From an uncultured Pelagibacteraceae bacterium (GTDB taxonomy: Bacteria; Pseudomonadota; Alphaproteobacteria; Pelagibacterales; Pelagibacteraceae), in assembly GCA_902566945.1 (NCBI GenBank), contig CACFKZ010000001.1, forward strand, positions 1 to 64,000: DNA of 64,000 nt, in the 5' to 3' direction. Made by a program: the position numbers and the translations under genes. The notes below the pieces were generated by a model that was not told the origin of the DNA, did no database searches, and saw only the letters and a list, made by a program, of their open reading frames with translations. Shown one piece after another: positions 1-64,000 of this stretch (the stretch's first letter is position 1; each line of letters begins with the position of its first letter).

Positions 1-702
1 GATTTGACTGAATTTCTTTTTTAATGATGAAGTTATTTTTTTTAAATTACAAAAAACTTGAACATTTTCATTTTTGTCAATTAAAATATAACAATGCGGT
101 GTTGGAACATATTTTGAGTCATTGCCTCTAATATTTAGAACCCAAGCACTATTTTCGCTCGCTGTGATAAATTGAAAATCAGCACTAGATTTTTTTAACA
201 AGTTGGCAATTTTTCTAATTTTAGACTTATAATTTAATCCAGAAGAGTTTTTCGGTAAGGTATAAAACTTTGAAGTATTTTCTCTAATTTTTCTTTTCCA
301 AATTTGGTCAATTAAATTGTTATTTAATGGTTTAAATTTACAATTCTTATTTTTAAAAAAGATATTTAAAAACTGTTTGGTAAAAAGTTTTGGGTCAAAT
401 CCTATAGTTAATTTTTTATTTTTAAGAATATCACTAGGCATTTTATTTGGAAAAGTAACTATCTTAAATGAACTTCCACTTTGCTTAATTGCCTGTAAGG
501 TATATCTACCATCCACGAATAAATAACTATTATTTTTAAGAATGAGAGAAAAACCATAGGAGCCTGAAAAGTTAGAAATAAAATTTAGTCTGTCATTAAA
601 GTCAGACACATTCTCTTCAAAAAATTGATCATTTTTAGAAATTATATACCCATCAATATTTTCTCTTTTAAAAGTATTTTTTAATCTCTTTATTTTTTCC
701 AT
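1..702 (-). CDS. pepP: Xaa-Pro aminopeptidase (aminopeptidase P), N-terminal part, cut by window edge
   Basis: The frame is open from an ATG at 702 down to base 1 (234 codons, no stop), so the gene runs off the left edge. The product begins MEKIKRLKNTFKRENIDGYI and carries the creatinase N-terminal domain hallmarks: SDFNDRLNFISNFSGS near residue 30, FVDGRYTLQA near residue 60, and SAWVLNIRGND near residue 180. These fit aminopeptidase P, a cytosolic metallopeptidase that removes the N-terminal residue before proline. The metal-binding catalytic domain would lie outside the window. The start overlaps the end of the upstream helicase gene by 13 bp, so the two are probably co-transcribed. The family is clear; the exact substrate is inferred. 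Confidence 0.85.
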   Translation of the reverse strand, partial: MEKIKRLKNTFKRENIDGYIISKNDQFFEENVSDFNDRLNFISNFSGSYGFSLILKNNSYLFVDGRYTLQAIKQSGSSFKIVTFPNKMPSDILKNKKLTIGFDPKLFTKQFLNIFFKNKNCKFKPLNNNLIDQIWKRKIRENTSKFYTLPKNSSGLNYKSKIRKIANLLKKSSADFQFITASENSAWVLNIRGNDSKYVPTPHCYILIDKNENVQVFCNLKKITSSLKKKFSQI

Positions 703-2750
703 TTAAGCATTTTATTTTTTCTATATCTATCCCACCCAGGGCTTCTGTACTCTTCATCATATTCAATTGAATCATCTTGATTAAAATCAAAATCGCTAGT
801 TTCTGAAATTCCAGTTTCGTTTTTTTCCACACTTTCATCTGGTATTTCATTAATAAATCTTGAAGGAAGTGCATCCATCCAGTCACCATGATAAGCTCTT
901 TTCATAGCAAAAGATAAGTATGCCTCTTTTTTTGCTCTTGTAATACCTACATAGGCTAATCTTCTTTCTTCTTCTAAAGCAAAGTCACCTTTCTCTTCTA
1001 AAGATTTTTGGTGAGGAAACAACCCCTCCTCCCATCCTGGAAGAAATACAACTTCAAACTCTAAACCTTTAGCAGCATGCATTGTCATAAGATTTACTTT
1101 AGCACCCTCCCACTCTTGGTCTATTGAGGTAGCCAATGCTACGTGCTCAAGAAAACTTTGTAAATTGTCATAGTCTTGCATGGCTCTAAGTAATTCTTTT
1201 AAATTTTCTAATCGATTTTCATTTTCTAAATCCTTTTTATTTTTTAACATAGATGAATACCCGGATTCGTCTAATACTAACTTAAGCAAATCATAGTGTT
1301 TCATTTTTGATGAGTCTTTTCGCCACTTATGAATCATATTTATTAATTGACTTAGTGTGGTTTTAATTTTTGGTTTAAAATTTCCATTTTCAATAATTTT
1401 TATTATTGAGTCCTCTAGACATAATTTATTAGCTTTTCCAAATGAATAAATTTGACTAAGCGAGCTTTCTCCAACACCTCTTTTAGGTGATCCAATAACT
1501 CTTTCTAGGGCCAAATCATCGAATTTTTGATTTATTATTCTTAAATATGAAACCGCATCTTTTATTTCAGCTCTTTCATAAAATTTGATACCCCCTAAAA
1601 CTCGATAACCTATACCTACTTGAAGAAATCGTTCCTCAAACTCTCTAGTTTGGTAAATTGCTCTGACTAATATTGAAACATCATTTAAAGAATATTTCTT
1701 TTTAATTTTATTCTCAATTATATCACTTATACCTTGTGCTTCCTCTTTACCAGTTCTATAGCAGTTCAACTTTACCAATTCACCTTGATTTGCAGATGAC
1801 CACAATTTTTTACCTACTCTATTCGTATTTTTTGAAATTAAATTAGATGCAGTTTCTAGAATATTTTTAGTAGATCTATAGTTTTGTTCTAATTTAAAAA
1901 CTTTACAATTCTTATATATTTTATTAAATGTCAAAAAATTTTTAATTTCTGCTCCTCTCCAGCTATAAATAGATTGATCATCATCACCTACACAACAAAT
2001 ATTTTGATTCTGGTTTACCAATAAATTTAACCATTTATTTTGAATAAAGTTAGTATCTTGAAACTCATCAACTAAAATATATTTAAAGGTATTATGATAA
2101 ATTTCTTTTATATCCTTATTTTCCTCTAAAAGCTTAACACAAAATAAAATAAGATCTCCAAAATCAAATGCGTTTAAATCTTTAGTTTTATCTTGATAAA
2201 TTTTATAGACTTTTAAAATTGATTTAATTATAGAATTTGATTCTTCTAAATTTACATCTTTAGGTAAAAGACCTTTATTTTTCCATTGATCTATATGATA
2301 CATAATTAATTGAGGAGAAAATTTTTTTGCATCTAAATCTTCAGCCTTTACAATATTTCTAACAAGTTTTTTCTGATCGTCGGTATCTAAAATTGTAAAA
2401 TTGCTTTTATATTCTAAAGCTTCAGCGTGTCTTCTCAACAATTTAACACTTATCGAATGGAAAGTGCCTAGCCAAGGAATTGCATTAGAACTTCCTTTGA
2501 TGTGATTCATAACTCTATTTTGCATCTCTTTTGCCGCTTTATTTGTAAAAGTCACACATAAAATTTGATTAGGAAAAGCTTTTTTTTGATTGATGATGTG
2601 AATTAATCTTGTGGTAAGAACTCTTGTTTTACCTGAACCAGCTCCAGCAACAATTAAGTTAGGACCCTCTGTGCTATGGACAGCGTCTTTTTGTTCTTTG
2701 TTTAAACCACTAATTAATTTATCTATGTCATTCATAAGTTGAATTTTCAT
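690..2750 (-). CDS. uvrD: UvrD/PcrA-type ATP-dependent DNA helicase (superfamily 1)
   Basis: The 686-residue protein has the SF1A helicase motifs in order: Walker A AGAGSGKT at residues 35-42, LVDEFQDTN (motif II) near 225, GDDDQSIYSWRGA (motif III) near 255, the QNYRST motif near 290, and LAYVGITRAKKE (motif VI) near 600. It unwinds DNA 3'-5' in mismatch and nucleotide-excision repair. The C-terminal tail is acidic and ends in a short basic stretch. An internal ATG at 2735 (MNDIDKLISG) is an equally plausible start, because family members usually begin just before the LN-EQ motif. The divergent AsmA-like gene starts only 28 bp upstream, so both promoters must share or overlap that gap. UvrD versus PcrA versus Rep cannot be separated by eye. 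Confidence 0.93.
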   Translation of the reverse strand: MKIQLMNDIDKLISGLNKEQKDAVHSTEGPNLIVAGAGSGKTRVLTTRLIHIINQKKAFPNQILCVTFTNKAAKEMQNRVMNHIKGSSNAIPWLGTFHSISVKLLRRHAEALEYKSNFTILDTDDQKKLVRNIVKAEDLDAKKFSPQLIMYHIDQWKNKGLLPKDVNLEESNSIIKSILKVYKIYQDKTKDLNAFDFGDLILFCVKLLEENKDIKEIYHNTFKYILVDEFQDTNFIQNKWLNLLVNQNQNICCVGDDDQSIYSWRGAEIKNFLTFNKIYKNCKVFKLEQNYRSTKNILETASNLISKNTNRVGKKLWSSANQGELVKLNCYRTGKEEAQGISDIIENKIKKKYSLNDVSILVRAIYQTREFEERFLQVGIGYRVLGGIKFYERAEIKDAVSYLRIINQKFDDLALERVIGSPKRGVGESSLSQIYSFGKANKLCLEDSIIKIIENGNFKPKIKTTLSQLINMIHKWRKDSSKMKHYDLLKLVLDESGYSSMLKNKKDLENENRLENLKELLRAMQDYDNLQSFLEHVALATSIDQEWEGAKVNLMTMHAAKGLEFEVVFLPGWEEGLFPHQKSLEEKGDFALEEERRLAYVGITRAKKEAYLSFAMKRAYHGDWMDALPSRFINEIPDESVEKNETGISETSDFDFNQDDSIEYDEEYRSPGWDRYRKNKMLKWKK

Positions 2751-2778
2751 TTATATACTACTTGGAAAAATAAAAAAA

Positions 2779-4182
2779 ATGATAAATAAAATTTATAAAA
2801 TAATTAACAACAAATTTTCAAGATTTTTTAAATTTATTTTTTTCTTGAGATACCTTTTTGCAATTTTTTTTGTCGCAACAGTCTTGTTTGTAACAATTCC
2901 TCAGCTTTTTGATTATAAAAAAAAACAGTATGTTATTTTTTCAGATCTAAGCAATAACTATGGAATAGATATAGAAAAAATAGGGAGGATTAAATTTAAA
3001 TCCTTTCCGACTCCTCATTTACAAATAGATAATTTAATTGCAAATTATTTATCAAGTGAAACAAAGTTAGAAGTAGAAAAATTATTAATATTTCCTAAGT
3101 TAATCAGCATTTATAATTATGATAATTTTGAAGTAAGAAAAATAAAATTATTAAACAGCTTTATAAAAACTGATGTAAAAAAAATAACTTTATTAAGTAA
3201 AAATATCTTCGGTACTTACCCAAAAATATATTTTAAAGATTCAAAGATTAAAATTACAGATACCAATAACATCATTCTCGATTTAAACAATGTCAGCCTT
3301 TCAAATTATGGTTATTATAGAAATGTTATAAACGGAAAGGTTTTTAACACAAATTTTAAAATAAAATTATTAGATAATTTAAGGAATATAAATTTTAATT
3401 TAGTAGATACAGGAATATCGGCCACACTAAATTTATTAGATAATAATACGAGAGACTCTTATTCCGGAATTTTAGAGGGAAGTATTTTAAAATCAAATTA
3501 TAAGATAGATTTTCTCTACGATGATGAGTCAATAAAAGTTAGTAGTTTTTTTTTTCGAGATAAAAAATTATCATTTGACAGCAAAGGAAATATCACACTA
3601 TCACCTTTTTTTAAAATTAGTTTAGAATCAGAAATTAAAAAATTTGATAAAAAAATTTTAAACAATTTAAAAATTAATAAAATCCTTGATTACAAAAAAT
3701 TAATAAAAAAATTAAATTTTGAAAAAAAAATCAATTATAAATCAAAAACATTCAGACCTAATTTAATTGATAACTTAGATATCGAATCCAAATTAGCATA
3801 TGGAAGATTAAATATTTCAAAAAAATTAATAACTGCTGAAACTAATTTTGATTGTTCGAGTAATATTAATCTTTTAGATGAATTTCCAGTACTTGATTTT
3901 ATTTGCATTATAAATTCTCCTGATAAGAAGAAATTTTTAAAAAAATTTGATGTGAGTTATAAGAAAAAAAATGAAGCATTTTACTTAGACATGAAAGGAA
4001 ACTTAAATATTTTAAATAACAAAATTAGTTTTGATCATGTTAGAATGAATAATGATTATGATGCTACAAAAGAGGACTTAAAGTATTTTAAATCTACCTT
4101 CGAGAATATATTATTTGATGATAATTTTTTAAATATATTTGATTTGTCAAAGATAAAAAAATTTGTCTTAGAAATATCATAA
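2779..4182 (+). CDS. AsmA-like membrane-anchored protein
   Basis: The 467-residue protein has one N-terminal membrane anchor (about residues 17-42), then a long lysine-, asparagine- and isoleucine-rich periplasmic region. The segment just after the anchor, with the sequence GRIKFKSFPTPHLQIDN, matches the start of AsmA-family domains (fPtP.l.i.n). Known AsmA-like proteins are inner-membrane-anchored and are implicated in outer-membrane assembly or phospholipid transfer. The rest of the sequence is too diverged to assign repeats by eye. It is divergent from uvrD and convergent with fumC, whose stop lies 1 bp away. AsmA assignment is moderate; function is inferred from family only. Confidence 0.55.
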   Translation: MINKIYKIINNKFSRFFKFIFFLRYLFAIFFVATVLFVTIPQLFDYKKKQYVIFSDLSNNYGIDIEKIGRIKFKSFPTPHLQIDNLIANYLSSETKLEVEKLLIFPKLISIYNYDNFEVRKIKLLNSFIKTDVKKITLLSKNIFGTYPKIYFKDSKIKITDTNNIILDLNNVSLSNYGYYRNVINGKVFNTNFKIKLLDNLRNINFNLVDTGISATLNLLDNNTRDSYSGILEGSILKSNYKIDFLYDDESIKVSSFFFRDKKLSFDSKGNITLSPFFKISLESEIKKFDKKILNNLKINKILDYKKLIKKLNFEKKINYKSKTFRPNLIDNLDIESKLAYGRLNISKKLITAETNFDCSSNINLLDEFPVLDFICIINSPDKKKFLKKFDVSYKKKNEAFYLDMKGNLNILNNKISFDHVRMNNDYDATKEDLKYFKSTFENILFDDNFLNIFDLSKIKKFVLEIS

Positions 4183-4183
4183 A

Positions 4184-5572
4184 TTATTTAGGTTTTGTCA
4201 TTTTTATAGGGCTCATAATTTTATCGTACTCTTTTTCATTTATAAGACCTGATTTTACAACTTCATGCTTGAGAGTAGTGCCATTTTTATAAGCAGCATT
4301 AGCAATTTTTGCAGCTTTGTCATAACCAATCTTTGGAGCTAATGCAGTTACTAACATTAAAGAATTGTCCAAGAGATGTTTAATTCTTTTTTTATCAGCT
4401 TTAATTCCCTTAACACAGTAAAGTGCAAAGGTTTTTGCTGAGTCACTCATAATCTCAATAGATTGTAAAATATTATGAATTATAAGTGGTTTAAAAACAT
4501 TTAATTCAAAATGTCCATGTGAACCTGCCATAGTAATACCGTTGTGGTTCCCGATGACTTTTACACAAACCATTGTCACTGCTTCTGATTGTGTAGGATT
4601 TATTTTTCCAGGCATAATAGAGGAACCTGGCTCGTTAGATGGTAATATAAGTTCTCCATATCCTGCTCGTGGTCCTGATCCAAGAAATCTAATGTCATTT
4701 GCAATTTTCATTAAGCAAACAGCTGTTGTATTAAGTGTACCAGAAAAATTTACAATTTCATCATGTGCGGCTAATGCAGCAAATTTATTGTTTGAGGGTT
4801 TAAAAGGAAGCTTTGTTATTTTGCATATTTCCCTAATAATTTTTTTGTCAAAATTTTTACGAGTATTTAATCCTGTGCCTACAGCAGTACCTCCTTGTGC
4901 TAAGAAATAAATTTCTTTTAAAGCATTCTCAATTCTAACAATGCATTTCTTCAATTGAGAGTGATAACCTGAAAATTCTTGACCCAAAGTTAAAGGTGTT
5001 GCGTCTTGCAAATGAGTTCTTCCAACTTTTACTATTCTCTTAAAATCATTTGTTTTTTTAGCCAACTCTCTCTCTAAAATCTTTAAAGATGGTAAAAGTT
5101 TTTCTCTTGCTTTTAAAGCTATAGCAATATGCATTGCGGTTGGAAAAACATCATTAGTTGACTGGGATTTATTTACATGATCATTTGGATGGACTGGTTT
5201 TTTGGTACCCATTTTACCACCCATCATTTGAATAGCTCTATTTGCGATTACTTCATTTACATTCATATTTGTTTGAGTACCAGATCCAGTCTGCCAAACT
5301 TTAAGAGGAAAGTGTTTATCATGTTTGCCTTTAATTACTTCATCAGCTGCTTTAATTATGTACTTACTTATTCTGGGTTCTAAATCTTTATTTTTTGCGT
5401 TAACTATCGCAGCAGCTTTTTTAATTATTGCAATTGAGTGGATAACTAATGGTCTAACTAGAAAATCACCAATATTAAAATATTTATTTGACCTTTCTGT
5501 GGATGCTCCCCAAAACTTATCACCAGGAACCTTTATTTTTCCGATACTATCAAATTCAGTTCTGTATTTCAT
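4184..5572 (-). CDS. fumC: Fumarate hydratase, class II
   Basis: Class II fumarase interconverts fumarate and L-malate in the TCA cycle. The family signature [11 protein letters not shown] is present, with the substrate-site motifs [29 protein letters not shown] and [16 protein letters not shown]. The reading frame extends upstream to 5692, but those 40 residues are hydrophobic and unlike the family. The ATG at 5572 ([16 protein letters not shown]) gives the standard roughly 462 residues and is preferred. A divergent mazG-like gene begins 60 bp upstream. The iron-free class II type is the one expected in an iron-poor surface ocean, although that is inference. Confidence 0.96.
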
Positions 5573-5632
5573 TATTGATTCTTTGATATAATACACTTTA
5601 TTTAAAAAATAATAAATTATAAAGGATAAGAA

Positions 5633-6004
5633 ATGAGTAACTTTGAAAGAGTTAAAAAATTTATGGAAACTTTTGGCCAGGAAGTAAAGCAAAAAGCTGA
5701 ATTTCCTAACGATAAAATCACAACACTAAGATATGATTTAATAAAAGAGGAACTTGAAGAATTACGAATTGCGATGGAAAGAAAAGATATAAAAGAAGTT
5801 GCAGATGCTTTAACTGATATTTTGTACGTCACATACGGTGCAGGACATGCTTTTGGAATAAATCTAGATAAATGTTTTGAAGAAGTGCAAAGTTCAAATA
5901 TGAGTAAATTAGGTGAGGACGGTCGGCCAATTTATAATGATAAAGGCAAGGTTATGAAAGGACCAAATTATTTTAAACCTGATTTAAATAAATTTGTAGC
6001 ATGA
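5633..6004 (+). CDS. MazG-like all-alpha NTP pyrophosphohydrolase
   Basis: The 123-residue protein contains the metal-binding EELEEL motif near residue 43 and [12 protein letters not shown] near residue 60, the paired E-E/E-D signature of the MazG / phosphoribosyl-ATP pyrophosphohydrolase fold (DR2231-like subgroup). These enzymes cleave nucleoside triphosphates to monophosphate and pyrophosphate, usually for nucleotide-pool cleaning. The C-terminal part ([20 protein letters not shown]) is typical of the subgroup that processes substrate with a lid over the active site. A ribosome site (AAAGGATAAG) precedes the ATG. The stop overlaps the start of a tiny ORF as ATGATGA. The exact nucleotide substrate cannot be told. 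Confidence 0.85.
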
Positions 6005-6084
6005 TGAAAAACAATTACCATTGGATTTTATTAGGAATAGCCACCGGGATAGTTATTTATTTGATTGATAAATATATTTTTTAA
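6001..6084 (+). CDS. Possible 27-residue single-span membrane peptide
   Basis: An ATG ATG start overlaps the mazG-like stop codon. The product, starting [20 protein letters not shown], has one hydrophobic segment (about residues 8-22) followed by DKYIF and a stop. The 4-bp style overlap and the SAR11 habit of packing genes favour translation by coupling, but a peptide this short could arise by chance. No function is known to me. It could also simply be the spacer before the gamma-glutamylcyclotransferase-like gene at 6099. Confidence 0.4.
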   Translation: MMKNNYHWILLGIATGIVIYLIDKYIF

Positions 6085-6098
6085 TTTTTAACAATAGA

Positions 6099-6431
6099 AT
6101 GAAAGTTATTGACAATTTATTTGTCTACGGAACTCTTCAAAAGGGAAAACAACACGAAAATTTTTTAAATAATTTAAAAGGTAGCTGGAAAAAAGGCTAC
6201 GTTTTTGGAGAACTTATAAATATAAGTTCAGGCCCAGATTATGGCTATCCGGCTTTAAAATTAGATGCCAAAGGCTCAAAAATTTATGGAATGATATTTC
6301 ATTCAAAAGATTTGGAAGGTCATATAAAAAAAATTGATAAGTTCGAAGGTGATAGTTACAAAAGAATTATTTCAAAAATAATTTTAGAGGACGGTTCCCA
6401 AATAGAAGCATATTTATACGAATTAAAATGA
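6099..6431 (+). CDS. Gamma-glutamylcyclotransferase-like (GGCT/AIG2) protein
   Basis: The 110-residue protein opens with the substrate-binding loop LFVYGTLQKGK (residues 7-17) and has the acidic motif KIDKFEGDSYKR near residue 85. The glutamate there is at the place of the family's catalytic acid, followed by the conserved Y and R. This is the short bacterial YtfP-like form of the family, which releases 5-oxoproline from gamma-glutamyl compounds in characterised members. Its substrate here is unproven. The gene is the last core-like gene before the tmRNA-linked accessory cassettes; its stop lies 9 bp before the first core repeat. Confidence 0.8.
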   Translation: MKVIDNLFVYGTLQKGKQHENFLNNLKGSWKKGYVFGELINISSGPDYGYPALKLDAKGSKIYGMIFHSKDLEGHIKKIDKFEGDSYKRIISKIILEDGSQIEAYLYELK

Positions 6432-6440
6432 AGTTTGATA

Positions 6441-6457
6441 GGGGCGTTCTGCTGCCC
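6441..6457 (-). repeat. tmRNA-end core repeat, copy A
   Basis: Read on the minus strand this is GGGCAGCAGAACGCCCC. It shares the 11-base core CAGAACGCCCC with the tmRNA 3' region at 9072 and with copy B at 7049, all in the same orientation. It can form a small GGGC/GCCC hairpin. No minus-strand gene ends here, so a simple terminator role is unlikely. I interpret it as the outer (left) attachment-like site of a tmRNA-integrated cassette. Confidence 0.65.
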
Positions 6458-6501
6458 GGCAATAGACAAGAAATTAGCATATTTGCTCACTTATTAAAAC
6501 T

Positions 6502-6577
6502 ACTTCGTTGTAAACTTCGTTGTCAGAACGACCTATTTTCTTTTTAGTTGGTTTTTTGATCTTACACTTCATTGTAA
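6502..6577 (+). repeat. 12-bp iterons, left end of cassette 1
   Basis: ACTTCGTTGTAA at 6502-6513 is followed head-to-tail by ACTTCGTTGT at 6514-6523, and a third copy ACTTCATTGTAA lies at 6566-6577. The pair begins 61 bp from the core repeat at 6441, and the third copy ends about 20 bp before the next ATG. The same layout recurs in cassette 2 (see 7110-7178). These could be integrase arm-type sites or operators. Confidence 0.6.
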
Positions 6578-6595
6578 ATTTGATATTCTTAAATT

Positions 6596-7039
6596 ATGAA
6601 AAAATTCTTTTTTTCAGTAATATTAGTTTTTCTTTTATTTGGTTGTGCAAAACATTCCAGTAGTTATTTGAAGCAAATAGATAATACAACTAAAACAATT
6701 AATGCATCTACGTCTAACAAACATTTATTCAAAGATATTAAATCTATATTTAGAAATAATGGTTGGAAAGTTATGGTGCTAGATGACAAGCAGTTTGAGA
6801 CAATTGGTTCAATAGGATTGGATACAAATCTTGAGACAAAAATAAAAAATTTAGGAAAATACAGACTTGTAATTGAGCAACGTCAAATAGATCTATGTTT
6901 AGATTTTGATCCAGTTATTAGATACGACATTAGCATTGTCGAAAATGAGACTGGCGAAGAAGTCTTTTTATCTGAGGGACAAGATTGTTCAAAAAAAATT
7001 GCTGAAAAATTAGAAGTAGATCTAAAAGATTTTTGGTAA
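6596..7039 (+). CDS. Putative lipoprotein, accessory
   Basis: The 147-residue product has a short basic N-terminus, a hydrophobic core and a lipobox LLFGC (cysteine near residue 17), so it should be a lipid-anchored envelope protein. The mature part contains charged, mixed alpha/beta-like sequence with WKVMVLDD and YRLVIEQRQIDLC; I recognise no domain. It is the only gene of cassette 1, bounded by core repeats at 6441 and 7049. The position in a tmRNA-linked variable spot suggests it is a dispensable, horizontally moved gene. Function unknown. Confidence 0.7.
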   Translation: MKKFFFSVILVFLLFGCAKHSSSYLKQIDNTTKTINASTSNKHLFKDIKSIFRNNGWKVMVLDDKQFETIGSIGLDTNLETKIKNLGKYRLVIEQRQIDLCLDFDPVIRYDISIVENETGEEVFLSEGQDCSKKIAEKLEVDLKDFW

Positions 7040-7048
7040 TCAGGAAAA

Positions 7049-7068
7049 GGGGGCGTTCTGTTTCCCCC
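7049..7068 (-). repeat. tmRNA-end core repeat, copy B
   Basis: On the minus strand this reads GGGGGAAACAGAACGCCCCC followed by TTTTCCT. It contains the CAGAACGCCCC core and shares the next bases (TTT-CCT) with the tmRNA end at 9072. It forms a strong 5-bp G/C hairpin with a T run on the minus strand, yet no minus-strand gene ends here. It sits exactly between the lipoprotein cassette and the nuclease cassette, as expected for a junction between two tandem insertions. Confidence 0.65.
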
Positions 7069-7109
7069 TATAATTTAAATACTAACAGAAAATAAAGACT
7101 TTTTGAAAC

Positions 7110-7178
7110 ACTTCAATGTATTCTTCAATGTAAGTTTAACGAATTAAGCACAAACTCTGTTTCTCGACTTCATTGAAA
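7110..7178 (+). repeat. 12-bp iterons, left end of cassette 2
   Basis: ACTTCAATGTAT at 7110-7121 is followed by TCTTCAATGTAA at 7122-7133, with a third related copy ACTTCATTGAAA at 7167-7178. The tandem pair starts 60 bp from core copy B, against 61 bp in cassette 1. The third copy ends about 20 bp before the next ATG, again as in cassette 1. Confidence 0.6.
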
Positions 7179-7198
7179 AACAAGGATAAATTTAAACA

Positions 7199-7753
7199 AT
7201 GAAAAAATCAATTAATTGGTCATATTTTCCTAAAACAGATCCTATCCCACAGGAATTAGAAAAGGTAATAGGTGTTTTTGAAAAAAACTTTAAAGAAATT
7301 GATACTATCAAAGATGAAGAAACAATTTCCAAAGGCATTAAAGATAAAGATAAGAGATTACAAAGTGATGATATTTTAAAAATTGTAGAAAAAGATTTTC
7401 AAGATTTAAATTTTAAAATAGAAACAGATAAAAAAAAATCAAACAAAATAAGAGTCCCAGTTCTTTTTGGTCATCAAGGTAAATCGGCACAGGCATTTGA
7501 GGTAGATGGATGGCATGAGGAAAATAAAATTGTATTAGAAATTGAGAGAGGTCGCGCATACGCTAATAATCAATTCTTAAAAGATATATTTGAAGTTAGT
7601 GTAATGGTTAATGTAGATTACCTGGTATTGGCAGTTAGTAATTTGTACAAAGGATCAAATGATTTTGAAAAAATATGTATATGGTTGGAAACAATATATG
7701 TAACAAATCGTATTAAATTATCGCTAAAAGGAATTCTTCTAGTAGGTTATTAG
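7199..7753 (+). CDS. PD-(D/E)XK-like nuclease, similar to BglII/BstYI-type restriction enzymes
   Basis: The 184-residue protein has a C-terminal half with AFEVDGWHEENKIVLEIERG (about residues 100-119). That is a D-x(n)-E-x-E arrangement typical of the BglII/BstYI branch of the PD-(D/E)XK nuclease fold. The next part, NNQFLKDIFEVSVMVNVDYL, fits the following helix and strand. The N-terminal 80 residues are charged and not recognised. No methyltransferase is nearby, so a classical restriction-modification pair is not seen. It is the first of three closely spaced genes (gap 4 bp to the next). Nuclease assignment is moderate and rests on the motif only. Confidence 0.55.
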   Translation: MKKSINWSYFPKTDPIPQELEKVIGVFEKNFKEIDTIKDEETISKGIKDKDKRLQSDDILKIVEKDFQDLNFKIETDKKKSNKIRVPVLFGHQGKSAQAFEVDGWHEENKIVLEIERGRAYANNQFLKDIFEVSVMVNVDYLVLAVSNLYKGSNDFEKICIWLETIYVTNRIKLSLKGILLVGY

Positions 7754-7757
7754 ATTA

Positions 7758-8267
7758 ATGGCACAGATACACGAAAAATTAGTAGAGGAATGGTTTAGGA
7801 GAAAAGGATATTTTACAATTCGTGGAGCAAAAGCAAAAGGTTCTGGAAATAATGAAATAGATATATTGGCGCTAAGATCAAATGAAGATGGCACTCAAAA
7901 TTATCGACACATAGAATGTCAAATTTCTTTTAGACCAATTGGTTATATATCTACCAACCCAAGAACCAGATTAAAAAGGACAGCATTAAAAAGATCAAAG
8001 ATTGAGATTGACGAGGATGCTCCTGTTTGGGTAAAACAAAAATATTTTTCACCAAAAGTTGAAAATATAAGAAATTCATTTGTAAATCATAAAGTTAATT
8101 GGATGTACACATTCGTTCATCACAAAGTAAAAGATGAATACGAACTGGAGGTAATTAAAAATCAAGGTATCGAATTAATTTCATTCCAACTAATTATGGA
8201 TCAACTTGATCCAAAAGCAGACAGGACTAGCGACGCTAGAGATGAAGTCGAATTACTTAAAAAATAA
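7758..8267 (+). CDS. Second PD-(D/E)XK-like nuclease domain protein
   Basis: The 169-residue protein starts with a helix HEKLVEEWFRRKGYFT, then GSGNNEIDILALR (catalytic D near residue 35) and YRHIECQIS (E-x-Q near residue 54). This is the layout of Mrr/NERD-like PD-(D/E)XK nucleases, with Q in place of the usual lysine. A missing lysine is tolerated in some families and marks inactive members in others, so activity is uncertain. It follows the first nuclease-like gene by 4 bp, which suggests the two products act together, perhaps against foreign DNA. Confidence 0.55.
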   Translation: MAQIHEKLVEEWFRRKGYFTIRGAKAKGSGNNEIDILALRSNEDGTQNYRHIECQISFRPIGYISTNPRTRLKRTALKRSKIEIDEDAPVWVKQKYFSPKVENIRNSFVNHKVNWMYTFVHHKVKDEYELEVIKNQGIELISFQLIMDQLDPKADRTSDARDEVELLKK

Positions 8268-8282
8268 CTTAGTCTTTGAATA

Positions 8283-8987
8283 ATGTTAATAGATAACACA
8301 TTTGACTTTAGGAAAGATGTGAGACCTAACGCAGATCCAGACAAAGATAGTAAAATATTACTATCTTATCATAAATACCTATGGTCAAAAAATTTACCAA
8401 ATGGTCTAAAGTTTGAATTATCTGATAGAGAACCAAATAAATATTTATTTCATAAGTCTTCTTTAGGAGAGTTTTCATTGTCTAGTGATGGGATTGGAGT
8501 TTCATTTATTAATAGAAAAGATATGAAAGAAATTACTGATCAAATAAGTGAAAAACGAAAAGAGGAGATACTAGAAATACTTTACTCGATAGGAGGTTTT
8601 ATAATCTTTCCCTCAAACAAAATAATAATAGATGGAAAGAAAAAACTAACTATAAATGGAGAAAGAGGTTGGAATAAAAGAATTGTCGATAGATTTGATT
8701 TAACACTCGAATGTATTAGAAGATATTATTTAAATATTGAAAGTCCCTTAAAAAAAACTTTAGAAAGATATAAAGATTTTTTTTTATTATTCGAAAATTT
8801 TCGTAATTATGTTGAATTTTTCATACTTCAGGATTTAGTAGATACAAACTTTACAGAAATAAAATTTTTTCTTGATTTTGATGATAAATTCCCACAAAAC
8901 CCTCTGCCGAAAAATTTGAGAGAATATAATCAATATATTGACAATAATTTAGATTTTGTAATTAAGAGAAGAAATAGAATGAAATAG
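8283..8987 (+). CDS. DUF6994-like protein of unknown function
   Basis: The 234-residue protein begins with DNTFDFRKDVRPNADPDKDS and continues YHKYLWSKNLPNG and FHKSSLGEFSLSSDGI, which I recall as the pattern of the DUF6994 family. The C-terminal half is helical and charged (RRYYLNIESPLKKTLERYKD). No catalytic motif is evident and there is no signal peptide. It lies 15 bp after the second nuclease-like gene in cassette 2 and is the last gene before the tmRNA end. The family name is from memory and should be treated as tentative; function is unknown. Confidence 0.55.
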   Translation: MLIDNTFDFRKDVRPNADPDKDSKILLSYHKYLWSKNLPNGLKFELSDREPNKYLFHKSSLGEFSLSSDGIGVSFINRKDMKEITDQISEKRKEEILEILYSIGGFIIFPSNKIIIDGKKKLTINGERGWNKRIVDRFDLTLECIRRYYLNIESPLKKTLERYKDFFLLFENFRNYVEFFILQDLVDTNFTEIKFFLDFDDKFPQNPLPKNLREYNQYIDNNLDFVIKRRNRMK

Positions 8988-9004
8988 TTTAAAATTGTTT
9001 TCTG

Positions 9005-9030
9005 ACTTCATTGTAACTTCAATGTAAATT
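9005..9030 (+). repeat. 12-bp iteron pair, right end of cassette 2
   Basis: ACTTCATTGTA at 9005-9015 is followed directly by ACTTCAATGTAA at 9016-9027. These match the iterons at 6502 and 7110. Here the pair lies 42 bp before the core repeat of the tmRNA end and no plus-strand gene follows closely, which favours a recombination-site role over a promoter role. Confidence 0.55.
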
Positions 9031-9071
9031 CCTTTTGGAAAATGACTGAGGACACTGGATACCTTAGGAAA

Positions 9072-9096
9072 GGGGCGTTCTGTTGCCAGGTGCCCC
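9072..9096 (-). terminator. tmRNA 3'-region hairpin and core repeat, copy C
   Basis: On the minus strand GGGGC ... GCCCC encloses CTG-GCAA-CAG, a GNRA-type tetraloop hairpin, followed by TTTCC. It ends the tmRNA coding piece and probably terminates transcription. The same segment holds the CAGAACGCCCC core shared with the copies at 6441 and 7049. Confidence 0.65.
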
Positions 9097-9336
9097 AAAC
9101 CCCGTAACTTAATTAACTAGGTTAATTAAGCTGCAAGTGCAAATTTTTGATTTGCATTTATAAATTAGCCCGTTACGTCGGAACCATCTCGTACGAAAGA
9201 ACAGCCTTTAGACACCCGTCGATCCTAATTCACCCCCGTAAGTTGTAAATGGTGGAGGTGGTGGGTACTGCCCCCACGTCCGTGATGTTTATTACGAAAT
9301 TCGTTTATCGTCATAGTTGGAAAACCAACGCTATTA
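9072..9336 (-). ncRNA. ssrA: Transfer-messenger RNA, circularly permuted two-piece form
   Basis: Read on the minus strand, the acceptor piece comes first. It has a GTTGG/CCAAC hairpin (9329-9316), then a T-arm GTGGG-GGCAGTA-CCCAC, then CACCTCC and ACCA ending at 9250. A 12-base spacer (9249-9238) follows, then the coding piece starting GGGGGTG at 9237. GGGGGTG pairs with CACCTCC to give a 7-bp acceptor stem with one G-U. The tag frame at 9155-9126 reads ANQKFALAA then TAA, ending in the ALAA proteolysis signal. A perfect 10-bp hairpin (9130-9121 with 9117-9108) follows the stop. The permuted order is known for alphaproteobacteria. tmRNA with SmpB rescues stalled ribosomes. The outer limits, especially 9336, are approximate. 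Confidence 0.92.
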
Positions 9337-9377
9337 ATATAAAACTCTTTTAAAGAGATTCAATAATAAATTCTAAA

Positions 9378-10325
9378 ATGAAACTTACAAAAGAACAAAA
9401 GCAAGAAATTGCAGATCAACAATCACAAAAAAACTCAACAAAAAGAGTAACATCTCCAGAATTAGAAAAAATTCTTTATGAGGCGTTACCTGTTTTAGAC
9501 CATGGATTTGTAAGAGTGGTAGACTATATGGGTGATGATAGCTCCATAGTTCAATCGGCAAGAGTTTCATATGGAAAAGGCACTAAAAAAGTTTCAACAG
9601 ATGAAGGTCTTATAAAATATTTGATGAGACATTGGCACTCAACTCCTTTTGAAATGTGTGAAATAAAATATCATGTGAAACTTCCAATTTTTATTGCACG
9701 ACAGTGGATAAGACACAGAACTGCTAACGTTAATGAGTACTCAGCTAGATATTCAATTTTAGATAAAGAGTTTTATATTCCTGCAAAAGAGCAACTCTCG
9801 GCTCAATCAACTTCCAATCGTCAGGGTAGAGGAGACCTAATTTCAGGAGAGCAAGCCGATGAAGTTTTGAAAATTTTGAAAGACGACGCCACAAGGACTT
9901 ATGACAACTATGAAAAAATGCTTAATGAAAGATACGATGGAACAACTATTAATGAAGGTAAAGCTGGTTTAGCAAGAGAACTTGCTAGAATGAATTTAAC
10001 ATTAAATTCTTACACTCAATGGTATTGGAAAACAGATCTTTTAAATTTATTAAATTTTTTATTTTTAAGAGCAGATAGTCATGCACAGTATGAAATAAGA
10101 GTTTATGCAGAAGCAATGCTTGATACAGTAAAAAAATGGGTTCCAATCACTCATGCAGCATTTTTAGATTACAGGGTGGGAGCTGTGCATGTTTCTGCAA
10201 AAGGTAAAAAAGTAATTCAACTTATGGCAAAAGGCGAGAAAGTTTCTCATGAAAGTTCAGGCTTATCAAAGAGAGAATGGAATGAATTAATGAATTCTTT
10301 CGGTTTCACTGAAAAGATTGTTTAA
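9378..10325 (+). CDS. thyX: FAD-dependent thymidylate synthase
   Basis: ThyX makes dTMP from dUMP using methylene-tetrahydrofolate, FAD and NADPH. The ThyX motif is present as [15 protein letters not shown] at residues 112-126, with [15 protein letters not shown] (residues 87-101) upstream. At 315 residues it is of the longer alphaproteobacterial type. It is divergent from the tmRNA gene, so their promoters share the roughly 40 bp at 9337-9377. Its 3' end overlaps the convergent mrp gene by 20 bp, with no terminator visible between them. A ThyA-type enzyme is not present in this window. Confidence 0.96.
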
Positions 10326-11100
10326 TTTTTTCAGCAATAGCTTTGAGTAATTTTGTAATTTCATGATCTGGTTGAGCATAAGTTAAAGGTTCACCATTGT
10401 CAGCAGAAGACCTTAAATCCTCATTTAGAGGTAACTTACCTAGAAATTGTTTTTTAAATTCTTTAGCAGTTTTCTCAACACCACCTTCTCCAAAAATTTT
10501 ATATTCTTTTCCGTCATCGCCTTTGAAGAAGCTCATATTTTCAATAAGTCCTAATATTTTTACACCAGTTTTCTCGTACATTTGAATTCCTCGTTTTACA
10601 TCTAACAAAGCAAGATCTTGAGGAGTAGAAACTATTATAGCTCCATCAATTTTTACTTCTTGAACAAAAGTTAATTGAGTATCTCCAGTCCCGGGAGGCA
10701 TGTCTATTATTATAATATCTCTATCTTTCCAAAGAACTTTTTGTGTCATTGTTTTAATAGCACTTATAACCATTGGACCTCTCCACATCATGGGCGTTTG
10801 CTCATCAATTAATAAACCCATGGACATACATTGAGCCTCAAATTTTTCTAATGGAATTATTGATTTATTATCTTCACTTTTTGGCTTATCTTTTAATTTC
10901 AAAAGTTTAGGCAAAGATGGTCCATACACATCTGCATCAAGTATTCCAATTTTTAACCCTAATTTCTGTAATGCAAAAGCGAGATTGACTGCTATTGTAG
11001 ATTTGCCAACTCCTCCTTTTGCACTTGAAACTAGGATTGTATATTTTGTTCCCTTTATTGGAGTTTTAATGAATTGTTTTGGCGGTGGTTTTTGGCTCAT
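10306..11100 (-). CDS. mrp: Mrp/NBP35-type P-loop ATPase, iron-sulfur carrier
   Basis: The 264-residue protein has the deviant Walker [12 protein letters not shown] at residues 25-35, [13 protein letters not shown] after it, and [14 protein letters not shown] and GLIENMSFF later, all diagnostic of Mrp/ApbC. Many Mrp proteins carry a CPxC pair after ENMS; here the place reads [16 protein letters not shown] without cysteines. I recall the same loss in other alphaproteobacteria. The N-terminal MIP18-like domain is also absent. The family helps deliver Fe-S clusters; how this version binds a cluster is open. It is convergent with thyX and divergent from hflK. Confidence 0.9.
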
Positions 11101-11183
11101 GTTTCAATTTTATCAAATGTTTTAGACATTATAGCGCTCCTTCTTAACTTGTTTTTAGGAGAAAAGTCACTATATAAAGTGTC

Positions 11184-12299
11184 ATGAGTTTTAAAGACAA
11201 GATTTTAAATAATCAATCGCCTTGGGGATCACCTCCAGGGGGAGACGGAGGAAGAGGTTCGCCCAGCGGAAATGGATCAGGTAGTAGACAAGATCCACCT
11301 AGTATCGATGACATTATTAAAAATTTTCAGAAAACAATTAATAAATTTTCCGGCGGAAAGTCAGGTGGATCAAGACCTATAATAATTGGTTTAATTATAG
11401 TTGCTTTACTTTACGTAGCAAGTGGACTTTATAGAGTGTTACCTGATGAGCAAGGCGTTGTTTTAAGGTTTGGTAAATATGTAAATACAACTCAGCCAGG
11501 ATTACATTATCACTTCCCAACACCTTTTGAGAGAGTGCTAACTCCAAAGGTTACAAAGGTAAATCGAGTTGACGTTGGTTTTAGACCAGCTAGTGATAGC
11601 GGAAGATCTTCAGGAGTTGGAAATGTACCTGAAGAAAGTTTAATGTTAACTGGAGACGAGAATATTGTAGACATCAACTACTCAGTATTTTGGGTTATAA
11701 AAGATGCGCAAAAATTTTTATTCAACATACAAAGTCCTGTAGAAACAGTTAAAGCTGCATCAGAAACGGCTATGAGAGAAGTTATAGCAAAAAACAGAAT
11801 TCAAAATATCCTGACCGAAGGAAGGTCTAAAATTGAGATAGAAGTTCAGGAGATAGCACAGCTTATTTTAGACGAATATGGATCAGGAATTCAATTAACT
11901 CAAGTTCAAACACAACAAGCTGACCCACCAGAGCAAGTAATTGATGCTTTTAGAGATGTACAAGCTGCTAGAGCAGATAGAGAAAGATCAAAGAACGAAG
12001 CCGAAGCATATGCTAACGATGTTATACCAAGAGCACGAGGTGAAGCGGAACAAGTTTTACAACAAGCAGAAGCTTATAAAAAAGAAGTTGTAGCGAAAGC
12101 AGAAGGTGAGGCAAGCAGATTTTTAGCAATTTATAACGAGTATAAAAATGCTAAACAAGTTACACAAGAGAGAATGTATTTAGAAACAATGGAAAAAGTT
12201 TTAGCTGATATTGACAAAGTAATAATTGATAAAGAGTCTGGTTCAGGAGTTGTTCCTTATTTACCGCTACCAGAATTAAAAAAAGGGAGTAACAATTAA
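11184..12299 (+). CDS. hflK: FtsH protease modulator HflK
   Basis: The protein has a Gly/Ser-rich cytosolic N-terminus (about residues 12-65), one membrane span (about 66-84), and an SPFH/band-7 domain with VLRFGKYVNTTQPGLHYHFP. A coiled-coil region rich in EAEQVLQQAEAYKKEVVAKA follows. HflK with HflC forms a periplasm-facing cage around the membrane protease FtsH and tempers its activity. Length (371) is normal. The stop codon overlaps the hflC start by 1 bp, so the two subunits should be made in equal amounts. Confidence 0.95.
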   Translation: MSFKDKILNNQSPWGSPPGGDGGRGSPSGNGSGSRQDPPSIDDIIKNFQKTINKFSGGKSGGSRPIIIGLIIVALLYVASGLYRVLPDEQGVVLRFGKYVNTTQPGLHYHFPTPFERVLTPKVTKVNRVDVGFRPASDSGRSSGVGNVPEESLMLTGDENIVDINYSVFWVIKDAQKFLFNIQSPVETVKAASETAMREVIAKNRIQNILTEGRSKIEIEVQEIAQLILDEYGSGIQLTQVQTQQADPPEQVIDAFRDVQAARADRERSKNEAEAYANDVIPRARGEAEQVLQQAEAYKKEVVAKAEGEASRFLAIYNEYKNAKQVTQERMYLETMEKVLADIDKVIIDKESGSGVVPYLPLPELKKGSNN

Positions 12300-13174
12300 T
12301 GAAATCCGCTAAATTTATAGTCCCAGTAATAATATTAATTGGAGTAGTAATTTTTCAATCTTTATTCATTGTTCAAGAAATTAGCCAAGCAATTGTGCTT
12401 CAATTTGGTGATCCCAAGAAAATTGTTACTAAAGCGGGACTAAATTTCAAATTACCCTTTATACAAAATGTAGTGTACTTAGATAAAAGAATCTTAAACT
12501 TAGATAACGATCCTGAGGAAGTAATTGCAGCCGATCAAAAAAGATTAATCGTTGATGCGTTTGCAAGATTTAAAATCGTAGATCCTTTAAAATTTTATAT
12601 TTCGGTTGGAAATGAAAGAGTTGCTAGATCTAGGTTGTCCACAATCATAAATTCTAGAATAAGAGGTGTATTAGGTACTCAGGAATTAGCTACTTTATTG
12701 TCTACAGACAGAGCAAGACAAATGCAAATAATTCAATCTCAAGTTAATGCAGAAGCTAAAAATTTTGGAATAAATATTGTTGATGTTAGAATTAAAAGAG
12801 CTGACCTTCCTCCAGCAAATAGTGAAGCCATCTATAAAAGGATGCAAACAGAAAGAGAGAGAGAAGCAAAAGAATTCAGAGCACAAGGTGCTGAGATTGC
12901 ACAGAAAATAAGATCTACAGCAGATAAAGATGTAACTGTAATTTTAGCTCAAGCAAATAAAAAGTCTGAGATAATGAAAGGTGAGGGAGATGGTCAAAGA
13001 AACAAAATTTTTGCGGACGCTTTTGGAAGAGACCCACAATTTTTTGCTTTTTACAGAGCTATGCAAGCGTATGAAAAAGCTTTAATAGGCGGGGAAACTT
13101 CACTAGTTTTATCGCCAGACAGTGATTTCTTTAAGTTTTTTGGTAAGTCAATTAAACCAAACATTAAAAGATAA
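12299..13174 (+). CDS. hflC: FtsH protease modulator HflC
   Basis: The 291-residue partner of HflK has an N-terminal span (about residues 5-24), the band-7 start AIVLQFGDPKKIVTKAGLNF, and the family stretch VDVRIKRADLPPANSEAIYKR and RMQTEREREAKEFRAQGAE. It sits 1 bp into the end of hflK and 15 bp before a DUF2065 gene, in a run hflK-hflC-DUF2065-degP-miaA seen in many alphaproteobacteria with small changes. Confidence 0.95.
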   Translation: MKSAKFIVPVIILIGVVIFQSLFIVQEISQAIVLQFGDPKKIVTKAGLNFKLPFIQNVVYLDKRILNLDNDPEEVIAADQKRLIVDAFARFKIVDPLKFYISVGNERVARSRLSTIINSRIRGVLGTQELATLLSTDRARQMQIIQSQVNAEAKNFGINIVDVRIKRADLPPANSEAIYKRMQTEREREAKEFRAQGAEIAQKIRSTADKDVTVILAQANKKSEIMKGEGDGQRNKIFADAFGRDPQFFAFYRAMQAYEKALIGGETSLVLSPDSDFFKFFGKSIKPNIKR

Positions 13175-13189
13175 ATTAAATTAAACATC

Positions 13190-13375
13190 GTGAATGAGTT
13201 TATTATCGCAATTGGCTTGATTTTTTTTGTGGAAGGGCTGTTTTTAGCCATTTTCCCGTCAAGAATTAAAAGCATATTAGAATTAATTAAAAATACTCCT
13301 GAAAATAAATTAAGATTTCTAGGAATTGTTTTTTTGATTATCGGTTTTTTAATAATTTGGTATATAAAAAGTTAG
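13190..13375 (+). CDS. DUF2065 small inner-membrane protein (YjeT-like)
   Basis: The 61-residue protein starts at GTG and consists of two membrane spans (about residues 3-21 and 43-58) around a short polar loop with FPSRIKSILELIKNTPENK. The span order and the phrase GLFLAIFPSR are typical of DUF2065. It lies between hflC and degP, its usual place, and ends exactly one base before the degP ATG. Its role is not established; by context it may serve membrane-protein quality control. Confidence 0.85.
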   Translation: MNEFIIAIGLIFFVEGLFLAIFPSRIKSILELIKNTPENKLRFLGIVFLIIGFLIIWYIKS

Positions 13376-14779
13376 ATGAAATTAGTAAGTAAAATATTAT
13401 TTTTTTTAATCATAATTAATTTTTCTTTTGTACATTCAAAACCTGTTCCAGATTCTTTTGCAGATTTAGCAGATAAATTGATGCCTTCTGTAGTAAATAT
13501 TTCTACTACTCAGACAGTAAGAACAACAACAAATCAATTTCCTTTTCAATTTCCTCCTGGTTCACCATTTGGTGAAATGTTCAAAGACTTTGAAAGGCCT
13601 ACTGAAAGAAAAGCCTCATCTTTAGGATCAGGATTTATAATTGATAACATGGGAACAGTTGTTACAAATAACCATGTAATTTCCGGAGCTGATGACATTT
13701 TAGTAAGAGTTGGAGATAAAGAATATAAAGCAAAAGTGATAGGCGCTGACCCATATATGGATATTGCAGTTTTAAAAATGGAAACTAAAGATCAATTCAA
13801 ACCAGTAAGCTTTGGAGACTCTGACAAAGCTAGAGTTGGAGATTGGGCTGTTGCAATTGGTAATCCTTTTGGTTTAGGAGGAACTGTAACTGCAGGAATT
13901 ATTTCAGCTAGAAACAGAGATATTAATCTCACAAGATATGATGACTTTATTCAAACTGATGCTTCAATTAATCAAGGTAACTCTGGTGGTCCTTTGTTTA
14001 ATCTTAAGGGGGAAGTAATTGGTATTAACACAGCAATTATAGCACCAGGTCAGTCAGGCTCTATAGGAATTGGATTTGCAATTCCGGCTAATGCAGCTTC
14101 AAATGTGATCGATCAATTAATTAAATTTGGAGAAACAAAAAGAGGATGGTTAGGAGTAAGAATTCAAGAAGTAACAAAAGAAATAGCTGATGTAGAAAAA
14201 TTAAAAAAACCACAAGGTGCTTTAGTTGCAAGTGTTGGAGAAAATAGTCCAGCAGATAAAGCAGGAATAAAAGCAGGCGATATAATTTTAAATTTTGATG
14301 GAAAAAAAATTGATACGATGAGAACTCTTCCTAAAGTAGTTGCATCTACAAAGGTAGGTAAAAGCGTAGAACTAAAAATTTGGAGAAATAAAAAATTAAT
14401 TTCAAAAAGATTGACTCTTGGAAGACTTGAGTCGTCAGAAGAATTTAAAGAAAAGAAGACAAAAGTGGTAAATAAAGTTGAGGACATCCAAAAACTAAAA
14501 ATAGCAGTTAGAGATGTTACTAATGAAGATATTGCTAAGAGAAATTTAAATAAAAAAACGTCAGGGGTTGTTGTAACTGAAATCTTCAGTAGAAGCCCAT
14601 TAAATAATCTTGTCAATATAAACGATATTATAATCGAAGTTCAGAAAACTCCCGTGAAGTCATCATCAGATTTAAAGAGGTTGGTTGATAATATCTTTAA
14701 AAAAGGGGAAAAGACGTTACTGTTAACAGTAATCAATCAAAATAATCAAAGACGTTACCTTGGCGTTAAAATAAATTAG
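13376..14779 (+). CDS. degP: Periplasmic serine protease/chaperone DegP (HtrA)
   Basis: A signal peptide (about residues 1-21, ending VHS) leads into a trypsin-like domain with catalytic H100 (TNNHVISG), D129 (DPYMDIAVLK) and S203 (QGNSGGPLF). Two PDZ domains follow (about 265-355 and 370-460), giving the usual DegP/DegQ plan at 467 residues. It degrades or refolds damaged envelope proteins. Translation starts directly after the DUF2065 stop. Which of DegP, DegQ or MucD it equals in function cannot be told from sequence alone. Confidence 0.95.
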   Translation: MKLVSKILFFLIIINFSFVHSKPVPDSFADLADKLMPSVVNISTTQTVRTTTNQFPFQFPPGSPFGEMFKDFERPTERKASSLGSGFIIDNMGTVVTNNHVISGADDILVRVGDKEYKAKVIGADPYMDIAVLKMETKDQFKPVSFGDSDKARVGDWAVAIGNPFGLGGTVTAGIISARNRDINLTRYDDFIQTDASINQGNSGGPLFNLKGEVIGINTAIIAPGQSGSIGIGFAIPANAASNVIDQLIKFGETKRGWLGVRIQEVTKEIADVEKLKKPQGALVASVGENSPADKAGIKAGDIILNFDGKKIDTMRTLPKVVASTKVGKSVELKIWRNKKLISKRLTLGRLESSEEFKEKKTKVVNKVEDIQKLKIAVRDVTNEDIAKRNLNKKTSGVVVTEIFSRSPLNNLVNINDIIIEVQKTPVKSSSDLKRLVDNIFKKGEKTLLLTVINQNNQRRYLGVKIN

Positions 14780-14781
14780 TC

Positions 14782-15699
14782 TTGTCTAAAAAGTTAATAT
14801 TATTAGCAGGACCAACAGCGTCAGGAAAATCAAATTTAGCAATAAAATTAGCAAAAAAAATAAATGGTGAGATTATTAATGCAGATAGTATGCAAGTTTT
14901 TAAAGAGTTTACAATTTTATCTTCTCGACCAGACACAATTCAAATGCGTAAAGTTAAACATCATCTTTATGGAATTATTTCTGTAAAAAAACATTTTTCT
15001 GCAGGTGATTGGCTCAAACAAGCAAAAAAAAAAATTAAAATTTGTTTAAAAAAGAAAAAAGTCCCGATAATTGTTGGTGGAACTGGTTTATATTTTAATA
15101 CTATTACTAAAGGTATAAGTAAAATTCCTAACATCGACAAAAAAACTAGAAATAAAGTTAGAAATTTGTACAAAAAACTTGGAATAAAAAGATTTTACAA
15201 ACAACTACTAAATCTTGATCCAAAAATTAAGTATAAAATACCTCAAACTGACCCTCAAAGATTGCAAAGAGCATATGAAGTAAAGTTAAAAACTAAAAAA
15301 TCTTTATTTGATTGGTTTGCTAATACAAAGTCGGATTTCTTAGATTTTGAAATAAAAAAAATTTTTATTGAAACTCCCAGGGAATTATTACTTAAAAAAA
15401 TTTCTATAAGAACTGAACAGATGTTTAGGAATAAATGCATAAACGAGGTAAAGAAATTTAAGAGGCTTAAGATAAATAAAAATTTGTCAGTTAATAAATT
15501 AATAGGTGTTCAAGAAATTAATGATTTTTTAAGGGGATCCATTTCTCTTGAGCAGTGCAAGGATCTCATCAATATAAAAACTAGACAATATGCAAAAAGA
15601 CAAAATACATGGGCTAGAGGCCATATGAAGAATTGGAGCAAGCTTTATTCTAAAAATTTATCAAATCTTTTGGAAAAATCATTAAAAGTTGTAAGCTAA
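14782..15699 (+). CDS. miaA: tRNA dimethylallyltransferase
   Basis: MiaA adds an isopentenyl group to A37 of tRNAs that read UNN codons. The P-loop GPTASGKS is at residues 10-17, followed by NADSMQVFKE, the DMAPP-site GGTGLYFNTITKGI, and the RQYAKRQNTW(A)R motif near the C-terminus. The start is TTG at 14782, 2 bp after the degP stop, with no good ATG nearby. The 305-residue length is typical. It closes the hflKC-degP unit. Confidence 0.94.
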   Translation: MSKKLILLAGPTASGKSNLAIKLAKKINGEIINADSMQVFKEFTILSSRPDTIQMRKVKHHLYGIISVKKHFSAGDWLKQAKKKIKICLKKKKVPIIVGGTGLYFNTITKGISKIPNIDKKTRNKVRNLYKKLGIKRFYKQLLNLDPKIKYKIPQTDPQRLQRAYEVKLKTKKSLFDWFANTKSDFLDFEIKKIFIETPRELLLKKISIRTEQMFRNKCINEVKKFKRLKINKNLSVNKLIGVQEINDFLRGSISLEQCKDLINIKTRQYAKRQNTWARGHMKNWSKLYSKNLSNLLEKSLKVVS

Positions 15700-15702
15700 A
15701 AC

Positions 15703-15730
15703 TTGACGCAATCCATTTCTAGGCTAGATT
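15703..15730 (+). promoter_or_regulatory. Sigma-70-like promoter for ilvB, predicting a leaderless mRNA
   Basis: TTGACG (15703-15708), a 16-bp spacer and TAGATT (15725-15730) match a housekeeping promoter. A start 7 bp beyond the -10 box falls on the A of the ilvB ATG at 15737, so the transcript would have almost no leader. No ribosome-binding site is visible before this ATG. Confidence 0.5.
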
Positions 15731-15736
15731 GTAAGA

Positions 15737-17502
15737 ATGCCAAAATTATTGAGTGGAGCAGAAATTGTATTTAAAGCACTAGAGGACCAAAAAGTAGAAT
15801 ATATTTTTGGCTATCCTGGAGGTGCAGTATTGCCGATTTATGATGAATTAAAAAATCATAAATCTATAAAACATATTTTAGCAAGACACGAGCAAGGCGC
15901 TGGTCATTCTGCCGAGGGGTATGCGAGGTCAAGTGGTAAGCCAGGAGTTTTACTAGTTACATCTGGACCCGGCGCTACTAACGCAGTAACAGCTTTAACA
16001 GATGCCTACATGGACTCGATACCTCTTGTTTGTATCTCAGGACAAGTACCAACCCACTTAATAGGAACTGATGCATTTCAAGAATGTGATACAACTGGGA
16101 TAACACGACCTTGCACAAAACATAATTGGCTAGTGAAAGATGTCAATGATCTTTCAAGAATTTTACATTTAGCTTTTGAAGTAGCAACTACAGGAAGACC
16201 TGGACCAGTTTTAGTCGATATTCCAAAAGACATACAATTTAAAAAAGGTAAATACAAATTTTTTAAGAATACACTTAAAAAAAAGCTTAATGGTAAAGCT
16301 ACTCATAAAATATCTAATTCAGAGTTAGATAAATTTATTGATTTAATAAAAAAATCCTCGAAGCCTATTTTTTATACTGGAGGAGGAGTTATTAACTCCG
16401 GACCTGAAGCGAGTAAATATTTAAGAGAATTAGTTTCATTAACTGGTTTTCCAATTACTTCAACTTTACAAGGACTTGGTGCTTATCCTGGTGACGATCC
16501 ACAATTTTTGGGTATGCTTGGTATGCACGGAACTTACGAGGCAAATAATGCGATGCATGATTGTGACTTGATGATAAATATTGGCGCAAGGTTTGATGAT
16601 AGAATTACAGGGAAGGTAGATGAATTTTCACCTGGTTCAAAGAAAATTCACGTCGATATTGATCCATCTTCTATTGGGAAAAATATTAAAGTTGATCTAG
16701 CAATTGTAAGTGATGTAACAGAGCTCTTAAAATCATTGATTAAAAGATTTAAAGAAAAAAATAAAAACTTTGTTAACTCAAATAAGCAAAAAACATCAAA
16801 ATGGTGGGAACAAATTGAAAAATGGAGAGAAAAAAAATCTTTAAATTTCATTAATAGCGAAAAAGTTATCAAGCCACAGCATGCTGTACAAAGATTATAT
16901 GAGTTAACCAAAAACCAAGATACTTTTATAACAACTGAGGTTGGGCAACATCAAATGTGGGCAGCTCAACATTATAAATTTGATAAACCTAATAGATGGA
17001 TGACATCTGGAGGCCTTGGAACAATGGGATATGGACTTCCAGCTGCAATTGGAGTTCAAATAGCTAATCCTGGAAAATTAGTTATTGATATTGCTGGTGA
17101 AGCATCTGTTTTAATGACAATGCAAGAAATGTCTACGGCAGTACAATACAGATTACCAATTAAAATATTTATTTTAAATAATGAATACATGGGAATGGTA
17201 AGACAGTGGCAAGAACTTTTGCATGAAAAGAATTATTCTGAAAGTTATACGGCAGCTTTGCCAGACTTTGTAAAACTCGCAGAGTCTTATGGGTGTGTTG
17301 GTATTAGAGCCAAAACACCGAATGAATTAGACGAAAAAATTAAAGAAATGATTAACATCGATAAACCAGTGATATTTGATTGTGTTGTAGATAAAGCTGA
17401 AAATTGTTTTCCTATGATACCTTCAGGCAAACCCCACAATCAAATGATTCTTGGCCCTGAAGAAGAAAAGGAAATTTCTGACGAAGGGAAAATTTTAGTT
17501 TA

Positions 17503-17503
<1 letters not shown>
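15737..17503 (+). CDS. ilvB: Acetolactate synthase, large catalytic subunit
   Basis: This ThDP enzyme joins two pyruvates, or pyruvate and 2-oxobutyrate, in the first common step of valine, leucine and isoleucine synthesis. The catalytic glutamate lies in ARHEQGAGHSAEGYARSSG (near residue 53); PGPVLVDIPKDIQ ends the first domain. The ThDP/Mg site reads DIAGEASVLMTMQE to NNEYMGMVRQWQ. The usual GD(G/A)S acid is E here (GEAS), a conservative change. The 588-residue length is normal. The gene overlaps ilvN by 1 bp and opens an ilvB-ilvN-ilvC run. Confidence 0.95.
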
Positions 17504-19073
<1,570 letters not shown>

Positions 19074-19138
19074 CCCAATCTGAGTCTTAAGCATTGCCTT
19101 TAGCTACATAATTATTTGCAAATTCTAGTTTTGATTGT

Positions 19139-19158
19139 AATATAAAGAGCTTTATATT
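19139..19158. promoter_or_regulatory. AT-rich inverted repeat before leuA
   Basis: Two 9-bp arms, AATATAAAG and CTTTATATT, are separated by AG and followed by TTTTTAC. It could be a weak terminator after ilvC, or an operator or promoter feature for leuA (ATG at 19176). The remaining bases of the 102-bp gap hold nothing else that I can name. Confidence 0.3.
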
Positions 19159-19175
19159 TTTACATTAATTAAGCT

Positions 19176-21783
<2,608 letters not shown>

Positions 21784-21802
21784 TTTATTTTTAAAAAAAT
21801 AA

Positions 21803-22648
21803 ATGTCAGTAAGTAGAGATGATTTTAGCATAGCTTTTCGTTCTGCTCTTCTTCAAAGAGGAGGAGCTCAAAAATTTTCAGTTCTATCTCTGATTTTTTT
21901 AGCTTTAATAATTTTTTTCCTAGATGTTTATGGAGTAAAATTTACCAAACCTGTTAGAAGTTTCATTAATGACGTAGTTTATAGAGTAACTTTTTTAGCT
22001 TCTACACCTACTCGATTGTTTCCTCAAGTAAGTAAAGACCTTTCAAATTATTTTAATGTTATAGAAGAAAATGAAAGATTAAGAGCAGAAATAGAGAAAT
22101 TTAAATCACTCGAATTAAACGTTGAGTTTTTACAAGATGAAAATAAAAATTTACAAAAAATTTTAGAAACTGAATATTTTAATAAAAATTTAAGCAATAT
22201 TTTACTAGCTAAAGTTTTAGTTGATAAAAATAGTCCTTTTTTAAAATCGATAGTAATCAATAAAGGAACCAAAGCAGGTGTTCTGAAAGGAATGCCAGTC
22301 ACTAAGGATAATTATTTAATTGGTAGAGTTGTTGAGACAAATTATTTATCATCTAGAGTTTTATTATTGAATGACTTAAATAGCAGAATACCTGTAACAC
22401 TTGATGAGGGAACGCAAGCAATTCTATCTGGTAGCGGTGCAACTAATCCAATTTTAGAATATTTACCTGAAGATTATGAAATCATTGAAGATTTAAATAT
22501 TTTTGCATCTGGTAAAGATGGAATATTTGCAGCTGGAACACCCATAGGTAAAACTAATAATCAAGGAGATATAGAATTATTTGTGGATCCAAATCAACTT
22601 TCCTTTGTGACAGTAAATTTAAATTTACTTAAAAAGGAGGGTCTGTAG
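21803..22648 (+). CDS. mreC: Rod-shape-determining protein MreC
   Basis: MreC has a cytosolic head, one span (about residues 27-46), a periplasmic coiled coil (about 85-120, rich in ENERLRAEIEKFKSLE) and a beta-rich C-terminal domain with VINKGTKAGVLKGMPV and SSRVLLLNDLNSRIPV. It links MreB to the PBP2-RodA synthase. The stop overlaps the GTG start of mreD, and a strong AAGGAGGG ribosome site for mreD lies inside its last codons. Confidence 0.92.
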   Translation: MSVSRDDFSIAFRSALLQRGGAQKFSVLSLIFLALIIFFLDVYGVKFTKPVRSFINDVVYRVTFLASTPTRLFPQVSKDLSNYFNVIEENERLRAEIEKFKSLELNVEFLQDENKNLQKILETEYFNKNLSNILLAKVLVDKNSPFLKSIVINKGTKAGVLKGMPVTKDNYLIGRVVETNYLSSRVLLLNDLNSRIPVTLDEGTQAILSGSGATNPILEYLPEDYEIIEDLNIFASGKDGIFAAGTPIGKTNNQGDIELFVDPNQLSFVTVNLNLLKKEGL

Positions 22649-23160
22649 TGGCTAAAACATCAATACTAAACAAGATCTACAATTCTGGCCCTCTTATTTT
22701 ACTTTATTATCTTTGCATAAGTGAAGTTGATACAAATTTAGAAAAAATTTTTGAAATTTTTACACTTAATTTTCAAATTATATTGATTTATTTCTGGGTT
22801 TTGAAAAGACCTGAGATAATGGCAAACGGACATATTTTTTTAGCTGGGCTGATTAATGATGTCGTCATGGGATTTCCATTGGGAATTAGCTCTCTATCTT
22901 ATTTAATTATTATATTTGTTGGGACTTATGTGCGTAATAAAAGCGTAAATACTACTATTGCTTCTGATTGGTTTACTTTTTTTATGGCAATGATTTTTTC
23001 AAATATTTTGTTCTTTTCACTTTTAAATAATTTTTCAGATCTATCATTCACGTACTCTAAAATTGGATATAATATGTTTTTTACATTATTTATGTTTCCA
23101 GTCTTTTGGCTTCTATTTAATATTTATTTAATGACACTTATAGGTGCTCGAGATGCTTAG
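22648..23160 (+). CDS. mreD: Rod-shape-determining protein MreD
   Basis: The 170-residue integral membrane protein has about five hydrophobic spans and the MreD-like motif IFLAGLINDVVMGFPLGISSLSYL. Its GTG start overlaps the mreC stop by 1 bp after a strong ribosome site. It stabilises the elongasome membrane complex. The end overlaps the start of mrdA. Confidence 0.87.
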   Translation: MAKTSILNKIYNSGPLILLYYLCISEVDTNLEKIFEIFTLNFQIILIYFWVLKRPEIMANGHIFLAGLINDVVMGFPLGISSLSYLIIIFVGTYVRNKSVNTTIASDWFTFFMAMIFSNILFFSLLNNFSDLSFTYSKIGYNMFFTLFMFPVFWLLFNIYLMTLIGARDA

Positions 23161-25087
23161 CCCAAGTTCTGGAAGTACAGTAATCAAATCAAAATTAATA
23201 AGTAGAAGAATGTTTTTACTAACTGCGGCTAAAGCTGTTGTGATGTTTGGAATTGTGGGAAGACTTGTCTCGTTACAAATAAATGAAAGAACTAAGTATA
23301 AAACGCTTTCGGATAAAAATAGATTTAGAGAATGGAAGTTAGCTCCTGAAAGAGGTGTTATTAAAGATTTTTATGATAAAGAAATAGCCTCTAATGAACA
23401 AGTTTACCAAGTTCACTTGATCCCTGAAAATTCAAAAGATATTGAAAAATTATTTGTTAGATTAAAAACAATTTTAAATATCACAGATAAAAAACTTTTT
23501 TATTTGAGAAGAGTTATAGCTAAACAAAAACCCTGGGAACCAATTATTATCTCAGATAATATAACTTGGTCAGAATTTTCTAGATTAAATTTATTTTTAC
23601 ATGAGCTAGACGGTGTAAAACCAGTAGTTTCGGTCGCTAGAATGTACCCCGATAATTCCTCTGCACATATATTAGGTTACGTGTCTCAAGTCAGTGCAAA
23701 GGATTTACAAACAAAGAAATATTTAAAAGATTTGCATGTACCAGGAATGAGTATAGGTAAAACTGGACTAGAGAGAAAACTAGATGAAGAAATTATAGGT
23801 AAAATTGGCTTTCAAAGGTACGAAGTAAACGCGTTTGGAAAAAGAATTAAACAAATTTTAATAAATGAAGGTCAAGCAGGAAAAAGTTTCAAGACAACTT
23901 TAGATTTTGAAGTCCAAAAGTTTACTAGTGAGCTTTTGAAGGATAAGGCTGCAGCTGTTTGTGTTATGGATGTTTATAACGGAGATATTGTATCAATGGT
24001 ATCTTCCCCAACATTTGAACCAAATGAATTTATTCATGGTTTGGAAAAAAAATACTGGAATAGCTTAATCAAAAATGAAATGAGACCTTTGACAAATAAA
24101 ACACTTTCAGGCTTATATCCTCCAGGCTCTACAATTAAAACTTTAGTAGCATTGAGTGCTCTTGAAAATGGTATAATTAAACCTTTAGATACTTTCACCT
24201 GCAAAGGAAAAATTGAACTTTATGGGGAAAAATTTCATTGTTGGGAAAAAGATGGACATGGAATAGTAAATCTAAGAAAAGGAATACAAAGATCTTGTGA
24301 TGTTTATTTTTATGAAGTGGCAAGAAAACTCGGAGTAGACCGATTATCTGAAACTGCTAAAAGATTTGGCTTAGGTAAGAAAGTTTTAAATGGTTTTATC
24401 GAAGAAAAAGCAGGTGTAGTTCCTAATACAAAATGGAAAAAAAAATTTATAGGTCAAAATTGGTATTTAGGAGAGACTTTACATTCTGGGATAGGTCAAG
24501 GTTATTTTCAAAGCACACCATTACAACTTTGTTTAATGACCGCGCAAATCGCTAATGGAGGTTTTGAGATAAAACCAAGAATAATTTTTGATGAAAAAAA
24601 TAATAAATTAAGAGATTATATAAAATACAAAAACGAGTATCCTAATGATCCTTTACCAACAGATCTATTAGTTTCTAATTTTAATTTAAAACCATTATTT
24701 AAAAACCAAGAGCATATTAATTTAATTAAAGACGCAATGTTTTCTTCATCAAACGAACCAGGTGGAACTTCCTATAGGCATAGATTAGAAAATAAAAAGT
24801 TTACCTTTGCTGGCAAAACAGGTTCATCACAAATTAAAAGATTTACCGAAGCTCAGCGTGAGGCAGAAGTTAAACAAGAAAGCTTGCCTTACAAAGATAG
24901 AGATCACGCGTTGTTCGTAGCTTTTGCTCCATACGATGATCCTAAATATGCAATCAGCGTTTTAGTAGAACATGGAGGATCAGGTGGAAAAGCAGCTGCT
25001 CCTATAGCAAAAAAAGTTATAAAAAAAGTTCTCGAACGCCATGATTTAAGACAACGTATAAACAGCCTTACAGAGGAATCAGTTTAA
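23153..25087 (+). CDS. mrdA: Penicillin-binding protein 2, elongasome transpeptidase
   Basis: The class B PBP has a short N-terminal span, a pedestal domain (PERGVIKDFYDKEIASN), and a transpeptidase domain with the serine motif in YPPGSTIKTLVAL, a second motif SCDVYF, and the KTG motif in FAGKTGSSQIK. It cross-links side-wall peptidoglycan with RodA. The frame is open from a GTG at 23144, but the ATG at 23153 is the more natural start; either overlaps the mreD end. The stop overlaps the rodA ATG. Confidence 0.95.
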   Translation: MLSPSSGSTVIKSKLISRRMFLLTAAKAVVMFGIVGRLVSLQINERTKYKTLSDKNRFREWKLAPERGVIKDFYDKEIASNEQVYQVHLIPENSKDIEKLFVRLKTILNITDKKLFYLRRVIAKQKPWEPIIISDNITWSEFSRLNLFLHELDGVKPVVSVARMYPDNSSAHILGYVSQVSAKDLQTKKYLKDLHVPGMSIGKTGLERKLDEEIIGKIGFQRYEVNAFGKRIKQILINEGQAGKSFKTTLDFEVQKFTSELLKDKAAAVCVMDVYNGDIVSMVSSPTFEPNEFIHGLEKKYWNSLIKNEMRPLTNKTLSGLYPPGSTIKTLVALSALENGIIKPLDTFTCKGKIELYGEKFHCWEKDGHGIVNLRKGIQRSCDVYFYEVARKLGVDRLSETAKRFGLGKKVLNGFIEEKAGVVPNTKWKKKFIGQNWYLGETLHSGIGQGYFQSTPLQLCLMTAQIANGGFEIKPRIIFDEKNNKLRDYIKYKNEYPNDPLPTDLLVSNFNLKPLFKNQEHINLIKDAMFSSSNEPGGTSYRHRLENKKFTFAGKTGSSQIKRFTEAQREAEVKQESLPYKDRDHALFVAFAPYDDPKYAISVLVEHGGSGGKAAAPIAKKVIKKVLERHDLRQRINSLTEESV

Positions 25088-26211
25088 TGTATAGATCAAG
25101 ATCAATTCAATCTTCACTTAGTTTAAAAGATAAAATTTTATCTATTGATTATATTTTAGTTTGCTCAATTTTTATACTTGGGTTGGTAAGTATTTTGGCA
25201 ATGTATTCAACTGATGGAGGAGAATTTAAATATCATACTAATAGTCACATACTTAGGTTTTTTGTTTTCTTTGGAATGTTTTTAGCATTCTCCTTCATAC
25301 AAATTAGATTTTGGCATAGTCAAAGTTATTTAATTTATATTTTAATTTTTTTATTATTGCTTGGAGTAAAATATTTTGGACTTACTTCTTCTGGTTCAAA
25401 GAGATGGTTAGATTTATATTTTATGAATCTCCAACCATCTGAGCTTATGAAAATTGGATTAATTTTATTCTTGGCTAAATACTATCATCGTACCTCAATA
25501 GAAAATCTAAATAGTTTAAAATATTTATTTTTGCCAATAGTTGTTTTAGTTGCACCTGTGCTTTTAGTAGCTACACAACCAGATCTAGGAACTTCTATTT
25601 TAATTGCTGCTGGAGGTCTCACTGTTGCTTGGTTAGCAGGTGTGAGAGTTAAATTTTTCACTTTTTCTGGTTTGGCATTTCTTGCACTTTTACCAATAGC
25701 AATTTCTTTTTTAAAACCTTACCAAAAGTCTAGAATATTAACTTTTCTTAATCCAGAAAAAGATCCTCTAGGAGCAGGATATCAGATTATACAGTCAAAA
25801 ATTGCTATTGGATCCGGAGGCTTATTTGGTAAAGGTTTTTTACAGGGTTCACAAAGCTATTTAGATTATCTACCGGAAAAACATACTGATTTTATCTTTA
25901 CACTTTTTTCAGAAGAGTTTGGTTTTTTTGGATCATTATTCATTTTGTTACTTTACGGAATTATAGTTTGGAGAATAGTTTTAATAGGAAATGTAACTCG
26001 AAGTGATTTTGGAAAATTATACTGCTATAGTTTTGCAACAGCTTTCTTTATATATGTGGTTGTAAATATGATGATGGTATTGGGTTTATTACCTATTGTG
26101 GGCTCTCCATTACCAATAATGTCTTATGGGGGATCATCTATGATGGCAATTATGTTTGGTTTAGGAGTAGCAATGTCTTGTAGAGTTTACAAAGATACCC
26201 CAGTAAATTAA
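25087..26211 (+). CDS. rodA: SEDS peptidoglycan polymerase RodA
   Basis: The 374-residue protein has about ten membrane spans and the SEDS markers LQPSELMKIGLILFLA, QPDLGTS, KSRILTFLNPEKDPLGAGYQ and, near the end, GSPLPIMSYGGSSMM. RodA polymerises glycan strands as the partner of PBP2. It starts within the last bases of mrdA. A loose promoter-like stretch (TTGATT and TATTAT boxes at about 26229-26256) precedes the next gene, so the bactofilin may also be read separately. Confidence 0.95.
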   Translation: MYRSRSIQSSLSLKDKILSIDYILVCSIFILGLVSILAMYSTDGGEFKYHTNSHILRFFVFFGMFLAFSFIQIRFWHSQSYLIYILIFLLLLGVKYFGLTSSGSKRWLDLYFMNLQPSELMKIGLILFLAKYYHRTSIENLNSLKYLFLPIVVLVAPVLLVATQPDLGTSILIAAGGLTVAWLAGVRVKFFTFSGLAFLALLPIAISFLKPYQKSRILTFLNPEKDPLGAGYQIIQSKIAIGSGGLFGKGFLQGSQSYLDYLPEKHTDFIFTLFSEEFGFFGSLFILLLYGIIVWRIVLIGNVTRSDFGKLYCYSFATAFFIYVVVNMMMVLGLLPIVGSPLPIMSYGGSSMMAIMFGLGVAMSCRVYKDTPVN

Positions 26212-26275
26212 ACCTATTTTGGTCAAATTTGATTTTAATAAATACTTGTATATTATCTCAATAGGTGATTAGCTT

Positions 26276-26740
26276 ATGAAAAAATATATGTTCGGCGATA
26301 AAAAAAATAAACTTACAGATTCAGAAAGATCTTTAATAAGCGAGACAGTAAGCATCGAAGGAACAATAAATAGCTCAGGAGCTATTGATGTAGCTGGTTT
26401 GATAAAAGGACCAGTTTATTCAAAAGAGATTATAATAAGAGAAACAGGATCTATCACTGGAACAATTGAGGGTGATCACATTGAAATTCATGGCCATTTA
26501 GATGGTAAAGTTTCAGGTCAAGATATAGTCATAGGATCTACTGGCACAGTAAAAGGGGACATAGAGTTTGGTAATAATCTAAAAACTGAAAATGGCGCAG
26601 ATATTGATGGCTATATTAAAAAAACTAATAAATCTAAATCTACTTTAACAGGTGACTTCTTATTTAAGAAAAAAGATAAAAAAGAACCTAGCGAGTCAGA
26701 AGACAGACCTGAAGTTGTAAACAAAGAAGTACTAGCCTAA
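26276..26740 (+). CDS. Bactofilin
   Basis: The 154-residue protein has a central region (about residues 25-120) of short hydrophobic repeats with glycine turns (SEGTINSSGAIDVAGLIKG-like, then GSITGTIEGDHIEIHG, GHLDGKVSGQDIVIGSTG). This matches the right-handed beta-helix of bactofilins. The tails are charged and unfolded-looking. Bactofilins polymerise without nucleotide and scaffold cell-shape or stalk proteins. Its place right after the mre-rod genes supports a role in cell shape, possibly the curved rod of SAR11 (inference). Confidence 0.85.
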   Translation: MKKYMFGDKKNKLTDSERSLISETVSIEGTINSSGAIDVAGLIKGPVYSKEIIIRETGSITGTIEGDHIEIHGHLDGKVSGQDIVIGSTGTVKGDIEFGNNLKTENGADIDGYIKKTNKSKSTLTGDFLFKKKDKKEPSESEDRPEVVNKEVLA

Positions 26741-26785
26741 TCTACCGCACTACAATTATCGTTGATATTGAAATATAATTTCCTT

Positions 26786-28045
26786 ATGGAAAATTATAAA
26801 TGTAAGTCAGTTGGTATAATTGGTTCTGGAATTCAAGGAATTTGTACTGGCCTACAATTGATAAAAAAAGGTATTCCAGTGACACTATTTGATCGTCAAG
26901 ATCCTTTATCTGTGGAATATAAACCTGCGTCTTATGGAAATGCCGGCCACTTTTCACCTTACGCGGTTTTGCAATTTAATCGTCCAGATATTTTATATGA
27001 TGTTCCAAAAATGCTTGTCAGTTCATATGGTCCTCTAGCATTGAAATGGAATTATATTCCAAAAATGTTTAACTGGTTTTTGAATTATTTTAAGAATTGC
27101 AATCAAAAATCTATGATGCATACAGCTAAATACATGCATCAAATTTTAAGTCTTTCAAATGACGCCTATGAAGAAATATTTCAAGAAATAGATATCAAAG
27201 GTTTAGTTGAAAAGAGAGGAATTATATATGTTTGGACTAATCAAAACTTAAAAAGTAGAAACTTAGAGATAAAAGTTCGTAAAGATCTTGGAATTGAACA
27301 GAAATTACTAACTCAGAAACAGGTTCTTGAACTAGAACCTAATTTAAAACCAGTTTTTGATGCGGGTGTAATATATGAGAGCGCTATGCACGCCAGGGAT
27401 CCACATGGAATATTAAAAAAGATATTTAAACTTTATTTAGAAAGAGGAGGCAAATTTATTCAAACAAACATAAAAAGCATAGAACAACTGACTATTGATG
27501 AAACGGTTATCAAATCGGAAAGTGAGGAATATAAATTTGAAAAAACAGTAATTGCATCAGGTGCTTTTTCAAAAAAACTTACAGATCAATTGGGAGAGAA
27601 TATACCCTTAGATACCGAACGTGGATATCATGTGCATTTCAAAGATCAAGACAGACTTATTTCCAGACCAGTTATATTTTTGGATCGCGGCTTTGGTATG
27701 ACACCAATGAATCAAGGTTTAAGAGCAGTTGGAACGGTAGAGTTAGGAGGTTTAGAAAATCCTCCATCAAAAAAAAGGATTGAATACGTGGTCAAATGTG
27801 CAAAAGAACTTTTACCTCAACTTGGAAAGCATGAGGATGAGTGGTTAGGTTTCCGACCTACCTTACCAGATTTTTTGCCTATTTTGGGCCCCTCATTAAA
27901 AAACAAAAATATAATATATGCTTTTGGTCATCAACATTTAGGCTGGACATTAGGTGCTATTACAGGCAAGATTATTTCAGGAATTGTTGCTGGAGAAAAA
28001 ACTAATTTAGACTTATCTCCATACAGTTCGAAAAGATTTAACTAG
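26786..28045 (+). CDS. DadA-like FAD-dependent amine/D-amino-acid oxidoreductase
   Basis: The N-terminal Rossmann motif VGIIGSGIQGICTGLQL binds FAD. The C-terminal WLGFRPTLPDFLPILGPS and FGHQHLGWTLGAITGKIISG are the signature of DadA-type D-amino-acid dehydrogenases. The frame could begin at TTG 26762, but the ATG at 26786 (MENYKCKSVGIIGSG) gives the normal distance to the FAD site. It oxidises a D-amino acid or related amine, passing electrons to the respiratory chain. Two genes follow closely (DMT permease, then a 2-hydroxyacid dehydrogenase), so it may belong to a small catabolic set. Confidence 0.83.
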   Translation: MENYKCKSVGIIGSGIQGICTGLQLIKKGIPVTLFDRQDPLSVEYKPASYGNAGHFSPYAVLQFNRPDILYDVPKMLVSSYGPLALKWNYIPKMFNWFLNYFKNCNQKSMMHTAKYMHQILSLSNDAYEEIFQEIDIKGLVEKRGIIYVWTNQNLKSRNLEIKVRKDLGIEQKLLTQKQVLELEPNLKPVFDAGVIYESAMHARDPHGILKKIFKLYLERGGKFIQTNIKSIEQLTIDETVIKSESEEYKFEKTVIASGAFSKKLTDQLGENIPLDTERGYHVHFKDQDRLISRPVIFLDRGFGMTPMNQGLRAVGTVELGGLENPPSKKRIEYVVKCAKELLPQLGKHEDEWLGFRPTLPDFLPILGPSLKNKNIIYAFGHQHLGWTLGAITGKIISGIVAGEKTNLDLSPYSSKRFN

Positions 28046-28052
28046 GTTTTTA

Positions 28053-28943
28053 TTGTCAAAAAATTATTTAGCTTACACCTTTCTTACTTTAGCAGCTTTA
28101 TTTTGGTCAGGAAATTTTATTGTTGGAAAGTTTGCAACTTTATTTGAAGTTCCACCACTAACTTTAAATTTTTTAAGGTGGGTAATGGTATGGTTTTTAT
28201 TAATTCCCTTTACAATCAAAGAAATTATAGCAAAGAAAAGCTATATTAAAAAAAACTTTTTTGTAATTGGTTTAATGGGAATACTATCAATCAGTACCTT
28301 TAATTCAGTTGTTTATTTTGCTTTAAACTTTACCCAAGTTATAAATGCAGTTCTAATGTTAGCTGCCATTCCTCCAATGATAATAATTTTTTCATCAATT
28401 ATGAAAATTGAAAATACTAATTTATTTCAATTATCTGGATTACTCTTATCAATCTTTGGAGTAGGAACAATTATTTCAAACGCAGACATCCAAAAAATAA
28501 TTTCTTTAAGTTTTAATAAAGGCGATATATGGATGCTAATCTGTGTTTTAAGTTGGTCTTTATATTCAACTTTACTCAAAAAAAATAAATTTGAATTATC
28601 TCAATTTTCATTAATTCAAATTATGGTCACAGTAGGATTAATATTTTTAGTTCCACAATTTATTTACGAACAATCAATTGGATTAGATTTAAAGATTAAT
28701 AAAGCTTTTATCTTAATCTTAATTTATGTAGTTATTTTTCCTGCCATTGCAGCTTATTATTGTTGGCAAAAAGCTATTGAACTAATAGGCCCTAATAGAT
28801 CATCAATGTTTATTCAACTAATGCCTCTTTTTAGTGCTTTAATGGCTATTGTAATTTTTAAAGAAAAATTTCAATTATTTCATTTTATTGGAGCAACTTT
28901 TATAATTTCTGGTATTTATTTATCAAACAGGAAAACCCAATGA
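28053..28943 (+). CDS. EamA-family (DMT) permease
   Basis: The 296-residue protein starts at TTG and has about ten membrane spans in two EamA repeats; the first opens with YTFLTLAALFWSGNFIVGK and the second with DIWMLICVLSWSLYSTLLKK. Members export or import amino acids and other metabolites. Its start is 7 bp after the DadA-like gene and its stop overlaps the next ATG by 4 bp, so the three are probably one operon. Substrate unknown. Confidence 0.88.
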   Translation: MSKNYLAYTFLTLAALFWSGNFIVGKFATLFEVPPLTLNFLRWVMVWFLLIPFTIKEIIAKKSYIKKNFFVIGLMGILSISTFNSVVYFALNFTQVINAVLMLAAIPPMIIIFSSIMKIENTNLFQLSGLLLSIFGVGTIISNADIQKIISLSFNKGDIWMLICVLSWSLYSTLLKKNKFELSQFSLIQIMVTVGLIFLVPQFIYEQSIGLDLKINKAFILILIYVVIFPAIAAYYCWQKAIELIGPNRSSMFIQLMPLFSALMAIVIFKEKFQLFHFIGATFIISGIYLSNRKTQ

Positions 28944-29890
28944 TTAAAGTTGCAGTATTAGATGATTATCAAAATGCTTTTCAACAGATAGTTGATGTGG
29001 AAAATTATAAAAATAAATTTGATTTTAAAGTTTTCAATCAATCTTTTATAAATGAAAAAGAAGCTACAATTGCATTAGAGGATTTTGAAGCCTTGTTCAT
29101 CATGAGAGAAAGAACTCCGATTACGAAGACCTTGATAGAAAACTTACCTAAATTAAAATACATTATCACTTCTGGAATGAGAAATAATGCAATTGATTTG
29201 GAAACAGCGAAGAGTAGGAATATTATTGTTTGTGGTACCGAAATAAATTCAAATCCTGCAGCGGAAGTTACTTGGGCTTTAATTCTTGGACTTTATCGAA
29301 ATATGAAACAGGAAATTGACAATATGTTTCAAGGTTATTGGCAAACAACTATTGGTTTTGAATTGAAAGGTAAAGTGTTAGGTCTAATTGGTCTCGGAAA
29401 AATTGGAACCCAAGTAGCAAAAGTTGCTAAAGCTTTCGGAATGGAGGTCTGCGCATGGAGTGAAAATTTAAACTTATCTCATGCAAATGATCTTGGAGTA
29501 TTACCTATGACCAAGGAAGATCTATTAAAAAATTCTGATATAATTTCTATTCATTTAGTTTTAGGTGAAAAATATAGAAATTTAATTACAAAAAAAGAAT
29601 TCAACATGATGAAAAAAACAAGTTTTATAATTAATACTTCGAGAGGACCTATTATAAATGAAAATGATTTAATTGAAGCTTTAAAAGAAGAAAAAATAGC
29701 TGGGGTTGGTTTAGATGTTTATGATTTAGAGCCTCTTCCACAAGATCACAAATTAAGATTTCTCCCAAATGCTTTATTATTACCTCATATTGGATACGTG
29801 ACGGCTGAAAATTACTCAAAATTTTATTTTCAAATGATAGAAAATCTTGAAAGTTGTCAAAAAAATAAACCTATAAGATTAATCTCTTAA
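28940..29890 (+). CDS. D-2-hydroxyacid dehydrogenase family protein
   Basis: The NAD site GLIGLGKIGTQVAKVAKAFG is near residue 150. The catalytic Arg lies in FIINTSRGPIINENDL, the Glu in GLDVYDLEPLP, and the His in LLLPHIGYVT, all in the order of D-isomer-specific 2-hydroxyacid dehydrogenases (SerA/GyaR group). It likely reduces or oxidises a short 2-hydroxy acid. At 316 residues it lacks the regulatory ACT domain of classical SerA. The ATGA overlap ties it to the permease before it. Exact substrate unknown. Confidence 0.87.
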   Translation: MIKVAVLDDYQNAFQQIVDVENYKNKFDFKVFNQSFINEKEATIALEDFEALFIMRERTPITKTLIENLPKLKYIITSGMRNNAIDLETAKSRNIIVCGTEINSNPAAEVTWALILGLYRNMKQEIDNMFQGYWQTTIGFELKGKVLGLIGLGKIGTQVAKVAKAFGMEVCAWSENLNLSHANDLGVLPMTKEDLLKNSDIISIHLVLGEKYRNLITKKEFNMMKKTSFIINTSRGPIINENDLIEALKEEKIAGVGLDVYDLEPLPQDHKLRFLPNALLLPHIGYVTAENYSKFYFQMIENLESCQKNKPIRLIS

Positions 29891-29938
29891 ATAAGCTATT
29901 CCATTACAGGTTGTATTATATATAAACTCATAATGAGT

Positions 29939-29966
29939 GATTCGTTTGTTTAATAACAATCGAATC
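29939..29966. promoter_or_regulatory. Imperfect inverted repeat upstream of lipoprotein gene
   Basis: GATTCGTTTG and CAATCGAATC are complementary at 9 of 10 positions with an 8-bp centre. The element lies 33 bp before the ATG at 29999 and could be a dimer-binding operator or a hairpin in the leader. Confidence 0.3.
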
Positions 29967-29998
29967 TCTGCTTAGATTAGTAAAATTTAAAAGGGAGT

Positions 29999-30322
29999 AT
30001 GAAAAAAATATTTGGATTTTTGATTACCTTGTTTTTATTAAATGGCTGCGCCGAGTCAGTAGCTTTACTTGGTACTTCAGTTGGTGGAGTTTCTAATGGA
30101 AAAATTGTTCAATCCTCACTAACTTCTTCGATTAGTTATGGAGTCAAAAAACAAACAGGCAAAGGTCCTTTAGAGCATGCTAAAGATTATGTAAAGAAAA
30201 TGAATCCAGATAGAAAAAAAGAGCCGTGTTTGAAATTTCTTGAAAAAACCAATTCAGAAATTTGTGCAATTGTTAAAAAACGATTAATTTTAACAAAATC
30301 AAAAATAAAATTCCTTAACTAG
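29999..30322 (+). CDS. Small lipoprotein, paralogue 1
   Basis: The 107-residue product has a lipoprotein signal with lipobox LLNGC (cysteine near residue 17), then AESVALLG and a segment GKIVQSSLTSSISYGVKKQTGKGPLEHAKDYVKKMNPDRK. A pair of cysteines (EPCLKFLEKTNSEICAI) could form a disulfide. A paralogue lies 139 bp downstream with about two thirds identity in this segment by eye. An AAGGGAG ribosome site precedes the ATG. No known domain; function unknown. Confidence 0.75.
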   Translation: MKKIFGFLITLFLLNGCAESVALLGTSVGGVSNGKIVQSSLTSSISYGVKKQTGKGPLEHAKDYVKKMNPDRKKEPCLKFLEKTNSEICAIVKKRLILTKSKIKFLN

Positions 30323-30461
30323 CAATCAAAAAGATACTTCAAAGTTACTAACTTATATTTCAACTACTATGAGTTGTGTTAATAAAAATTTTAATTCTCA
30401 TAATTAACTTTTATTTAAATATGAAGCAGATATACGAAACCTATTAAACAATCTTTAAACT

Positions 30462-30869
30462 ATGAAAAAGATATTTCTTTTGCTATCGACAATTTTATTG
30501 CTTAATGGGTGTGCTGAGTCATTAGCCCTGTTAGGTTCTGGAACTTCAAACGGAAGAATTGTTCAATCCTCTTTAAATTCAGCAATAAGTTATGGAATTA
30601 AAAAACAAACAGGTAAAACTCCATTGGAACATGCTATTGCGTATGCAGAAGAGATAAATCCTGAGAGAAAAAAAGAGACTTGCATTTCTCATCTTGAAAT
30701 AACAAGGTCTGAAATTTGTACGATTGTAAAAAAACAAGTTAAGCTCAAAAGTAGAGAAATAATAGAAAAAACTGCTGAGATAGTAAAAGAGTACCCAAAA
30801 AATAAAATTAAAAAAATATCTAAAATCGAAAAGATAGCAAAAAAATCAATTATTTATAATAGAAGGTAA
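30462..30869 (+). CDS. Small lipoprotein, paralogue 2
   Basis: This 135-residue protein shares the lipobox LLNGCAES, the stretch NGRIVQSSLNSAISYGIKKQ, and the spaced cysteines (ETCISHLEITRSEICTIVKK) with the preceding gene. It carries a longer, lysine-rich C-terminal tail of about 35 residues. The pair is a local tandem duplication. The 139-bp gap between them holds no ORF or structure I can name. Function unknown. Confidence 0.75.
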   Translation: MKKIFLLLSTILLLNGCAESLALLGSGTSNGRIVQSSLNSAISYGIKKQTGKTPLEHAIAYAEEINPERKKETCISHLEITRSEICTIVKKQVKLKSREIIEKTAEIVKEYPKNKIKKISKIEKIAKKSIIYNRR

Positions 30870-30888
30870 ATCAAACTTTTTCTAAAAC

Positions 30889-30928
30889 GGATGGCCCCAA
30901 TATAAATAATTGGGACCACCTAATTTTT
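30889..30928. terminator. Bidirectional intrinsic terminator between lipoprotein and metY
   Basis: GGATGGCCCCAAT (30889-30901) and ATTGGGACCACC (30909-30920) form a long stem with a G-U pair and small mismatch. It is followed by eight Ts on the plus strand; on the minus strand a short T run follows. It lies between two convergent genes and can serve both. Confidence 0.7.
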
Positions 30929-30929
30929 T

Positions 30930-32222
30930 TTATGCAGCCAAAGCTTGCTTGATATCTGCAACAATATCGTCTGGATGTTCTATACCAATCGATAATCTTA
31001 CGTAACCTGGTGTAACACCTGCAGCTAACATTTCTTGCTCAGTTAATTGACTGTGAGTTGTTGTAGCTGGATGAATTGCCAAACTCCTAGCATCACCAAT
31101 GTTTGCTACGTGGTAAAGCATTTTTAAGTTGTCAATGAACTTAGCTCCTGCTTCTTTTGTTCCTAGATCCATACCTATTAAAGATCCATAACCACCTTGC
31201 ATATATTTTTTAGCTCTATCTCTAATTTCACCTTGATAATTAGTTGGATAGATTACTTTTTTAACTTTTTTGTGCCCATCTAAGAAATTCACAACTTTTT
31301 CTGCATTACTACAGTGTTGTTTCATTCTTAAAGCTACAGTTTCCAAACCTTGAATGATTTGAAAAGCATTGAATGGGCTTAACGGAGCACCTAAGTCTCT
31401 CAATAAAACCACTCTTGCCCTGATGACAAATGGGATATTAGCACCAGTTAATTGTGGAACTGCATCTGCCCAAACTGCACCGTGATAACTTTGATCTGGC
31501 TCATTTAATAGAGGTTGTCTTTTTCTATCTTTAATCCAATCAAAGTTTCCACCATCTACTATTATTCCTCCAATTGAAGTACCATGACCACCAATATATT
31601 TTGTCAAAGAGTGCATTACGATTGCAGCTCCATGAGCTAAAGGTTTACATATTACTGGTGAAGCTGTGTTATCGATGATTAAAGGTATTCCTTTTTTTCT
31701 ACCAATATCAGAAACTTCTTTTATTGGAAAAACACGAAGATAAGGATTTGGAAGAGTCTCACCATAGTAAGCTCTTGTTTTATCATCAGTAACTTTTTCG
31801 AAGTTTTTAGGATCTGCAGGATCTGCAAATCTAACTTCAATACCTTGTTGTCTTAAAGTATTTTTAAATAAGTTTACTGTGCCTCCATATAAGTCAGTCG
31901 AAGCAACAATGTTATCTCCAGCTTGTGCTAAGTTTTGAATGCACATTGCTGAAGCTGCCTGACCTGATCCCACGGCACATGCTGCTACACCACCTTCAAG
32001 TGCTGCAACTCTTTTTTCTAGCACGTCAACTGTTGGGTTCATTATACGTGTGTAAATGTTACCAAACTCTTTTAGACCAAATAAATTTGCAGCATGTTCT
32101 GCATTTTTAAATTGGTAAGAAGTTGTTTGATAAATAGGAACTGCTACGGCTGTTGTAGTAGGATCAGCTCTATAATCACTACCATGTAAGCCAATAGTTT
32201 CCGGATGTTTAAAATCAGCCAT
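30930..32222 (-). CDS. metY: O-acetylhomoserine aminocarboxypropyltransferase / sulfhydrylase
   Basis: This PLP enzyme of the Cys/Met-metabolism family makes homocysteine (or methionine) from O-acetylhomoserine and a reduced sulfur source. Diagnostic features are GLHGSDYRADPTTTAVAVPIYQTTSYQF at the start, the cofactor lysine in VMHSLTKYIGGHGTSIGGI (near residue 207) and RLSIGIEHPDDIVADI at the end. The 430-residue length is that of MetY rather than the shorter MetB/MetC. It follows bhmT on the same strand. A 16-codon ORF with a strong GGAGG site overlaps its start. SAR11 is known to lack sulfate reduction, so reduced sulfur must be taken up. Confidence 0.94.
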   Translation of the reverse strand: MADFKHPETIGLHGSDYRADPTTTAVAVPIYQTTSYQFKNAEHAANLFGLKEFGNIYTRIMNPTVDVLEKRVAALEGGVAACAVGSGQAASAMCIQNLAQAGDNIVASTDLYGGTVNLFKNTLRQQGIEVRFADPADPKNFEKVTDDKTRAYYGETLPNPYLRVFPIKEVSDIGRKKGIPLIIDNTASPVICKPLAHGAAIVMHSLTKYIGGHGTSIGGIIVDGGNFDWIKDRKRQPLLNEPDQSYHGAVWADAVPQLTGANIPFVIRARVVLLRDLGAPLSPFNAFQIIQGLETVALRMKQHCSNAEKVVNFLDGHKKVKKVIYPTNYQGEIRDRAKKYMQGGYGSLIGMDLGTKEAGAKFIDNLKMLYHVANIGDARSLAIHPATTTHSQLTEQEMLAAGVTPGYVRLSIGIEHPDDIVADIKQALAA

Positions 32223-32265
32223 TGATTTTCCCCCTTATTGTTTCTCTTGTCGTTTCTTTTTTCAT
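32215..32265 (-). CDS. Possible 16-residue minicistron overlapping the metY start
   Basis: An ATG at 32265, preceded by a GGAGG ribosome site 9 bp after the bhmT stop, opens MKKETTRETIRGKING and ends in TGA inside the metY start (ATGGCTGA). metY also has its own GGGGG-AAAATCA stretch upstream. The overlap suggests that ribosomes finishing this ORF restart on metY. It may instead be chance. Confidence 0.4.
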   Translation of the reverse strand: MKKETTRETIRGKING

Positions 32266-32280
32266 ATTATTATAGCCTCC

Positions 32281-33339
32281 TTACGCTACTTTTCCATACT
32301 CTTTCATGTGCCTAGGTATACGTTTATTGTTACCGTACATGAAATGGTTGGACATATTTTCCCTAAATCTGCTAGCCGGGACCCTTAATCCAATAGCTTC
32401 AGCTACCTCTCTGATATGCATTGGACTTGCTCCACAGCAAACACCTATGTACTTGACGCCTAAATCAAATACCTCTTTTGCAAAATTTCCAATCTCATAT
32501 CTATTGCATTGCAATGGATCCAAAGCAGTAGGGAAAGTTCTGCCATGAGGAGATGGACAATTACATCCATTATTATCTGGAAGATTAAAAAATGTTGGAT
32601 GCTTTTCAGTTGTTCTGTAAGGAACAGGTAAAGCAGCAACATGACATTTTAATTCTTTTCTTATTTCTTTAATATAAGGAAGCATTGTAGCCGGACCTCT
32701 AAAACAATTTAAACCAACAACATCAGCTCCAAGTTCCTCTAATTTTTTGCAAGTTTCAAGAATGGTATAACCATCTCTCATTTTATTTTCACCCATTGGG
32801 GAAATTGTAATTACAGATGGAAGACCAGATTTTTTTATTTCTTCAAGTGCCGCAAATGCCTCTTCTGCATAATAAAAAGTTTCACCAATAATAAAATCAG
32901 CTTTTTCTTCTTTTGCCCATTTTACCATTTCAGCAAACATATTTTTTACTTGAGTTTGAATTTTAGGGTTATTTGCTTCCCAAATATTACTGTTAGAAAT
33001 ATTACCGGCCATCAAACTTACACCTAAACCCTTAGGTGGATTATCAGCACATTTTCTAGCAATTCTTAAAGCAGCTCTATTCAAAGGCTCAAGCAAATGC
33101 TCCTTATTGATCACTCTCATTTTTTCTCTATGACCATTATAAGTAAATGCTTGAACGATGTTAGAACCTGCGTGTTGAAATTCTTTATGAAGATTTTCCA
33201 ATACTTCAGGATGTTCTAGTGCTACTTCAGGAACAAATTCACCAGAAGTTAAATAACCTCTTCGTTCCATTTCAAATAAATAACCTTCAGCACAAATCAA
33301 AGGTTGATTTTTCAATTTTTCTAATAAAATATTACTCAT
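32281..33339 (-). CDS. bhmT: Betaine-homocysteine S-methyltransferase
   Basis: The homocysteine S-methyltransferase domain has zinc ligands in VGLNCFRGPATML (near residue 218) and VKYIGVCCGASPMHIREVAEA (near residue 300), as in BHMT. The enzyme transfers a methyl group from glycine betaine to homocysteine, giving methionine without cobalamin. In SAR11 this gene is known to sit behind SAM-sensing riboswitches, and those are visible here upstream. The start ATG at 33339 has a GGAGA ribosome site buried in a hairpin, and it overlaps a leader ORF. metY follows on the same strand. Confidence 0.92.
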   Translation of the reverse strand: MSNILLEKLKNQPLICAEGYLFEMERRGYLTSGEFVPEVALEHPEVLENLHKEFQHAGSNIVQAFTYNGHREKMRVINKEHLLEPLNRAALRIARKCADNPPKGLGVSLMAGNISNSNIWEANNPKIQTQVKNMFAEMVKWAKEEKADFIIGETFYYAEEAFAALEEIKKSGLPSVITISPMGENKMRDGYTILETCKKLEELGADVVGLNCFRGPATMLPYIKEIRKELKCHVAALPVPYRTTEKHPTFFNLPDNNGCNCPSPHGRTFPTALDPLQCNRYEIGNFAKEVFDLGVKYIGVCCGASPMHIREVAEAIGLRVPASRFRENMSNHFMYGNNKRIPRHMKEYGKVA

Positions 33340-33397
33340 GTTCTCTCCAATTAACCGGAGAGAGATGAAATCGGTTGAGAGAGTTTATTGATTTCAT
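33332..33397 (-). CDS. 21-codon leader ORF coupled to bhmT
   Basis: An ATG at 33397 with an AAAAGGAG ribosome site (inside the SAM-V-like element) opens a frame beginning MKSINSLNRFHLSPVNW and ending with TAA 3 bases into bhmT (ATGAGTAA). The frame covers a hairpin (33342-33363) that hides the bhmT ribosome site. Translation of this ORF would melt the hairpin and let bhmT start. I infer translational coupling. Confidence 0.55.
   Translation of the reverse strand: MKSINSLNRFHLSPVNWREHE
33342..33363 (-). promoter_or_regulatory. Hairpin sequestering the bhmT ribosome-binding site
   Basis: On the minus strand TCTCTCC (33363-33357) pairs perfectly with GGAGAGA (33348-33342) across an 8-base loop. 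GGAGA is the only ribosome site for the bhmT ATG at 33339. The hairpin lies wholly inside the leader ORF. Confidence 0.6.
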
Positions 33398-33404
33398 CTA
33401 CTTC

Positions 33405-33462
33405 TCCTTTTTAGTACTTCGGCATATGCCAGGTGTACAATATGGTTCAAATACCCGGTTTA
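33405..33462 (-). promoter_or_regulatory. SAM-V-like riboswitch overlapping the leader-ORF ribosome site
   Basis: On the minus strand the element runs from CCGGGTATTTGAACC through TTGTACACCTGGCATATGCC to GAAGTACTAAAAAGGAG. The spaced GTAC/GTAC pairing and the AAGGAG at its 3' end match what I recall of SAM-V elements, which are known from Pelagibacter in tandem with SAM-II upstream of bhmT. Ligand binding would block translation. Limits are approximate. Confidence 0.75.
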
Positions 33463-33476
33463 GTTTTAGATTAATC

Positions 33477-33506
33477 CAAAAAAAAACCACCGGCTAAAGC
33501 GGTGGT
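33477..33506 (-). terminator. Intrinsic terminator controlled by SAM-II
   Basis: On the minus strand ACCACCG-CTTTAGC-CGGTGGT forms a 7-bp stem followed by eight or more Ts. The segment CGCTTTAGC (33501-33493), covering part of the stem and the loop, is perfectly complementary to GCTAAAGCG (33528-33520) in the SAM-II pseudoknot. This gives an obvious terminator/antiterminator switch. Confidence 0.88.
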
Positions 33507-33518
33507 CAAAAGACTTGT

Positions 33519-33570
33519 GCGCTTTAGCTGGATTTATTAAGCGCCCGCAAGTTGCCTTAACTCGGCGCTG
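33519..33570 (-). promoter_or_regulatory. SAM-II riboswitch
   Basis: On the minus strand the motif reads CAGCGCCGAGTTAAGG, then CAACTTGCGGGCGC, then TTAATAAATCCAGCTAAAGC. This is the SAM-II (metA-type) consensus with P1 GCGCC/GGCGC and the AGCTAAAG pseudoknot strand. S-adenosylmethionine binding would hold AGCTAAAGC and let the downstream terminator form, switching off bhmT and metY. Confidence 0.9.
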
Positions 33571-33575
33571 ATAGG

Positions 33576-33605
33576 CTTATAGCAAAAATTTTATATCCCT
33601 GTCAA
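33576..33605 (-). promoter_or_regulatory. Sigma-70-like promoter of the bhmT-metY operon
   Basis: On the minus strand a consensus TTGACA (33605-33600), an 18-bp spacer and TATAAG (33581-33576) are present. The predicted start falls at about 33569, right at the 5' edge of the SAM-II aptamer, which supports both calls. Confidence 0.75.
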
Positions 33606-33612
33606 TATGTAA

Positions 33613-34530
33613 TTAAATATTATTCCAGAACACCTTTGCAAGGTTTATTCCAGACAAATCTTTATATGCAGCCAGTCCAGTAGGGCTAGTTACATTTATA
33701 TCACCTATTAATTTTTCTTGAATAAAATCAATTCCAGCAAAATATATCTTATTTTTAACGAGTAACTTACCAATTACTTTACTTGCTTTAACCTCTTTTT
33801 TTGTAAGTTTAGTTAATTTAGCCTGAGCTCCCTTGCTCATGTTCGACAAAATACTCCCTTTTTTAGGCACTCTAGATATTGCGCCTACAATCTTTCCTTT
33901 AATAATAAATACTCTTTTATCTCCTTTAGAAACTCCGGGTAAAAACTTTTGAAAAAATACATGATTATGTGTTTTTATTAATTTTTTTATTTTACTAGCA
34001 TTAAAAGATTTTAATAAAATAACGTTATTTCCACTAAAACCGTTAATAGGTTTAGCTACAACAGCTTTATATCTTTTAAAAAAATTCCTTATCTCATTAA
34101 GATTTTCACTGATTAGAGTAGGAGGCATATAACTCATAAAATTAATAGAGAAAAGCTTTTCAGAAACATTTCTTACTGCTGATGGATTATTGATTATTTT
34201 TACTTTTTTGGAAATATGGTTAAGCAAAAACGTTGTATATAAATAACGATTATCAAAAGGAGGATCATTTCTAATTAGAATAACCTTTGATTTTTCAAGG
34301 TTAAAATTGATCATTTTTAATAATGAGTAAAATTTCTTTTTGCTATCGTGGATCTTTATATGCTTACATAAAGCTACAACTTTACCATTTAAAAAACTTA
34401 AATTTTCTGGTTCAAAATAATATATTTTGTAGCCTCTTTTTTGTGCTTCAGATGCTAAAAGAATAGTTGTATCAGTTTTGATATTTACTTTTTTAAGATC
34501 AGAACCCTGAATAGCTAAAATTTTCGTCAT
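33613..34530 (-). CDS. gshB: Glutathione synthetase
   Basis: The 305-residue ATP-grasp enzyme joins glycine to gamma-glutamylcysteine. Family features are AIQGSDLKKVNIKTDTT at the N-terminus, KVILIRNDPPFDNRYLYTT (near residue 80), AVVAKPINGFSGNNVILL (ATP lysine and glycine loop), and AGIDFIQEKLIGDINVTSPTG at the end. It overlaps the end of gshA by 32 bp, so the two enzymes of glutathione synthesis are tightly coupled. No gene lies between its stop and the bhmT promoter. Confidence 0.9.
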   Translation of the reverse strand: MTKILAIQGSDLKKVNIKTDTTILLASEAQKRGYKIYYFEPENLSFLNGKVVALCKHIKIHDSKKKFYSLLKMINFNLEKSKVILIRNDPPFDNRYLYTTFLLNHISKKVKIINNPSAVRNVSEKLFSINFMSYMPPTLISENLNEIRNFFKRYKAVVAKPINGFSGNNVILLKSFNASKIKKLIKTHNHVFFQKFLPGVSKGDKRVFIIKGKIVGAISRVPKKGSILSNMSKGAQAKLTKLTKKEVKASKVIGKLLVKNKIYFAGIDFIQEKLIGDINVTSPTGLAAYKDLSGINLAKVFWNNI

Positions 34531-35842
34531 GATTAATTAAAAAATCTAATTTTTTTGTTTTATTATATTGTTCAATTAGCATTTCTGCTCTAGTTTTTTT
34601 ATTACTAATAATTTCCTCTATATGTTTTAAATAAATTGTCTCGTTTTTCCCGCTTTTATTCAGCTCATTTCTTTTTTCTAAGCCTTTTTTTGACAAGTTT
34701 AAAAATATTTTTGCCCAATCAATTAATTTTTTATTTTTTAGCAAAGTGTTTAATCCTTGTTTAGGGGCGTTTAAATATGCTTCCATAACTTCCTCTTTTT
34801 TCCAATTTTTTATAATTTCATAAGTCTCCTCCAAAGATCCATAAATTAAACCTGTAAAGAAAGAGGGACCGTTACAAATACAACCGAAATTACATGTATC
34901 TAAAGATCTAAACTCTATAACCTGTTTTAATCTTATCTCAGTAAAAATAGTACTTAAGTGATTTTCAAAATCTTCTAAAGTTGGTTTTTCTCCTTTTAAA
35001 AAAATTAAATTGCCATTTAAAAAATCGCTAAAAGTTTGACCGTTTGGCGAGTAATATTTTCCATTTTTTTTAAGAAATAAAATTGGGTAATTGATTGCAT
35101 GATCAATATATTTTTCAAAATTAACATTCTCAAAAGTAATTGGCATTATTCCACCTCTATTAGTTTCTTGCCAAACTTTTCCTCTATAAGATAAAAAACC
35201 TGAGAGCTTATTCTCATTAAAAGGAGAGTTTGCAAAAAGAGCAATAGTTAAGGGAGCTAAATAGTTACCGATTTTAAATTTTTTTTCAAAATCCTCTTCA
35301 GAAATATAATCATAATTAATCTGAATACCTGCAGTTTTGTACATCATATCTAAACTTAATTTGCCACCTTTTGGCATTTCAGATGTCATAATTGTGTAAC
35401 GCTCTTTTGGACTTTTAGGGATATCAGTTAATTTATTAAATGGATCATATGCAATAGAAGAAGTAGTTATAGAAGTAGAGCTAAAAATTTCTTTCAGTTC
35501 ATTGAAATGAGAGCTATTTTCTGAACAAACTAAATGTATGTTTTTAAAAGGTGCACCTGACAATTCATATTGAAAACCAGGTTCAGTGGTAATTTTTTGA
35601 TTTTCTCTTTTTAAACCAATTATTCTATCTTTCTCATACTCAGGCTCCCATCCATTATTTTTAAGATTTTCAAATACTTTTTTTATTTGATTGTAATCTA
35701 CTCGTTTTAAATCACTCTTATTGAATAGAAATTTTTCGTGCTCGACGCCAATTCTTAGTTCATTATCTTTTTTTATTCCTTTTCGGAAATATTGAATCAA
35801 CTTATCTTTAGAGTCGACTGTATCAACTAAAAATTTATTCAA
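34499..35842 (-). CDS. gshA: Glutamate-cysteine ligase (alphaproteobacterial/plant-type)
   Basis: The 447-residue protein carries LRIGVEHEKFLFNK (residues 30-43), EPGFQYELSGAPFKNIHLVCSE, MMYKTAGIQINYDY, and FRSLDTCNFGCIC, the marks of the plant/alphaproteobacterial glutamate-cysteine ligase family (GCS2/EgtA-like). It catalyses the first, rate-limiting step of glutathione synthesis. It starts 8 bp inside the end of the RimK-like gene and overlaps gshB. EgtA of ergothioneine synthesis is related, but the adjoining gshB favours glutathione. Confidence 0.9.
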   Translation of the reverse strand: MNKFLVDTVDSKDKLIQYFRKGIKKDNELRIGVEHEKFLFNKSDLKRVDYNQIKKVFENLKNNGWEPEYEKDRIIGLKRENQKITTEPGFQYELSGAPFKNIHLVCSENSSHFNELKEIFSSTSITTSSIAYDPFNKLTDIPKSPKERYTIMTSEMPKGGKLSLDMMYKTAGIQINYDYISEEDFEKKFKIGNYLAPLTIALFANSPFNENKLSGFLSYRGKVWQETNRGGIMPITFENVNFEKYIDHAINYPILFLKKNGKYYSPNGQTFSDFLNGNLIFLKGEKPTLEDFENHLSTIFTEIRLKQVIEFRSLDTCNFGCICNGPSFFTGLIYGSLEETYEIIKNWKKEEVMEAYLNAPKQGLNTLLKNKKLIDWAKIFLNLSKKGLEKRNELNKSGKNETIYLKHIEEIISNKKTRAEMLIEQYNKTKKLDFLINHDENFSYSGF

Positions 35843-36758
35843 AGGCTTTTAACTCATTTTTTAAAAATTTAGCTATCTCTAACATTCCATCTTGCCCAAC
35901 TTTTTTCTCAGCGATTGAATTATAATTTGTATTTGTATTGACATCATAAGTGTATCTAGTTCCTGATTTATCAGTAATATATTCAATACCAGCTATTTCA
36001 ATATTATTTTTTTTCAAAAAACTTTCATATTTATTTATGTCAGGATTTTTATAATTATTTAAGATCATAAACTTGTTTCCATCTGGGTTGTTTGATTTAT
36101 CACTTAAAGAATTATTTTTACTGTCGCAAGGACACAGCTCAAACGAGTCACCCGCATCAACTTGGACTGCGTATAAAAATTTGGAATTAACAAATTCTAG
36201 ACGATGGATCACTTTTGGGTCTGCTTCAATATACTCTTGCAAAATTGTAATGCCATCAATTGAATTTTCAAAATCTGGTCCTTTAACATACTGTTCTAAT
36301 TCGTTTTGATTATTAAAAAGCTTTACTCCAAGACCTCTACCAGCTCTGTTATGTTTTGTAATAAACGGTTTTTTAAAATCTCGCGCCGACTGAATTATCT
36401 GTTCTTTACTTGAGCAAAAAATAGATCTAGGAGTTTTAATTCCACTTTCACTCAATTTTAAATATTGAAGAGACTTACTTATTTCTAATGCTAAAGCATT
36501 ACCATCATTTATAATTCGTCTTTTATGACTTCTTAACCAATTAATAATTACAGATGTATATTCTGGAGCAAATCTATGTCCTCTGACATGTGAGCTCGCA
36601 CTCATTCGGTTATAAAAAATACCTTCAGGAGGGCTTTGACTTAGATCAATTTTAGCCTTTTCAACATGCCAGTCTTCATAACCAACTTCAAGTTTATTTA
36701 GATGAGACTCAAGGGGTTTAGTCCATGCTTCGTTTTCGTGAATTATATATGCTTTCAT
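35835..36758 (-). CDS. RimK-like ATP-grasp ligase
   Basis: The 307-residue protein has an ATP-grasp core: FITKHNRAGRGLGVKLF (ATP lysine and glycine loop, near residue 135), ITILQEYIEADPKVIHRLEFV, and a metal-binding acid/Asn pair in YTYDVNTNTNYNSIAE. The N-terminal part, with GIFYNRMSASSHVRGHRFAPEY, is of the RimK type. Such enzymes add amino acids or small molecules through acyl phosphates. It is fused in an operon with gshA and gshB (8-bp overlap) and a VOC protein, so it may act on a gamma-glutamyl or glutathione-related compound. Substrate unknown. Confidence 0.8.
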   Translation of the reverse strand: MKAYIIHENEAWTKPLESHLNKLEVGYEDWHVEKAKIDLSQSPPEGIFYNRMSASSHVRGHRFAPEYTSVIINWLRSHKRRIINDGNALALEISKSLQYLKLSESGIKTPRSIFCSSKEQIIQSARDFKKPFITKHNRAGRGLGVKLFNNQNELEQYVKGPDFENSIDGITILQEYIEADPKVIHRLEFVNSKFLYAVQVDAGDSFELCPCDSKNNSLSDKSNNPDGNKFMILNNYKNPDINKYESFLKKNNIEIAGIEYITDKSGTRYTYDVNTNTNYNSIAEKKVGQDGMLEIAKFLKNELKAFE

Positions 36759-37150
36759 TAGCCAAATGTTTTTAGCTCTAAAACATTTCCGTGTGGGTCC
36801 TTAATAAAAAAAGTTTCTTGTTGTTCTTTTTTATCTTTGAAACGAGTATAGGGCTGATCTAAGTATTCAATATTATTTTTTTTTAAATTTTCTTTTATTT
36901 TTTCAAATATTTTTGGCTCTAAGTGTACTCCAAAGTGAGGAACAGGCACTGATCCCATATCCACTTCGTGTCTTTCAGAGGGTAATTTCATATTGGTTTT
37001 GTGTAAGGTTAGTTCGTTTCCCCAAAAATCGACATCAATCCATTTACCTTCTTCTCTATTACCTAGTTTACACTCTAGTATTTTCTCGTAAAAATGAACT
37101 GAATCCTTTAAGTCTCCTGCTGGCACAGCTAAATGAAATGGTCTACTCAT
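36758..37150 (-). CDS. VOC (glyoxalase/dioxygenase-fold) family protein
   Basis: The 130-residue protein has two beta-alpha-beta-beta-beta units typical of the VOC fold: [25 protein letters not shown] at the start and [17 protein letters not shown] at the end. The metal ligands are likely H4, H-x in VPHFGVHLE and E in LELK. Members include glyoxalase, dioxygenases and thiol-transferases acting with glutathione. It shares one base with the RimK-like gene and leads the gsh operon. cysE begins 55 bp away on the other strand. Confidence 0.82.
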
Positions 37151-37204
37151 GGCGTTTTTATATATTCTTCTTTAAATTTATCAAGTAGTCATTATATACA
37201 TCTT

Positions 37205-37780
37205 ATGAATGATTATTTAGAATCTATAAAAAAAAGAGATCCTGCGGCAAAATCTATAATAAGTATCATTCTCACATACCCTGGTGTAAAGGCAGTTTTC
37301 TTTCATCAAATATCAAACTTTTTTTACAAAGCTGGATTTGACTTAATAGCTAGAATTATTTCACAAACAATTAGATTTTTTACAGGTATTGAAATTCATC
37401 CCGGGGCCAAGATAGGTAAAAATTTATTTATTGATCATGGTATGGGTGTAGTAGTCGGCGAAACTTCTGAAATTGGAGACAATGTTACTATTTATCACAA
37501 CGTCACTTTAGGTGGGAGTTCTCCCAGTATAGATAGCGAGAGACAACGACATGAAAAAAGACATCCTACCATTGGTAATGATGTTGTGATTGGGTCTGGC
37601 GCACAAATAATTGGGCCAATTAAAGTTGGTAACAATGCAAGAATTGCAGCTAACGCAGTTGTGGTAAAAGATGTTCCAGAAAACGCAACGATGGTTGGCA
37701 TTCCTGCTAGAGCAGTCAAGTTGGAAAATAAAGGTAGCTTCAGACCTTATGGTGTAGACGATAAAGTAAAAGATGAGTAA
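37205..37780 (+). CDS. cysE: Serine O-acetyltransferase
   Basis: CysE makes O-acetylserine for cysteine synthesis. The hexapeptide left-handed beta-helix is evident from [25 protein letters not shown] onward, with the catalytic His/Asp region in [19 protein letters not shown] and the tail [20 protein letters not shown]. The frame is open from 37133, but those 24 residues resemble read-through of the divergent gene's start; the ATG at 37205 ([17 protein letters not shown]) gives the short EpsC-like form of about 191 residues. It lies head-to-head with the glutathione operon and overlaps msrB by 8 bp. Confidence 0.92.
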
Positions 37781-38150
37781 AGATTGGGATCCAAATTTAA
37801 CTCCAGAACAAAATTATGTTTTAAAACAAGAGGGAACAGAGTCTCCAGGTAGTAGTCCTTTAAATCATGAAAAAAGAGAAGGTTCTTATCACTGTGTTGG
37901 GTGTGGAACAAAATTGTTTGAGTCTACAACTAAATACGAGAGTGGTTCAGGCTGGCCTTCTTTTTTCGAATCTATTCCAGGAGTATTCGAAGAAAAAAAA
38001 GATATGCACATTGGTTATCCAAGAACTGAGTATCATTGTAAAAAATGTGGAGGTCATCATGGTCATGTTTTTGATGACGGTCCAAAACCTACTGGAAAAC
38101 GATATTGTAACAACGGTATCTGTTTAGTCTTTAAACCAAAAGGCGAGTAG
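37773..38150 (+). CDS. msrB: Peptide-methionine (R)-S-oxide reductase
   Basis: MsrB repairs methionine-R-sulfoxide in proteins. The zinc cysteines are in CVGCGTKLF and [23 protein letters not shown] is the substrate-pocket signature, and the catalytic cysteine is in [13 protein letters not shown] (near residue 116). The 125-residue length is that of a single-domain MsrB. It overlaps the end of cysE by 8 bp, which links cysteine supply and oxidative repair. Confidence 0.95.
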
Positions 38151-38212
38151 TTATACACAAACCAATTAAGTGTTTTAATACAACTTATCAAAAAATTATA
38201 ATCTTTATTGTC

Positions 38213-38269
38213 ATGTCCTCTAGACCAAGGCGACACAAGTTTGTAAGATTATCATTTCATCCACCATGA
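38213..38269 (+). CDS. Possible 18-residue basic peptide ORF
   Basis: ATG at 38213 opens MSSRPRRHKFVRLSFHPP, ending in TGA that overlaps the ATG of the next gene (ATGA at 38266). The 4-bp overlap resembles the true gene junctions of this genome, but no good ribosome site precedes it. It might be a leader peptide for the phosphatase gene or chance. Confidence 0.3.
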   Translation: MSSRPRRHKFVRLSFHPP

Positions 38270-38823
38270 AGAAGCAAATTATTTCCCTACTGATAATTAT
38301 ATTCTCTTTAACTTCATTTCAAACTCTAGCATCAGAACAAAATTGGAAACCAGCTCAAGTTGGAGATAAAATTATTTTAATTAGACATGCTAAAGCTCCT
38401 GGGGGCGGAGACCCAGAAGGATTTAAAATTGATGATTGTAAAACCCAAAGAAATCTCGACATGATGGGCATTAATCAAGCAAAAAAAATTGGCAAACTCT
38501 TTAGAGAAAAAAAAGTTAAAATTGATCAAGTTTTATCAAGCCAATGGTGTAGATGTAAAGATACTGCAAAATATGCTTTTGGTAATTTCAAAGAATTTTC
38601 CGCGTTAAATTCCACTTATACTCCGCCATACGATCAAAATGAAAAACAGCAGATTGAGGATTTAAAAAAATATGTCAATAATTGGAATGGCAGAGGGGGA
38701 AATCTAGTTTTAGTTACACATTATGTAATTATCTTGGCAATAACTGGAGAAACAACACGATCCGGCGAACTAGTCGTTACTGATAAAAATTTTAAAGTTT
38801 TATCTACAATTAATACTTTTTAA
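38266..38823 (+). CDS. Exported histidine-phosphatase family protein
   Basis: A signal peptide (about residues 1-22) precedes a histidine phosphatase domain. The catalytic RHA motif is at residues 40-42 (IILIRHAKAPGGGDP), a conserved region SSQWCRCKDTA near 88, and the second histidine in LVLVTHYVIILAITG near 150. At 185 residues it is of the minimal SixA/Ais-like exported type. Substrate unknown; periplasmic phosphate release is a reasonable guess. It overlaps the convergent membrane-protein gene by 4 bp. Confidence 0.82.
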   Translation: MKKQIISLLIIIFSLTSFQTLASEQNWKPAQVGDKIILIRHAKAPGGGDPEGFKIDDCKTQRNLDMMGINQAKKIGKLFREKKVKIDQVLSSQWCRCKDTAKYAFGNFKEFSALNSTYTPPYDQNEKQQIEDLKKYVNNWNGRGGNLVLVTHYVIILAITGETTRSGELVVTDKNFKVLSTINTF

Positions 38824-39164
38824 AAAAATATAAAGTATCCAACTATTATTAAAATTAAATATTCAATAAATGTTTTAATTTTTAAAAGAGTTTTTTTATC
38901 CTGAAATTTATTGTTGATGACTATATTTAATCGAGAAAAAGCCAAGTGAACTAAAATGATACTAAGAACTATGCCAAGAAGAGCGTGGTAAAAACTAAAA
39001 TTTTTAAGACCATAAAAGCAAGCCGCAATAAATGTAAACCACGAAATATTTGTAACAAATAAAGTAATTAAAATCCCTGATCCTTTTTTAAAAATACTTT
39101 GAGATTTAATGAAAGTATATGACCACAAAAGAGTGAATAAAAATCCTATGTATTTAATTATCAT
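38820..39164 (-). CDS. Hypothetical four-span membrane protein
   Basis: The 114-residue product shows four hydrophobic segments (about 5-20, 30-50, 58-78, 95-113) separated by short basic loops. I recognise no family. It lies between the phosphatase and ccdA on the opposite strand, with codon use like its neighbours, so it is probably a real gene. Function unknown. Confidence 0.55.
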   Translation of the reverse strand: MIIKYIGFLFTLLWSYTFIKSQSIFKKGSGILITLFVTNISWFTFIAACFYGLKNFSFYHALLGIVLSIILVHLAFSRLNIVINNKFQDKKTLLKIKTFIEYLILIIVGYFIFF

Positions 39165-39214
39165 GAGCCAATATTGTAATTGCGGTAAAGTTCAAAGGCA
39201 AATATAAATGTAAT

Positions 39215-39928
39215 ATGATCATTAAACTTTCATTCGCTTTTGGGGCTGGATTTATAAGTTTTTTAACTCCCTGTGTATTACCAATTATTCCTGGATACAT
39301 TTCTTACATCACCGGAAAAAATCTGAATGAAATTGAACAAGATAAAACAAATGTCCTAATAAAAACAATTTTATTTTCAATAGGATTTTCTGTTGTCTTC
39401 ATTATTTTAGGCGCAACAGCCTCAGCAATAGGTAATATATTATTATTCTTATCTAATGAATTAAGAATTGCAGCTGGTATTATAATAATCCTATTTTCAC
39501 TTCAAATGTTAGGTGTTTTAAATTTAAATTTTTTAAATCAAGAAAAAAGATTAGAGACTAAAAGCTATAAAGATAATTATGCTTTCCCTTTAGTAGTTGG
39601 TGCGGCTTTTGCTTTTGGTTGGACGCCTTGTATTGGACCTGTATTAGGATCTATTTTGGCATTGTCAGCAACTCAAGCCTCTATTGGCGCAGGTGTATTA
39701 TTGCTTTCTTTTTACTCCTTGGGATTAGCAATACCTTTTATTTTATCTGGTTATTACATGAGTAGATTTTTAACAACTAGAAAAGATTTTAATAAATACT
39801 ATGGAAGAGTAACTAAAACTGGTGGAGTAATTTTATTTTTAACTGGAATATTAATCGCTACTAATCAAATTCAGGTTATCAGCTTTTATATTTTGACAAT
39901 CTTTCCGTTCCTCACTACGCTTGGATAA
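39215..39928 (+). CDS. ccdA: Cytochrome c biogenesis / thiol-disulfide membrane protein CcdA
   Basis: The 237-residue protein has six membrane spans and the two redox cysteines of CcdA, in FLTPCVLPIIPGYISYITG (residue 20) and FGWTPCIGPVLGSIL (near residue 137). It carries electrons from cytosolic thioredoxin to the periplasm for haem-c attachment and thiol reduction. The stop overlaps the ribokinase ATG. A cytochrome c'-like gene near 62920 is a possible downstream client. Confidence 0.9.
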   Translation: MIIKLSFAFGAGFISFLTPCVLPIIPGYISYITGKNLNEIEQDKTNVLIKTILFSIGFSVVFIILGATASAIGNILLFLSNELRIAAGIIIILFSLQMLGVLNLNFLNQEKRLETKSYKDNYAFPLVVGAAFAFGWTPCIGPVLGSILALSATQASIGAGVLLLSFYSLGLAIPFILSGYYMSRFLTTRKDFNKYYGRVTKTGGVILFLTGILIATNQIQVISFYILTIFPFLTTLG

Positions 39929-40827
39929 TGAGTGATATTTCTGTTCTAGGTATATTTGTTGCAGACATAAGTTTTTCAGGTACAAAAATACCTGCAATTG
40001 GTGAAACTATATTAGGTGATAAATACAATGTTGGCCCAGGAGGAAAAGGATGTAACCAAGCAATAGCAATCGCAAGACTTGGCGGAAGAGTTGATTTTAT
40101 TAGTAAAATTGGAAAAGATGCTTATGGTGAACTAGCGCTTAATACTCTTAAAAAAAATGAAATAAAAACCGAAAATATTATCCAAGATGCCAATTTACAA
40201 ACAGGTGTCGCTGGCATACTGGTCGATAAAAAATCCGGGAAAAATGCTATAAATGTAATTGTTGGAGCTCCTACTACTTTAAAGATAAATGAAATAAGCA
40301 AACAAATAAATATTATTAAAAACTCAAAAATTTTCCTAACCCAACTTGAAGTACCAAAAGATGTGACTTTGCATTGTTTAAAAATTGCTAAAGAAAACAG
40401 ATGTATAACAATTTTAAATCCTGCGCCAGCATCTGAAATTACTAAAGAATTTTATAGTAATATTGATTATTTTACACCTAATGAAACTGAAGCAGAATTT
40501 TATACTGGAATCAAAATTACCAGTGAGAAAGAGGCTAAACTAGCAGCTCATAAATTAATAAGCTTTGGAATCAAAAAAGTAATTATTACTCTTGGAGAGA
40601 AAGGATTATTTTATGCCGATGGACAAGATGAAATTTATTTAAAAGCTAATTCAGTAAAAACTGTGGACACAACAGGAGCTGGTGACGCATTTAATGGAGG
40701 TTTAGCTTTTGGTCTATCTAAAGGAAAATCAATAAAAGAATGTTTAGAATTAGCTAATAAGGTTGCAGGAATTTCTACAACAAAACTCGGGGCAGGAAAT
40801 GCTATGCCATATTTAGCTGATATCTAG
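39928..40827 (+). CDS. rbsK: Ribokinase
   Basis: The 299-residue PfkB-family kinase has the N-terminal GGKGCNQAIAIARLGG (near residue 37) and the C-terminal VDTTGAGDAFNGGLAFGL (near 245), where D is the catalytic base. NPAPASEIT and TPNETEAEFYTG are typical of ribokinase. It phosphorylates ribose or a nucleoside sugar. Its start overlaps ccdA by 1 bp and its end overlaps the convergent hydrolase gene by 4 bp. Confidence 0.9.
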   Translation: MSDISVLGIFVADISFSGTKIPAIGETILGDKYNVGPGGKGCNQAIAIARLGGRVDFISKIGKDAYGELALNTLKKNEIKTENIIQDANLQTGVAGILVDKKSGKNAINVIVGAPTTLKINEISKQINIIKNSKIFLTQLEVPKDVTLHCLKIAKENRCITILNPAPASEITKEFYSNIDYFTPNETEAEFYTGIKITSEKEAKLAAHKLISFGIKKVIITLGEKGLFYADGQDEIYLKANSVKTVDTTGAGDAFNGGLAFGLSKGKSIKECLELANKVAGISTTKLGAGNAMPYLADI

Positions 40828-41939
40828 AATTCTTTAAGAAGTTTTTGTGCTATAATTTTATTACCTTCGGCATTAAAATGAACATCGTTCCAAAAATAAT
40901 ATTTTTTATAAACTTCTAAAAAGGATGTTTCCTCTTTCTCTTCAAAAAAATAAGGAAAAAAATTTATAAATTTGTGACATTTTCCCTTACAAAAATTTTC
41001 CCACATTTTAACATGTTTTGAATTTAGTTTATCGTATTGTAGTTGATGTGGCCAAGGATAAACCGCTAAACTTAATTTAATTTGATTTTTTTTAAGTAGC
41101 TCAAATAATTTAGTCATTACTTGTATCATTTCATTTTGAGTTTTTGAAATTGGCTCGTCATAACCATCAATAATATCGGTTGATTGGTAAGACCATTGAG
41201 CCTTTTTTGTTGCCTTGTCACTGAAAATTGGATTTTGGCTTTTTAATGGAGGTACTTCTTTGTTTAAACGATTGTTCATTTTAATTACATACAAATAATA
41301 ATTTGTCAAAGGAAAGTTATATCTTAAAAATTTTCTTCTTTTTAAATTTTTGGCTTCAGAATTTTTCTCCGTAACCGATAGGTCTTCATTTAATTTATAG
41401 AATGTATTATCGTCATACATATCACTCAAATCTACAAATAATATCAAATGTTCAAATTTATATCCATTATCTAATAAAAATTTCATTTTTGATAAATAAA
41501 TATTTGGCGCATAAGAAGTAACTCCTAAATTTGCTATAGGATATTTTTTTTCATTTTCGAATTTGCCTACAAAAGTATCTTGATAATTTAATGCAACCCC
41601 TTCAACAAATGAATCTCCTAGAAAAGCAACTTTGAATTTTTTTTCTCTTTTCGAGTTGCATTTATATTTAAAACCGTGATTATCAGTGCAAAGAGTATAA
41701 TACTTTCCAAATCCCTGAGCTTTTTTATATTCAATATTTTTTTTTAAAGTATGATGATAAAAATTATGATCTACTCTAATTAATCTTTCATAAAAGTCTG
41801 TATTAGAAAGATAAGGGTCAAGCTTTTTTAAAATAGAGTTTCCAAAAAAAAAATCTATAAAAAGTGAAATTATGAAAGAAATAAAGACAATTATGGATAA
41901 ATTTCTTAAAAATTTAAAAATTTTTTTTAAAAAAATCAT
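40824..41939 (-). CDS. Membrane-anchored SGNH/GDSL hydrolase-like protein
   Basis: An N-terminal span (about residues 10-28) precedes an SGNH fold. Block I is FKVAFLGDSFVEGVALN with the serine near residue 110. A later block LGVTSYAPNIYLSKMKF follows, and the catalytic Asp/His pair lies in WNDVHFNAEGNKIIAQKLL near the end. The family includes esterases and polysaccharide O-acetyl-transferring or de-acetylating enzymes (AlgX/DltD-like). Substrate unknown. The start of the next gene upstream (glutaredoxin) lies 3 bp from its own ATG. Confidence 0.75.
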   Translation of the reverse strand: MIFLKKIFKFLRNLSIIVFISFIISLFIDFFFGNSILKKLDPYLSNTDFYERLIRVDHNFYHHTLKKNIEYKKAQGFGKYYTLCTDNHGFKYKCNSKREKKFKVAFLGDSFVEGVALNYQDTFVGKFENEKKYPIANLGVTSYAPNIYLSKMKFLLDNGYKFEHLILFVDLSDMYDDNTFYKLNEDLSVTEKNSEAKNLKRRKFLRYNFPLTNYYLYVIKMNNRLNKEVPPLKSQNPIFSDKATKKAQWSYQSTDIIDGYDEPISKTQNEMIQVMTKLFELLKKNQIKLSLAVYPWPHQLQYDKLNSKHVKMWENFCKGKCHKFINFFPYFFEEKEETSFLEVYKKYYFWNDVHFNAEGNKIIAQKLLKEF

Positions 41940-41942
41940 TAT

Positions 41943-42200
41943 TTAACTAGATAGAATTTTATCTAGTTCGCCGCTTTTATTAGCCTCTTGAAGTTTGTCA
42001 TTACCACCAATGTAGTGATCACCAATAAAAATTTGAGGTATCGTTCTTGCTCCATTTGTTCTTTGTAACATTTCTTTGGCATTTGCTGGGTCTGCCCAAA
42101 TATCAATTTCTTCTATCTCAACATTTTTTGTTTTTAATAACGCTTTGGCTGCTGCACAAAATGAACAGGGGTTGCCGGTATACATTGTGACTTTTTTCAT
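41943..42200 (-). CDS. grxC: Glutaredoxin 3
   Basis: The 85-residue dithiol glutaredoxin has the active site CSFC (TGNPCSFCAAAKALL, residues 12-15), RTIPQIFIGDHYIGGND (cis-proline and GSH-binding GG) and the usual length. It reduces disulfides with electrons from glutathione, made by the gsh genes near 34 kb. The middle cysteine pair CSFC differs from the commoner CPYC. It follows the TIGR03643-like gene by 2 bp. Confidence 0.93.
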   Translation of the reverse strand: MKKVTMYTGNPCSFCAAAKALLKTKNVEIEEIDIWADPANAKEMLQRTNGARTIPQIFIGDHYIGGNDKLQEANKSGELDKILSS

Positions 42201-42202
42201 GA

Positions 42203-42499
42203 TTAATATATATCAGCTAATTTTATTTTTTCTCTTAGTTTTTTTCTACCTAATTGAAACTTTTTCCTATGTTTGATGCTGGTATTATGCACCCTTTTTC
42301 TCCACAAACGAAAAGAGCCAGGTTTTAAATTTTTTCTCATTATTTTGATGACTTGAGACTCATTTTTCCCAGTTTTCTCTTTTATCTCCTCAAAAGTAAT
42401 TCTATCTGCCCATGCAGCCCAAATAATCCAATTATCATCCTTTTCTTTTGGCTCAGGGTTTTTAACTTTTGTTTGAGGGATAAAACTTTTTTTCTTCAT
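42203..42499 (-). CDS. TIGR03643-like small protein
   Basis: The 98-residue protein contains IIWAAWADRITFEEIKEKTGKNESQVIKIMRKNLKPGSFRLWRKRV, a pattern I recall as the TIGR03643 family; the middle looks like a helix-turn-helix. The tail is very basic (KHRKKFQLGRKKLREK). Function is unknown; DNA or RNA binding is a guess from charge. It is the first gene of a minus-strand trio with grxC and the SGNH hydrolase. Confidence 0.75.
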   Translation of the reverse strand: MKKKSFIPQTKVKNPEPKEKDDNWIIWAAWADRITFEEIKEKTGKNESQVIKIMRKNLKPGSFRLWRKRVHNTSIKHRKKFQLGRKKLREKIKLADIY

Positions 42500-42512
42500 A
42501 GATTTATATATA

Positions 42513-43139
42513 GTGGCTAATCAAATGTTTCCAACAGACTATATAATATTTTTACAAATCATTTTATTTTTATTTATTTCCCCAGGTCCGCCTAGAGTTG
42601 TAATAGTTTCACACACATTAAACTATGGACTTAATAGATCTGTTTGGACAGCTTTGGGAGATATATCTGCTAATACCATCCAAGCTATTTTAGTTGTTTT
42701 TTTAATTGGTTCTTTTTTAAGTGATAACCCTCAAGTTCTTTATTATTTAAAGTGGGCAGGAATATTTTATATAGTTTATTTAGCTTATGACACGTTCATT
42801 TCTAAAATAAAAAGTTTTAATTCTAAAGATCAAAATTTAAAGTCACCACTATCGTTTTATAAAGATGGATTATTAGTTGCAGGTTTAAGCCCAAAAGCGC
42901 TTTTATTTTTTGGAACAATTTTTCCTACTTTTATTAATTTCGGATCAAATATTATTTCACAGTTTTTAATTTTATTAATTACATACGTGGTTTTAGATTT
43001 TTTAACGTTAATGATTTACGGATTAGCAGCTGAGAAAATTTCAGTATGGTTAAGAAGCAAACCAAAGCTATTAAATACAATTTCTGCGTGTGTTCTTCTA
43101 ATTTTAGCAGTTTACATTGCTGCGACACAGAATTTTTAA
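42513..43139 (+). CDS. LysE-family exporter
   Basis: The 208-residue membrane protein starts at GTG and has the LysE/RhtB opening FLFISPGPPRVVIVSHTLNYGLNRSVWTALGD, followed by five or six spans and SPKALLFFGTIFPTFI. The family exports amino acids such as lysine, threonine or homoserine. The SPGPP motif is close to the canonical SPGPN. It is divergent from the TIGR03643-like gene with a 13-bp gap. Substrate unknown. Confidence 0.88.
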   Translation: MANQMFPTDYIIFLQIILFLFISPGPPRVVIVSHTLNYGLNRSVWTALGDISANTIQAILVVFLIGSFLSDNPQVLYYLKWAGIFYIVYLAYDTFISKIKSFNSKDQNLKSPLSFYKDGLLVAGLSPKALLFFGTIFPTFINFGSNIISQFLILLITYVVLDFLTLMIYGLAAEKISVWLRSKPKLLNTISACVLLILAVYIAATQNF

Positions 43140-43191
43140 TTAATTCTAACTGTTGTCAAAATCTCTATTTCTTGTTTTAATTATTCAATTT

Positions 43192-43212
43192 TAATTAATT
43201 AATTAATAACAA
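43192..43212 (+). repeat. 21-bp leader sequence shared with the second LIV binding-protein gene
   Basis: A run of TAAT repeats ending AATAACAA is identical, over 21 bases, to 59914-59934. Both lie just before an (A)AGGGAAATAAT ribosome site and a branched-chain-type binding protein. It may be a shared operator or a UTR element kept by duplication. Confidence 0.45.
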
Positions 43213-43223
43213 GAAGGGAAATA

Positions 43224-44465
43224 ATGAATAAAATAGCAAAACTATTTGTTACATTTATTTCAGCGATAACTTTAGCACTTGTATCTTTTACTTCTTCTTT
43301 TGCAAAAGTAGAAGGTGAATACATTGTGTTAGGTTCTGCAATATCTCTTACAGGTAAATACTCTTCAAATGGAGTTCATACTCAAAACGGTTATAACATG
43401 GCTGTTGAGAGAATTAACAAAATGGGTGGAGTAGAAGTACAAGGTAAGAAATATAAGTTTGAGATCATTTATTATGATGATGAGTCAAACCCAAAAAGAG
43501 CCGCTCAGTTAGCTGAAAGACTTATTAAACAAGATGGCGTTCATTACATGCTTGGACCATACAGTTCAGGTTTAACGAAAGCCATTGCACCAGTAACCGA
43601 GAAATATAAAATTCCTATGGTTGAAGCGAATGGTGCATCTAGATCTTTATTTACTAAAGGATACAAATATTTGTTCGCTGTGTTATCACCAGCTAACCAA
43701 TACCTTGAAGTAGCTATCGATTTAGCGGTAGAAAAAAATGGTGGTAAAGGAGTAAAAATTGCTCAAGCATTTGAACAAGATGCTTTCTCTCAAGACGTGA
43801 GACTTGGTATTTTAGATGCAGCGAAAAGAACTGGATCTGAGATCATCATCGATGACAAACTACCAAAAGAACTTAACGATATGGCAGCTACATTGGCTAA
43901 AGTAAAAGCTGTAAAGCCAGATGTACTTGTTGTATCAGGTCACACAAAAGGTGCATTAACTGCAATCAGACAAATTTCTGAAATGAAAGTTGATGTTCCT
44001 ATGTTAGCGATGACACACTGTGATGCTGCTAAACTTTCTAAACAACACGGAAAGAAATCTGAATTCGCATTGTGTGCTTCTCAGTGGCACAAAAATTTAT
44101 CTTACAAAGATAAATTCTTTGGCTCTGGTAAGAAATACGCTAAAGACTTCCAAAAAGAATTTGGATATGACCCGCCATATCAATCAGCAGAATCTTCTGC
44201 AGCATTGTTAGTGTTTAAAGATGCGTTCGAAAGAGCAAATTCTTTTGACAGAGATGCAGTTAGAGATGCGTTAGTTGATACAGAAATGCAAACTTTCTAT
44301 GGAAACATTAAATTTGGACCTGGTGGCCAAAACGTTGCTAAGCCAATGATCTTGTTCCAAGTAAGATGTAAAGGCGATGATTGTGAGAATAGAGTAGTAG
44401 CTCCTACAAAATGGGCTTCTGATAAATTCTATCATCCAATCCCGAAATGGTCTGAAAGAAGCTAA
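43224..44465 (+). CDS. LIV-type ABC transporter substrate-binding protein, system 1
   Basis: The 413-residue protein has a signal peptide (about 1-27, ending SFA) and a type I periplasmic-binding fold: VLGSAISLTGKYSSNGVHTQNGYNMA at the start, YYDDESNPKRAAQLAERLI near residue 80, and LLVFKDAFERANSFDRDAVRDAL late. Such proteins bind branched-chain amino acids, other amino acids, amides or urea. It is the first gene of SBP-livH-livM-livG-livF. A strong hairpin just after its stop probably keeps its level above that of the membrane parts. Ligand unknown. Confidence 0.88.
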   Translation: MNKIAKLFVTFISAITLALVSFTSSFAKVEGEYIVLGSAISLTGKYSSNGVHTQNGYNMAVERINKMGGVEVQGKKYKFEIIYYDDESNPKRAAQLAERLIKQDGVHYMLGPYSSGLTKAIAPVTEKYKIPMVEANGASRSLFTKGYKYLFAVLSPANQYLEVAIDLAVEKNGGKGVKIAQAFEQDAFSQDVRLGILDAAKRTGSEIIIDDKLPKELNDMAATLAKVKAVKPDVLVVSGHTKGALTAIRQISEMKVDVPMLAMTHCDAAKLSKQHGKKSEFALCASQWHKNLSYKDKFFGSGKKYAKDFQKEFGYDPPYQSAESSAALLVFKDAFERANSFDRDAVRDALVDTEMQTFYGNIKFGPGGQNVAKPMILFQVRCKGDDCENRVVAPTKWASDKFYHPIPKWSERS

Positions 44466-44483
44466 TAACTTCTGAATAATTTG

Positions 44484-44515
44484 AAAAGCCCCTAGTTTTC
44501 TAGGGGCTTTTCTTT
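44484..44515 (+). terminator. Intrinsic terminator after the SBP gene
   Basis: A perfect 12-bp stem, AAAAGCCCCTAG with CTAGGGGCTTTT around a TTTT loop, is followed by CTTTT. Since the permease gene starts 19 bp later on the same strand, this is likely a partial terminator inside the operon. Confidence 0.85.
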
Positions 44516-44533
44516 TATAAGTTTTAAAATTTT

Positions 44534-45427
44534 ATGGACTTTCTTATTTTTAAAGCTCCAATGTTAATGGTCCAAGCATCATTGGATGGAATCCTTTTAG
44601 GTATTTTATTTGCATTGATTGCCTATGGAATGGCTCTTCAATGGGGTGTGATGAATATAATCAACATTGCACAAGGTGATTTAGTAATTCTTGGAGGTTA
44701 TATTGCATACACTATATACCTTTGGGGAATTCACCCTGCCTGGGGAGTTATTATTTCTCCAATTATAATGTTTTTTGTTGGATGGGGACTTTATAAACTT
44801 GTGATAAATAAAGTTGTAGACCGAGATTTATTTATTTCCATTTTAGCAACTTTTGGAATAGCTATTGTTTTCCAACAATTAATGAATTTTATTTTCGGTG
44901 CAGACGTAGTCGTTGCACAATCTGAATACGGAACAACAATGCTATTTGATAATTCAGTAACCTTACCAAATTCAAAAATATTCTCTGCTTTTATCAGCGT
45001 ATTATACGCAATAGCTCTAGTTATTTATATGAGGAAATCTAAACTTGGACGAGCTATAAGAGCTACAGCACAAAATGCTAGAGCTGCAAAAATTTTAGGT
45101 GTAGATACAGAAAAAGTTTATGCTGCAACTTTTGGAATTAATGCTGCGCTATGTGGAATTGCAGGAGCTTTAATTTCAATAACTCTAACTCTTCACCCAT
45201 ATGTAGGGCTTCCCTACACAGTGAGATCTTTCATGATAGTTATTGTTGCAGGTCTTGGAAATTTACCAGCAGTAGCGGTTTCAGGGATGGGGCTAGGTCT
45301 GTTTGAGGAATTTGCTGATTATATTTTAGGAACAGAGTTTAGAATAGGTGCAGTATTTTTACTTTTAGTATTAATACTAGTTTACAGAAGATTTAAACTT
45401 TCAAGAAAAAGGGAATATTTGAAATAG
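44534..45427 (+). CDS. livH: LIV-type ABC permease LivH-like, system 1
   Basis: The 297-residue protein has about eight spans and the family features ILFALIAYGMALQWGVMNIINIAQGDLVILGGYIAY at the start, and RAIRATAQNARAAKILGVDTEKVYAATFGI, the loop that contacts the ATPase. It pairs with the LivM-like protein in the membrane. It starts just after the SBP terminator and abuts the next gene with no gap. Confidence 0.9.
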   Translation: MDFLIFKAPMLMVQASLDGILLGILFALIAYGMALQWGVMNIINIAQGDLVILGGYIAYTIYLWGIHPAWGVIISPIIMFFVGWGLYKLVINKVVDRDLFISILATFGIAIVFQQLMNFIFGADVVVAQSEYGTTMLFDNSVTLPNSKIFSAFISVLYAIALVIYMRKSKLGRAIRATAQNARAAKILGVDTEKVYAATFGINAALCGIAGALISITLTLHPYVGLPYTVRSFMIVIVAGLGNLPAVAVSGMGLGLFEEFADYILGTEFRIGAVFLLLVLILVYRRFKLSRKREYLK

Positions 45428-46492
45428 ATGGAAAAAGTAAAACAAAAGGATTTAATTTTATACTCTGGCTTAATTATTTTAGGTTTAGCCGCACCATATT
45501 TATTTTCTGCTTTTAAAGTTCAGCTTACTTATCTTTGCGTCTTAATCGTTCTTGCTATGACATGGAATTTACAAGGTGGGGAGATGGGCTATAACACATT
45601 TGGAAATATTCTTTTTTATGGTCTTGGAATGTATTTAACCGCCTCAGTTCAGGTTGGCATGTTTTTTCCGTTAGCAGAATGGACAGAGAGTGGTGGAGAA
45701 AAAACATTTGTACATACTACTGCACAATATTTTCAAGGAATAGGTGTCGGATTATTGGTTGCAGCAATTATCCCAACTATTATAGCGGGAGCGATAGGTT
45801 ACGCCATTTTAGGTTTAAGAGGTCATTACTTTGCTATTTGTACATTAGGTTTAGGGATAGCAGCAGGTGAAATTGCTGGAGGAATAGAAATTATTGGAGC
45901 TGGTCAAGGATTTACCACACCACCTTTTCCTGCTGAAATTGTTGACGCTGAAGCAAGAGGGAAGTTTTTCTACTTTTTAAGTTTTGCACTATTAATTGGA
46001 ACATTTGTTTTTGTTAGATACATTTACAGTTCTAGATTTAGATTAATTTTAAATGCAATTAGAGATAATGAGGATAAAGCAGAAGCAATGGGCATCCAAA
46101 CTATGAAATATAAAATTGTAGGCTGGATGTGTTCTGCATTCTTCTGTGGTCTTGCTGGTGGAATAATGGGTGGACTAATTGGATATATAGACTCTACTGA
46201 CGTTGCTTTTGACGGAAGAGAGATGGGAGTATTCATGGTTCTTATGGCAATTCTAGGTGGTAAAGGAACTTTGTGGGGCCCAGTGATTGGTGCAACTTTA
46301 TTTCATTTCTTCAAAGAAGGTCTTTGGACATTAATTTTAGGCTGGCAGTATGTTGCGCTAGGAGTTTTAATTGTTGTAATCGTAGTTTATTTCCCGGAAG
46401 GATTAATGGGTTGGTTGCGAGAAAAATATCCTGAAAGATTTGGTGAAGTGATAGATGAAAAAGATCGTAAAGCACAGGTGGAATTAAAATGA
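45428..46492 (+). CDS. livM: LIV-type ABC permease LivM-like, system 1
   Basis: The 354-residue protein has about nine spans, with GYNTFGNILFYGLGMYLTA and the ATPase-contact loop RLILNAIRDNEDKAEAMGIQTMKYK near residue 210. KGTLWGPVIGATLFHFFKE follows. It directly abuts livH and overlaps livG by 4 bp. Confidence 0.9.
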   Translation: MEKVKQKDLILYSGLIILGLAAPYLFSAFKVQLTYLCVLIVLAMTWNLQGGEMGYNTFGNILFYGLGMYLTASVQVGMFFPLAEWTESGGEKTFVHTTAQYFQGIGVGLLVAAIIPTIIAGAIGYAILGLRGHYFAICTLGLGIAAGEIAGGIEIIGAGQGFTTPPFPAEIVDAEARGKFFYFLSFALLIGTFVFVRYIYSSRFRLILNAIRDNEDKAEAMGIQTMKYKIVGWMCSAFFCGLAGGIMGGLIGYIDSTDVAFDGREMGVFMVLMAILGGKGTLWGPVIGATLFHFFKEGLWTLILGWQYVALGVLIVVIVVYFPEGLMGWLREKYPERFGEVIDEKDRKAQVELK

Positions 46493-47223
46493 GTATTTTA
46501 CAAGTTAAAAATGTAAGTAAATCTTTTGGTGGTGTTCAAGCTAACGTAGATATTTCTGTTTCGGTAGAGCAGGGATCTATAGTTGGTTTAATAGGACCTA
46601 ATGGTTCAGGTAAAACTACTTTATTTAATTCTATTGTTGGAACTCATCCGATTGATAAAGGATCAATTGTTTTTGATAATACAGAAGTTTCCGAAATGCC
46701 TGTGCCAGCAGTAGCTAAACTTGGTTTGTTAAGAACTTTTCAACAAACAAGAATTTATTCGAAACTTAATTGTGTAGAGAATATGCTAATAAGTCACAAA
46801 GCTAGTGATTCAGGATTTATTTTTGCAAAAGTGCCTGTTGAACTTACTGAGAAAGCAGAAAATATTTTAAACTTTGTTGGTCTTTATCAAAAAAGAAATT
46901 TGAGAGCAGGTGATTTATCATTTGGACAACAAAAATTATTAGAATTAGCGATGGCTTTGATGAATGAACCTAAAATGCTTTTATTAGACGAGCCTACAGC
47001 TGGAATTAATCCAACTTTAATTAATGGAATTATAGATAGATTAATAAAGATAAACAAAGATTATGGAATTACTTTATTAGTCATAGAGCACAATATGAAA
47101 GTAATTATGAGTCTAGCCCAAAAAATTTTCTGTTTAGCTCATGGTAAAATGCTAGCAGAGGGTTCTCCAGATCAAATAAAGAATGATAAGCGAGTAGTTG
47201 ATGCTTATTTAGGAGCGCAGTAA
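46489..47223 (+). CDS. livG: LIV-type ABC ATPase LivG-like, system 1
   Basis: The 244-residue ATPase has Walker A GLIGPNGSGKTTLFNSIVG (residues 33-51), the signature LSFGQQKLLELAMAL, Walker B MLLLDEPTAGINP, and H-loop LVIEHNMKVIM. It energises uptake with LivF. It overlaps livM by 4 bp and shares its last base with livF. Confidence 0.92.
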   Translation: MSILQVKNVSKSFGGVQANVDISVSVEQGSIVGLIGPNGSGKTTLFNSIVGTHPIDKGSIVFDNTEVSEMPVPAVAKLGLLRTFQQTRIYSKLNCVENMLISHKASDSGFIFAKVPVELTEKAENILNFVGLYQKRNLRAGDLSFGQQKLLELAMALMNEPKMLLLDEPTAGINPTLINGIIDRLIKINKDYGITLLVIEHNMKVIMSLAQKIFCLAHGKMLAEGSPDQIKNDKRVVDAYLGAQ

Positions 47224-48008
47224 TGGCAAATCAATATGATGTTTTAGGTAAAGCACCTGGTTTAGAAGATTTAAATAAATTATCTCCTAACGACGTTCAT
47301 CTAACCATAAGAGGCTTAAATGCTGGCTACGGAAAAATGGAAATATTACATAATTTTGACTTAACAGTAAGTAAAGCCCAATCATTATGTTTAATAGGAC
47401 CTAACGGTGCAGGAAAGTCTACAATACTTCACTCTATTTATGGTTTTACAAATATTTTTGATGGAAAAATTGAATTAGAAGGGAATGAAATTACGACATT
47501 AACCCCTGCACAGAAACTTAGTAAAGTGGGTATAGCTTATATCCTACAAGATAACTCAGTATTTCCTGATATGACAGTTGAGGAAAATCTTTTAATGGGT
47601 GGGTACATTAAAGATAAACAGGACGAAGCTTATGAGGAAGCTGAGAGAATTTTTCAAAAATATGAGAGATTAAGAAATAGAAGAAATCAACCTGCAAAAG
47701 TTTTATCAGGTGGTGAGAGAAGATTATTAGAAATTTCAAGAGCATTAGTTATGAAGCCATCAGTTTTATTAGTAGATGAACCATCAATTGGTTTGGAACC
47801 AAAATATATTAATATGGTTTTTGAAATTTTAGAAGATCTTCAAAAAGCAGAGAAGAAAACAATAATACTTGTGGAACAAAATGCAAAAAAAGGTTTAGAG
47901 TTTGCAGATATAGGTTACGTTTTAGTGTCTGGTCAAACAGCTATCGCAGGTAAAGGGGATGATCTTTTAAAAAATCCAGACGTAGGAAGATTATTCCTTG
48001 GTGGATGA
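47223..48008 (+). CDS. livF: LIV-type ABC ATPase LivF-like, system 1
   Basis: The 261-residue ATPase has Walker A LIGPNGAGKSTILHSIYG, the signature LSGGERRLLEISRAL, Walker B VLLVDEPSIGLEPKY and ILVEQNAKKGLEFAD. An N-terminal extension of about 25 residues precedes the usual fold. It overlaps the azlC start by 4 bp, so the exporter genes are in the same operon. Confidence 0.92.
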   Translation: MANQYDVLGKAPGLEDLNKLSPNDVHLTIRGLNAGYGKMEILHNFDLTVSKAQSLCLIGPNGAGKSTILHSIYGFTNIFDGKIELEGNEITTLTPAQKLSKVGIAYILQDNSVFPDMTVEENLLMGGYIKDKQDEAYEEAERIFQKYERLRNRRNQPAKVLSGGERRLLEISRALVMKPSVLLVDEPSIGLEPKYINMVFEILEDLQKAEKKTIILVEQNAKKGLEFADIGYVLVSGQTAIAGKGDDLLKNPDVGRLFLGG

Positions 48009-48709
48009 TTAACTCGCAAGCTTTCTTTACAGGTTTAAAATCTCTTAAAGGTGCAAGAAGTCCAGCGTTACCTTTAGCAGCGTGTTTTGTTGCTTTAGGA
48101 GCTTTACTCAAAGATGCTGGATTTAACATTCAACAAAGTGCAGCTTCAAGCTTTTTTACATACGCATTACCAGGACAATTGGTAATGGCGGAGTCATTAT
48201 TATTAGGAGCATCAATCGTAAATATTTTTTTAGCAGTTTGGTTAGTTAACTTTAGACTTTATCCTATGACAGTTTCTTTATTCCCTTTACTTGAGCATAA
48301 ATCTCAACCTAAGTGGAAATATTATTTATCTTGTCATTTTCTTGCAGTTTCATCCTGGTTAATCGCTAAAGATGCTTATAAAAAGATTAATTCAAAATAT
48401 CGAATAGATTTTTGGATAGGTATTGGTACAGGAACTTGGTTAACAGCTGTAATTATGACAGTTATTGGGTATCTGTTAGCAGATCTTTTAAATAAAGAAA
48501 TGTTAATTGGATTAGCAATTGTAAATCCAATTTATTTTTTTTGTATGATGATAAGTGCTATGAAAAATATAGCTATATCTATTTCGGTGATTTTAGGAAC
48601 AACTTTAGGACCAGTTATTTATTTATTTTCTACAGAGTGGTCATTATTATTTGCTGGATTGATAGCAGGGACTGTTGCTTATTTATTTGGAGAAAAAAAT
48701 GGCAAGTAG
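48005..48709 (+). CDS. azlC: AzlC-family amino acid exporter subunit
   Basis: The 234-residue membrane protein has the AzlC opening FFTGLKSLKGARSPALPLAACFVALGALLKDAGFNIQQSAASSFFTYALPGQ and a second conserved stretch IFLAVWLVNFRLYPMTVSL. AzlCD exports branched-chain amino acids and analogues such as azaleucine in characterised bacteria. Its place at the end of a LIV-type import operon suggests overflow control, or that the operon substrate is not leucine-like. It overlaps livF (4 bp) and the azlD start (11 bp). Confidence 0.87.
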   Translation: MINSQAFFTGLKSLKGARSPALPLAACFVALGALLKDAGFNIQQSAASSFFTYALPGQLVMAESLLLGASIVNIFLAVWLVNFRLYPMTVSLFPLLEHKSQPKWKYYLSCHFLAVSSWLIAKDAYKKINSKYRIDFWIGIGTGTWLTAVIMTVIGYLLADLLNKEMLIGLAIVNPIYFFCMMISAMKNIAISISVILGTTLGPVIYLFSTEWSLLFAGLIAGTVAYLFGEKNGK

Positions 48710-49025
48710 TCAACTTATAATTTTTGCAATTATAGCAACTTCAATCGCTACGTATATTTCTAGATTCATGGGAGCACTTACTTCTGAAAAAGTTAGTGTA
48801 AAATCAAAAATTTTTAAATGGTTTAATTGCGTTGCATATTCAACTTTGGCTGCACTACTTGGAAGAATGATAATATTTCCTGCTGGAGTTTTAGCTGACT
48901 CAGAGCTAATAATAAGACTAATAGTATTCTTCACTTGTATTGCTATATTTCTAATATCTAAAAAAAATTTAGTAATTCCTACGATTGCTTCAGCAATTTT
49001 ATTAAGCTTTTTGACTAACATTTGA
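48699..49025 (+). CDS. azlD: AzlD-family small membrane subunit
   Basis: The protein (about 108 residues from the ATG at 48699, MASSQLIIFAIIATSIATYI) has four spans and the AzlD features ISRFMGALTSEKVSVKSKIFKWFNCVAYSTLAALLG. It works as the partner of AzlC. The frame is open from 48675 but those residues read as part of azlC. The 11-bp overlap with azlC supports coupled translation. Confidence 0.85.
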   Translation: MASSQLIIFAIIATSIATYISRFMGALTSEKVSVKSKIFKWFNCVAYSTLAALLGRMIIFPAGVLADSELIIRLIVFFTCIAIFLISKKNLVIPTIASAILLSFLTNI

Positions 49026-49043
49026 TTTGTGGTAAAATTAAAC

Positions 49044-49100
49044 ATGGAACCAATATTGGCAATTTTTATTGTTTTGTGGATCATGGGCAATATTAATTAA
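49044..49100 (+). CDS. Possible 18-residue hydrophobic peptide ORF
   Basis: ATG at 49044 opens MEPILAIFIVLWIMGNIN and its TAA is directly followed by the ATG of the CsiD gene at 49101. A GTG at 49029 would add five residues. The peptide is a lone membrane span. Because it abuts the next ATG exactly, it may be a coupling leader, though chance is possible. Confidence 0.35.
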   Translation: MEPILAIFIVLWIMGNIN

Positions 49101-49997
49101 ATGAGTTTTTCAATTTCAGATCACAATAGTTCTAAAAGAGTTCGTGTAATTAAGTTGAATGAAAGCGATCTAGATAGATTGATTTTTCCTTTTAAAAAAC
49201 ATTCAATTCTATCTTTAGAATATAAACCATTCTCCAGATTTAGCCTTGCTAAAAGCTTGGATGAAGTATTTCAAAATAAGTTAAGTAACACTTTAAATGA
49301 TATTCTTAATGACCGTAATACAGGAACTGCGATTGTTGAACCCGACATAAAGAATAAAAAATTTGATAAAGATTTTTTAGTCAAGCTTTCAACAGGTCTT
49401 GCCTATCTAATTGGCAATCCTAACTTTGACTCAATGACCGGTAAGTATTATGCGAGATTTCATGTAAAGCATCAAGATAGCAGCGACTCTTATCTTAGAA
49501 AAGCTTACACAAATTTAGATCTTCACACTGACGGAACTTACGTTAAAGAGAAAACTGATTGGATTATTATGACAAAAATGGAAGAACAGAATGTCGGTGG
49601 AGGAGAAAGTGTAATTTTACATTTAGATGATTGGGAACACTTGGAAGACTTAAGTAATGATCCTGTGGGTCAAGAAAATTTCGTATGGGGATCACCGAAA
49701 AGCAAGAATGTTGATTATAAAGTTGAACATCCAGTATTTTCAGAAGATAAAAATGGCAAGCCAATTATTTCCTATATTGATCAATTTCCTGAACCAAAAA
49801 ATATGAAACAAGGTTTATTTTTGCAAAAATTATCAGATGCTTTAGAACAGAGTAAAAATAAGATAAGCTTCCCTTTGCCTGTTGGATCGACAATTTTCTC
49901 AAATAACTATTTTTGGTTGCATGGAAGAAAAGCTTTTAAAGAGCATTCTGGGTTATCTAGAGAATTATTGAGAATTCGAGGAACTTTTTTTAACTAA
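49101..49997 (+). CDS. glaH: Glutarate 2-hydroxylase (CsiD/GlaH family)
   Basis: The 298-residue Fe(II)/2-oxoglutarate dioxygenase has the HxD pair in LDLHTDGTYVKEKTDWI (near residue 143), the third ligand in NNYFWLHGRKAFKEH (near residue 275), and the 2-oxoglutarate arginine in RELLRIRG. The overall layout, including AIVEPDIKNKKFDKDFLVKLSTGLAYLIG, is that of CsiD. It converts glutarate to L-2-hydroxyglutarate with succinate as by-product, in lysine breakdown. The tctCBA transporter genes follow at once, which suggests uptake of a C5 or C4 dicarboxylate (inference). Confidence 0.85.
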   Translation: MSFSISDHNSSKRVRVIKLNESDLDRLIFPFKKHSILSLEYKPFSRFSLAKSLDEVFQNKLSNTLNDILNDRNTGTAIVEPDIKNKKFDKDFLVKLSTGLAYLIGNPNFDSMTGKYYARFHVKHQDSSDSYLRKAYTNLDLHTDGTYVKEKTDWIIMTKMEEQNVGGGESVILHLDDWEHLEDLSNDPVGQENFVWGSPKSKNVDYKVEHPVFSEDKNGKPIISYIDQFPEPKNMKQGLFLQKLSDALEQSKNKISFPLPVGSTIFSNNYFWLHGRKAFKEHSGLSRELLRIRGTFFN

Positions 49998-50063
49998 TAC
50001 ATAGTTGACTCTAGATTAGATATTTATTTTAATAAGTATAATTAATAAACACAGGGGGAAATA

Positions 50064-51056
50064 ATGTTTAATAAGTTCAAAAAGCTTATCAGCCTAGTTT
50101 TCGCAACTGTTCTTTTAACTTCAGTTTCAAACACATCTTTCGCTGCTGACAAATTACACTTTGTAATTGGTGGTGGTGCCGGTGGTGGTTGGGATGGAAC
50201 TGCTAGAGGAACTGGTGAAGCTTTAACTAAAGCTGGTTTTTTAAATAGTGCATCATTTGAAAATATGTCAGGTGGTGGTGGAGGAAAAGCTTTATCATAC
50301 ATGATAAATACTAAACCTTCAGATACGATTTTAGTTCAATCTACTCCATTAGTTCTTAGATCAATAACTAGACACTCTGGTTATGTAGATAAAAAGAACG
50401 CAGCTAAGGTTACATCTTATAAAGATGTTGTGCCAATAGCTGGCGTTATTGGTGATTATGGTGCAATTGTTGCTGCAAAAAATTCACCTTATAACTCTTG
50501 GAAAGATGTAGTTGCTGCTTACAAAGCAAATCCTAAGTCAGTAAAAATGGCTGGTGGATCTGTTAGAGGGAGCATGGACCATCTAATTGGCGCTTTAGCA
50601 TTTAAAGAAGCTGGTGCTAATCCTAATGATGTTGTTTACATTCCTTACGATGCAGGCGGTAAAGCTTTAGCAGGACTTTTATCAGGTGAAACTCAAATTC
50701 TTTCAACTGGTTTAGGTGAAGTAATGGGCGCTAGAGATCAAGTAAAAATTCTTGGTATTACAGCTCCAAATAGAGTTGCCGATGCTCCAGATGTTCCAAC
50801 TTTAAAAGAGCAAGGTACAAACGCAATCTTCGTAAATTGGAGAGGTTTCTTTGGCCCTCCAGGCATGAGCGATGGCGAGAGAAAAAAAATTGCTAAAATG
50901 TTGGGTGATGTTCAAAAAACACCGGAATGGGAAGCAGTAAGAAAAAGAAATGCTTGGGTAAATATTTATAACCCAGACAAAAAATTCGTTAAATTTTTAG
51001 AAAAACAAACAGTTGAAATGACTGGGTTGTTAAAAAATTTAGGCGTAATTAAATAA
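50064..51056 (+). CDS. tctC: Tripartite tricarboxylate transporter substrate-binding protein (TctC/Bug family)
   Basis: The 330-residue protein has a signal peptide (about 1-27, ending SFA), the TctC/Bug start KLHFVIGGGAGGGWDGTARG, and VGGSVRGSMDHLIGAL-like and PYDAGGKALAGLLSGETQILSTGLGE stretches, all typical. It captures a carboxylate in the periplasm for TctAB. A GGGGGAAATAATG start is preceded by a leader resembling those of the LIV binding proteins. A terminator-like hairpin lies just after the gene. Ligand unknown; context suggests glutarate or a relative. Confidence 0.9.
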   Translation: MFNKFKKLISLVFATVLLTSVSNTSFAADKLHFVIGGGAGGGWDGTARGTGEALTKAGFLNSASFENMSGGGGGKALSYMINTKPSDTILVQSTPLVLRSITRHSGYVDKKNAAKVTSYKDVVPIAGVIGDYGAIVAAKNSPYNSWKDVVAAYKANPKSVKMAGGSVRGSMDHLIGALAFKEAGANPNDVVYIPYDAGGKALAGLLSGETQILSTGLGEVMGARDQVKILGITAPNRVADAPDVPTLKEQGTNAIFVNWRGFFGPPGMSDGERKKIAKMLGDVQKTPEWEAVRKRNAWVNIYNPDKKFVKFLEKQTVEMTGLLKNLGVIK

Positions 51057-51066
51057 ATAGTTAAGG

Positions 51067-51123
51067 AAAGAGCGGTGAAAATAAGTCCTTCAAAGATTAT
51101 TTCACTGCTCTTTTTTATTTTTT
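51067..51123 (+). terminator. Terminator-like hairpin spanning the tctB start codon
   Basis: The 5' arm 51067-51084 (AAAGAGCGGTGAAAATAA) includes the GTG start of tctB. The 3' arm 51097-51113 (TTATTTCACTGCTCTTT) pairs with it over about 16 bp with one G-U and one bulged base. A T-rich run TTTTTTATTTTTT follows. It could attenuate tctBA transcription and also mask the tctB start. Confidence 0.65.
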
Positions 51124-51545
51124 CAGGTTTTTATTTATATACAGCGCATCAAATTCAAGTTTTTACTTTTGATGAAAATGCAGCATTCAACGCAAAAACG
51201 TTTCCAATTTACTTAGGCTATGCAGGTTTAATATTTTCTGCACTTTATGTTCTTTTGCCAGAAACAAGACCTTCAAATGTAGATTTAACAGTTCTAGATT
51301 ATAAAAAAACAATAATGTTGGTTATACTTATGATTTTGTACGGACTAACAATTTTAAGAGTTGGTTATTTTTTATCAACTTCTATTTTTTTAGTTTTATC
51401 TTACATTGTTTTAGGTGAGAGAAAGTGGGTATGGATATTTATTTTATCTTTCCCTTTTGTGGCAATATTTATGTATCTCCTTCATGGACTATTAAATATT
51501 TATCTTCGTGATCCATTTTTACAATATATAGGAATTATGGGATGA
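51075..51545 (+). CDS. tctB: Tripartite tricarboxylate transporter small membrane subunit
   Basis: The 156-residue protein has four spans and starts at GTG, 18 bp after the tctC stop. The first span (KIISLLFFIFSGFYLYTAHQ) and the polar loop FDENAAFNAKTFPIYLGYAG match TctB proteins. Its first codons are built into a terminator-like hairpin, so expression should be lower than that of tctC. It overlaps tctA by 4 bp. Confidence 0.85.
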   Translation: MKISPSKIISLLFFIFSGFYLYTAHQIQVFTFDENAAFNAKTFPIYLGYAGLIFSALYVLLPETRPSNVDLTVLDYKKTIMLVILMILYGLTILRVGYFLSTSIFLVLSYIVLGERKWVWIFILSFPFVAIFMYLLHGLLNIYLRDPFLQYIGIMG

Positions 51546-53044
51546 TCGAAGGTATACTCATTGGATTAGAAACAGCTTTTTCAATTAAAAATTTAATGAT
51601 GGTTATGATTGGCTGTTTTGCTGGAACAATCATTGGAATGCTACCTGGCTTAGGACCAATGACCGCCATCGCACTTATGATACCGATAACATACGGTTTT
51701 GAACCATCCACTGGATTAATTTTAATGGCTGGAGTTTATTATGGTGCAGTTTTTGGGGGATCTACCTCTTCAATTTTAATTAACGCTCCTGGTATACCTG
51801 GCACTGTTGCCACCTCATTTGATGGCTATCCAATGGCACAACAAGGTAAAGCTGGAAAGGCGTTGGCAGTAGCTGCATATAGTTCTTTTGCAGGCGGAAC
51901 GATTGCTGCAATATTTCTTTTAATCGCAGCACCAAGTTTATCCAAAGTAAGTTTAGCTTTTAGATCACCAGATTATTTTGGTTTAATGATATTAGGTTTG
52001 ACAGCTGTATCTGCTTTTTCAGCCAAAGGACATTTTTTAAAAGCAATGATGATGGTTGTTTTAGGTTTAATGCTAGCAAGTGTAGGTCAGGATACACTTT
52101 CTGACATACCTAGATTTACTTTTCAAAACATGAACCTATCAGACGGAATAAGCTTTGTTTTAGTAGTTATGGCAACATTTGCAATGAGTGAGGCTTTAAC
52201 AATAATATTCAAAGCTAACGACCCAACAAGAGTAGCTAAACAAATTTCTTTGTCTCAACTAGGTTCAATAAAATTAGATAAAGAGGAAACAAAAAAAATG
52301 GTAGCTACTATTCCAAGATCATCAGTTTTAGGTTTTATAATTGGAGTTTTACCAGGTGCTGGATCAACAATAGCTTCTTTTTTAGCTTATGGAATGGAAA
52401 GAAATTTCGTTAACGATGAAGAAAAGCAAAAATTTGGAAAAGGAAGTGTAAATGGATTGGCTGCTCCAGAAACGGCTAACAATGCAGCATGTTCCGGTTC
52501 TTTTGTACCTTTACTTACTTTAGGTATACCAGGCAGTGGTACAACAGCAGTAATGCTCGGGGCTTTACTTGGATTTGGTATCCAACCAGGTCCACGATTA
52601 TATCAAACAAATCCTGAAATTTTTTGGTCAGTAATAATGTCAATGTATATTGGTATGGTAATCCTTTTAATTTTGAACCTTCCACTGATCCCATATATTG
52701 CTAGGGTTTTAGCTACACCAAGAACTTTTTTAATTCCATTGATTCTGTTTTTTTCAGTAACAGGTATATATCTTATGTCTTTTAATAATTTTGACATTTA
52801 TATGATGATTGGGATCGCTGTAATTGCAACGATACTTCGATTATATGATTTTCCAATGCCACCATTAATTTTAGCCTTCGTTTTAGGAGGCCTAATGGAG
52901 GAAAATTTAAGGAGATCTTTACTCATAAGCGATGGATCCTGGTCGTTTTTGTGGGATAGACCATTAACTCTAATAATAATGGCAACCATTGTTTTGATAG
53001 TTTCTTGGCAAATTTATAAAAGCTTTATCAAAAAAAACTCATAG
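51542..53044 (+). CDS. tctA: Tripartite tricarboxylate transporter large membrane subunit
   Basis: The 500-residue protein has about twelve spans and the TctA motifs GTIIGMLPGLGPMTAIALMIPITYG, INAPGIPGTVATSFDGYPMAQQGKAGKAL and, in the second half, GVLPGAGSTIASFLAYGMER and TLGIPGSGTTAVMLGAL, which mark the two inverted repeats of the fold. It is the transport channel of the TTT system, driven by an ion gradient. It overlaps tctB by 4 bp. Confidence 0.93.
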   Translation: MIEGILIGLETAFSIKNLMMVMIGCFAGTIIGMLPGLGPMTAIALMIPITYGFEPSTGLILMAGVYYGAVFGGSTSSILINAPGIPGTVATSFDGYPMAQQGKAGKALAVAAYSSFAGGTIAAIFLLIAAPSLSKVSLAFRSPDYFGLMILGLTAVSAFSAKGHFLKAMMMVVLGLMLASVGQDTLSDIPRFTFQNMNLSDGISFVLVVMATFAMSEALTIIFKANDPTRVAKQISLSQLGSIKLDKEETKKMVATIPRSSVLGFIIGVLPGAGSTIASFLAYGMERNFVNDEEKQKFGKGSVNGLAAPETANNAACSGSFVPLLTLGIPGSGTTAVMLGALLGFGIQPGPRLYQTNPEIFWSVIMSMYIGMVILLILNLPLIPYIARVLATPRTFLIPLILFFSVTGIYLMSFNNFDIYMMIGIAVIATILRLYDFPMPPLILAFVLGGLMEENLRRSLLISDGSWSFLWDRPLTLIIMATIVLIVSWQIYKSFIKKNS

Positions 53045-53192
53045 TGTGACATATTTACAATAAAAAAAACCCATAATTTACTTACTTTTTGAGAGTTTTT
53101 TTCAGTTTTATCAATAATTTGCTAATTAAAGACTCCCATTCTCTAGAACTATTTGTTATTTAGAATTATTAACAAATTTAGGAAATAGTACT

Positions 53193-53843
53193 ATGAAGAA
53201 AATAATAACAATTGCTTTTGCAATATTTTTCTCATTTTCCAATTTAGCCTATGCAGAAATGCGATACGGTATCTCTGGTGCATTAACATTTATTGACGCG
53301 ACAGGTACTGAGACCGAAGGCGGTGAGACAAACTCTGGAAGCGCAGATAACTTGACTATAATTCCATCAATTTTCTTGGAGTTTGACGCAGGTAACTATT
53401 CTGTAGGTTTAGACTACATTCCATTAGATGCGGATGTAAGTTCTAAAACAAAGATAAGATCTGACACAGAAACGTCTGTATCTGGAACAGCTAAAGAAAC
53501 TACTACAAATAGGAGCCAAGAAGCCCAAGCAGAATTATCTGATCATATAACTCTTTACGCAAACTACAATTTAGGTGGTTATTACGTAAAAGGGGGAATA
53601 GCTCAGGTAACAATTAATGCTACTGAAAGCTTAGCTACTGGTTCTAAATATGGTAGTGTTGATGTAAATGGATACCTAATTGGATTGGGGACAGGAGATG
53701 GTAATCATAGATTTGAAATTGTATACACTGATTATGAGGATATTTCTTTAACTTCAAGTGTAACAAGAACTGACGTTTCAACTGCTAACAAGATTGATGC
53801 GGATCTAGATACTTTAGCCTTAAAATATTCTTACGTATTTTAA
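53193..53843 (+). CDS. Outer-membrane beta-barrel protein (porin-like)
   Basis: A signal peptide (about 1-22, ending AYA) precedes a mature protein of alternating polar and aromatic residues in short strands, such as MRYGISGALTFIDATG, ITLYANYNLGGYYVKGGIAQV and HRFEIVYTDYEDISLTS, ending in LALKYSYVF with the C-terminal F recognised by the Bam complex. It is about 194 residues when mature, suiting an 8-10-stranded barrel. It is not a recognised named porin. A terminator follows at once. The 148-bp gap before it shows nothing but AT-rich sequence. Confidence 0.7.
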   Translation: MKKIITIAFAIFFSFSNLAYAEMRYGISGALTFIDATGTETEGGETNSGSADNLTIIPSIFLEFDAGNYSVGLDYIPLDADVSSKTKIRSDTETSVSGTAKETTTNRSQEAQAELSDHITLYANYNLGGYYVKGGIAQVTINATESLATGSKYGSVDVNGYLIGLGTGDGNHRFEIVYTDYEDISLTSSVTRTDVSTANKIDADLDTLALKYSYVF

Positions 53844-53862
53844 TTTTAAATTAAAAGAATTA

Positions 53863-53896
53863 AACCCGCTTACTTAATTGCAAGTGGGTTTTTTTT
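53863..53896. terminator. Bidirectional terminator between the barrel gene and DoxX gene
   Basis: AACCCGCTT (53863-53871) pairs with AAGTGGGTT (53882-53890) with one G-U, followed by eight Ts. It lies between convergent genes, and the T run reaches the DoxX stop codon. Confidence 0.85.
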
Positions 53897-54281
53897 ATAA
53901 TCTAACGTATTTCTTTTCTCTATCGACTGCCCAGTCTTTAGTTCCATTGGCTACAATGAATAAAAAACCACCAGCTAATCCGATATTTTTTAAAAATGAT
54001 ATAAATTGAGCTTGGTTTGAAAAGTCAAAATGAAAAATAAATGCAGTAGCTAAACAGAAAATTGCTAGAAGCCCTGCAGCAATTCTCGCTTGATAACCTA
54101 CGATTACAAGAATAGGTAAAATTATTTCAATTGCAATTGCAGGAAAAATTAGAAAACCAGGTACTCCAAAACCTTCCATCCAGTCCATTGATCCATCTAA
54201 ATTAAAAATTTTATTAAAGGCAGATATTAAAAATAAAGCCGAAATAAGAATTCTTCCAATCAAGTCAAAAACATTTGCCAT
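53895..54281 (-). CDS. DoxX-family membrane protein
   Basis: The 128-residue protein has four spans and the DoxX features LIGRILISALFLISAFNKIFNL at the start and GFGVPGFLIFPAIAIEIILPILVIVGYQARIAAGLLAIFCL. Members are linked to quinol or thiol redox work in some bacteria. It sits alone on the minus strand between the barrel protein and the AbrB-like gene. Substrate unknown. Confidence 0.83.
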   Translation of the reverse strand: MANVFDLIGRILISALFLISAFNKIFNLDGSMDWMEGFGVPGFLIFPAIAIEIILPILVIVGYQARIAAGLLAIFCLATAFIFHFDFSNQAQFISFLKNIGLAGGFLFIVANGTKDWAVDREKKYVRL

Positions 54282-54333
54282 ATCAAAAAATTAGATTGAT
54301 TAAGGATTAATGTCAAAAAAAAGATAGTTTAAA

Positions 54334-55410
54334 TCAGGTTTTTTTTAAAAACTTCAATATTATAGGCACTATAAATAATATCATTAATAATCGAATGATA
54401 TGATGGAAAGAGACAAACTCAGGATCTAAATCAAAGAAAATTGCTATCACTGCAACTTCATAAATTCCTCCAGGACAATATGATAACAATAAAGTAAAGA
54501 AGTTTTTATCAATTACTAGTCCTGCAACAACTGCTGCTGCGATGCCTAGCACTACTAATAAAAAAGTAGCTACAAAACTATGTAAAGCATTTTTTCCTAT
54601 TTCACTGAATGTTTTGTCTGCAAATCTACATCCCACAGAAGAACCTAAAATTAATAGACAGTAATCGATAATGTTAGGAGATATTTGATAACTTGCAACT
54701 TCTGTGATTTGCAAAAAACCACTTGCTACTAAAGTTCCTGTCAATAAAGCTGCTGGAACTTTAATCTTTTCAAAAAACAAAATTAAAATTACTGACGATA
54801 AAATTAAAATTATCAAGTGAGATAAATTTTGATTTGTAATTACTTTTTCAGAAATATTTATGTTATCTACATCGTAAAAACTATTCACAATAAATGGAAA
54901 AACTGTAATTATAATAATTAATCTTATAAGATGAGACGTAGCTACTTGACTTAGATCAGTTTTTGCATCTTCAGCCAATATCATCAGTGGACCTAATGCA
55001 CCTGGCGCAGCTGAAAAAATAGAAGTTTTTTTCTCATATTTTGAAAATCTTTCTAAATATTTTGAAACGATTAGAACACTTAAACTTATGTAAATTAACA
55101 TTATAAAAGAGGTCCAGATCCAATCTTGCATTTGATTGAAAAGATCCTTGTCTATGTAGTTACCAATATAAAGACCAAGAATTATTAATATCGAGGATAA
55201 CACCAACCTTGGCATTTTAGTTTTAAGACCCATTAATGAAGCTAAGGAAGTTATAAGCATTGGCCCCAAAAACCAGGCTAAAGGTATATTAAAATATTCA
55301 GCTATAAAAGCACTTGGTATTGATATTATGATGACAGATATAAACGGTATTGAAAATATCTGTTTAAAATTTTCTTTATTAAAAGGAATAGCTTGGTTAT
55401 TCTGCATCAT
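54334..55410 (-). CDS. AbrB-family integral membrane protein
   Basis: The 358-residue protein has about ten spans in two repeats (for example IPSAFIAEYFNIPLAWFLGPMLITSLASLMG and FSAAPGALGPLMILAED), typical of the AbrB/AmoA-like (DUF) membrane family often annotated as an ammonia-monooxygenase-type or regulator protein. These names are historical; function is not established. It is divergent from the proC gene with a 2-bp gap, so both promoters lie inside neighbouring genes. Confidence 0.75.
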   Translation of the reverse strand: MMQNNQAIPFNKENFKQIFSIPFISVIIISIPSAFIAEYFNIPLAWFLGPMLITSLASLMGLKTKMPRLVLSSILIILGLYIGNYIDKDLFNQMQDWIWTSFIMLIYISLSVLIVSKYLERFSKYEKKTSIFSAAPGALGPLMILAEDAKTDLSQVATSHLIRLIIIITVFPFIVNSFYDVDNINISEKVITNQNLSHLIILILSSVILILFFEKIKVPAALLTGTLVASGFLQITEVASYQISPNIIDYCLLILGSSVGCRFADKTFSEIGKNALHSFVATFLLVVLGIAAAVVAGLVIDKNFFTLLLSYCPGGIYEVAVIAIFFDLDPEFVSFHHIIRLLMILFIVPIILKFLKKT

Positions 55411-55412
55411 TC

Positions 55413-56177
55413 ATGATTTTAGGATTTATAGGAACTGGTAAAATTTCATCGTCAATTATTTTTGGTATTTTTAAATCAAAGCTAAAAATAAAGAGAATTT
55501 ATATATCTTCGAGAAATAGAAGCATAGCTAAAAAACTATCTAAAAGTTATGGAAAAGTAAAAGTATTAAACAATAATCAAGATATAATAGACAAATCCTC
55601 AGTAATACTATTGGGTGTCACACCTAATGTGGGTAATAAAATATTACCTAAATTAAAATTTTCAAAAAATAAAAAAATAATAAGTCTTATTTCGACAATT
55701 AATTTGGATAAACTTAAAAAAATTACTAAAAATAAAAATATTACTAGAGCCACACCCTTACCTCCAATCGAAATTAAAAAAGGGCCAATTATTGTTTGTC
55801 CACCAAGTAAATTTGCTAAAAATATTTTTAAACATTTAGGGCAAGTTTTAGAAGTAAGAAATGAAAAACTAAGCCATAAGTTTTGGTCGACAGCTTCTTT
55901 AATGGCATCATACTATGAGATATTAAATACGAGTTCAAAATGGTTAACAAAAAAAGGCATTAACAAAAAGCTGGCTGATAAGTATGTAGCTGAATTATTT
56001 CTGGCGTTAAGTCAGGATGCTTTAAATAAATCATCTCAAGGATTTAAAAAACTCGTGGCGGACTCACAGACCCCAAAAGGCCTAAATATGCAGGTTCTTA
56101 ACGAATTGAAAAAAGGAAAATTCTTTACTAAGTTCACCAAAGCTCTTGAAAATGTAAATAAAAGAGTAAGTAAGTAA
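55413..56177 (+). CDS. proC: Pyrroline-5-carboxylate reductase-like protein
   Basis: The 254-residue protein has the N-terminal NADPH motif LGFIGTGKISSSII, then VILLGVTPNVGNKIL and TRATPLPPIEIKKGPIIVCP. These match ProC, which makes proline from pyrroline-5-carboxylate. The C-terminal dimer domain is present but diverged (SLMASYYEILNTSSKW). It directly precedes LIV system 2, so it could act on an imported amino acid instead of in classical proline synthesis. Medium-high confidence in the family; activity inferred. Confidence 0.72.
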   Translation: MILGFIGTGKISSSIIFGIFKSKLKIKRIYISSRNRSIAKKLSKSYGKVKVLNNNQDIIDKSSVILLGVTPNVGNKILPKLKFSKNKKIISLISTINLDKLKKITKNKNITRATPLPPIEIKKGPIIVCPPSKFAKNIFKHLGQVLEVRNEKLSHKFWSTASLMASYYEILNTSSKWLTKKGINKKLADKYVAELFLALSQDALNKSSQGFKKLVADSQTPKGLNMQVLNELKKGKFFTKFTKALENVNKRVSK

Positions 56178-56180
56178 ATC

Positions 56181-57092
56181 ATGGAATATTTTTTGCAACA
56201 ATTGGTTAACGGAATTACTTTAGGCTCAATTTATGGACTTATCGCAATAGGTTACACCATGGTCTACGGAATAATTGGAATGATTAATTTTGCTCATGGA
56301 GATATTTTTATGATTGGAGCTTTTGTTGCTTTAATATCATTTATTATCTTTGGTTTAACAGGTGTTGCATTGCCAATTATTTTACTTTTAGTTTTACTAA
56401 TAGCTATGCTTTTTACTGCTTGCTATGGATGGACAGTAGAAAAACTTGCTTATAAGCCTCTGCGAGGTTCTTTCAGATTAGCTCCGCTTATTTCTGCTTT
56501 AGGTATGTCAATTGTATTACAAAACTATGTTCAAGTTTCTCAAGGTGCAAGAGTAAAACCAATGCAGCCTTTATTTTCAGGCGGATTAGAGTTTTTTAAG
56601 AATTCAGAATTTATTGTTACGGTAAGTTATCTCCAAATTTTTATTGTTGTACTAACAATTATTTTAATGGGAATATTTACATATTTAATCACAAAAACTG
56701 ATTTAGGAAGAGCACAAAGAGCGTGTGAACAAGATAGAACAATGACTGCTTTACTCGGAATTAATGTTGATAGAACTATTTCAATTACTTTCATAATCGG
56801 ATCTTCATTAGCATCAGTAGCAGGAATGATGTTTGTGCTTTATTATGGAGTGATTGATTTTTACATCGGATTTTTAGCTGGTATCAAAGCTTTTACTGCA
56901 GCAGTTCTAGGTGGAATTGGATCGTTGCCTGGAGCAATGTTAGGTGGCTTATTAATCGGACTTATAGAGACCTTCTGGGCTGGATATGTTTCACTTGAAT
57001 ATAAAGATGTTGCAGCTTTCAGTGTTTTAATTGTAGTTTTGATTTTCTTTCCAACCGGATTTCTTGGAAAACCTGATATCGAGAAAGTTTAA
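56181..57092 (+). CDS. livH: LIV-type ABC permease LivH-like, system 2
   Basis: The 303-residue protein has about eight spans and QQLVNGITLGSIYGLIAIGYTMVYGIIGMINFAHGDIFMIGA at the start, closer to classical LivH than the system 1 copy. The ATPase contact GRAQRACEQDRTMTALLGINVDRTI is near residue 170. It starts 3 bp after proC and overlaps livM by 1 bp. Confidence 0.93.
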   Translation: MEYFLQQLVNGITLGSIYGLIAIGYTMVYGIIGMINFAHGDIFMIGAFVALISFIIFGLTGVALPIILLLVLLIAMLFTACYGWTVEKLAYKPLRGSFRLAPLISALGMSIVLQNYVQVSQGARVKPMQPLFSGGLEFFKNSEFIVTVSYLQIFIVVLTIILMGIFTYLITKTDLGRAQRACEQDRTMTALLGINVDRTISITFIIGSSLASVAGMMFVLYYGVIDFYIGFLAGIKAFTAAVLGGIGSLPGAMLGGLLIGLIETFWAGYVSLEYKDVAAFSVLIVVLIFFPTGFLGKPDIEKV

Positions 57093-58360
57093 TGAAAAAA
57101 CAAGATATAATTAAATCATTTAAAGATAGTTTATTAACTGGCTTGATAGCTTTAGCTTTATTTGGACCTATAGTTGGACTTAGAACTGCATCAAAAGGTG
57201 AAGGGCTATTCATAACTCCACAATGGGGAATAGTTTTTTTACTAGTTGGATTATGTATTTTAGGAAGATTTTTAATCAATATAAATTCTGCAAGAAGAAC
57301 AGAATTTAAAATTTTTTCGACACTTTCATCAAAGTTTTCAAGTATTACCGAGGATAAAGCTAAACATTTTGCAATTACAGGAATTTTGTTTGCAGTAGTA
57401 TTTCCATTTCTACCGTTTACTGACAGGTACTTTATGGATGTAGCAATAATGATTTTGACTTATATCATGTTAGGATGGGGTTTAAATATTGTAGTCGGTT
57501 TAGCAGGTCTTCTTGATTTAGGTTATGTAGCCTTTTATGCTGTTGGAGCTTATTCCTATGCACTTATCGCAACGACTTTTGGTTGGTCGTTTTGGATATG
57601 TTTACCATTAGCAGGCTTGTTCGCTGCTTTCTTTGGAATTTTACTAGGATTTCCAGTTTTAAGATTAAGAGGAGATTATCTTGCAATTGTTACATTAGGA
57701 TTTGGCGAAATAATAAGAATAATTTTAATTAATTGGTATGAAGTAACAAATGGCCCAGATGGAATTACAGGTATTCCAAGGCCATCATTTTTTGGATTAC
57801 CATTTAAAAGATCACCGGATGAGGGAGAGATGAGCTTCCATACTTTTTTCGGATTAGAGTATTCTACGATGCATAGAATAATTTTTTTATATTATTTAAT
57901 TTTAGTATTAGCTCTAATCACTAATTACTTTACATTGAAGATCAGAAAGTTACCTGTTGGAAGGGCTTGGGAGGCTCTACGAGAAGACGAAATTGCATGT
58001 AAGTCATTGGGAGTTAATCCTACTAATACTAAACTTACAGCTTTTGCTATTGGAGCAATGTTTGGAGGGTTTGCAGGATCATTTTTTGCTACAAGGCAAG
58101 CTTTTATAAGTCCAGAAAGTTTTACTTTTATAGAGTCAGCGATCATAGTTGCAATTGTTGTCCTTGGAGGGATGGGCTCTCAAACTGGTGTGGTGCTCGC
58201 TTCAATTTTTTTAATTGGCATAACAGAAATTTTTAGAGATCTAGAACAATACAGAATGATCGCTTTTGGAGGAGCCATGGTGCTTATCATGGTCTTCAAA
58301 CCTAAAGGAATTCTAGCTAATAGAAAACCAACTATTCTAATGCATGGAGACAAAAAGTGA
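57092..58360 (+). CDS. livM: LIV-type ABC permease LivM-like, system 2
   Basis: The 422-residue protein has an N-terminal extension of about 85 residues with two spans, then the LivM core WGLNIVVGLAGLLDLGYVAFYAVGAY and RLRGDYLAIVTLGFGEIIRIILINW. The ATPase contact reads GRAWEALREDEIACKSLGVNPTNTKL. It overlaps livG by 4 bp. Confidence 0.93.
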   Translation: MKKQDIIKSFKDSLLTGLIALALFGPIVGLRTASKGEGLFITPQWGIVFLLVGLCILGRFLININSARRTEFKIFSTLSSKFSSITEDKAKHFAITGILFAVVFPFLPFTDRYFMDVAIMILTYIMLGWGLNIVVGLAGLLDLGYVAFYAVGAYSYALIATTFGWSFWICLPLAGLFAAFFGILLGFPVLRLRGDYLAIVTLGFGEIIRIILINWYEVTNGPDGITGIPRPSFFGLPFKRSPDEGEMSFHTFFGLEYSTMHRIIFLYYLILVLALITNYFTLKIRKLPVGRAWEALREDEIACKSLGVNPTNTKLTAFAIGAMFGGFAGSFFATRQAFISPESFTFIESAIIVAIVVLGGMGSQTGVVLASIFLIGITEIFRDLEQYRMIAFGGAMVLIMVFKPKGILANRKPTILMHGDKK

Positions 58361-59148
58361 GTAATTTATTATCAGTTGAAAAATTGACAATGAAATTTGG
58401 GGGTCTAGTAGCAATAGACGATTTAAGTTTTGATGCAAAAAACAATCAAATCACCTCTATTATTGGTCCAAATGGAGCTGGAAAAACCACAGTCTTTAAT
58501 TGTTTAACAGGTTTTTATAAACCAACAACTGGCCAGATGTATTTACATCAGGCTGACAATAAAGTTTCTTTAAGAAAGTACACTGATTTTAAAATTGCTC
58601 ATGTTGCAAAAGTGGCTAGAACTTTTCAAAATATAAGATTGTTTCCAGCAATGTCCGTATTAGAAAATCTTTTAGTTGCTCAACATAATGAGTTGATGAT
58701 TGCTTCAGGATACTCATTTTATGGCTTACTTAATTTAAGATCTTATAGAGATAAAGAACAACTAGCAGTGAACAAAGCAAAGTATTGGTTAGATATTATA
58801 GGATTGACGCATAGAGCAGACGATAATGCGGGAGATCTACCATATGGGGATCAACGTAAACTGGAAATAGTTAGAGCAATGTGTATTGAACCTAAACTCT
58901 TATGTTTAGATGAACCGGCAGCTGGACTAAATCCAAAAGAATCCGCAGAGTTAAATAACCTTTTGAAGTTTATTAAAACTGAAAAAAAAACAGGAATTTT
59001 ATTAATTGAACACGACATGAGCGTTGTGATGGGTATTTCCGACCACGTTGTAGTGTTGAATTATGGAAAAAAAATATTTGAAGGAACTGCTGAGCAAACA
59101 AAAAAAAGTAAAGAAGTAATTGAGGCATATCTAGGAGTAGATGAATAA
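58357..59148 (+). CDS. livG: LIV-type ABC ATPase LivG-like, system 2
   Basis: The 263-residue ATPase has Walker A IIGPNGAGKTTVFNCLTG, signature LPYGDQRKLEIVRAM, Walker B LLCLDEPAAGLNPKE and ILLIEHDMSVVMGI. An insertion of about 15 residues follows the Walker A region, as is usual for LivG. It overlaps livM by 4 bp and livF by 1 bp. Confidence 0.95.
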   Translation: MSNLLSVEKLTMKFGGLVAIDDLSFDAKNNQITSIIGPNGAGKTTVFNCLTGFYKPTTGQMYLHQADNKVSLRKYTDFKIAHVAKVARTFQNIRLFPAMSVLENLLVAQHNELMIASGYSFYGLLNLRSYRDKEQLAVNKAKYWLDIIGLTHRADDNAGDLPYGDQRKLEIVRAMCIEPKLLCLDEPAAGLNPKESAELNNLLKFIKTEKKTGILLIEHDMSVVMGISDHVVVLNYGKKIFEGTAEQTKKSKEVIEAYLGVDE

Positions 59149-59867
59149 TGCTTAAAATTTCAAACGTCGAAACATTCTATGGAAAAATACAAGCCCTGAG
59201 AGGAGTTGACATAGATGTTAACGATGGGGAAATAGTTTCTCTAATAGGTTCAAATGGCGCCGGTAAGTCTACTTTATTAATGACCATAAGCGGTGTTAAC
59301 AAAGCTAGAAATGGAAATATAACTTTTAATGGTGAGAGAATTGAAAATAGAGATCCACATAAAATAGTTGATCTAGGGATATGCCAAGTCCCTGAAGGAA
59401 GAAGAATATTTTCAAGATTAACTGTTGAGGAAAATTTAAGATTAGGTGCTTACACAAATGAACTAGGCAAGCATTTTGATACAGATATCAAAGAAGTGTA
59501 TGACTTATTTCCAGTATTAAGTGACAGAAAAACACAAAGAGGGGGAACATTATCTGGAGGAGAGCAACAAATGCTGGCAATAGGTAGAGCGCTAATGAGC
59601 AAACCAAAAGTATTACTCTTAGACGAACCTTCTTTAGGGATAGCCCCAAAACTGGTAAATCAAATATTTGCCTCAATAAAAAATATAAATAAAGAAAAAA
59701 ATGTTACTATTTTTCTAGTTGAGCAAAATGCAAAAAAAGCACTTGAGTTAGCAGATCGTGCGTATGTTTTAGTAAATGGCAAAGTTACCATTATGGGTTC
59801 TGGTCAAGACCTACTCAAAAACAAAGATATTCAAGCAGCTTACCTTGAGGGTGGGACAAAAAATTAA
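59148..59867 (+). CDS. livF: LIV-type ABC ATPase LivF-like, system 2
   Basis: The 239-residue ATPase has Walker A LIGSNGAGKSTLLMTISG, signature LSGGEQQMLAIGRAL, Walker B VLLLDEPSLGIAPKL and IFLVEQNAKKALELAD. It completes the system 2 membrane complex and precedes its binding-protein gene by 78 bp. Confidence 0.95.
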   Translation: MLKISNVETFYGKIQALRGVDIDVNDGEIVSLIGSNGAGKSTLLMTISGVNKARNGNITFNGERIENRDPHKIVDLGICQVPEGRRIFSRLTVEENLRLGAYTNELGKHFDTDIKEVYDLFPVLSDRKTQRGGTLSGGEQQMLAIGRALMSKPKVLLLDEPSLGIAPKLVNQIFASIKNINKEKNVTIFLVEQNAKKALELADRAYVLVNGKVTIMGSGQDLLKNKDIQAAYLEGGTKN

Positions 59868-59913
59868 GTTTTTTTCATATTTACAAGTTCATATTTAAGG
59901 TGTTCAATATCAA

Positions 59914-59934
59914 TAATTAATTAATTAATAACAA
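59914..59934 (+). repeat. 21-bp leader sequence, second copy
   Basis: These 21 bases are identical to 43192-43212. As there, the copy lies directly before an AAAGGGAAATAAT ribosome site of a LIV-type binding-protein gene. Confidence 0.45.
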
Positions 59935-59945
59935 AGGGAAATAAT

Positions 59946-61049
59946 ATGTTTAGAATGTTTAATAAACTTCTTTCATTAATTGCCGGAACATTAATGCTTG
60001 CAACAGTATCAGCTAAAGCTGACGTTGTTGTTGCTTCTGCTGGGCCTATGTCTGGTCAGTACGCTTCATTTGGTTCTCAGCTAAAAGCTGGAGCTGAAAT
60101 GTGGTTAAAGCACGTTAATAAAAAAGGCGGAATTAATGGTGAGAAAGTAAAATTAGAAATTGGAGACGATGCTTGCGATCCTAAACAAGCTGTAGCTGTA
60201 GCCAACAAATTTGCTGGTCAAGGTGTAGCTTATGTTGCAGGTCACTTCTGCTCTGGTTCTTCAATTCCAGCTTCTGCGGTTTACAATGAAGAAGGAATTA
60301 TTCAAGTTTCACCAGCTTCAACAAATCCAGCGTTAACGGATAAAGGTGGTAAATATACTTTTAGAGTTTGTGGTCGAGATGATCAGCAAGGTGAAGTAGC
60401 TGGTAAATTCTTAGCCGATAACTATAAAGGTAAAAAAGTAGCTATACTTCATGACAAAACTGCTTACGGAAAAGGTTTAGCAGATGCGACAAGAAAAAAT
60501 ATGAAGAAAGCTGGCCTAAAAGAGGCTATGTATGAAGCTTATACAGCAGGTGAAAAAGATTACTCTGCTTTAGTTTCAAAACTAAAATCTAATAACATAG
60601 ATGCAGTTTATCTTGGTGGTTACCACACAGAAGGTGGTTTGATCGTTAGACAAATGAGAGACCAAGGTATGAAAACTAAATTAATCAGTGGTGACGCTTT
60701 AGTTACAGCTGAGTATTGGGATATTACTGGTGATGCAGGTGAAGGTACATTAATGACTTTCTCTCCAGATCCAAGAAATAATCCTGCGGCTGCAGATGTT
60801 GTAAAAGAATTTAAAGCTGCTGGTATCGAGCCAGAGGGTTATGTTCTTTACTCATACGCTGCGTTACAAGTATTTGAACAAGCTGCTAACCAAGCTGGAT
60901 CAAATGACCCTGCTAAGGTTCTTAAAGTAATGAGAAAAGGTAAGTTTGATACTGTAATTGGTTCATTAAGCTTTGATAAAAAAGGTGACGTGAGCTTACC
61001 AGGTTACGTATTTTATGAGTGGAGCAAAGGTAATTACAAAGAACTGTAA
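59946..61049 (+). CDS. livK: LIV-type substrate-binding protein, system 2
   Basis: The 367-residue protein has a signal peptide (about 1-25, ending AKA) and the type I fold with VVVASAGPMSGQYASFGSQLKAGAEMWLKHVNKKGG, GHFCSGSSIPASAVYNEEGI and YGKGLADATRKNMKKAG. It is closer to classical leucine-specific LivK/LivJ than system 1. It ends the operon and is followed by a strong terminator. The separate leader suggests its own promoter or mRNA processing. Ligand probably branched-chain or related amino acid. Confidence 0.92.
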   Translation: MFRMFNKLLSLIAGTLMLATVSAKADVVVASAGPMSGQYASFGSQLKAGAEMWLKHVNKKGGINGEKVKLEIGDDACDPKQAVAVANKFAGQGVAYVAGHFCSGSSIPASAVYNEEGIIQVSPASTNPALTDKGGKYTFRVCGRDDQQGEVAGKFLADNYKGKKVAILHDKTAYGKGLADATRKNMKKAGLKEAMYEAYTAGEKDYSALVSKLKSNNIDAVYLGGYHTEGGLIVRQMRDQGMKTKLISGDALVTAEYWDITGDAGEGTLMTFSPDPRNNPAAADVVKEFKAAGIEPEGYVLYSYAALQVFEQAANQAGSNDPAKVLKVMRKGKFDTVIGSLSFDKKGDVSLPGYVFYEWSKGNYKEL

Positions 61050-61069
61050 TTCAATTGCTTAACTAATTT

Positions 61070-61095
61070 AAAAGGGGGCTTAGGCCCCCTTTTTT
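61070..61095 (+). terminator. Intrinsic terminator after livK
   Basis: AAAAGGGGGC (61070-61079) pairs with GCCCCCTTTT (61084-61093) around a TTAG loop, followed by a T run. It closes LIV system 2. Confidence 0.92.
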
Positions 61096-61113
61096 ATTTA
61101 TAGAAAGGAATTT

Positions 61114-61449
61114 ATGGAAATAACTTATGATGATTTTAAAAAAGTACAAATTAAAGTTGGCACTGTGTTAGAGGTAAAAGTAAATGAAAAAGCAAGAAAA
61201 CCCTCATTAGTAGTTAAGGTAGATTTTGGAAAAGAAATAGGGATTAAGCAATCCTCAGCTCAGATTACTCACTATTACACCCCAGAAAACTTAGTTGGCA
61301 AACAAGTTATCGGAGTTTGTAATTTTCCGACAAAAAATATAGCTGGAGTAGTTTCAGAGGTCTTAGTGCTTGGAGCTATTGAAAAAGACGGAAAAGTTGT
61401 CCTAGTGCACCCATCTCAGAAAACTGATAATGGTTTAGATATTGCGTAA
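61114..61449 (+). CDS. csaA: tRNA-binding-domain protein, CsaA-like
   Basis: The 111-residue protein consists of one EMAP/Trbp111-type OB fold: YDDFKKVQIKVGTVLEVKVNEKARKPSLVVKVDFG at the start and VGKQVIGVCNFPTKNIAGVVSEVLVLGA in the middle. CsaA is a dimer with chaperone-like activity in characterised cases. It lies just after the terminator of LIV system 2 and overlaps the DUF4396 gene by 1 bp. Confidence 0.85.
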   Translation: MEITYDDFKKVQIKVGTVLEVKVNEKARKPSLVVKVDFGKEIGIKQSSAQITHYYTPENLVGKQVIGVCNFPTKNIAGVVSEVLVLGAIEKDGKVVLVHPSQKTDNGLDIA

Positions 61450-61886
61450 TGAGTTCTGAAACATTTAATTGGAGCTGTAAACACACTTGGTCTAGAAGTG
61501 CAAAAAATACATTTTGGTGTTTACTTGGATGTTCTATTGGTGATTTTGGAACAATATTATTTTTTCAATTAACAAAAATTCCTTTTCCTGTTTTAGCAAT
61601 TATGGTTTTAGCGATAATTAATGGGATTATTACAAGCATTCTTTTAGAAACGATTATTTTATTAAGGCAAAATTTTTCTTTAAAATTAGCTTTTAAAACA
61701 GCTGTTGGAATGAGTTTAATCTCAATGGTAAGTATGGAAATTGCCATGAATGCTACAGACTATTTTCTCACTGGAGGAGCTATTTTAACTTGGTGGGTTG
61801 TGCCAATAATGTTAGCTGTTGGATTTGTTACCCCTTGGCCATATAATTATTGGAGACTCAAAAAATTCAACGAAGCTTGCCATTAA
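61449..61886 (+). CDS. DUF4396 membrane protein
   Basis: The 145-residue protein has about four spans; TFWCLLGCSIGDFGTILFF near residue 22 and MVSMEIAMNATDYFLTGGAI near residue 97 match what I recall of DUF4396. The conserved acidic residues within membrane segments (GD, ME) hint at a metal or proton role. Function unknown. It overlaps csaA by 1 bp and the convergent cytochrome gene by 4 bp. Confidence 0.7.
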   Translation: MSSETFNWSCKHTWSRSAKNTFWCLLGCSIGDFGTILFFQLTKIPFPVLAIMVLAIINGIITSILLETIILLRQNFSLKLAFKTAVGMSLISMVSMEIAMNATDYFLTGGAILTWWVVPIMLAVGFVTPWPYNYWRLKKFNEACH

Positions 61887-62413
61887 GTAATTTTGTTTAA
61901 GATTTTATCCTTAAAAACAAAATGATGAACAATTACCGCAAGTATATGCAGACTTACAAGTGCTAATAACAAGTAATTAGCGTAAATGTGAACTTGGTAA
62001 TAAGCATCAGCTAAAACAAAATTATCTTTTTCAAATCCATATTTAAAAAATATAAAATTAAGCGTTTCTCCCATATAAAGTTTCTTAAGAATTCCAGAGA
62101 TAGTTATAGTAAAAATACTTAAATAAAGTAAGAAATGATTAGCCTTCCCAATAAAGACTTGGCCTTTAAAAAAACTTCTAGTTTCAGATGGACTTTTGTT
62201 AAAAAATTTCCAAATTAATCTAAACAAAGTAAGATAGAAAACGGTTATTCCTACTAGGATATGTATATTTTCAAGTTCAATTCTTTCATCAGAAAATTCA
62301 AGCCCTACTAAATAAAATCCAAAAGGAACTTGGGCTATTAAGACAATAAATGTAAGCCAGTGGAACAATTTGGCCAATAGGCCATATTCATTTTGACTGT
62401 TAAAAATTCTCAT
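61883..62413 (-). CDS. Cytochrome b561-type membrane protein
   Basis: The 176-residue protein has four spans and haem histidines in LAKLFHWLTFIVLIAQVPFG, ELENIHILVGITVFYLTLFRLIWK, GKANHFLLYLSIF and LLLALVSLHILAVIVHHFVFKDKIL, the layout of the small bacterial cytochrome b561 (CybB) family. It moves electrons from quinol to an acceptor, superoxide in one studied case. It is divergent from the DUF411 gene with an 18-bp gap. Confidence 0.87.
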   Translation of the reverse strand: MRIFNSQNEYGLLAKLFHWLTFIVLIAQVPFGFYLVGLEFSDERIELENIHILVGITVFYLTLFRLIWKFFNKSPSETRSFFKGQVFIGKANHFLLYLSIFTITISGILKKLYMGETLNFIFFKYGFEKDNFVLADAYYQVHIYANYLLLALVSLHILAVIVHHFVFKDKILNKIT

Positions 62414-62431
62414 TATTAATTATAATTAGAC

Positions 62432-62914
62432 ATGTCATTTAATAGCACCACATCTAAATTCATTATATTTACAGTAGTATTATTCTTTATTTTTTATATC
62501 TTTAATTTTGTCACAGATAAAAAAGACGCTTTAGCCAATATTAACAATAAACAAATTGTTGAAGTCTTTAAGACACCCTCATGCGGTTGTTGCTATGGGT
62601 ATGTCTTATTTTTAGAAGAGGAAAAATTCAAAGTAAAACAAACAGATATGAGAAGCCTTCATACAATAAAACAAAAATATAATATTCCAGTAGAAATGCA
62701 GTCTTGTCATACTACAATTATGGGTAAATACTTTATTGAAGGACATGTCCCGATTGAAGCAGTCAATAAATTATTAAAAGAGCAACCAGATATTGATGGT
62801 ATAGCTTTACCTGGAATGCCTATTGGCACACCAGGAATGCCAGGTGATAAAGATGAGCCCTATGTTATTTATCAACTTAAAGATGGGAAATCTTCAGTAT
62901 TCATGACAATATAA
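62432..62914 (+). CDS. DUF411 metal-binding protein
   Basis: An N-terminal span or signal anchor (about 10-27) precedes a DUF411 domain with EVFKTPSCGCCYGYVLFLEEE (CGCC near residues 50-53) and EMQSCHTTIMGKYFIEGHVPIEAV. A glycine/proline/methionine-rich stretch LPGMPIGTPGMPGDK follows. DUF411 proteins are linked to copper handling; the Cys and Met residues fit this. It precedes a cytochrome c'-like gene by 5 bp. Confidence 0.85.
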   Translation: MSFNSTTSKFIIFTVVLFFIFYIFNFVTDKKDALANINNKQIVEVFKTPSCGCCYGYVLFLEEEKFKVKQTDMRSLHTIKQKYNIPVEMQSCHTTIMGKYFIEGHVPIEAVNKLLKEQPDIDGIALPGMPIGTPGMPGDKDEPYVIYQLKDGKSSVFMTI

Positions 62915-62919
62915 ATTTT

Positions 62920-63369
62920 ATGATACAAAAGATAAAAATAATAAAAACACTTATTATTATTTTTTCTTTAACCCTTTCTTTTTCTGCTAATGCTCAAACT
63001 GTAGAAGAAATTATTAAAGGTAGAAAAGCAATGTTTAGTGAAAACTATCAAAATGCTAAAAAAATATCTATATTACTGAAATCTAAAAGAATTGAGGAGG
63101 CTAAACCTTTAATGAAAAAAATTTCAGATAATTATATAAAATTATTAAATTATTTTCCTGAAAATACAAAAGAGGGATTTAAAACAGGAGCACTACCGAG
63201 CATTTGGGAAAATAAAGATGAATTCAATGCTTTGATGAAAAAAGCATCAGATGATATGATAAAACTTGCCAAAGCTATTGAGACTGCTGAAGATCTAAGA
63301 GCAGCACAGAAGGAATTAATGTGGAGTAATTGTTCGGCTTGTCATAGTAAGTTTAGAGCGCCTCATTAA
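62920..63369 (+). CDS. Cytochrome c'-like (class II) protein
   Basis: A signal peptide (about 1-25, ending ANA) leads into a four-helix-bundle-like sequence with KAMFSENYQNAKKISILLKSK. The haem site CSACH lies at the C-terminus (WSNCSACHSKFRAPH), the hallmark of class II cytochromes. Members bind NO or CO or carry electrons. It follows DUF411 directly, so a role in copper or NO stress is possible (inference). CcdA at 39 kb would help its maturation. Confidence 0.87.
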   Translation: MIQKIKIIKTLIIIFSLTLSFSANAQTVEEIIKGRKAMFSENYQNAKKISILLKSKRIEEAKPLMKKISDNYIKLLNYFPENTKEGFKTGALPSIWENKDEFNALMKKASDDMIKLAKAIETAEDLRAAQKELMWSNCSACHSKFRAPH

Positions 63370-63375
63370 ATTAAA

Positions 63376-63963
63376 ATGCAACTATTTCCATTAATATTAT
63401 TCGGTATTGCAACCGCGTTTTCTCCTGGTCCAAATAATATTATGACATCTTATACGGCTTTTAATTTTGGTTTTAGAAAAGCCATTCCCACCATGCTTGG
63501 AGTAATTATCGGATGGACGCTTTTAATTATTCTTTTGCAACTTACATCTGGAGCTATTTTTCAAAAGTATGCATTTATTCAAACTACAATAAAAATATTA
63601 GGATCAATCTACTTAATATATATGGCATACAAATTATCTTTTGCTGGACAAAAAAAAGATAAAAAAATTGATCCAAAGCCAGTAACTTTTTTAAATACTT
63701 TTTGGTTTCAATTTATAAATCCCAAAAGTATTATTGTTGGATTAACTTCAATTTCTTTATTTATTGATACACAAAATAACTATTTAAGAGACTCGATTGT
63801 TTTAACATTTGTATGGTTTTTGATGGCTGTTGGAAGTCAAACAGCCTGGTGTTTAATGGGTAAATACATGAGAAAATTCGCCACAAGTGATAAATTTATT
63901 AAGAATTTTAATTACACAATGTCTTTTTTACTTATCGTTTGTGTGATTTTGTTCTATGTATAG
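63376..63963 (+). CDS. LysE-family exporter, second copy
   Basis: The 195-residue protein has six spans and the opening LFPLILFGIATAFSPGPNNIMTSYTAFNFGFRKAIPTMLGV, with the canonical SPGPNN motif, and WFQFINPKSIIVGLTS in the middle. It is a RhtB/LysE-type amino acid exporter, clearly different in sequence from the copy at 42513. It starts 6 bp after the cytochrome gene. Substrate unknown. Confidence 0.9.
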   Translation: MQLFPLILFGIATAFSPGPNNIMTSYTAFNFGFRKAIPTMLGVIIGWTLLIILLQLTSGAIFQKYAFIQTTIKILGSIYLIYMAYKLSFAGQKKDKKIDPKPVTFLNTFWFQFINPKSIIVGLTSISLFIDTQNNYLRDSIVLTFVWFLMAVGSQTAWCLMGKYMRKFATSDKFIKNFNYTMSFLLIVCVILFYV

Positions 63964-63966
63964 CGC

Positions 63967-64000
63967 ATGAAATTTAATAGTAAAAATTCCTTTAAATCAT
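63967..64000 (+). CDS. Possible start of another gene, cut by window edge
   Basis: An ATG 3 bp after the exporter stop opens a frame MKFNSKNSFKS that is still open at the last base. Only 11 codons are visible, so nothing can be said about its product, and it may not be a gene. Confidence 0.35.
   Translation, partial: MKFNSKNSFKS

Follow-up and report, generated by a model that had tools for sequence, protein, structure and literature searches.

The window analysed here, a 64,000-nucleotide stretch of contig 1 of an 864-kb, 77%-complete SAR11 genome, carries a permuted alphaproteobacterial tmRNA gene, ssrA, followed by two short att-bounded elements that contain neither integrase nor transfer genes. 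The attachment site is the 3′ end of ssrA (its coding piece), and the elements are delimited by three copies of a core repeat, the minimal cores, GGGGCGTTCTG(T/C), beginning at 6441, 7050 and 9072. In relatives, an element that moved has its breakpoint at the same 12 bp as the ssrA-proximal core, and the outer core lies 9 bp past the end of the neighbouring gene (6099–6431). ARAGORN places the permuted tmRNA at 9035–9345. From ssrA outwards, the features are:

9069–9367, minus strand: ssrA, permuted alphaproteobacterial tmRNA gene (Rfam RF01849, 216 bits)
9072–9083, minus strand: ssrA-proximal core, ACAGAACGCCCC on the ssrA strand, GGGGCGTTCTGT on the opposite strand
7062–9071: element 1 (about 2.0 kb), with three cargo genes and repeats at each end; lacks an integrase and is non-autonomous
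9005–9027, plus strand: element 1 proximal arm, copies 9005–9016 and 9016–9027
8283–8987, plus strand: element 1 cargo, 234 aa, DUF6994 (Pfam, 3e-81)
7758–8267, plus strand: element 1 cargo, 169 aa, very weak Mrr-type nuclease match
7199–7753, plus strand: element 1 cargo, 184 aa, weak ORF6N match below cut-off
7167–7178, plus strand: element 1 distal arm, third copy
7110–7133, plus strand: element 1 distal arm pair, 7110–7121 and 7122–7133, 69–70 bp from the core
7050–7061, minus strand: middle core, the distal end of element 1 and proximal end of element 2
6453–7049: element 2 (about 0.6 kb), with a single lipoprotein-like gene and repeats confined to the distal end; non-autonomous
6596–7039, plus strand: element 2 cargo, 147-aa lipoprotein-like protein, start MKKFFFSVILVFLLFGC
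6566–6577, plus strand: element 2 distal arm, third copy
6502–6525, plus strand: element 2 distal arm pair, 6502–6513 and 6514–6525
6441–6452, minus strand: outer core, one mismatch

No confident Pfam family could be assigned to the 147-aa protein of element 2, and PADLOC recognised no known defence gene in the window's cargo. Neither element encodes an integrase, and no member of the integrase family of the related complete element L111, described below, was detected in the window genome at its present 77% completeness.

The first-pass annotation had singled out clusters of a 12-mer, ACTTC(A/G)(A/T)TGTAA, at the cassette ends. Eight copies are indeed present at the places it gave, all on the plus strand; those at 6502, 6566, 9005 and 9016 fit the proposed consensus exactly, while those at 6514, 7110, 7122 and 7167 each depart from it by one base. 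The left-end pairs begin 61 bp (6502) and 60 bp (7110) from the minimal cores, just as had been claimed, and the third copies, said to precede the first ATG of each cassette by about 20 bp, have 18 and 20 bp between their last base and the ATGs at 6596 and 7199, respectively. The right-end pair does lie on the inner side of the core at 9072, but its copies are spaced by 11 bp with a one-base overlap, so that it ends at 9027 and not at 9030. Repeats at both ends occur in element 1; the 609-bp cassette has them at one end only.

Within the region 6437–9090 these eight copies compare with a mean of 0.10 and a maximum of 3 in 2,000 dinucleotide shuffles. The single word, in contrast, is not enriched, either in the whole window (31 matches with up to two mismatches versus 37.8 expected) or in the whole genome (27 matches with up to one mismatch versus 49 for the reversed pattern), and the signal is therefore the clustering. 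The best-conserved unit of the repeat is the 9-mer CAA(C/T)GAAGT, read on the ssrA strand.

Repeat spacing and repeat dialects at ssrA in related genomes

We compared the window with 169 genomes of its genus, all of them incomplete assemblies, of which 131 gave an ssrA match above the family cut-off, and read 81 loci, window included, up to 14 kb downstream of ssrA. Tandem cores, two to nine in number, were found in 61 of these 81 loci. The units of the arrays span about 0.1–7.6 kb, and the far syntenic side is marked by a PRA-PH gene that lies only 95–96 bp from the core in two loci (L034 and L049).

A search of the 169 genomes with the tandem-word pattern CTTCRWTGN{2,4}CTTCRWTG returned 23 matches, as against one for the reversed pattern run as a control. 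Nineteen lie within ssrA arrays, all antisense to ssrA, three lie at the 3′ end of hisG, and the remaining one (G147) is probably due to chance. Alignment on the core puts the start of the distal pair 69–70 bp ahead of it in 13 of 14 cases; the one exception has 67 bp. Pairs located after the core start at 59 and at 70–71 bp from it, the 59-bp distance being that of the proximal pairs of the window genome (G000), G095 and G141; proximal arms like that of element 1 also occur in G095, G141 and L117. The arm-site idea thus passes both refuting checks named at first pass: the tandem word is not dispersed over intergenic regions, and its distance to the core is kept in other genomes. At hisG, the sites in G037, G049 and G166 (loci L159–L161) have the window's word and its arm layout; a DUF6994-like gene resembling that of element 1 is carried by the unit of G049 and is listed as cargo of locus L159. 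No core repeat was found at the hisG sites, so this location is only partly understood.

Many other units carry different repeat words at the equivalent positions. We sorted these into classes by simple patterns, class A including GGACTCA and GATCACA and class B including CTCGTAAT, GGCGGAA and GTCGTAAT, and counted the 7-mers common to the two ends of a unit in comparison with permuted partners (20,000 permutations). The two ends covary in class B (3.29 shared 7-mers versus 1.20 when permuted; 0/20,000), in class A (2.16 versus 1.44; 68/20,000) and in units outside the assigned classes (1.82 versus 0.63; 0/20,000). Class C alone gave no significant covariation (1185/20,000), because most of its units lack the proximal arm. 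The simplest reading of this behaviour is that each unit is recognised by a single protein that reads both of its ends. For classes A and B, the commoner ones, no integrase was found in these incomplete assemblies.

The arrays also hold several recurrent units. One cassette, always exactly 409 bp long, is present in nine or more genomes (L016, L021, L041, L055, L056, L059, L081, L083, L087 and others); it has a distal end common to 14 loci yet lacks the arm words, and pair identities are about 85–97%. Units of about 125–270 bp (for example L014 877–1013, L026 2561–2696 and L075 877–1001), typically placed at the far end of the array, hold a reading frame of about 20 hydrophobic amino acids, in several cases behind a conserved AAAGGAGTCGAAATGAGCGG leader. 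Otherwise unrelated cassette proteins (L010, L011, L023, L047, L057, L083 and others) begin with a near-identical signal peptide, MKKLLAIVVLGLL..., as if cargo had been swapped behind a shared leader. One class A-ended array (L158, on contig 1 of G109) starts from a tRNA-Thr gene, at its 3′ end, with junction GAGGGCACCAGACAACAGAACGTCCC; here elements of this type occupy a different RNA gene.

Complete elements, their tyrosine integrase and recent movement

Rare complete elements of 7.6–10.4 kb at ssrA carry a divergent tyrosine integrase. Three of them, L044, L110 and L111, encode related integrases, and in each a word of its own marks the two ends. L044 is a 7.6-kb unit with a 409-aa integrase gene just within the distal arm and the word ACTATGTACC; L110 and L111, both at ssrA in a sister genus, have CTACGAAGT and CAACGAAGT, respectively, the latter being the window's own word. 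The distal end of L111 moreover aligns to window positions 6441–6559 with 72% identity. Integrase remnants lie at ssrA in three further loci of the sister genus (L112, L116 and L117), and a fragment, likewise at ssrA, is found in a third genus (L133). In another family, L115 has an intact integrase gene beside ssrA with the word CTTCGCACTT near a diverged core, and in L114 a relative of the integrase lies by groEL with TTCCTCAC words on either side. All integrase relatives in named records belong to Pelagibacteraceae. Two other relatives (G537 and G529) were set aside: they lie away from ssrA, have a stop codon inside the gene and lack flanking words.

The 409-aa protein of L044 is not recognised by Pfam or PHROGs, and its relatives give weak Phage_integrase matches. 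R238, K273, R350 and Y382 (L111 numbering) are invariant in the alignment, and the catalytic set is present in L044, L110, L111 and L113–L115; the positions of the usual catalytic histidines are mostly occupied by Tyr and Asn. A structural model (pLDDT 79) predicts a strand-strand-strand-helix fold at residues 19–72, and the best Foldseek matches include the Tn1549 integrase (5e-8) and full-length lambda integrase (8e-7). The N-terminal domain is accordingly predicted to have the shape of an arm-binding domain, a statement that rests on the model and on no binding data. The neighbour of the distal core in L044, L110 and L111 is the tyrosine integrase, while their serine recombinases (225–246 aa) are internal. 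As far as comparison of sequences can establish it, this integrase shows linkage with ssrA as well as with words in the same arrangement.

Besides the integrase, the gene content of complete elements at ssrA includes a small serine recombinase and a 128-aa protein that is conserved. L110 has a T4-type clamp loader gene (13322–13951) and L111 a sliding clamp gene (13137–13877). Such T4-like genes hint at a phage partner and prove nothing; it is possible that the complete elements are phage satellites. In a search for viral carriers, the class A circle junction, the integrase and the 128-aa protein had no match in IMG/VR or phage records; IMG/VR matches to the core alone were mostly phage tmRNA genes, and those to CAACGAAGTTNTCAACGAAGT, which fell in coding sequence, were apparently chance. 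Marine phage contigs L090–L098 bear tmRNA genes of their own, the 3′ end of which contains the full core.

Several units have moved recently. A complete 10.37-kb element is 99.86% identical between L171 and L172, as compared with 83.2% for the right flank and 95.2% for the left. Among 22 pairs of units that are full-length in two genomes, none of them with an integrase, 12 exceed the identity of their flanks by at least 5 points. The clearest case, an integrase-less unit of 1,278 bp, is 99.5% identical in L042 and L071, with the flank at 86.5%, and stands beside ssrA in one genome and 7 kb away in the other. It has distal CAATGAAGT words (the window's word) and no proximal arm, and both of its breakpoints fall exactly at the core. 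A one-armed unit can therefore move, or has moved; that homologous recombination, acting between cores, placed it there is less probable. Anatomy, spacing, end-to-end covariation and recent movement of relatives can all be regarded as established, on the evidence of the nucleotide sequences compared.

A proposed integrase acting in trans and the alternatives

Taken together, these results lead us to interpret the 12-mers as arm-type sites of an ssrA-specific tyrosine integrase, borne by non-autonomous and probably trans-mobilised cassettes. We assign this interpretation a probability of about 0.85. Counting against it are the absence of an integrase from the window's elements and, at 77% completeness, from its genome, the lack of one for classes A and B, the non-significant covariation within class C, the replaced catalytic histidines and the lack of binding or recombination data. 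Arm-type sites had been one of the two possibilities offered by the first-pass annotation, and the decisive evidence in their favour, which that annotation lacked, is that complete elements occur at this very site, have arms built alike and encode a tyrosine integrase of lambda type. The N-terminal domain of the integrase, with its three predicted strands and helix, should bind the arm words, an inference from the fold, while the 12-bp core at the tmRNA 3′ end, ACAGAACGCCCC, would be the substrate of the catalytic part. By a recombination that is likewise inferred, a circular form of the element, comprising the distal arm, the core and optionally the proximal arm, would recombine with the ssrA core, leaving ssrA with its own 3′ end, the element downstream and a copy of the core at the far end; further insertions, each at the ssrA core, would build up a tandem array. 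Since the window's two elements lack an integrase, we infer that they were probably moved in trans by one that reads CAA(C/T)GAAGT, as in L111; the route by which the DNA passes between cells is an inference as well.

The source of such an integrase does not appear to be the resident tyrosine recombinase. A PF00589 match is present in 120 of the 169 genomes, mostly as one protein of about 309–325 aa, and was never near the ssrA arrays in the genomes searched, for which reason we rejected it as a helper. In the window genome, the PF00589 recombinase (L009; contig 10:22277–22816) adjoins a glycosyltransferase-like gene, a placement that recalls the HVR2 integrase (PMC2217521).

The words could instead be bound by another recombination protein, such as an excisionase, a directionality factor or an architectural protein, rather than by the integrase N-terminus. 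Directionality factors often bind tandem direct repeats near a core, and the connection between words and integrase rests on a fold model only. However, the integrase does have a predicted N-terminal domain of arm-binding shape, the words stand at both ends as arm sites do, and a small DNA-binding protein shared by L044, L110 and L111 was not identified, although not all of their proteins were searched. We consider this explanation improbable.

Still less likely, in our view, is the other possibility raised at first pass, that the words are operators of the cargo gene. The distal copies do stand just ahead of a cargo start codon, with the third copy 18–20 bp ahead of each of the window's ATGs, and of the 102 ORFs that reach 100 aa in armed elements, 96 point away from the distal arm. 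Yet the same word lies on the 3′ side of the cargo (9005–9027), the complete elements have the same arms at the end of the integrase gene and not at any gene start, the spacing to the core is fixed in many genomes despite differing cargo, and the word families covary between ends. The words on the 3′ side, the covariation and the integrase elements without an adjacent gene start weaken the operator idea as originally stated; an effect on transcription is not excluded. A role as iterons for replicating a circular form of the element is very improbable, for although 11–12 bp tandem repeats resemble plasmid iterons and complete elements have T4-like clamp or clamp-loader genes, the copies are divided between two ends at fixed core distances, the window's cassettes yielded no recognisable Rep protein, and the words are retained in a one-gene element of about 0.6 kb.

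Beyond the arm-site interpretation itself, we tentatively propose, with somewhat less than even confidence, an integron-like cassette economy in SAR11 that rests on integration of the lambda type, in which integrase-less and often one-armed cassettes at the tmRNA 3′ end would be moved in trans by rare, non-resident integrases, the ‘dialect’ of the arm word setting which integrase moves which cassette. SAR11 are the most abundant bacteria of the ocean, and their streamlined genomes are considered to hold little mobile DNA. Present at about three quarters of the ssrA loci read (61/81), a site of tandem cassettes would rank among the main routes by which the group exchanges genes. The dialects, for their part, provide a natural set of variants with which to test the reading of arm sites by lambda-type integrases that have one core in common. 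We found no account of this ssrA site in SAR11 in the open-access papers searched; subscription journals were mostly not covered.

Comparison with known systems

Like the lambda and Tn916–Tn1549 integrases, the SAR11 enzymes combine a tyrosine recombinase fold with an N-terminal domain, the latter known from prediction alone, and the core lies at the end of a conserved gene with tandem arm words on the element side. Unlike those systems, the SAR11 integrases have weak or no Pfam matches, the elements use various words at one common core, and many are one-armed and without integrase.

Tandem islands bounded by copies of the ssrA 3′ end are known from Dehalococcoides, where some lack an integrase and have been discussed as cis-mobilizable elements, and where CcrB-like serine recombinases are used (PMC3146451). 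In SAR11, by contrast, the recombinase is a tyrosine enzyme, the tmRNA is permuted and units range down to about 0.1–0.6 kb; in L044, L110 and L111 no CcrB-like serine integrase occurs at the att site, and we rejected an island of the Dehalococcoides type on that ground. Att-bounded, integrase-less units in tandem also recall CIMEs and accretion. The window's two elements have the structure of a CIME, and for movement of such units by a related element's recombinase the near-identical integrase-less units of different genomes are indirect evidence only. Known CIMEs are mostly decayed conjugative elements, whereas single-gene units in SAR11 recur near-identical across genomes and array positions.

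Tycheposons of Prochlorococcus and Methylophilaceae, elements of 4–200 kb at tRNA genes (PMC10872708), are also found in streamlined marine bacteria and also couple cargo to a tyrosine recombinase next to a gene of tRNA type. The SAR11 units differ in being mostly about 0.1–8 kb, at tmRNA and usually without integrase, and the window's elements, at 0.6 and 2.0 kb, at tmRNA and without a recombinase, are not tycheposons. Nor, judged by recombinase and boundary rather than by attC hairpins, is the locus an integron array: there is no PF00589 match near the ssrA arrays, and the boundary is the tmRNA core. The SAR11 site consists of this core plus arm words, and its integrase is not IntI and is usually not encoded alongside the array. 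The likeness to integron cassettes is one of analogy, both being arrays of small exchangeable gene units at one site.
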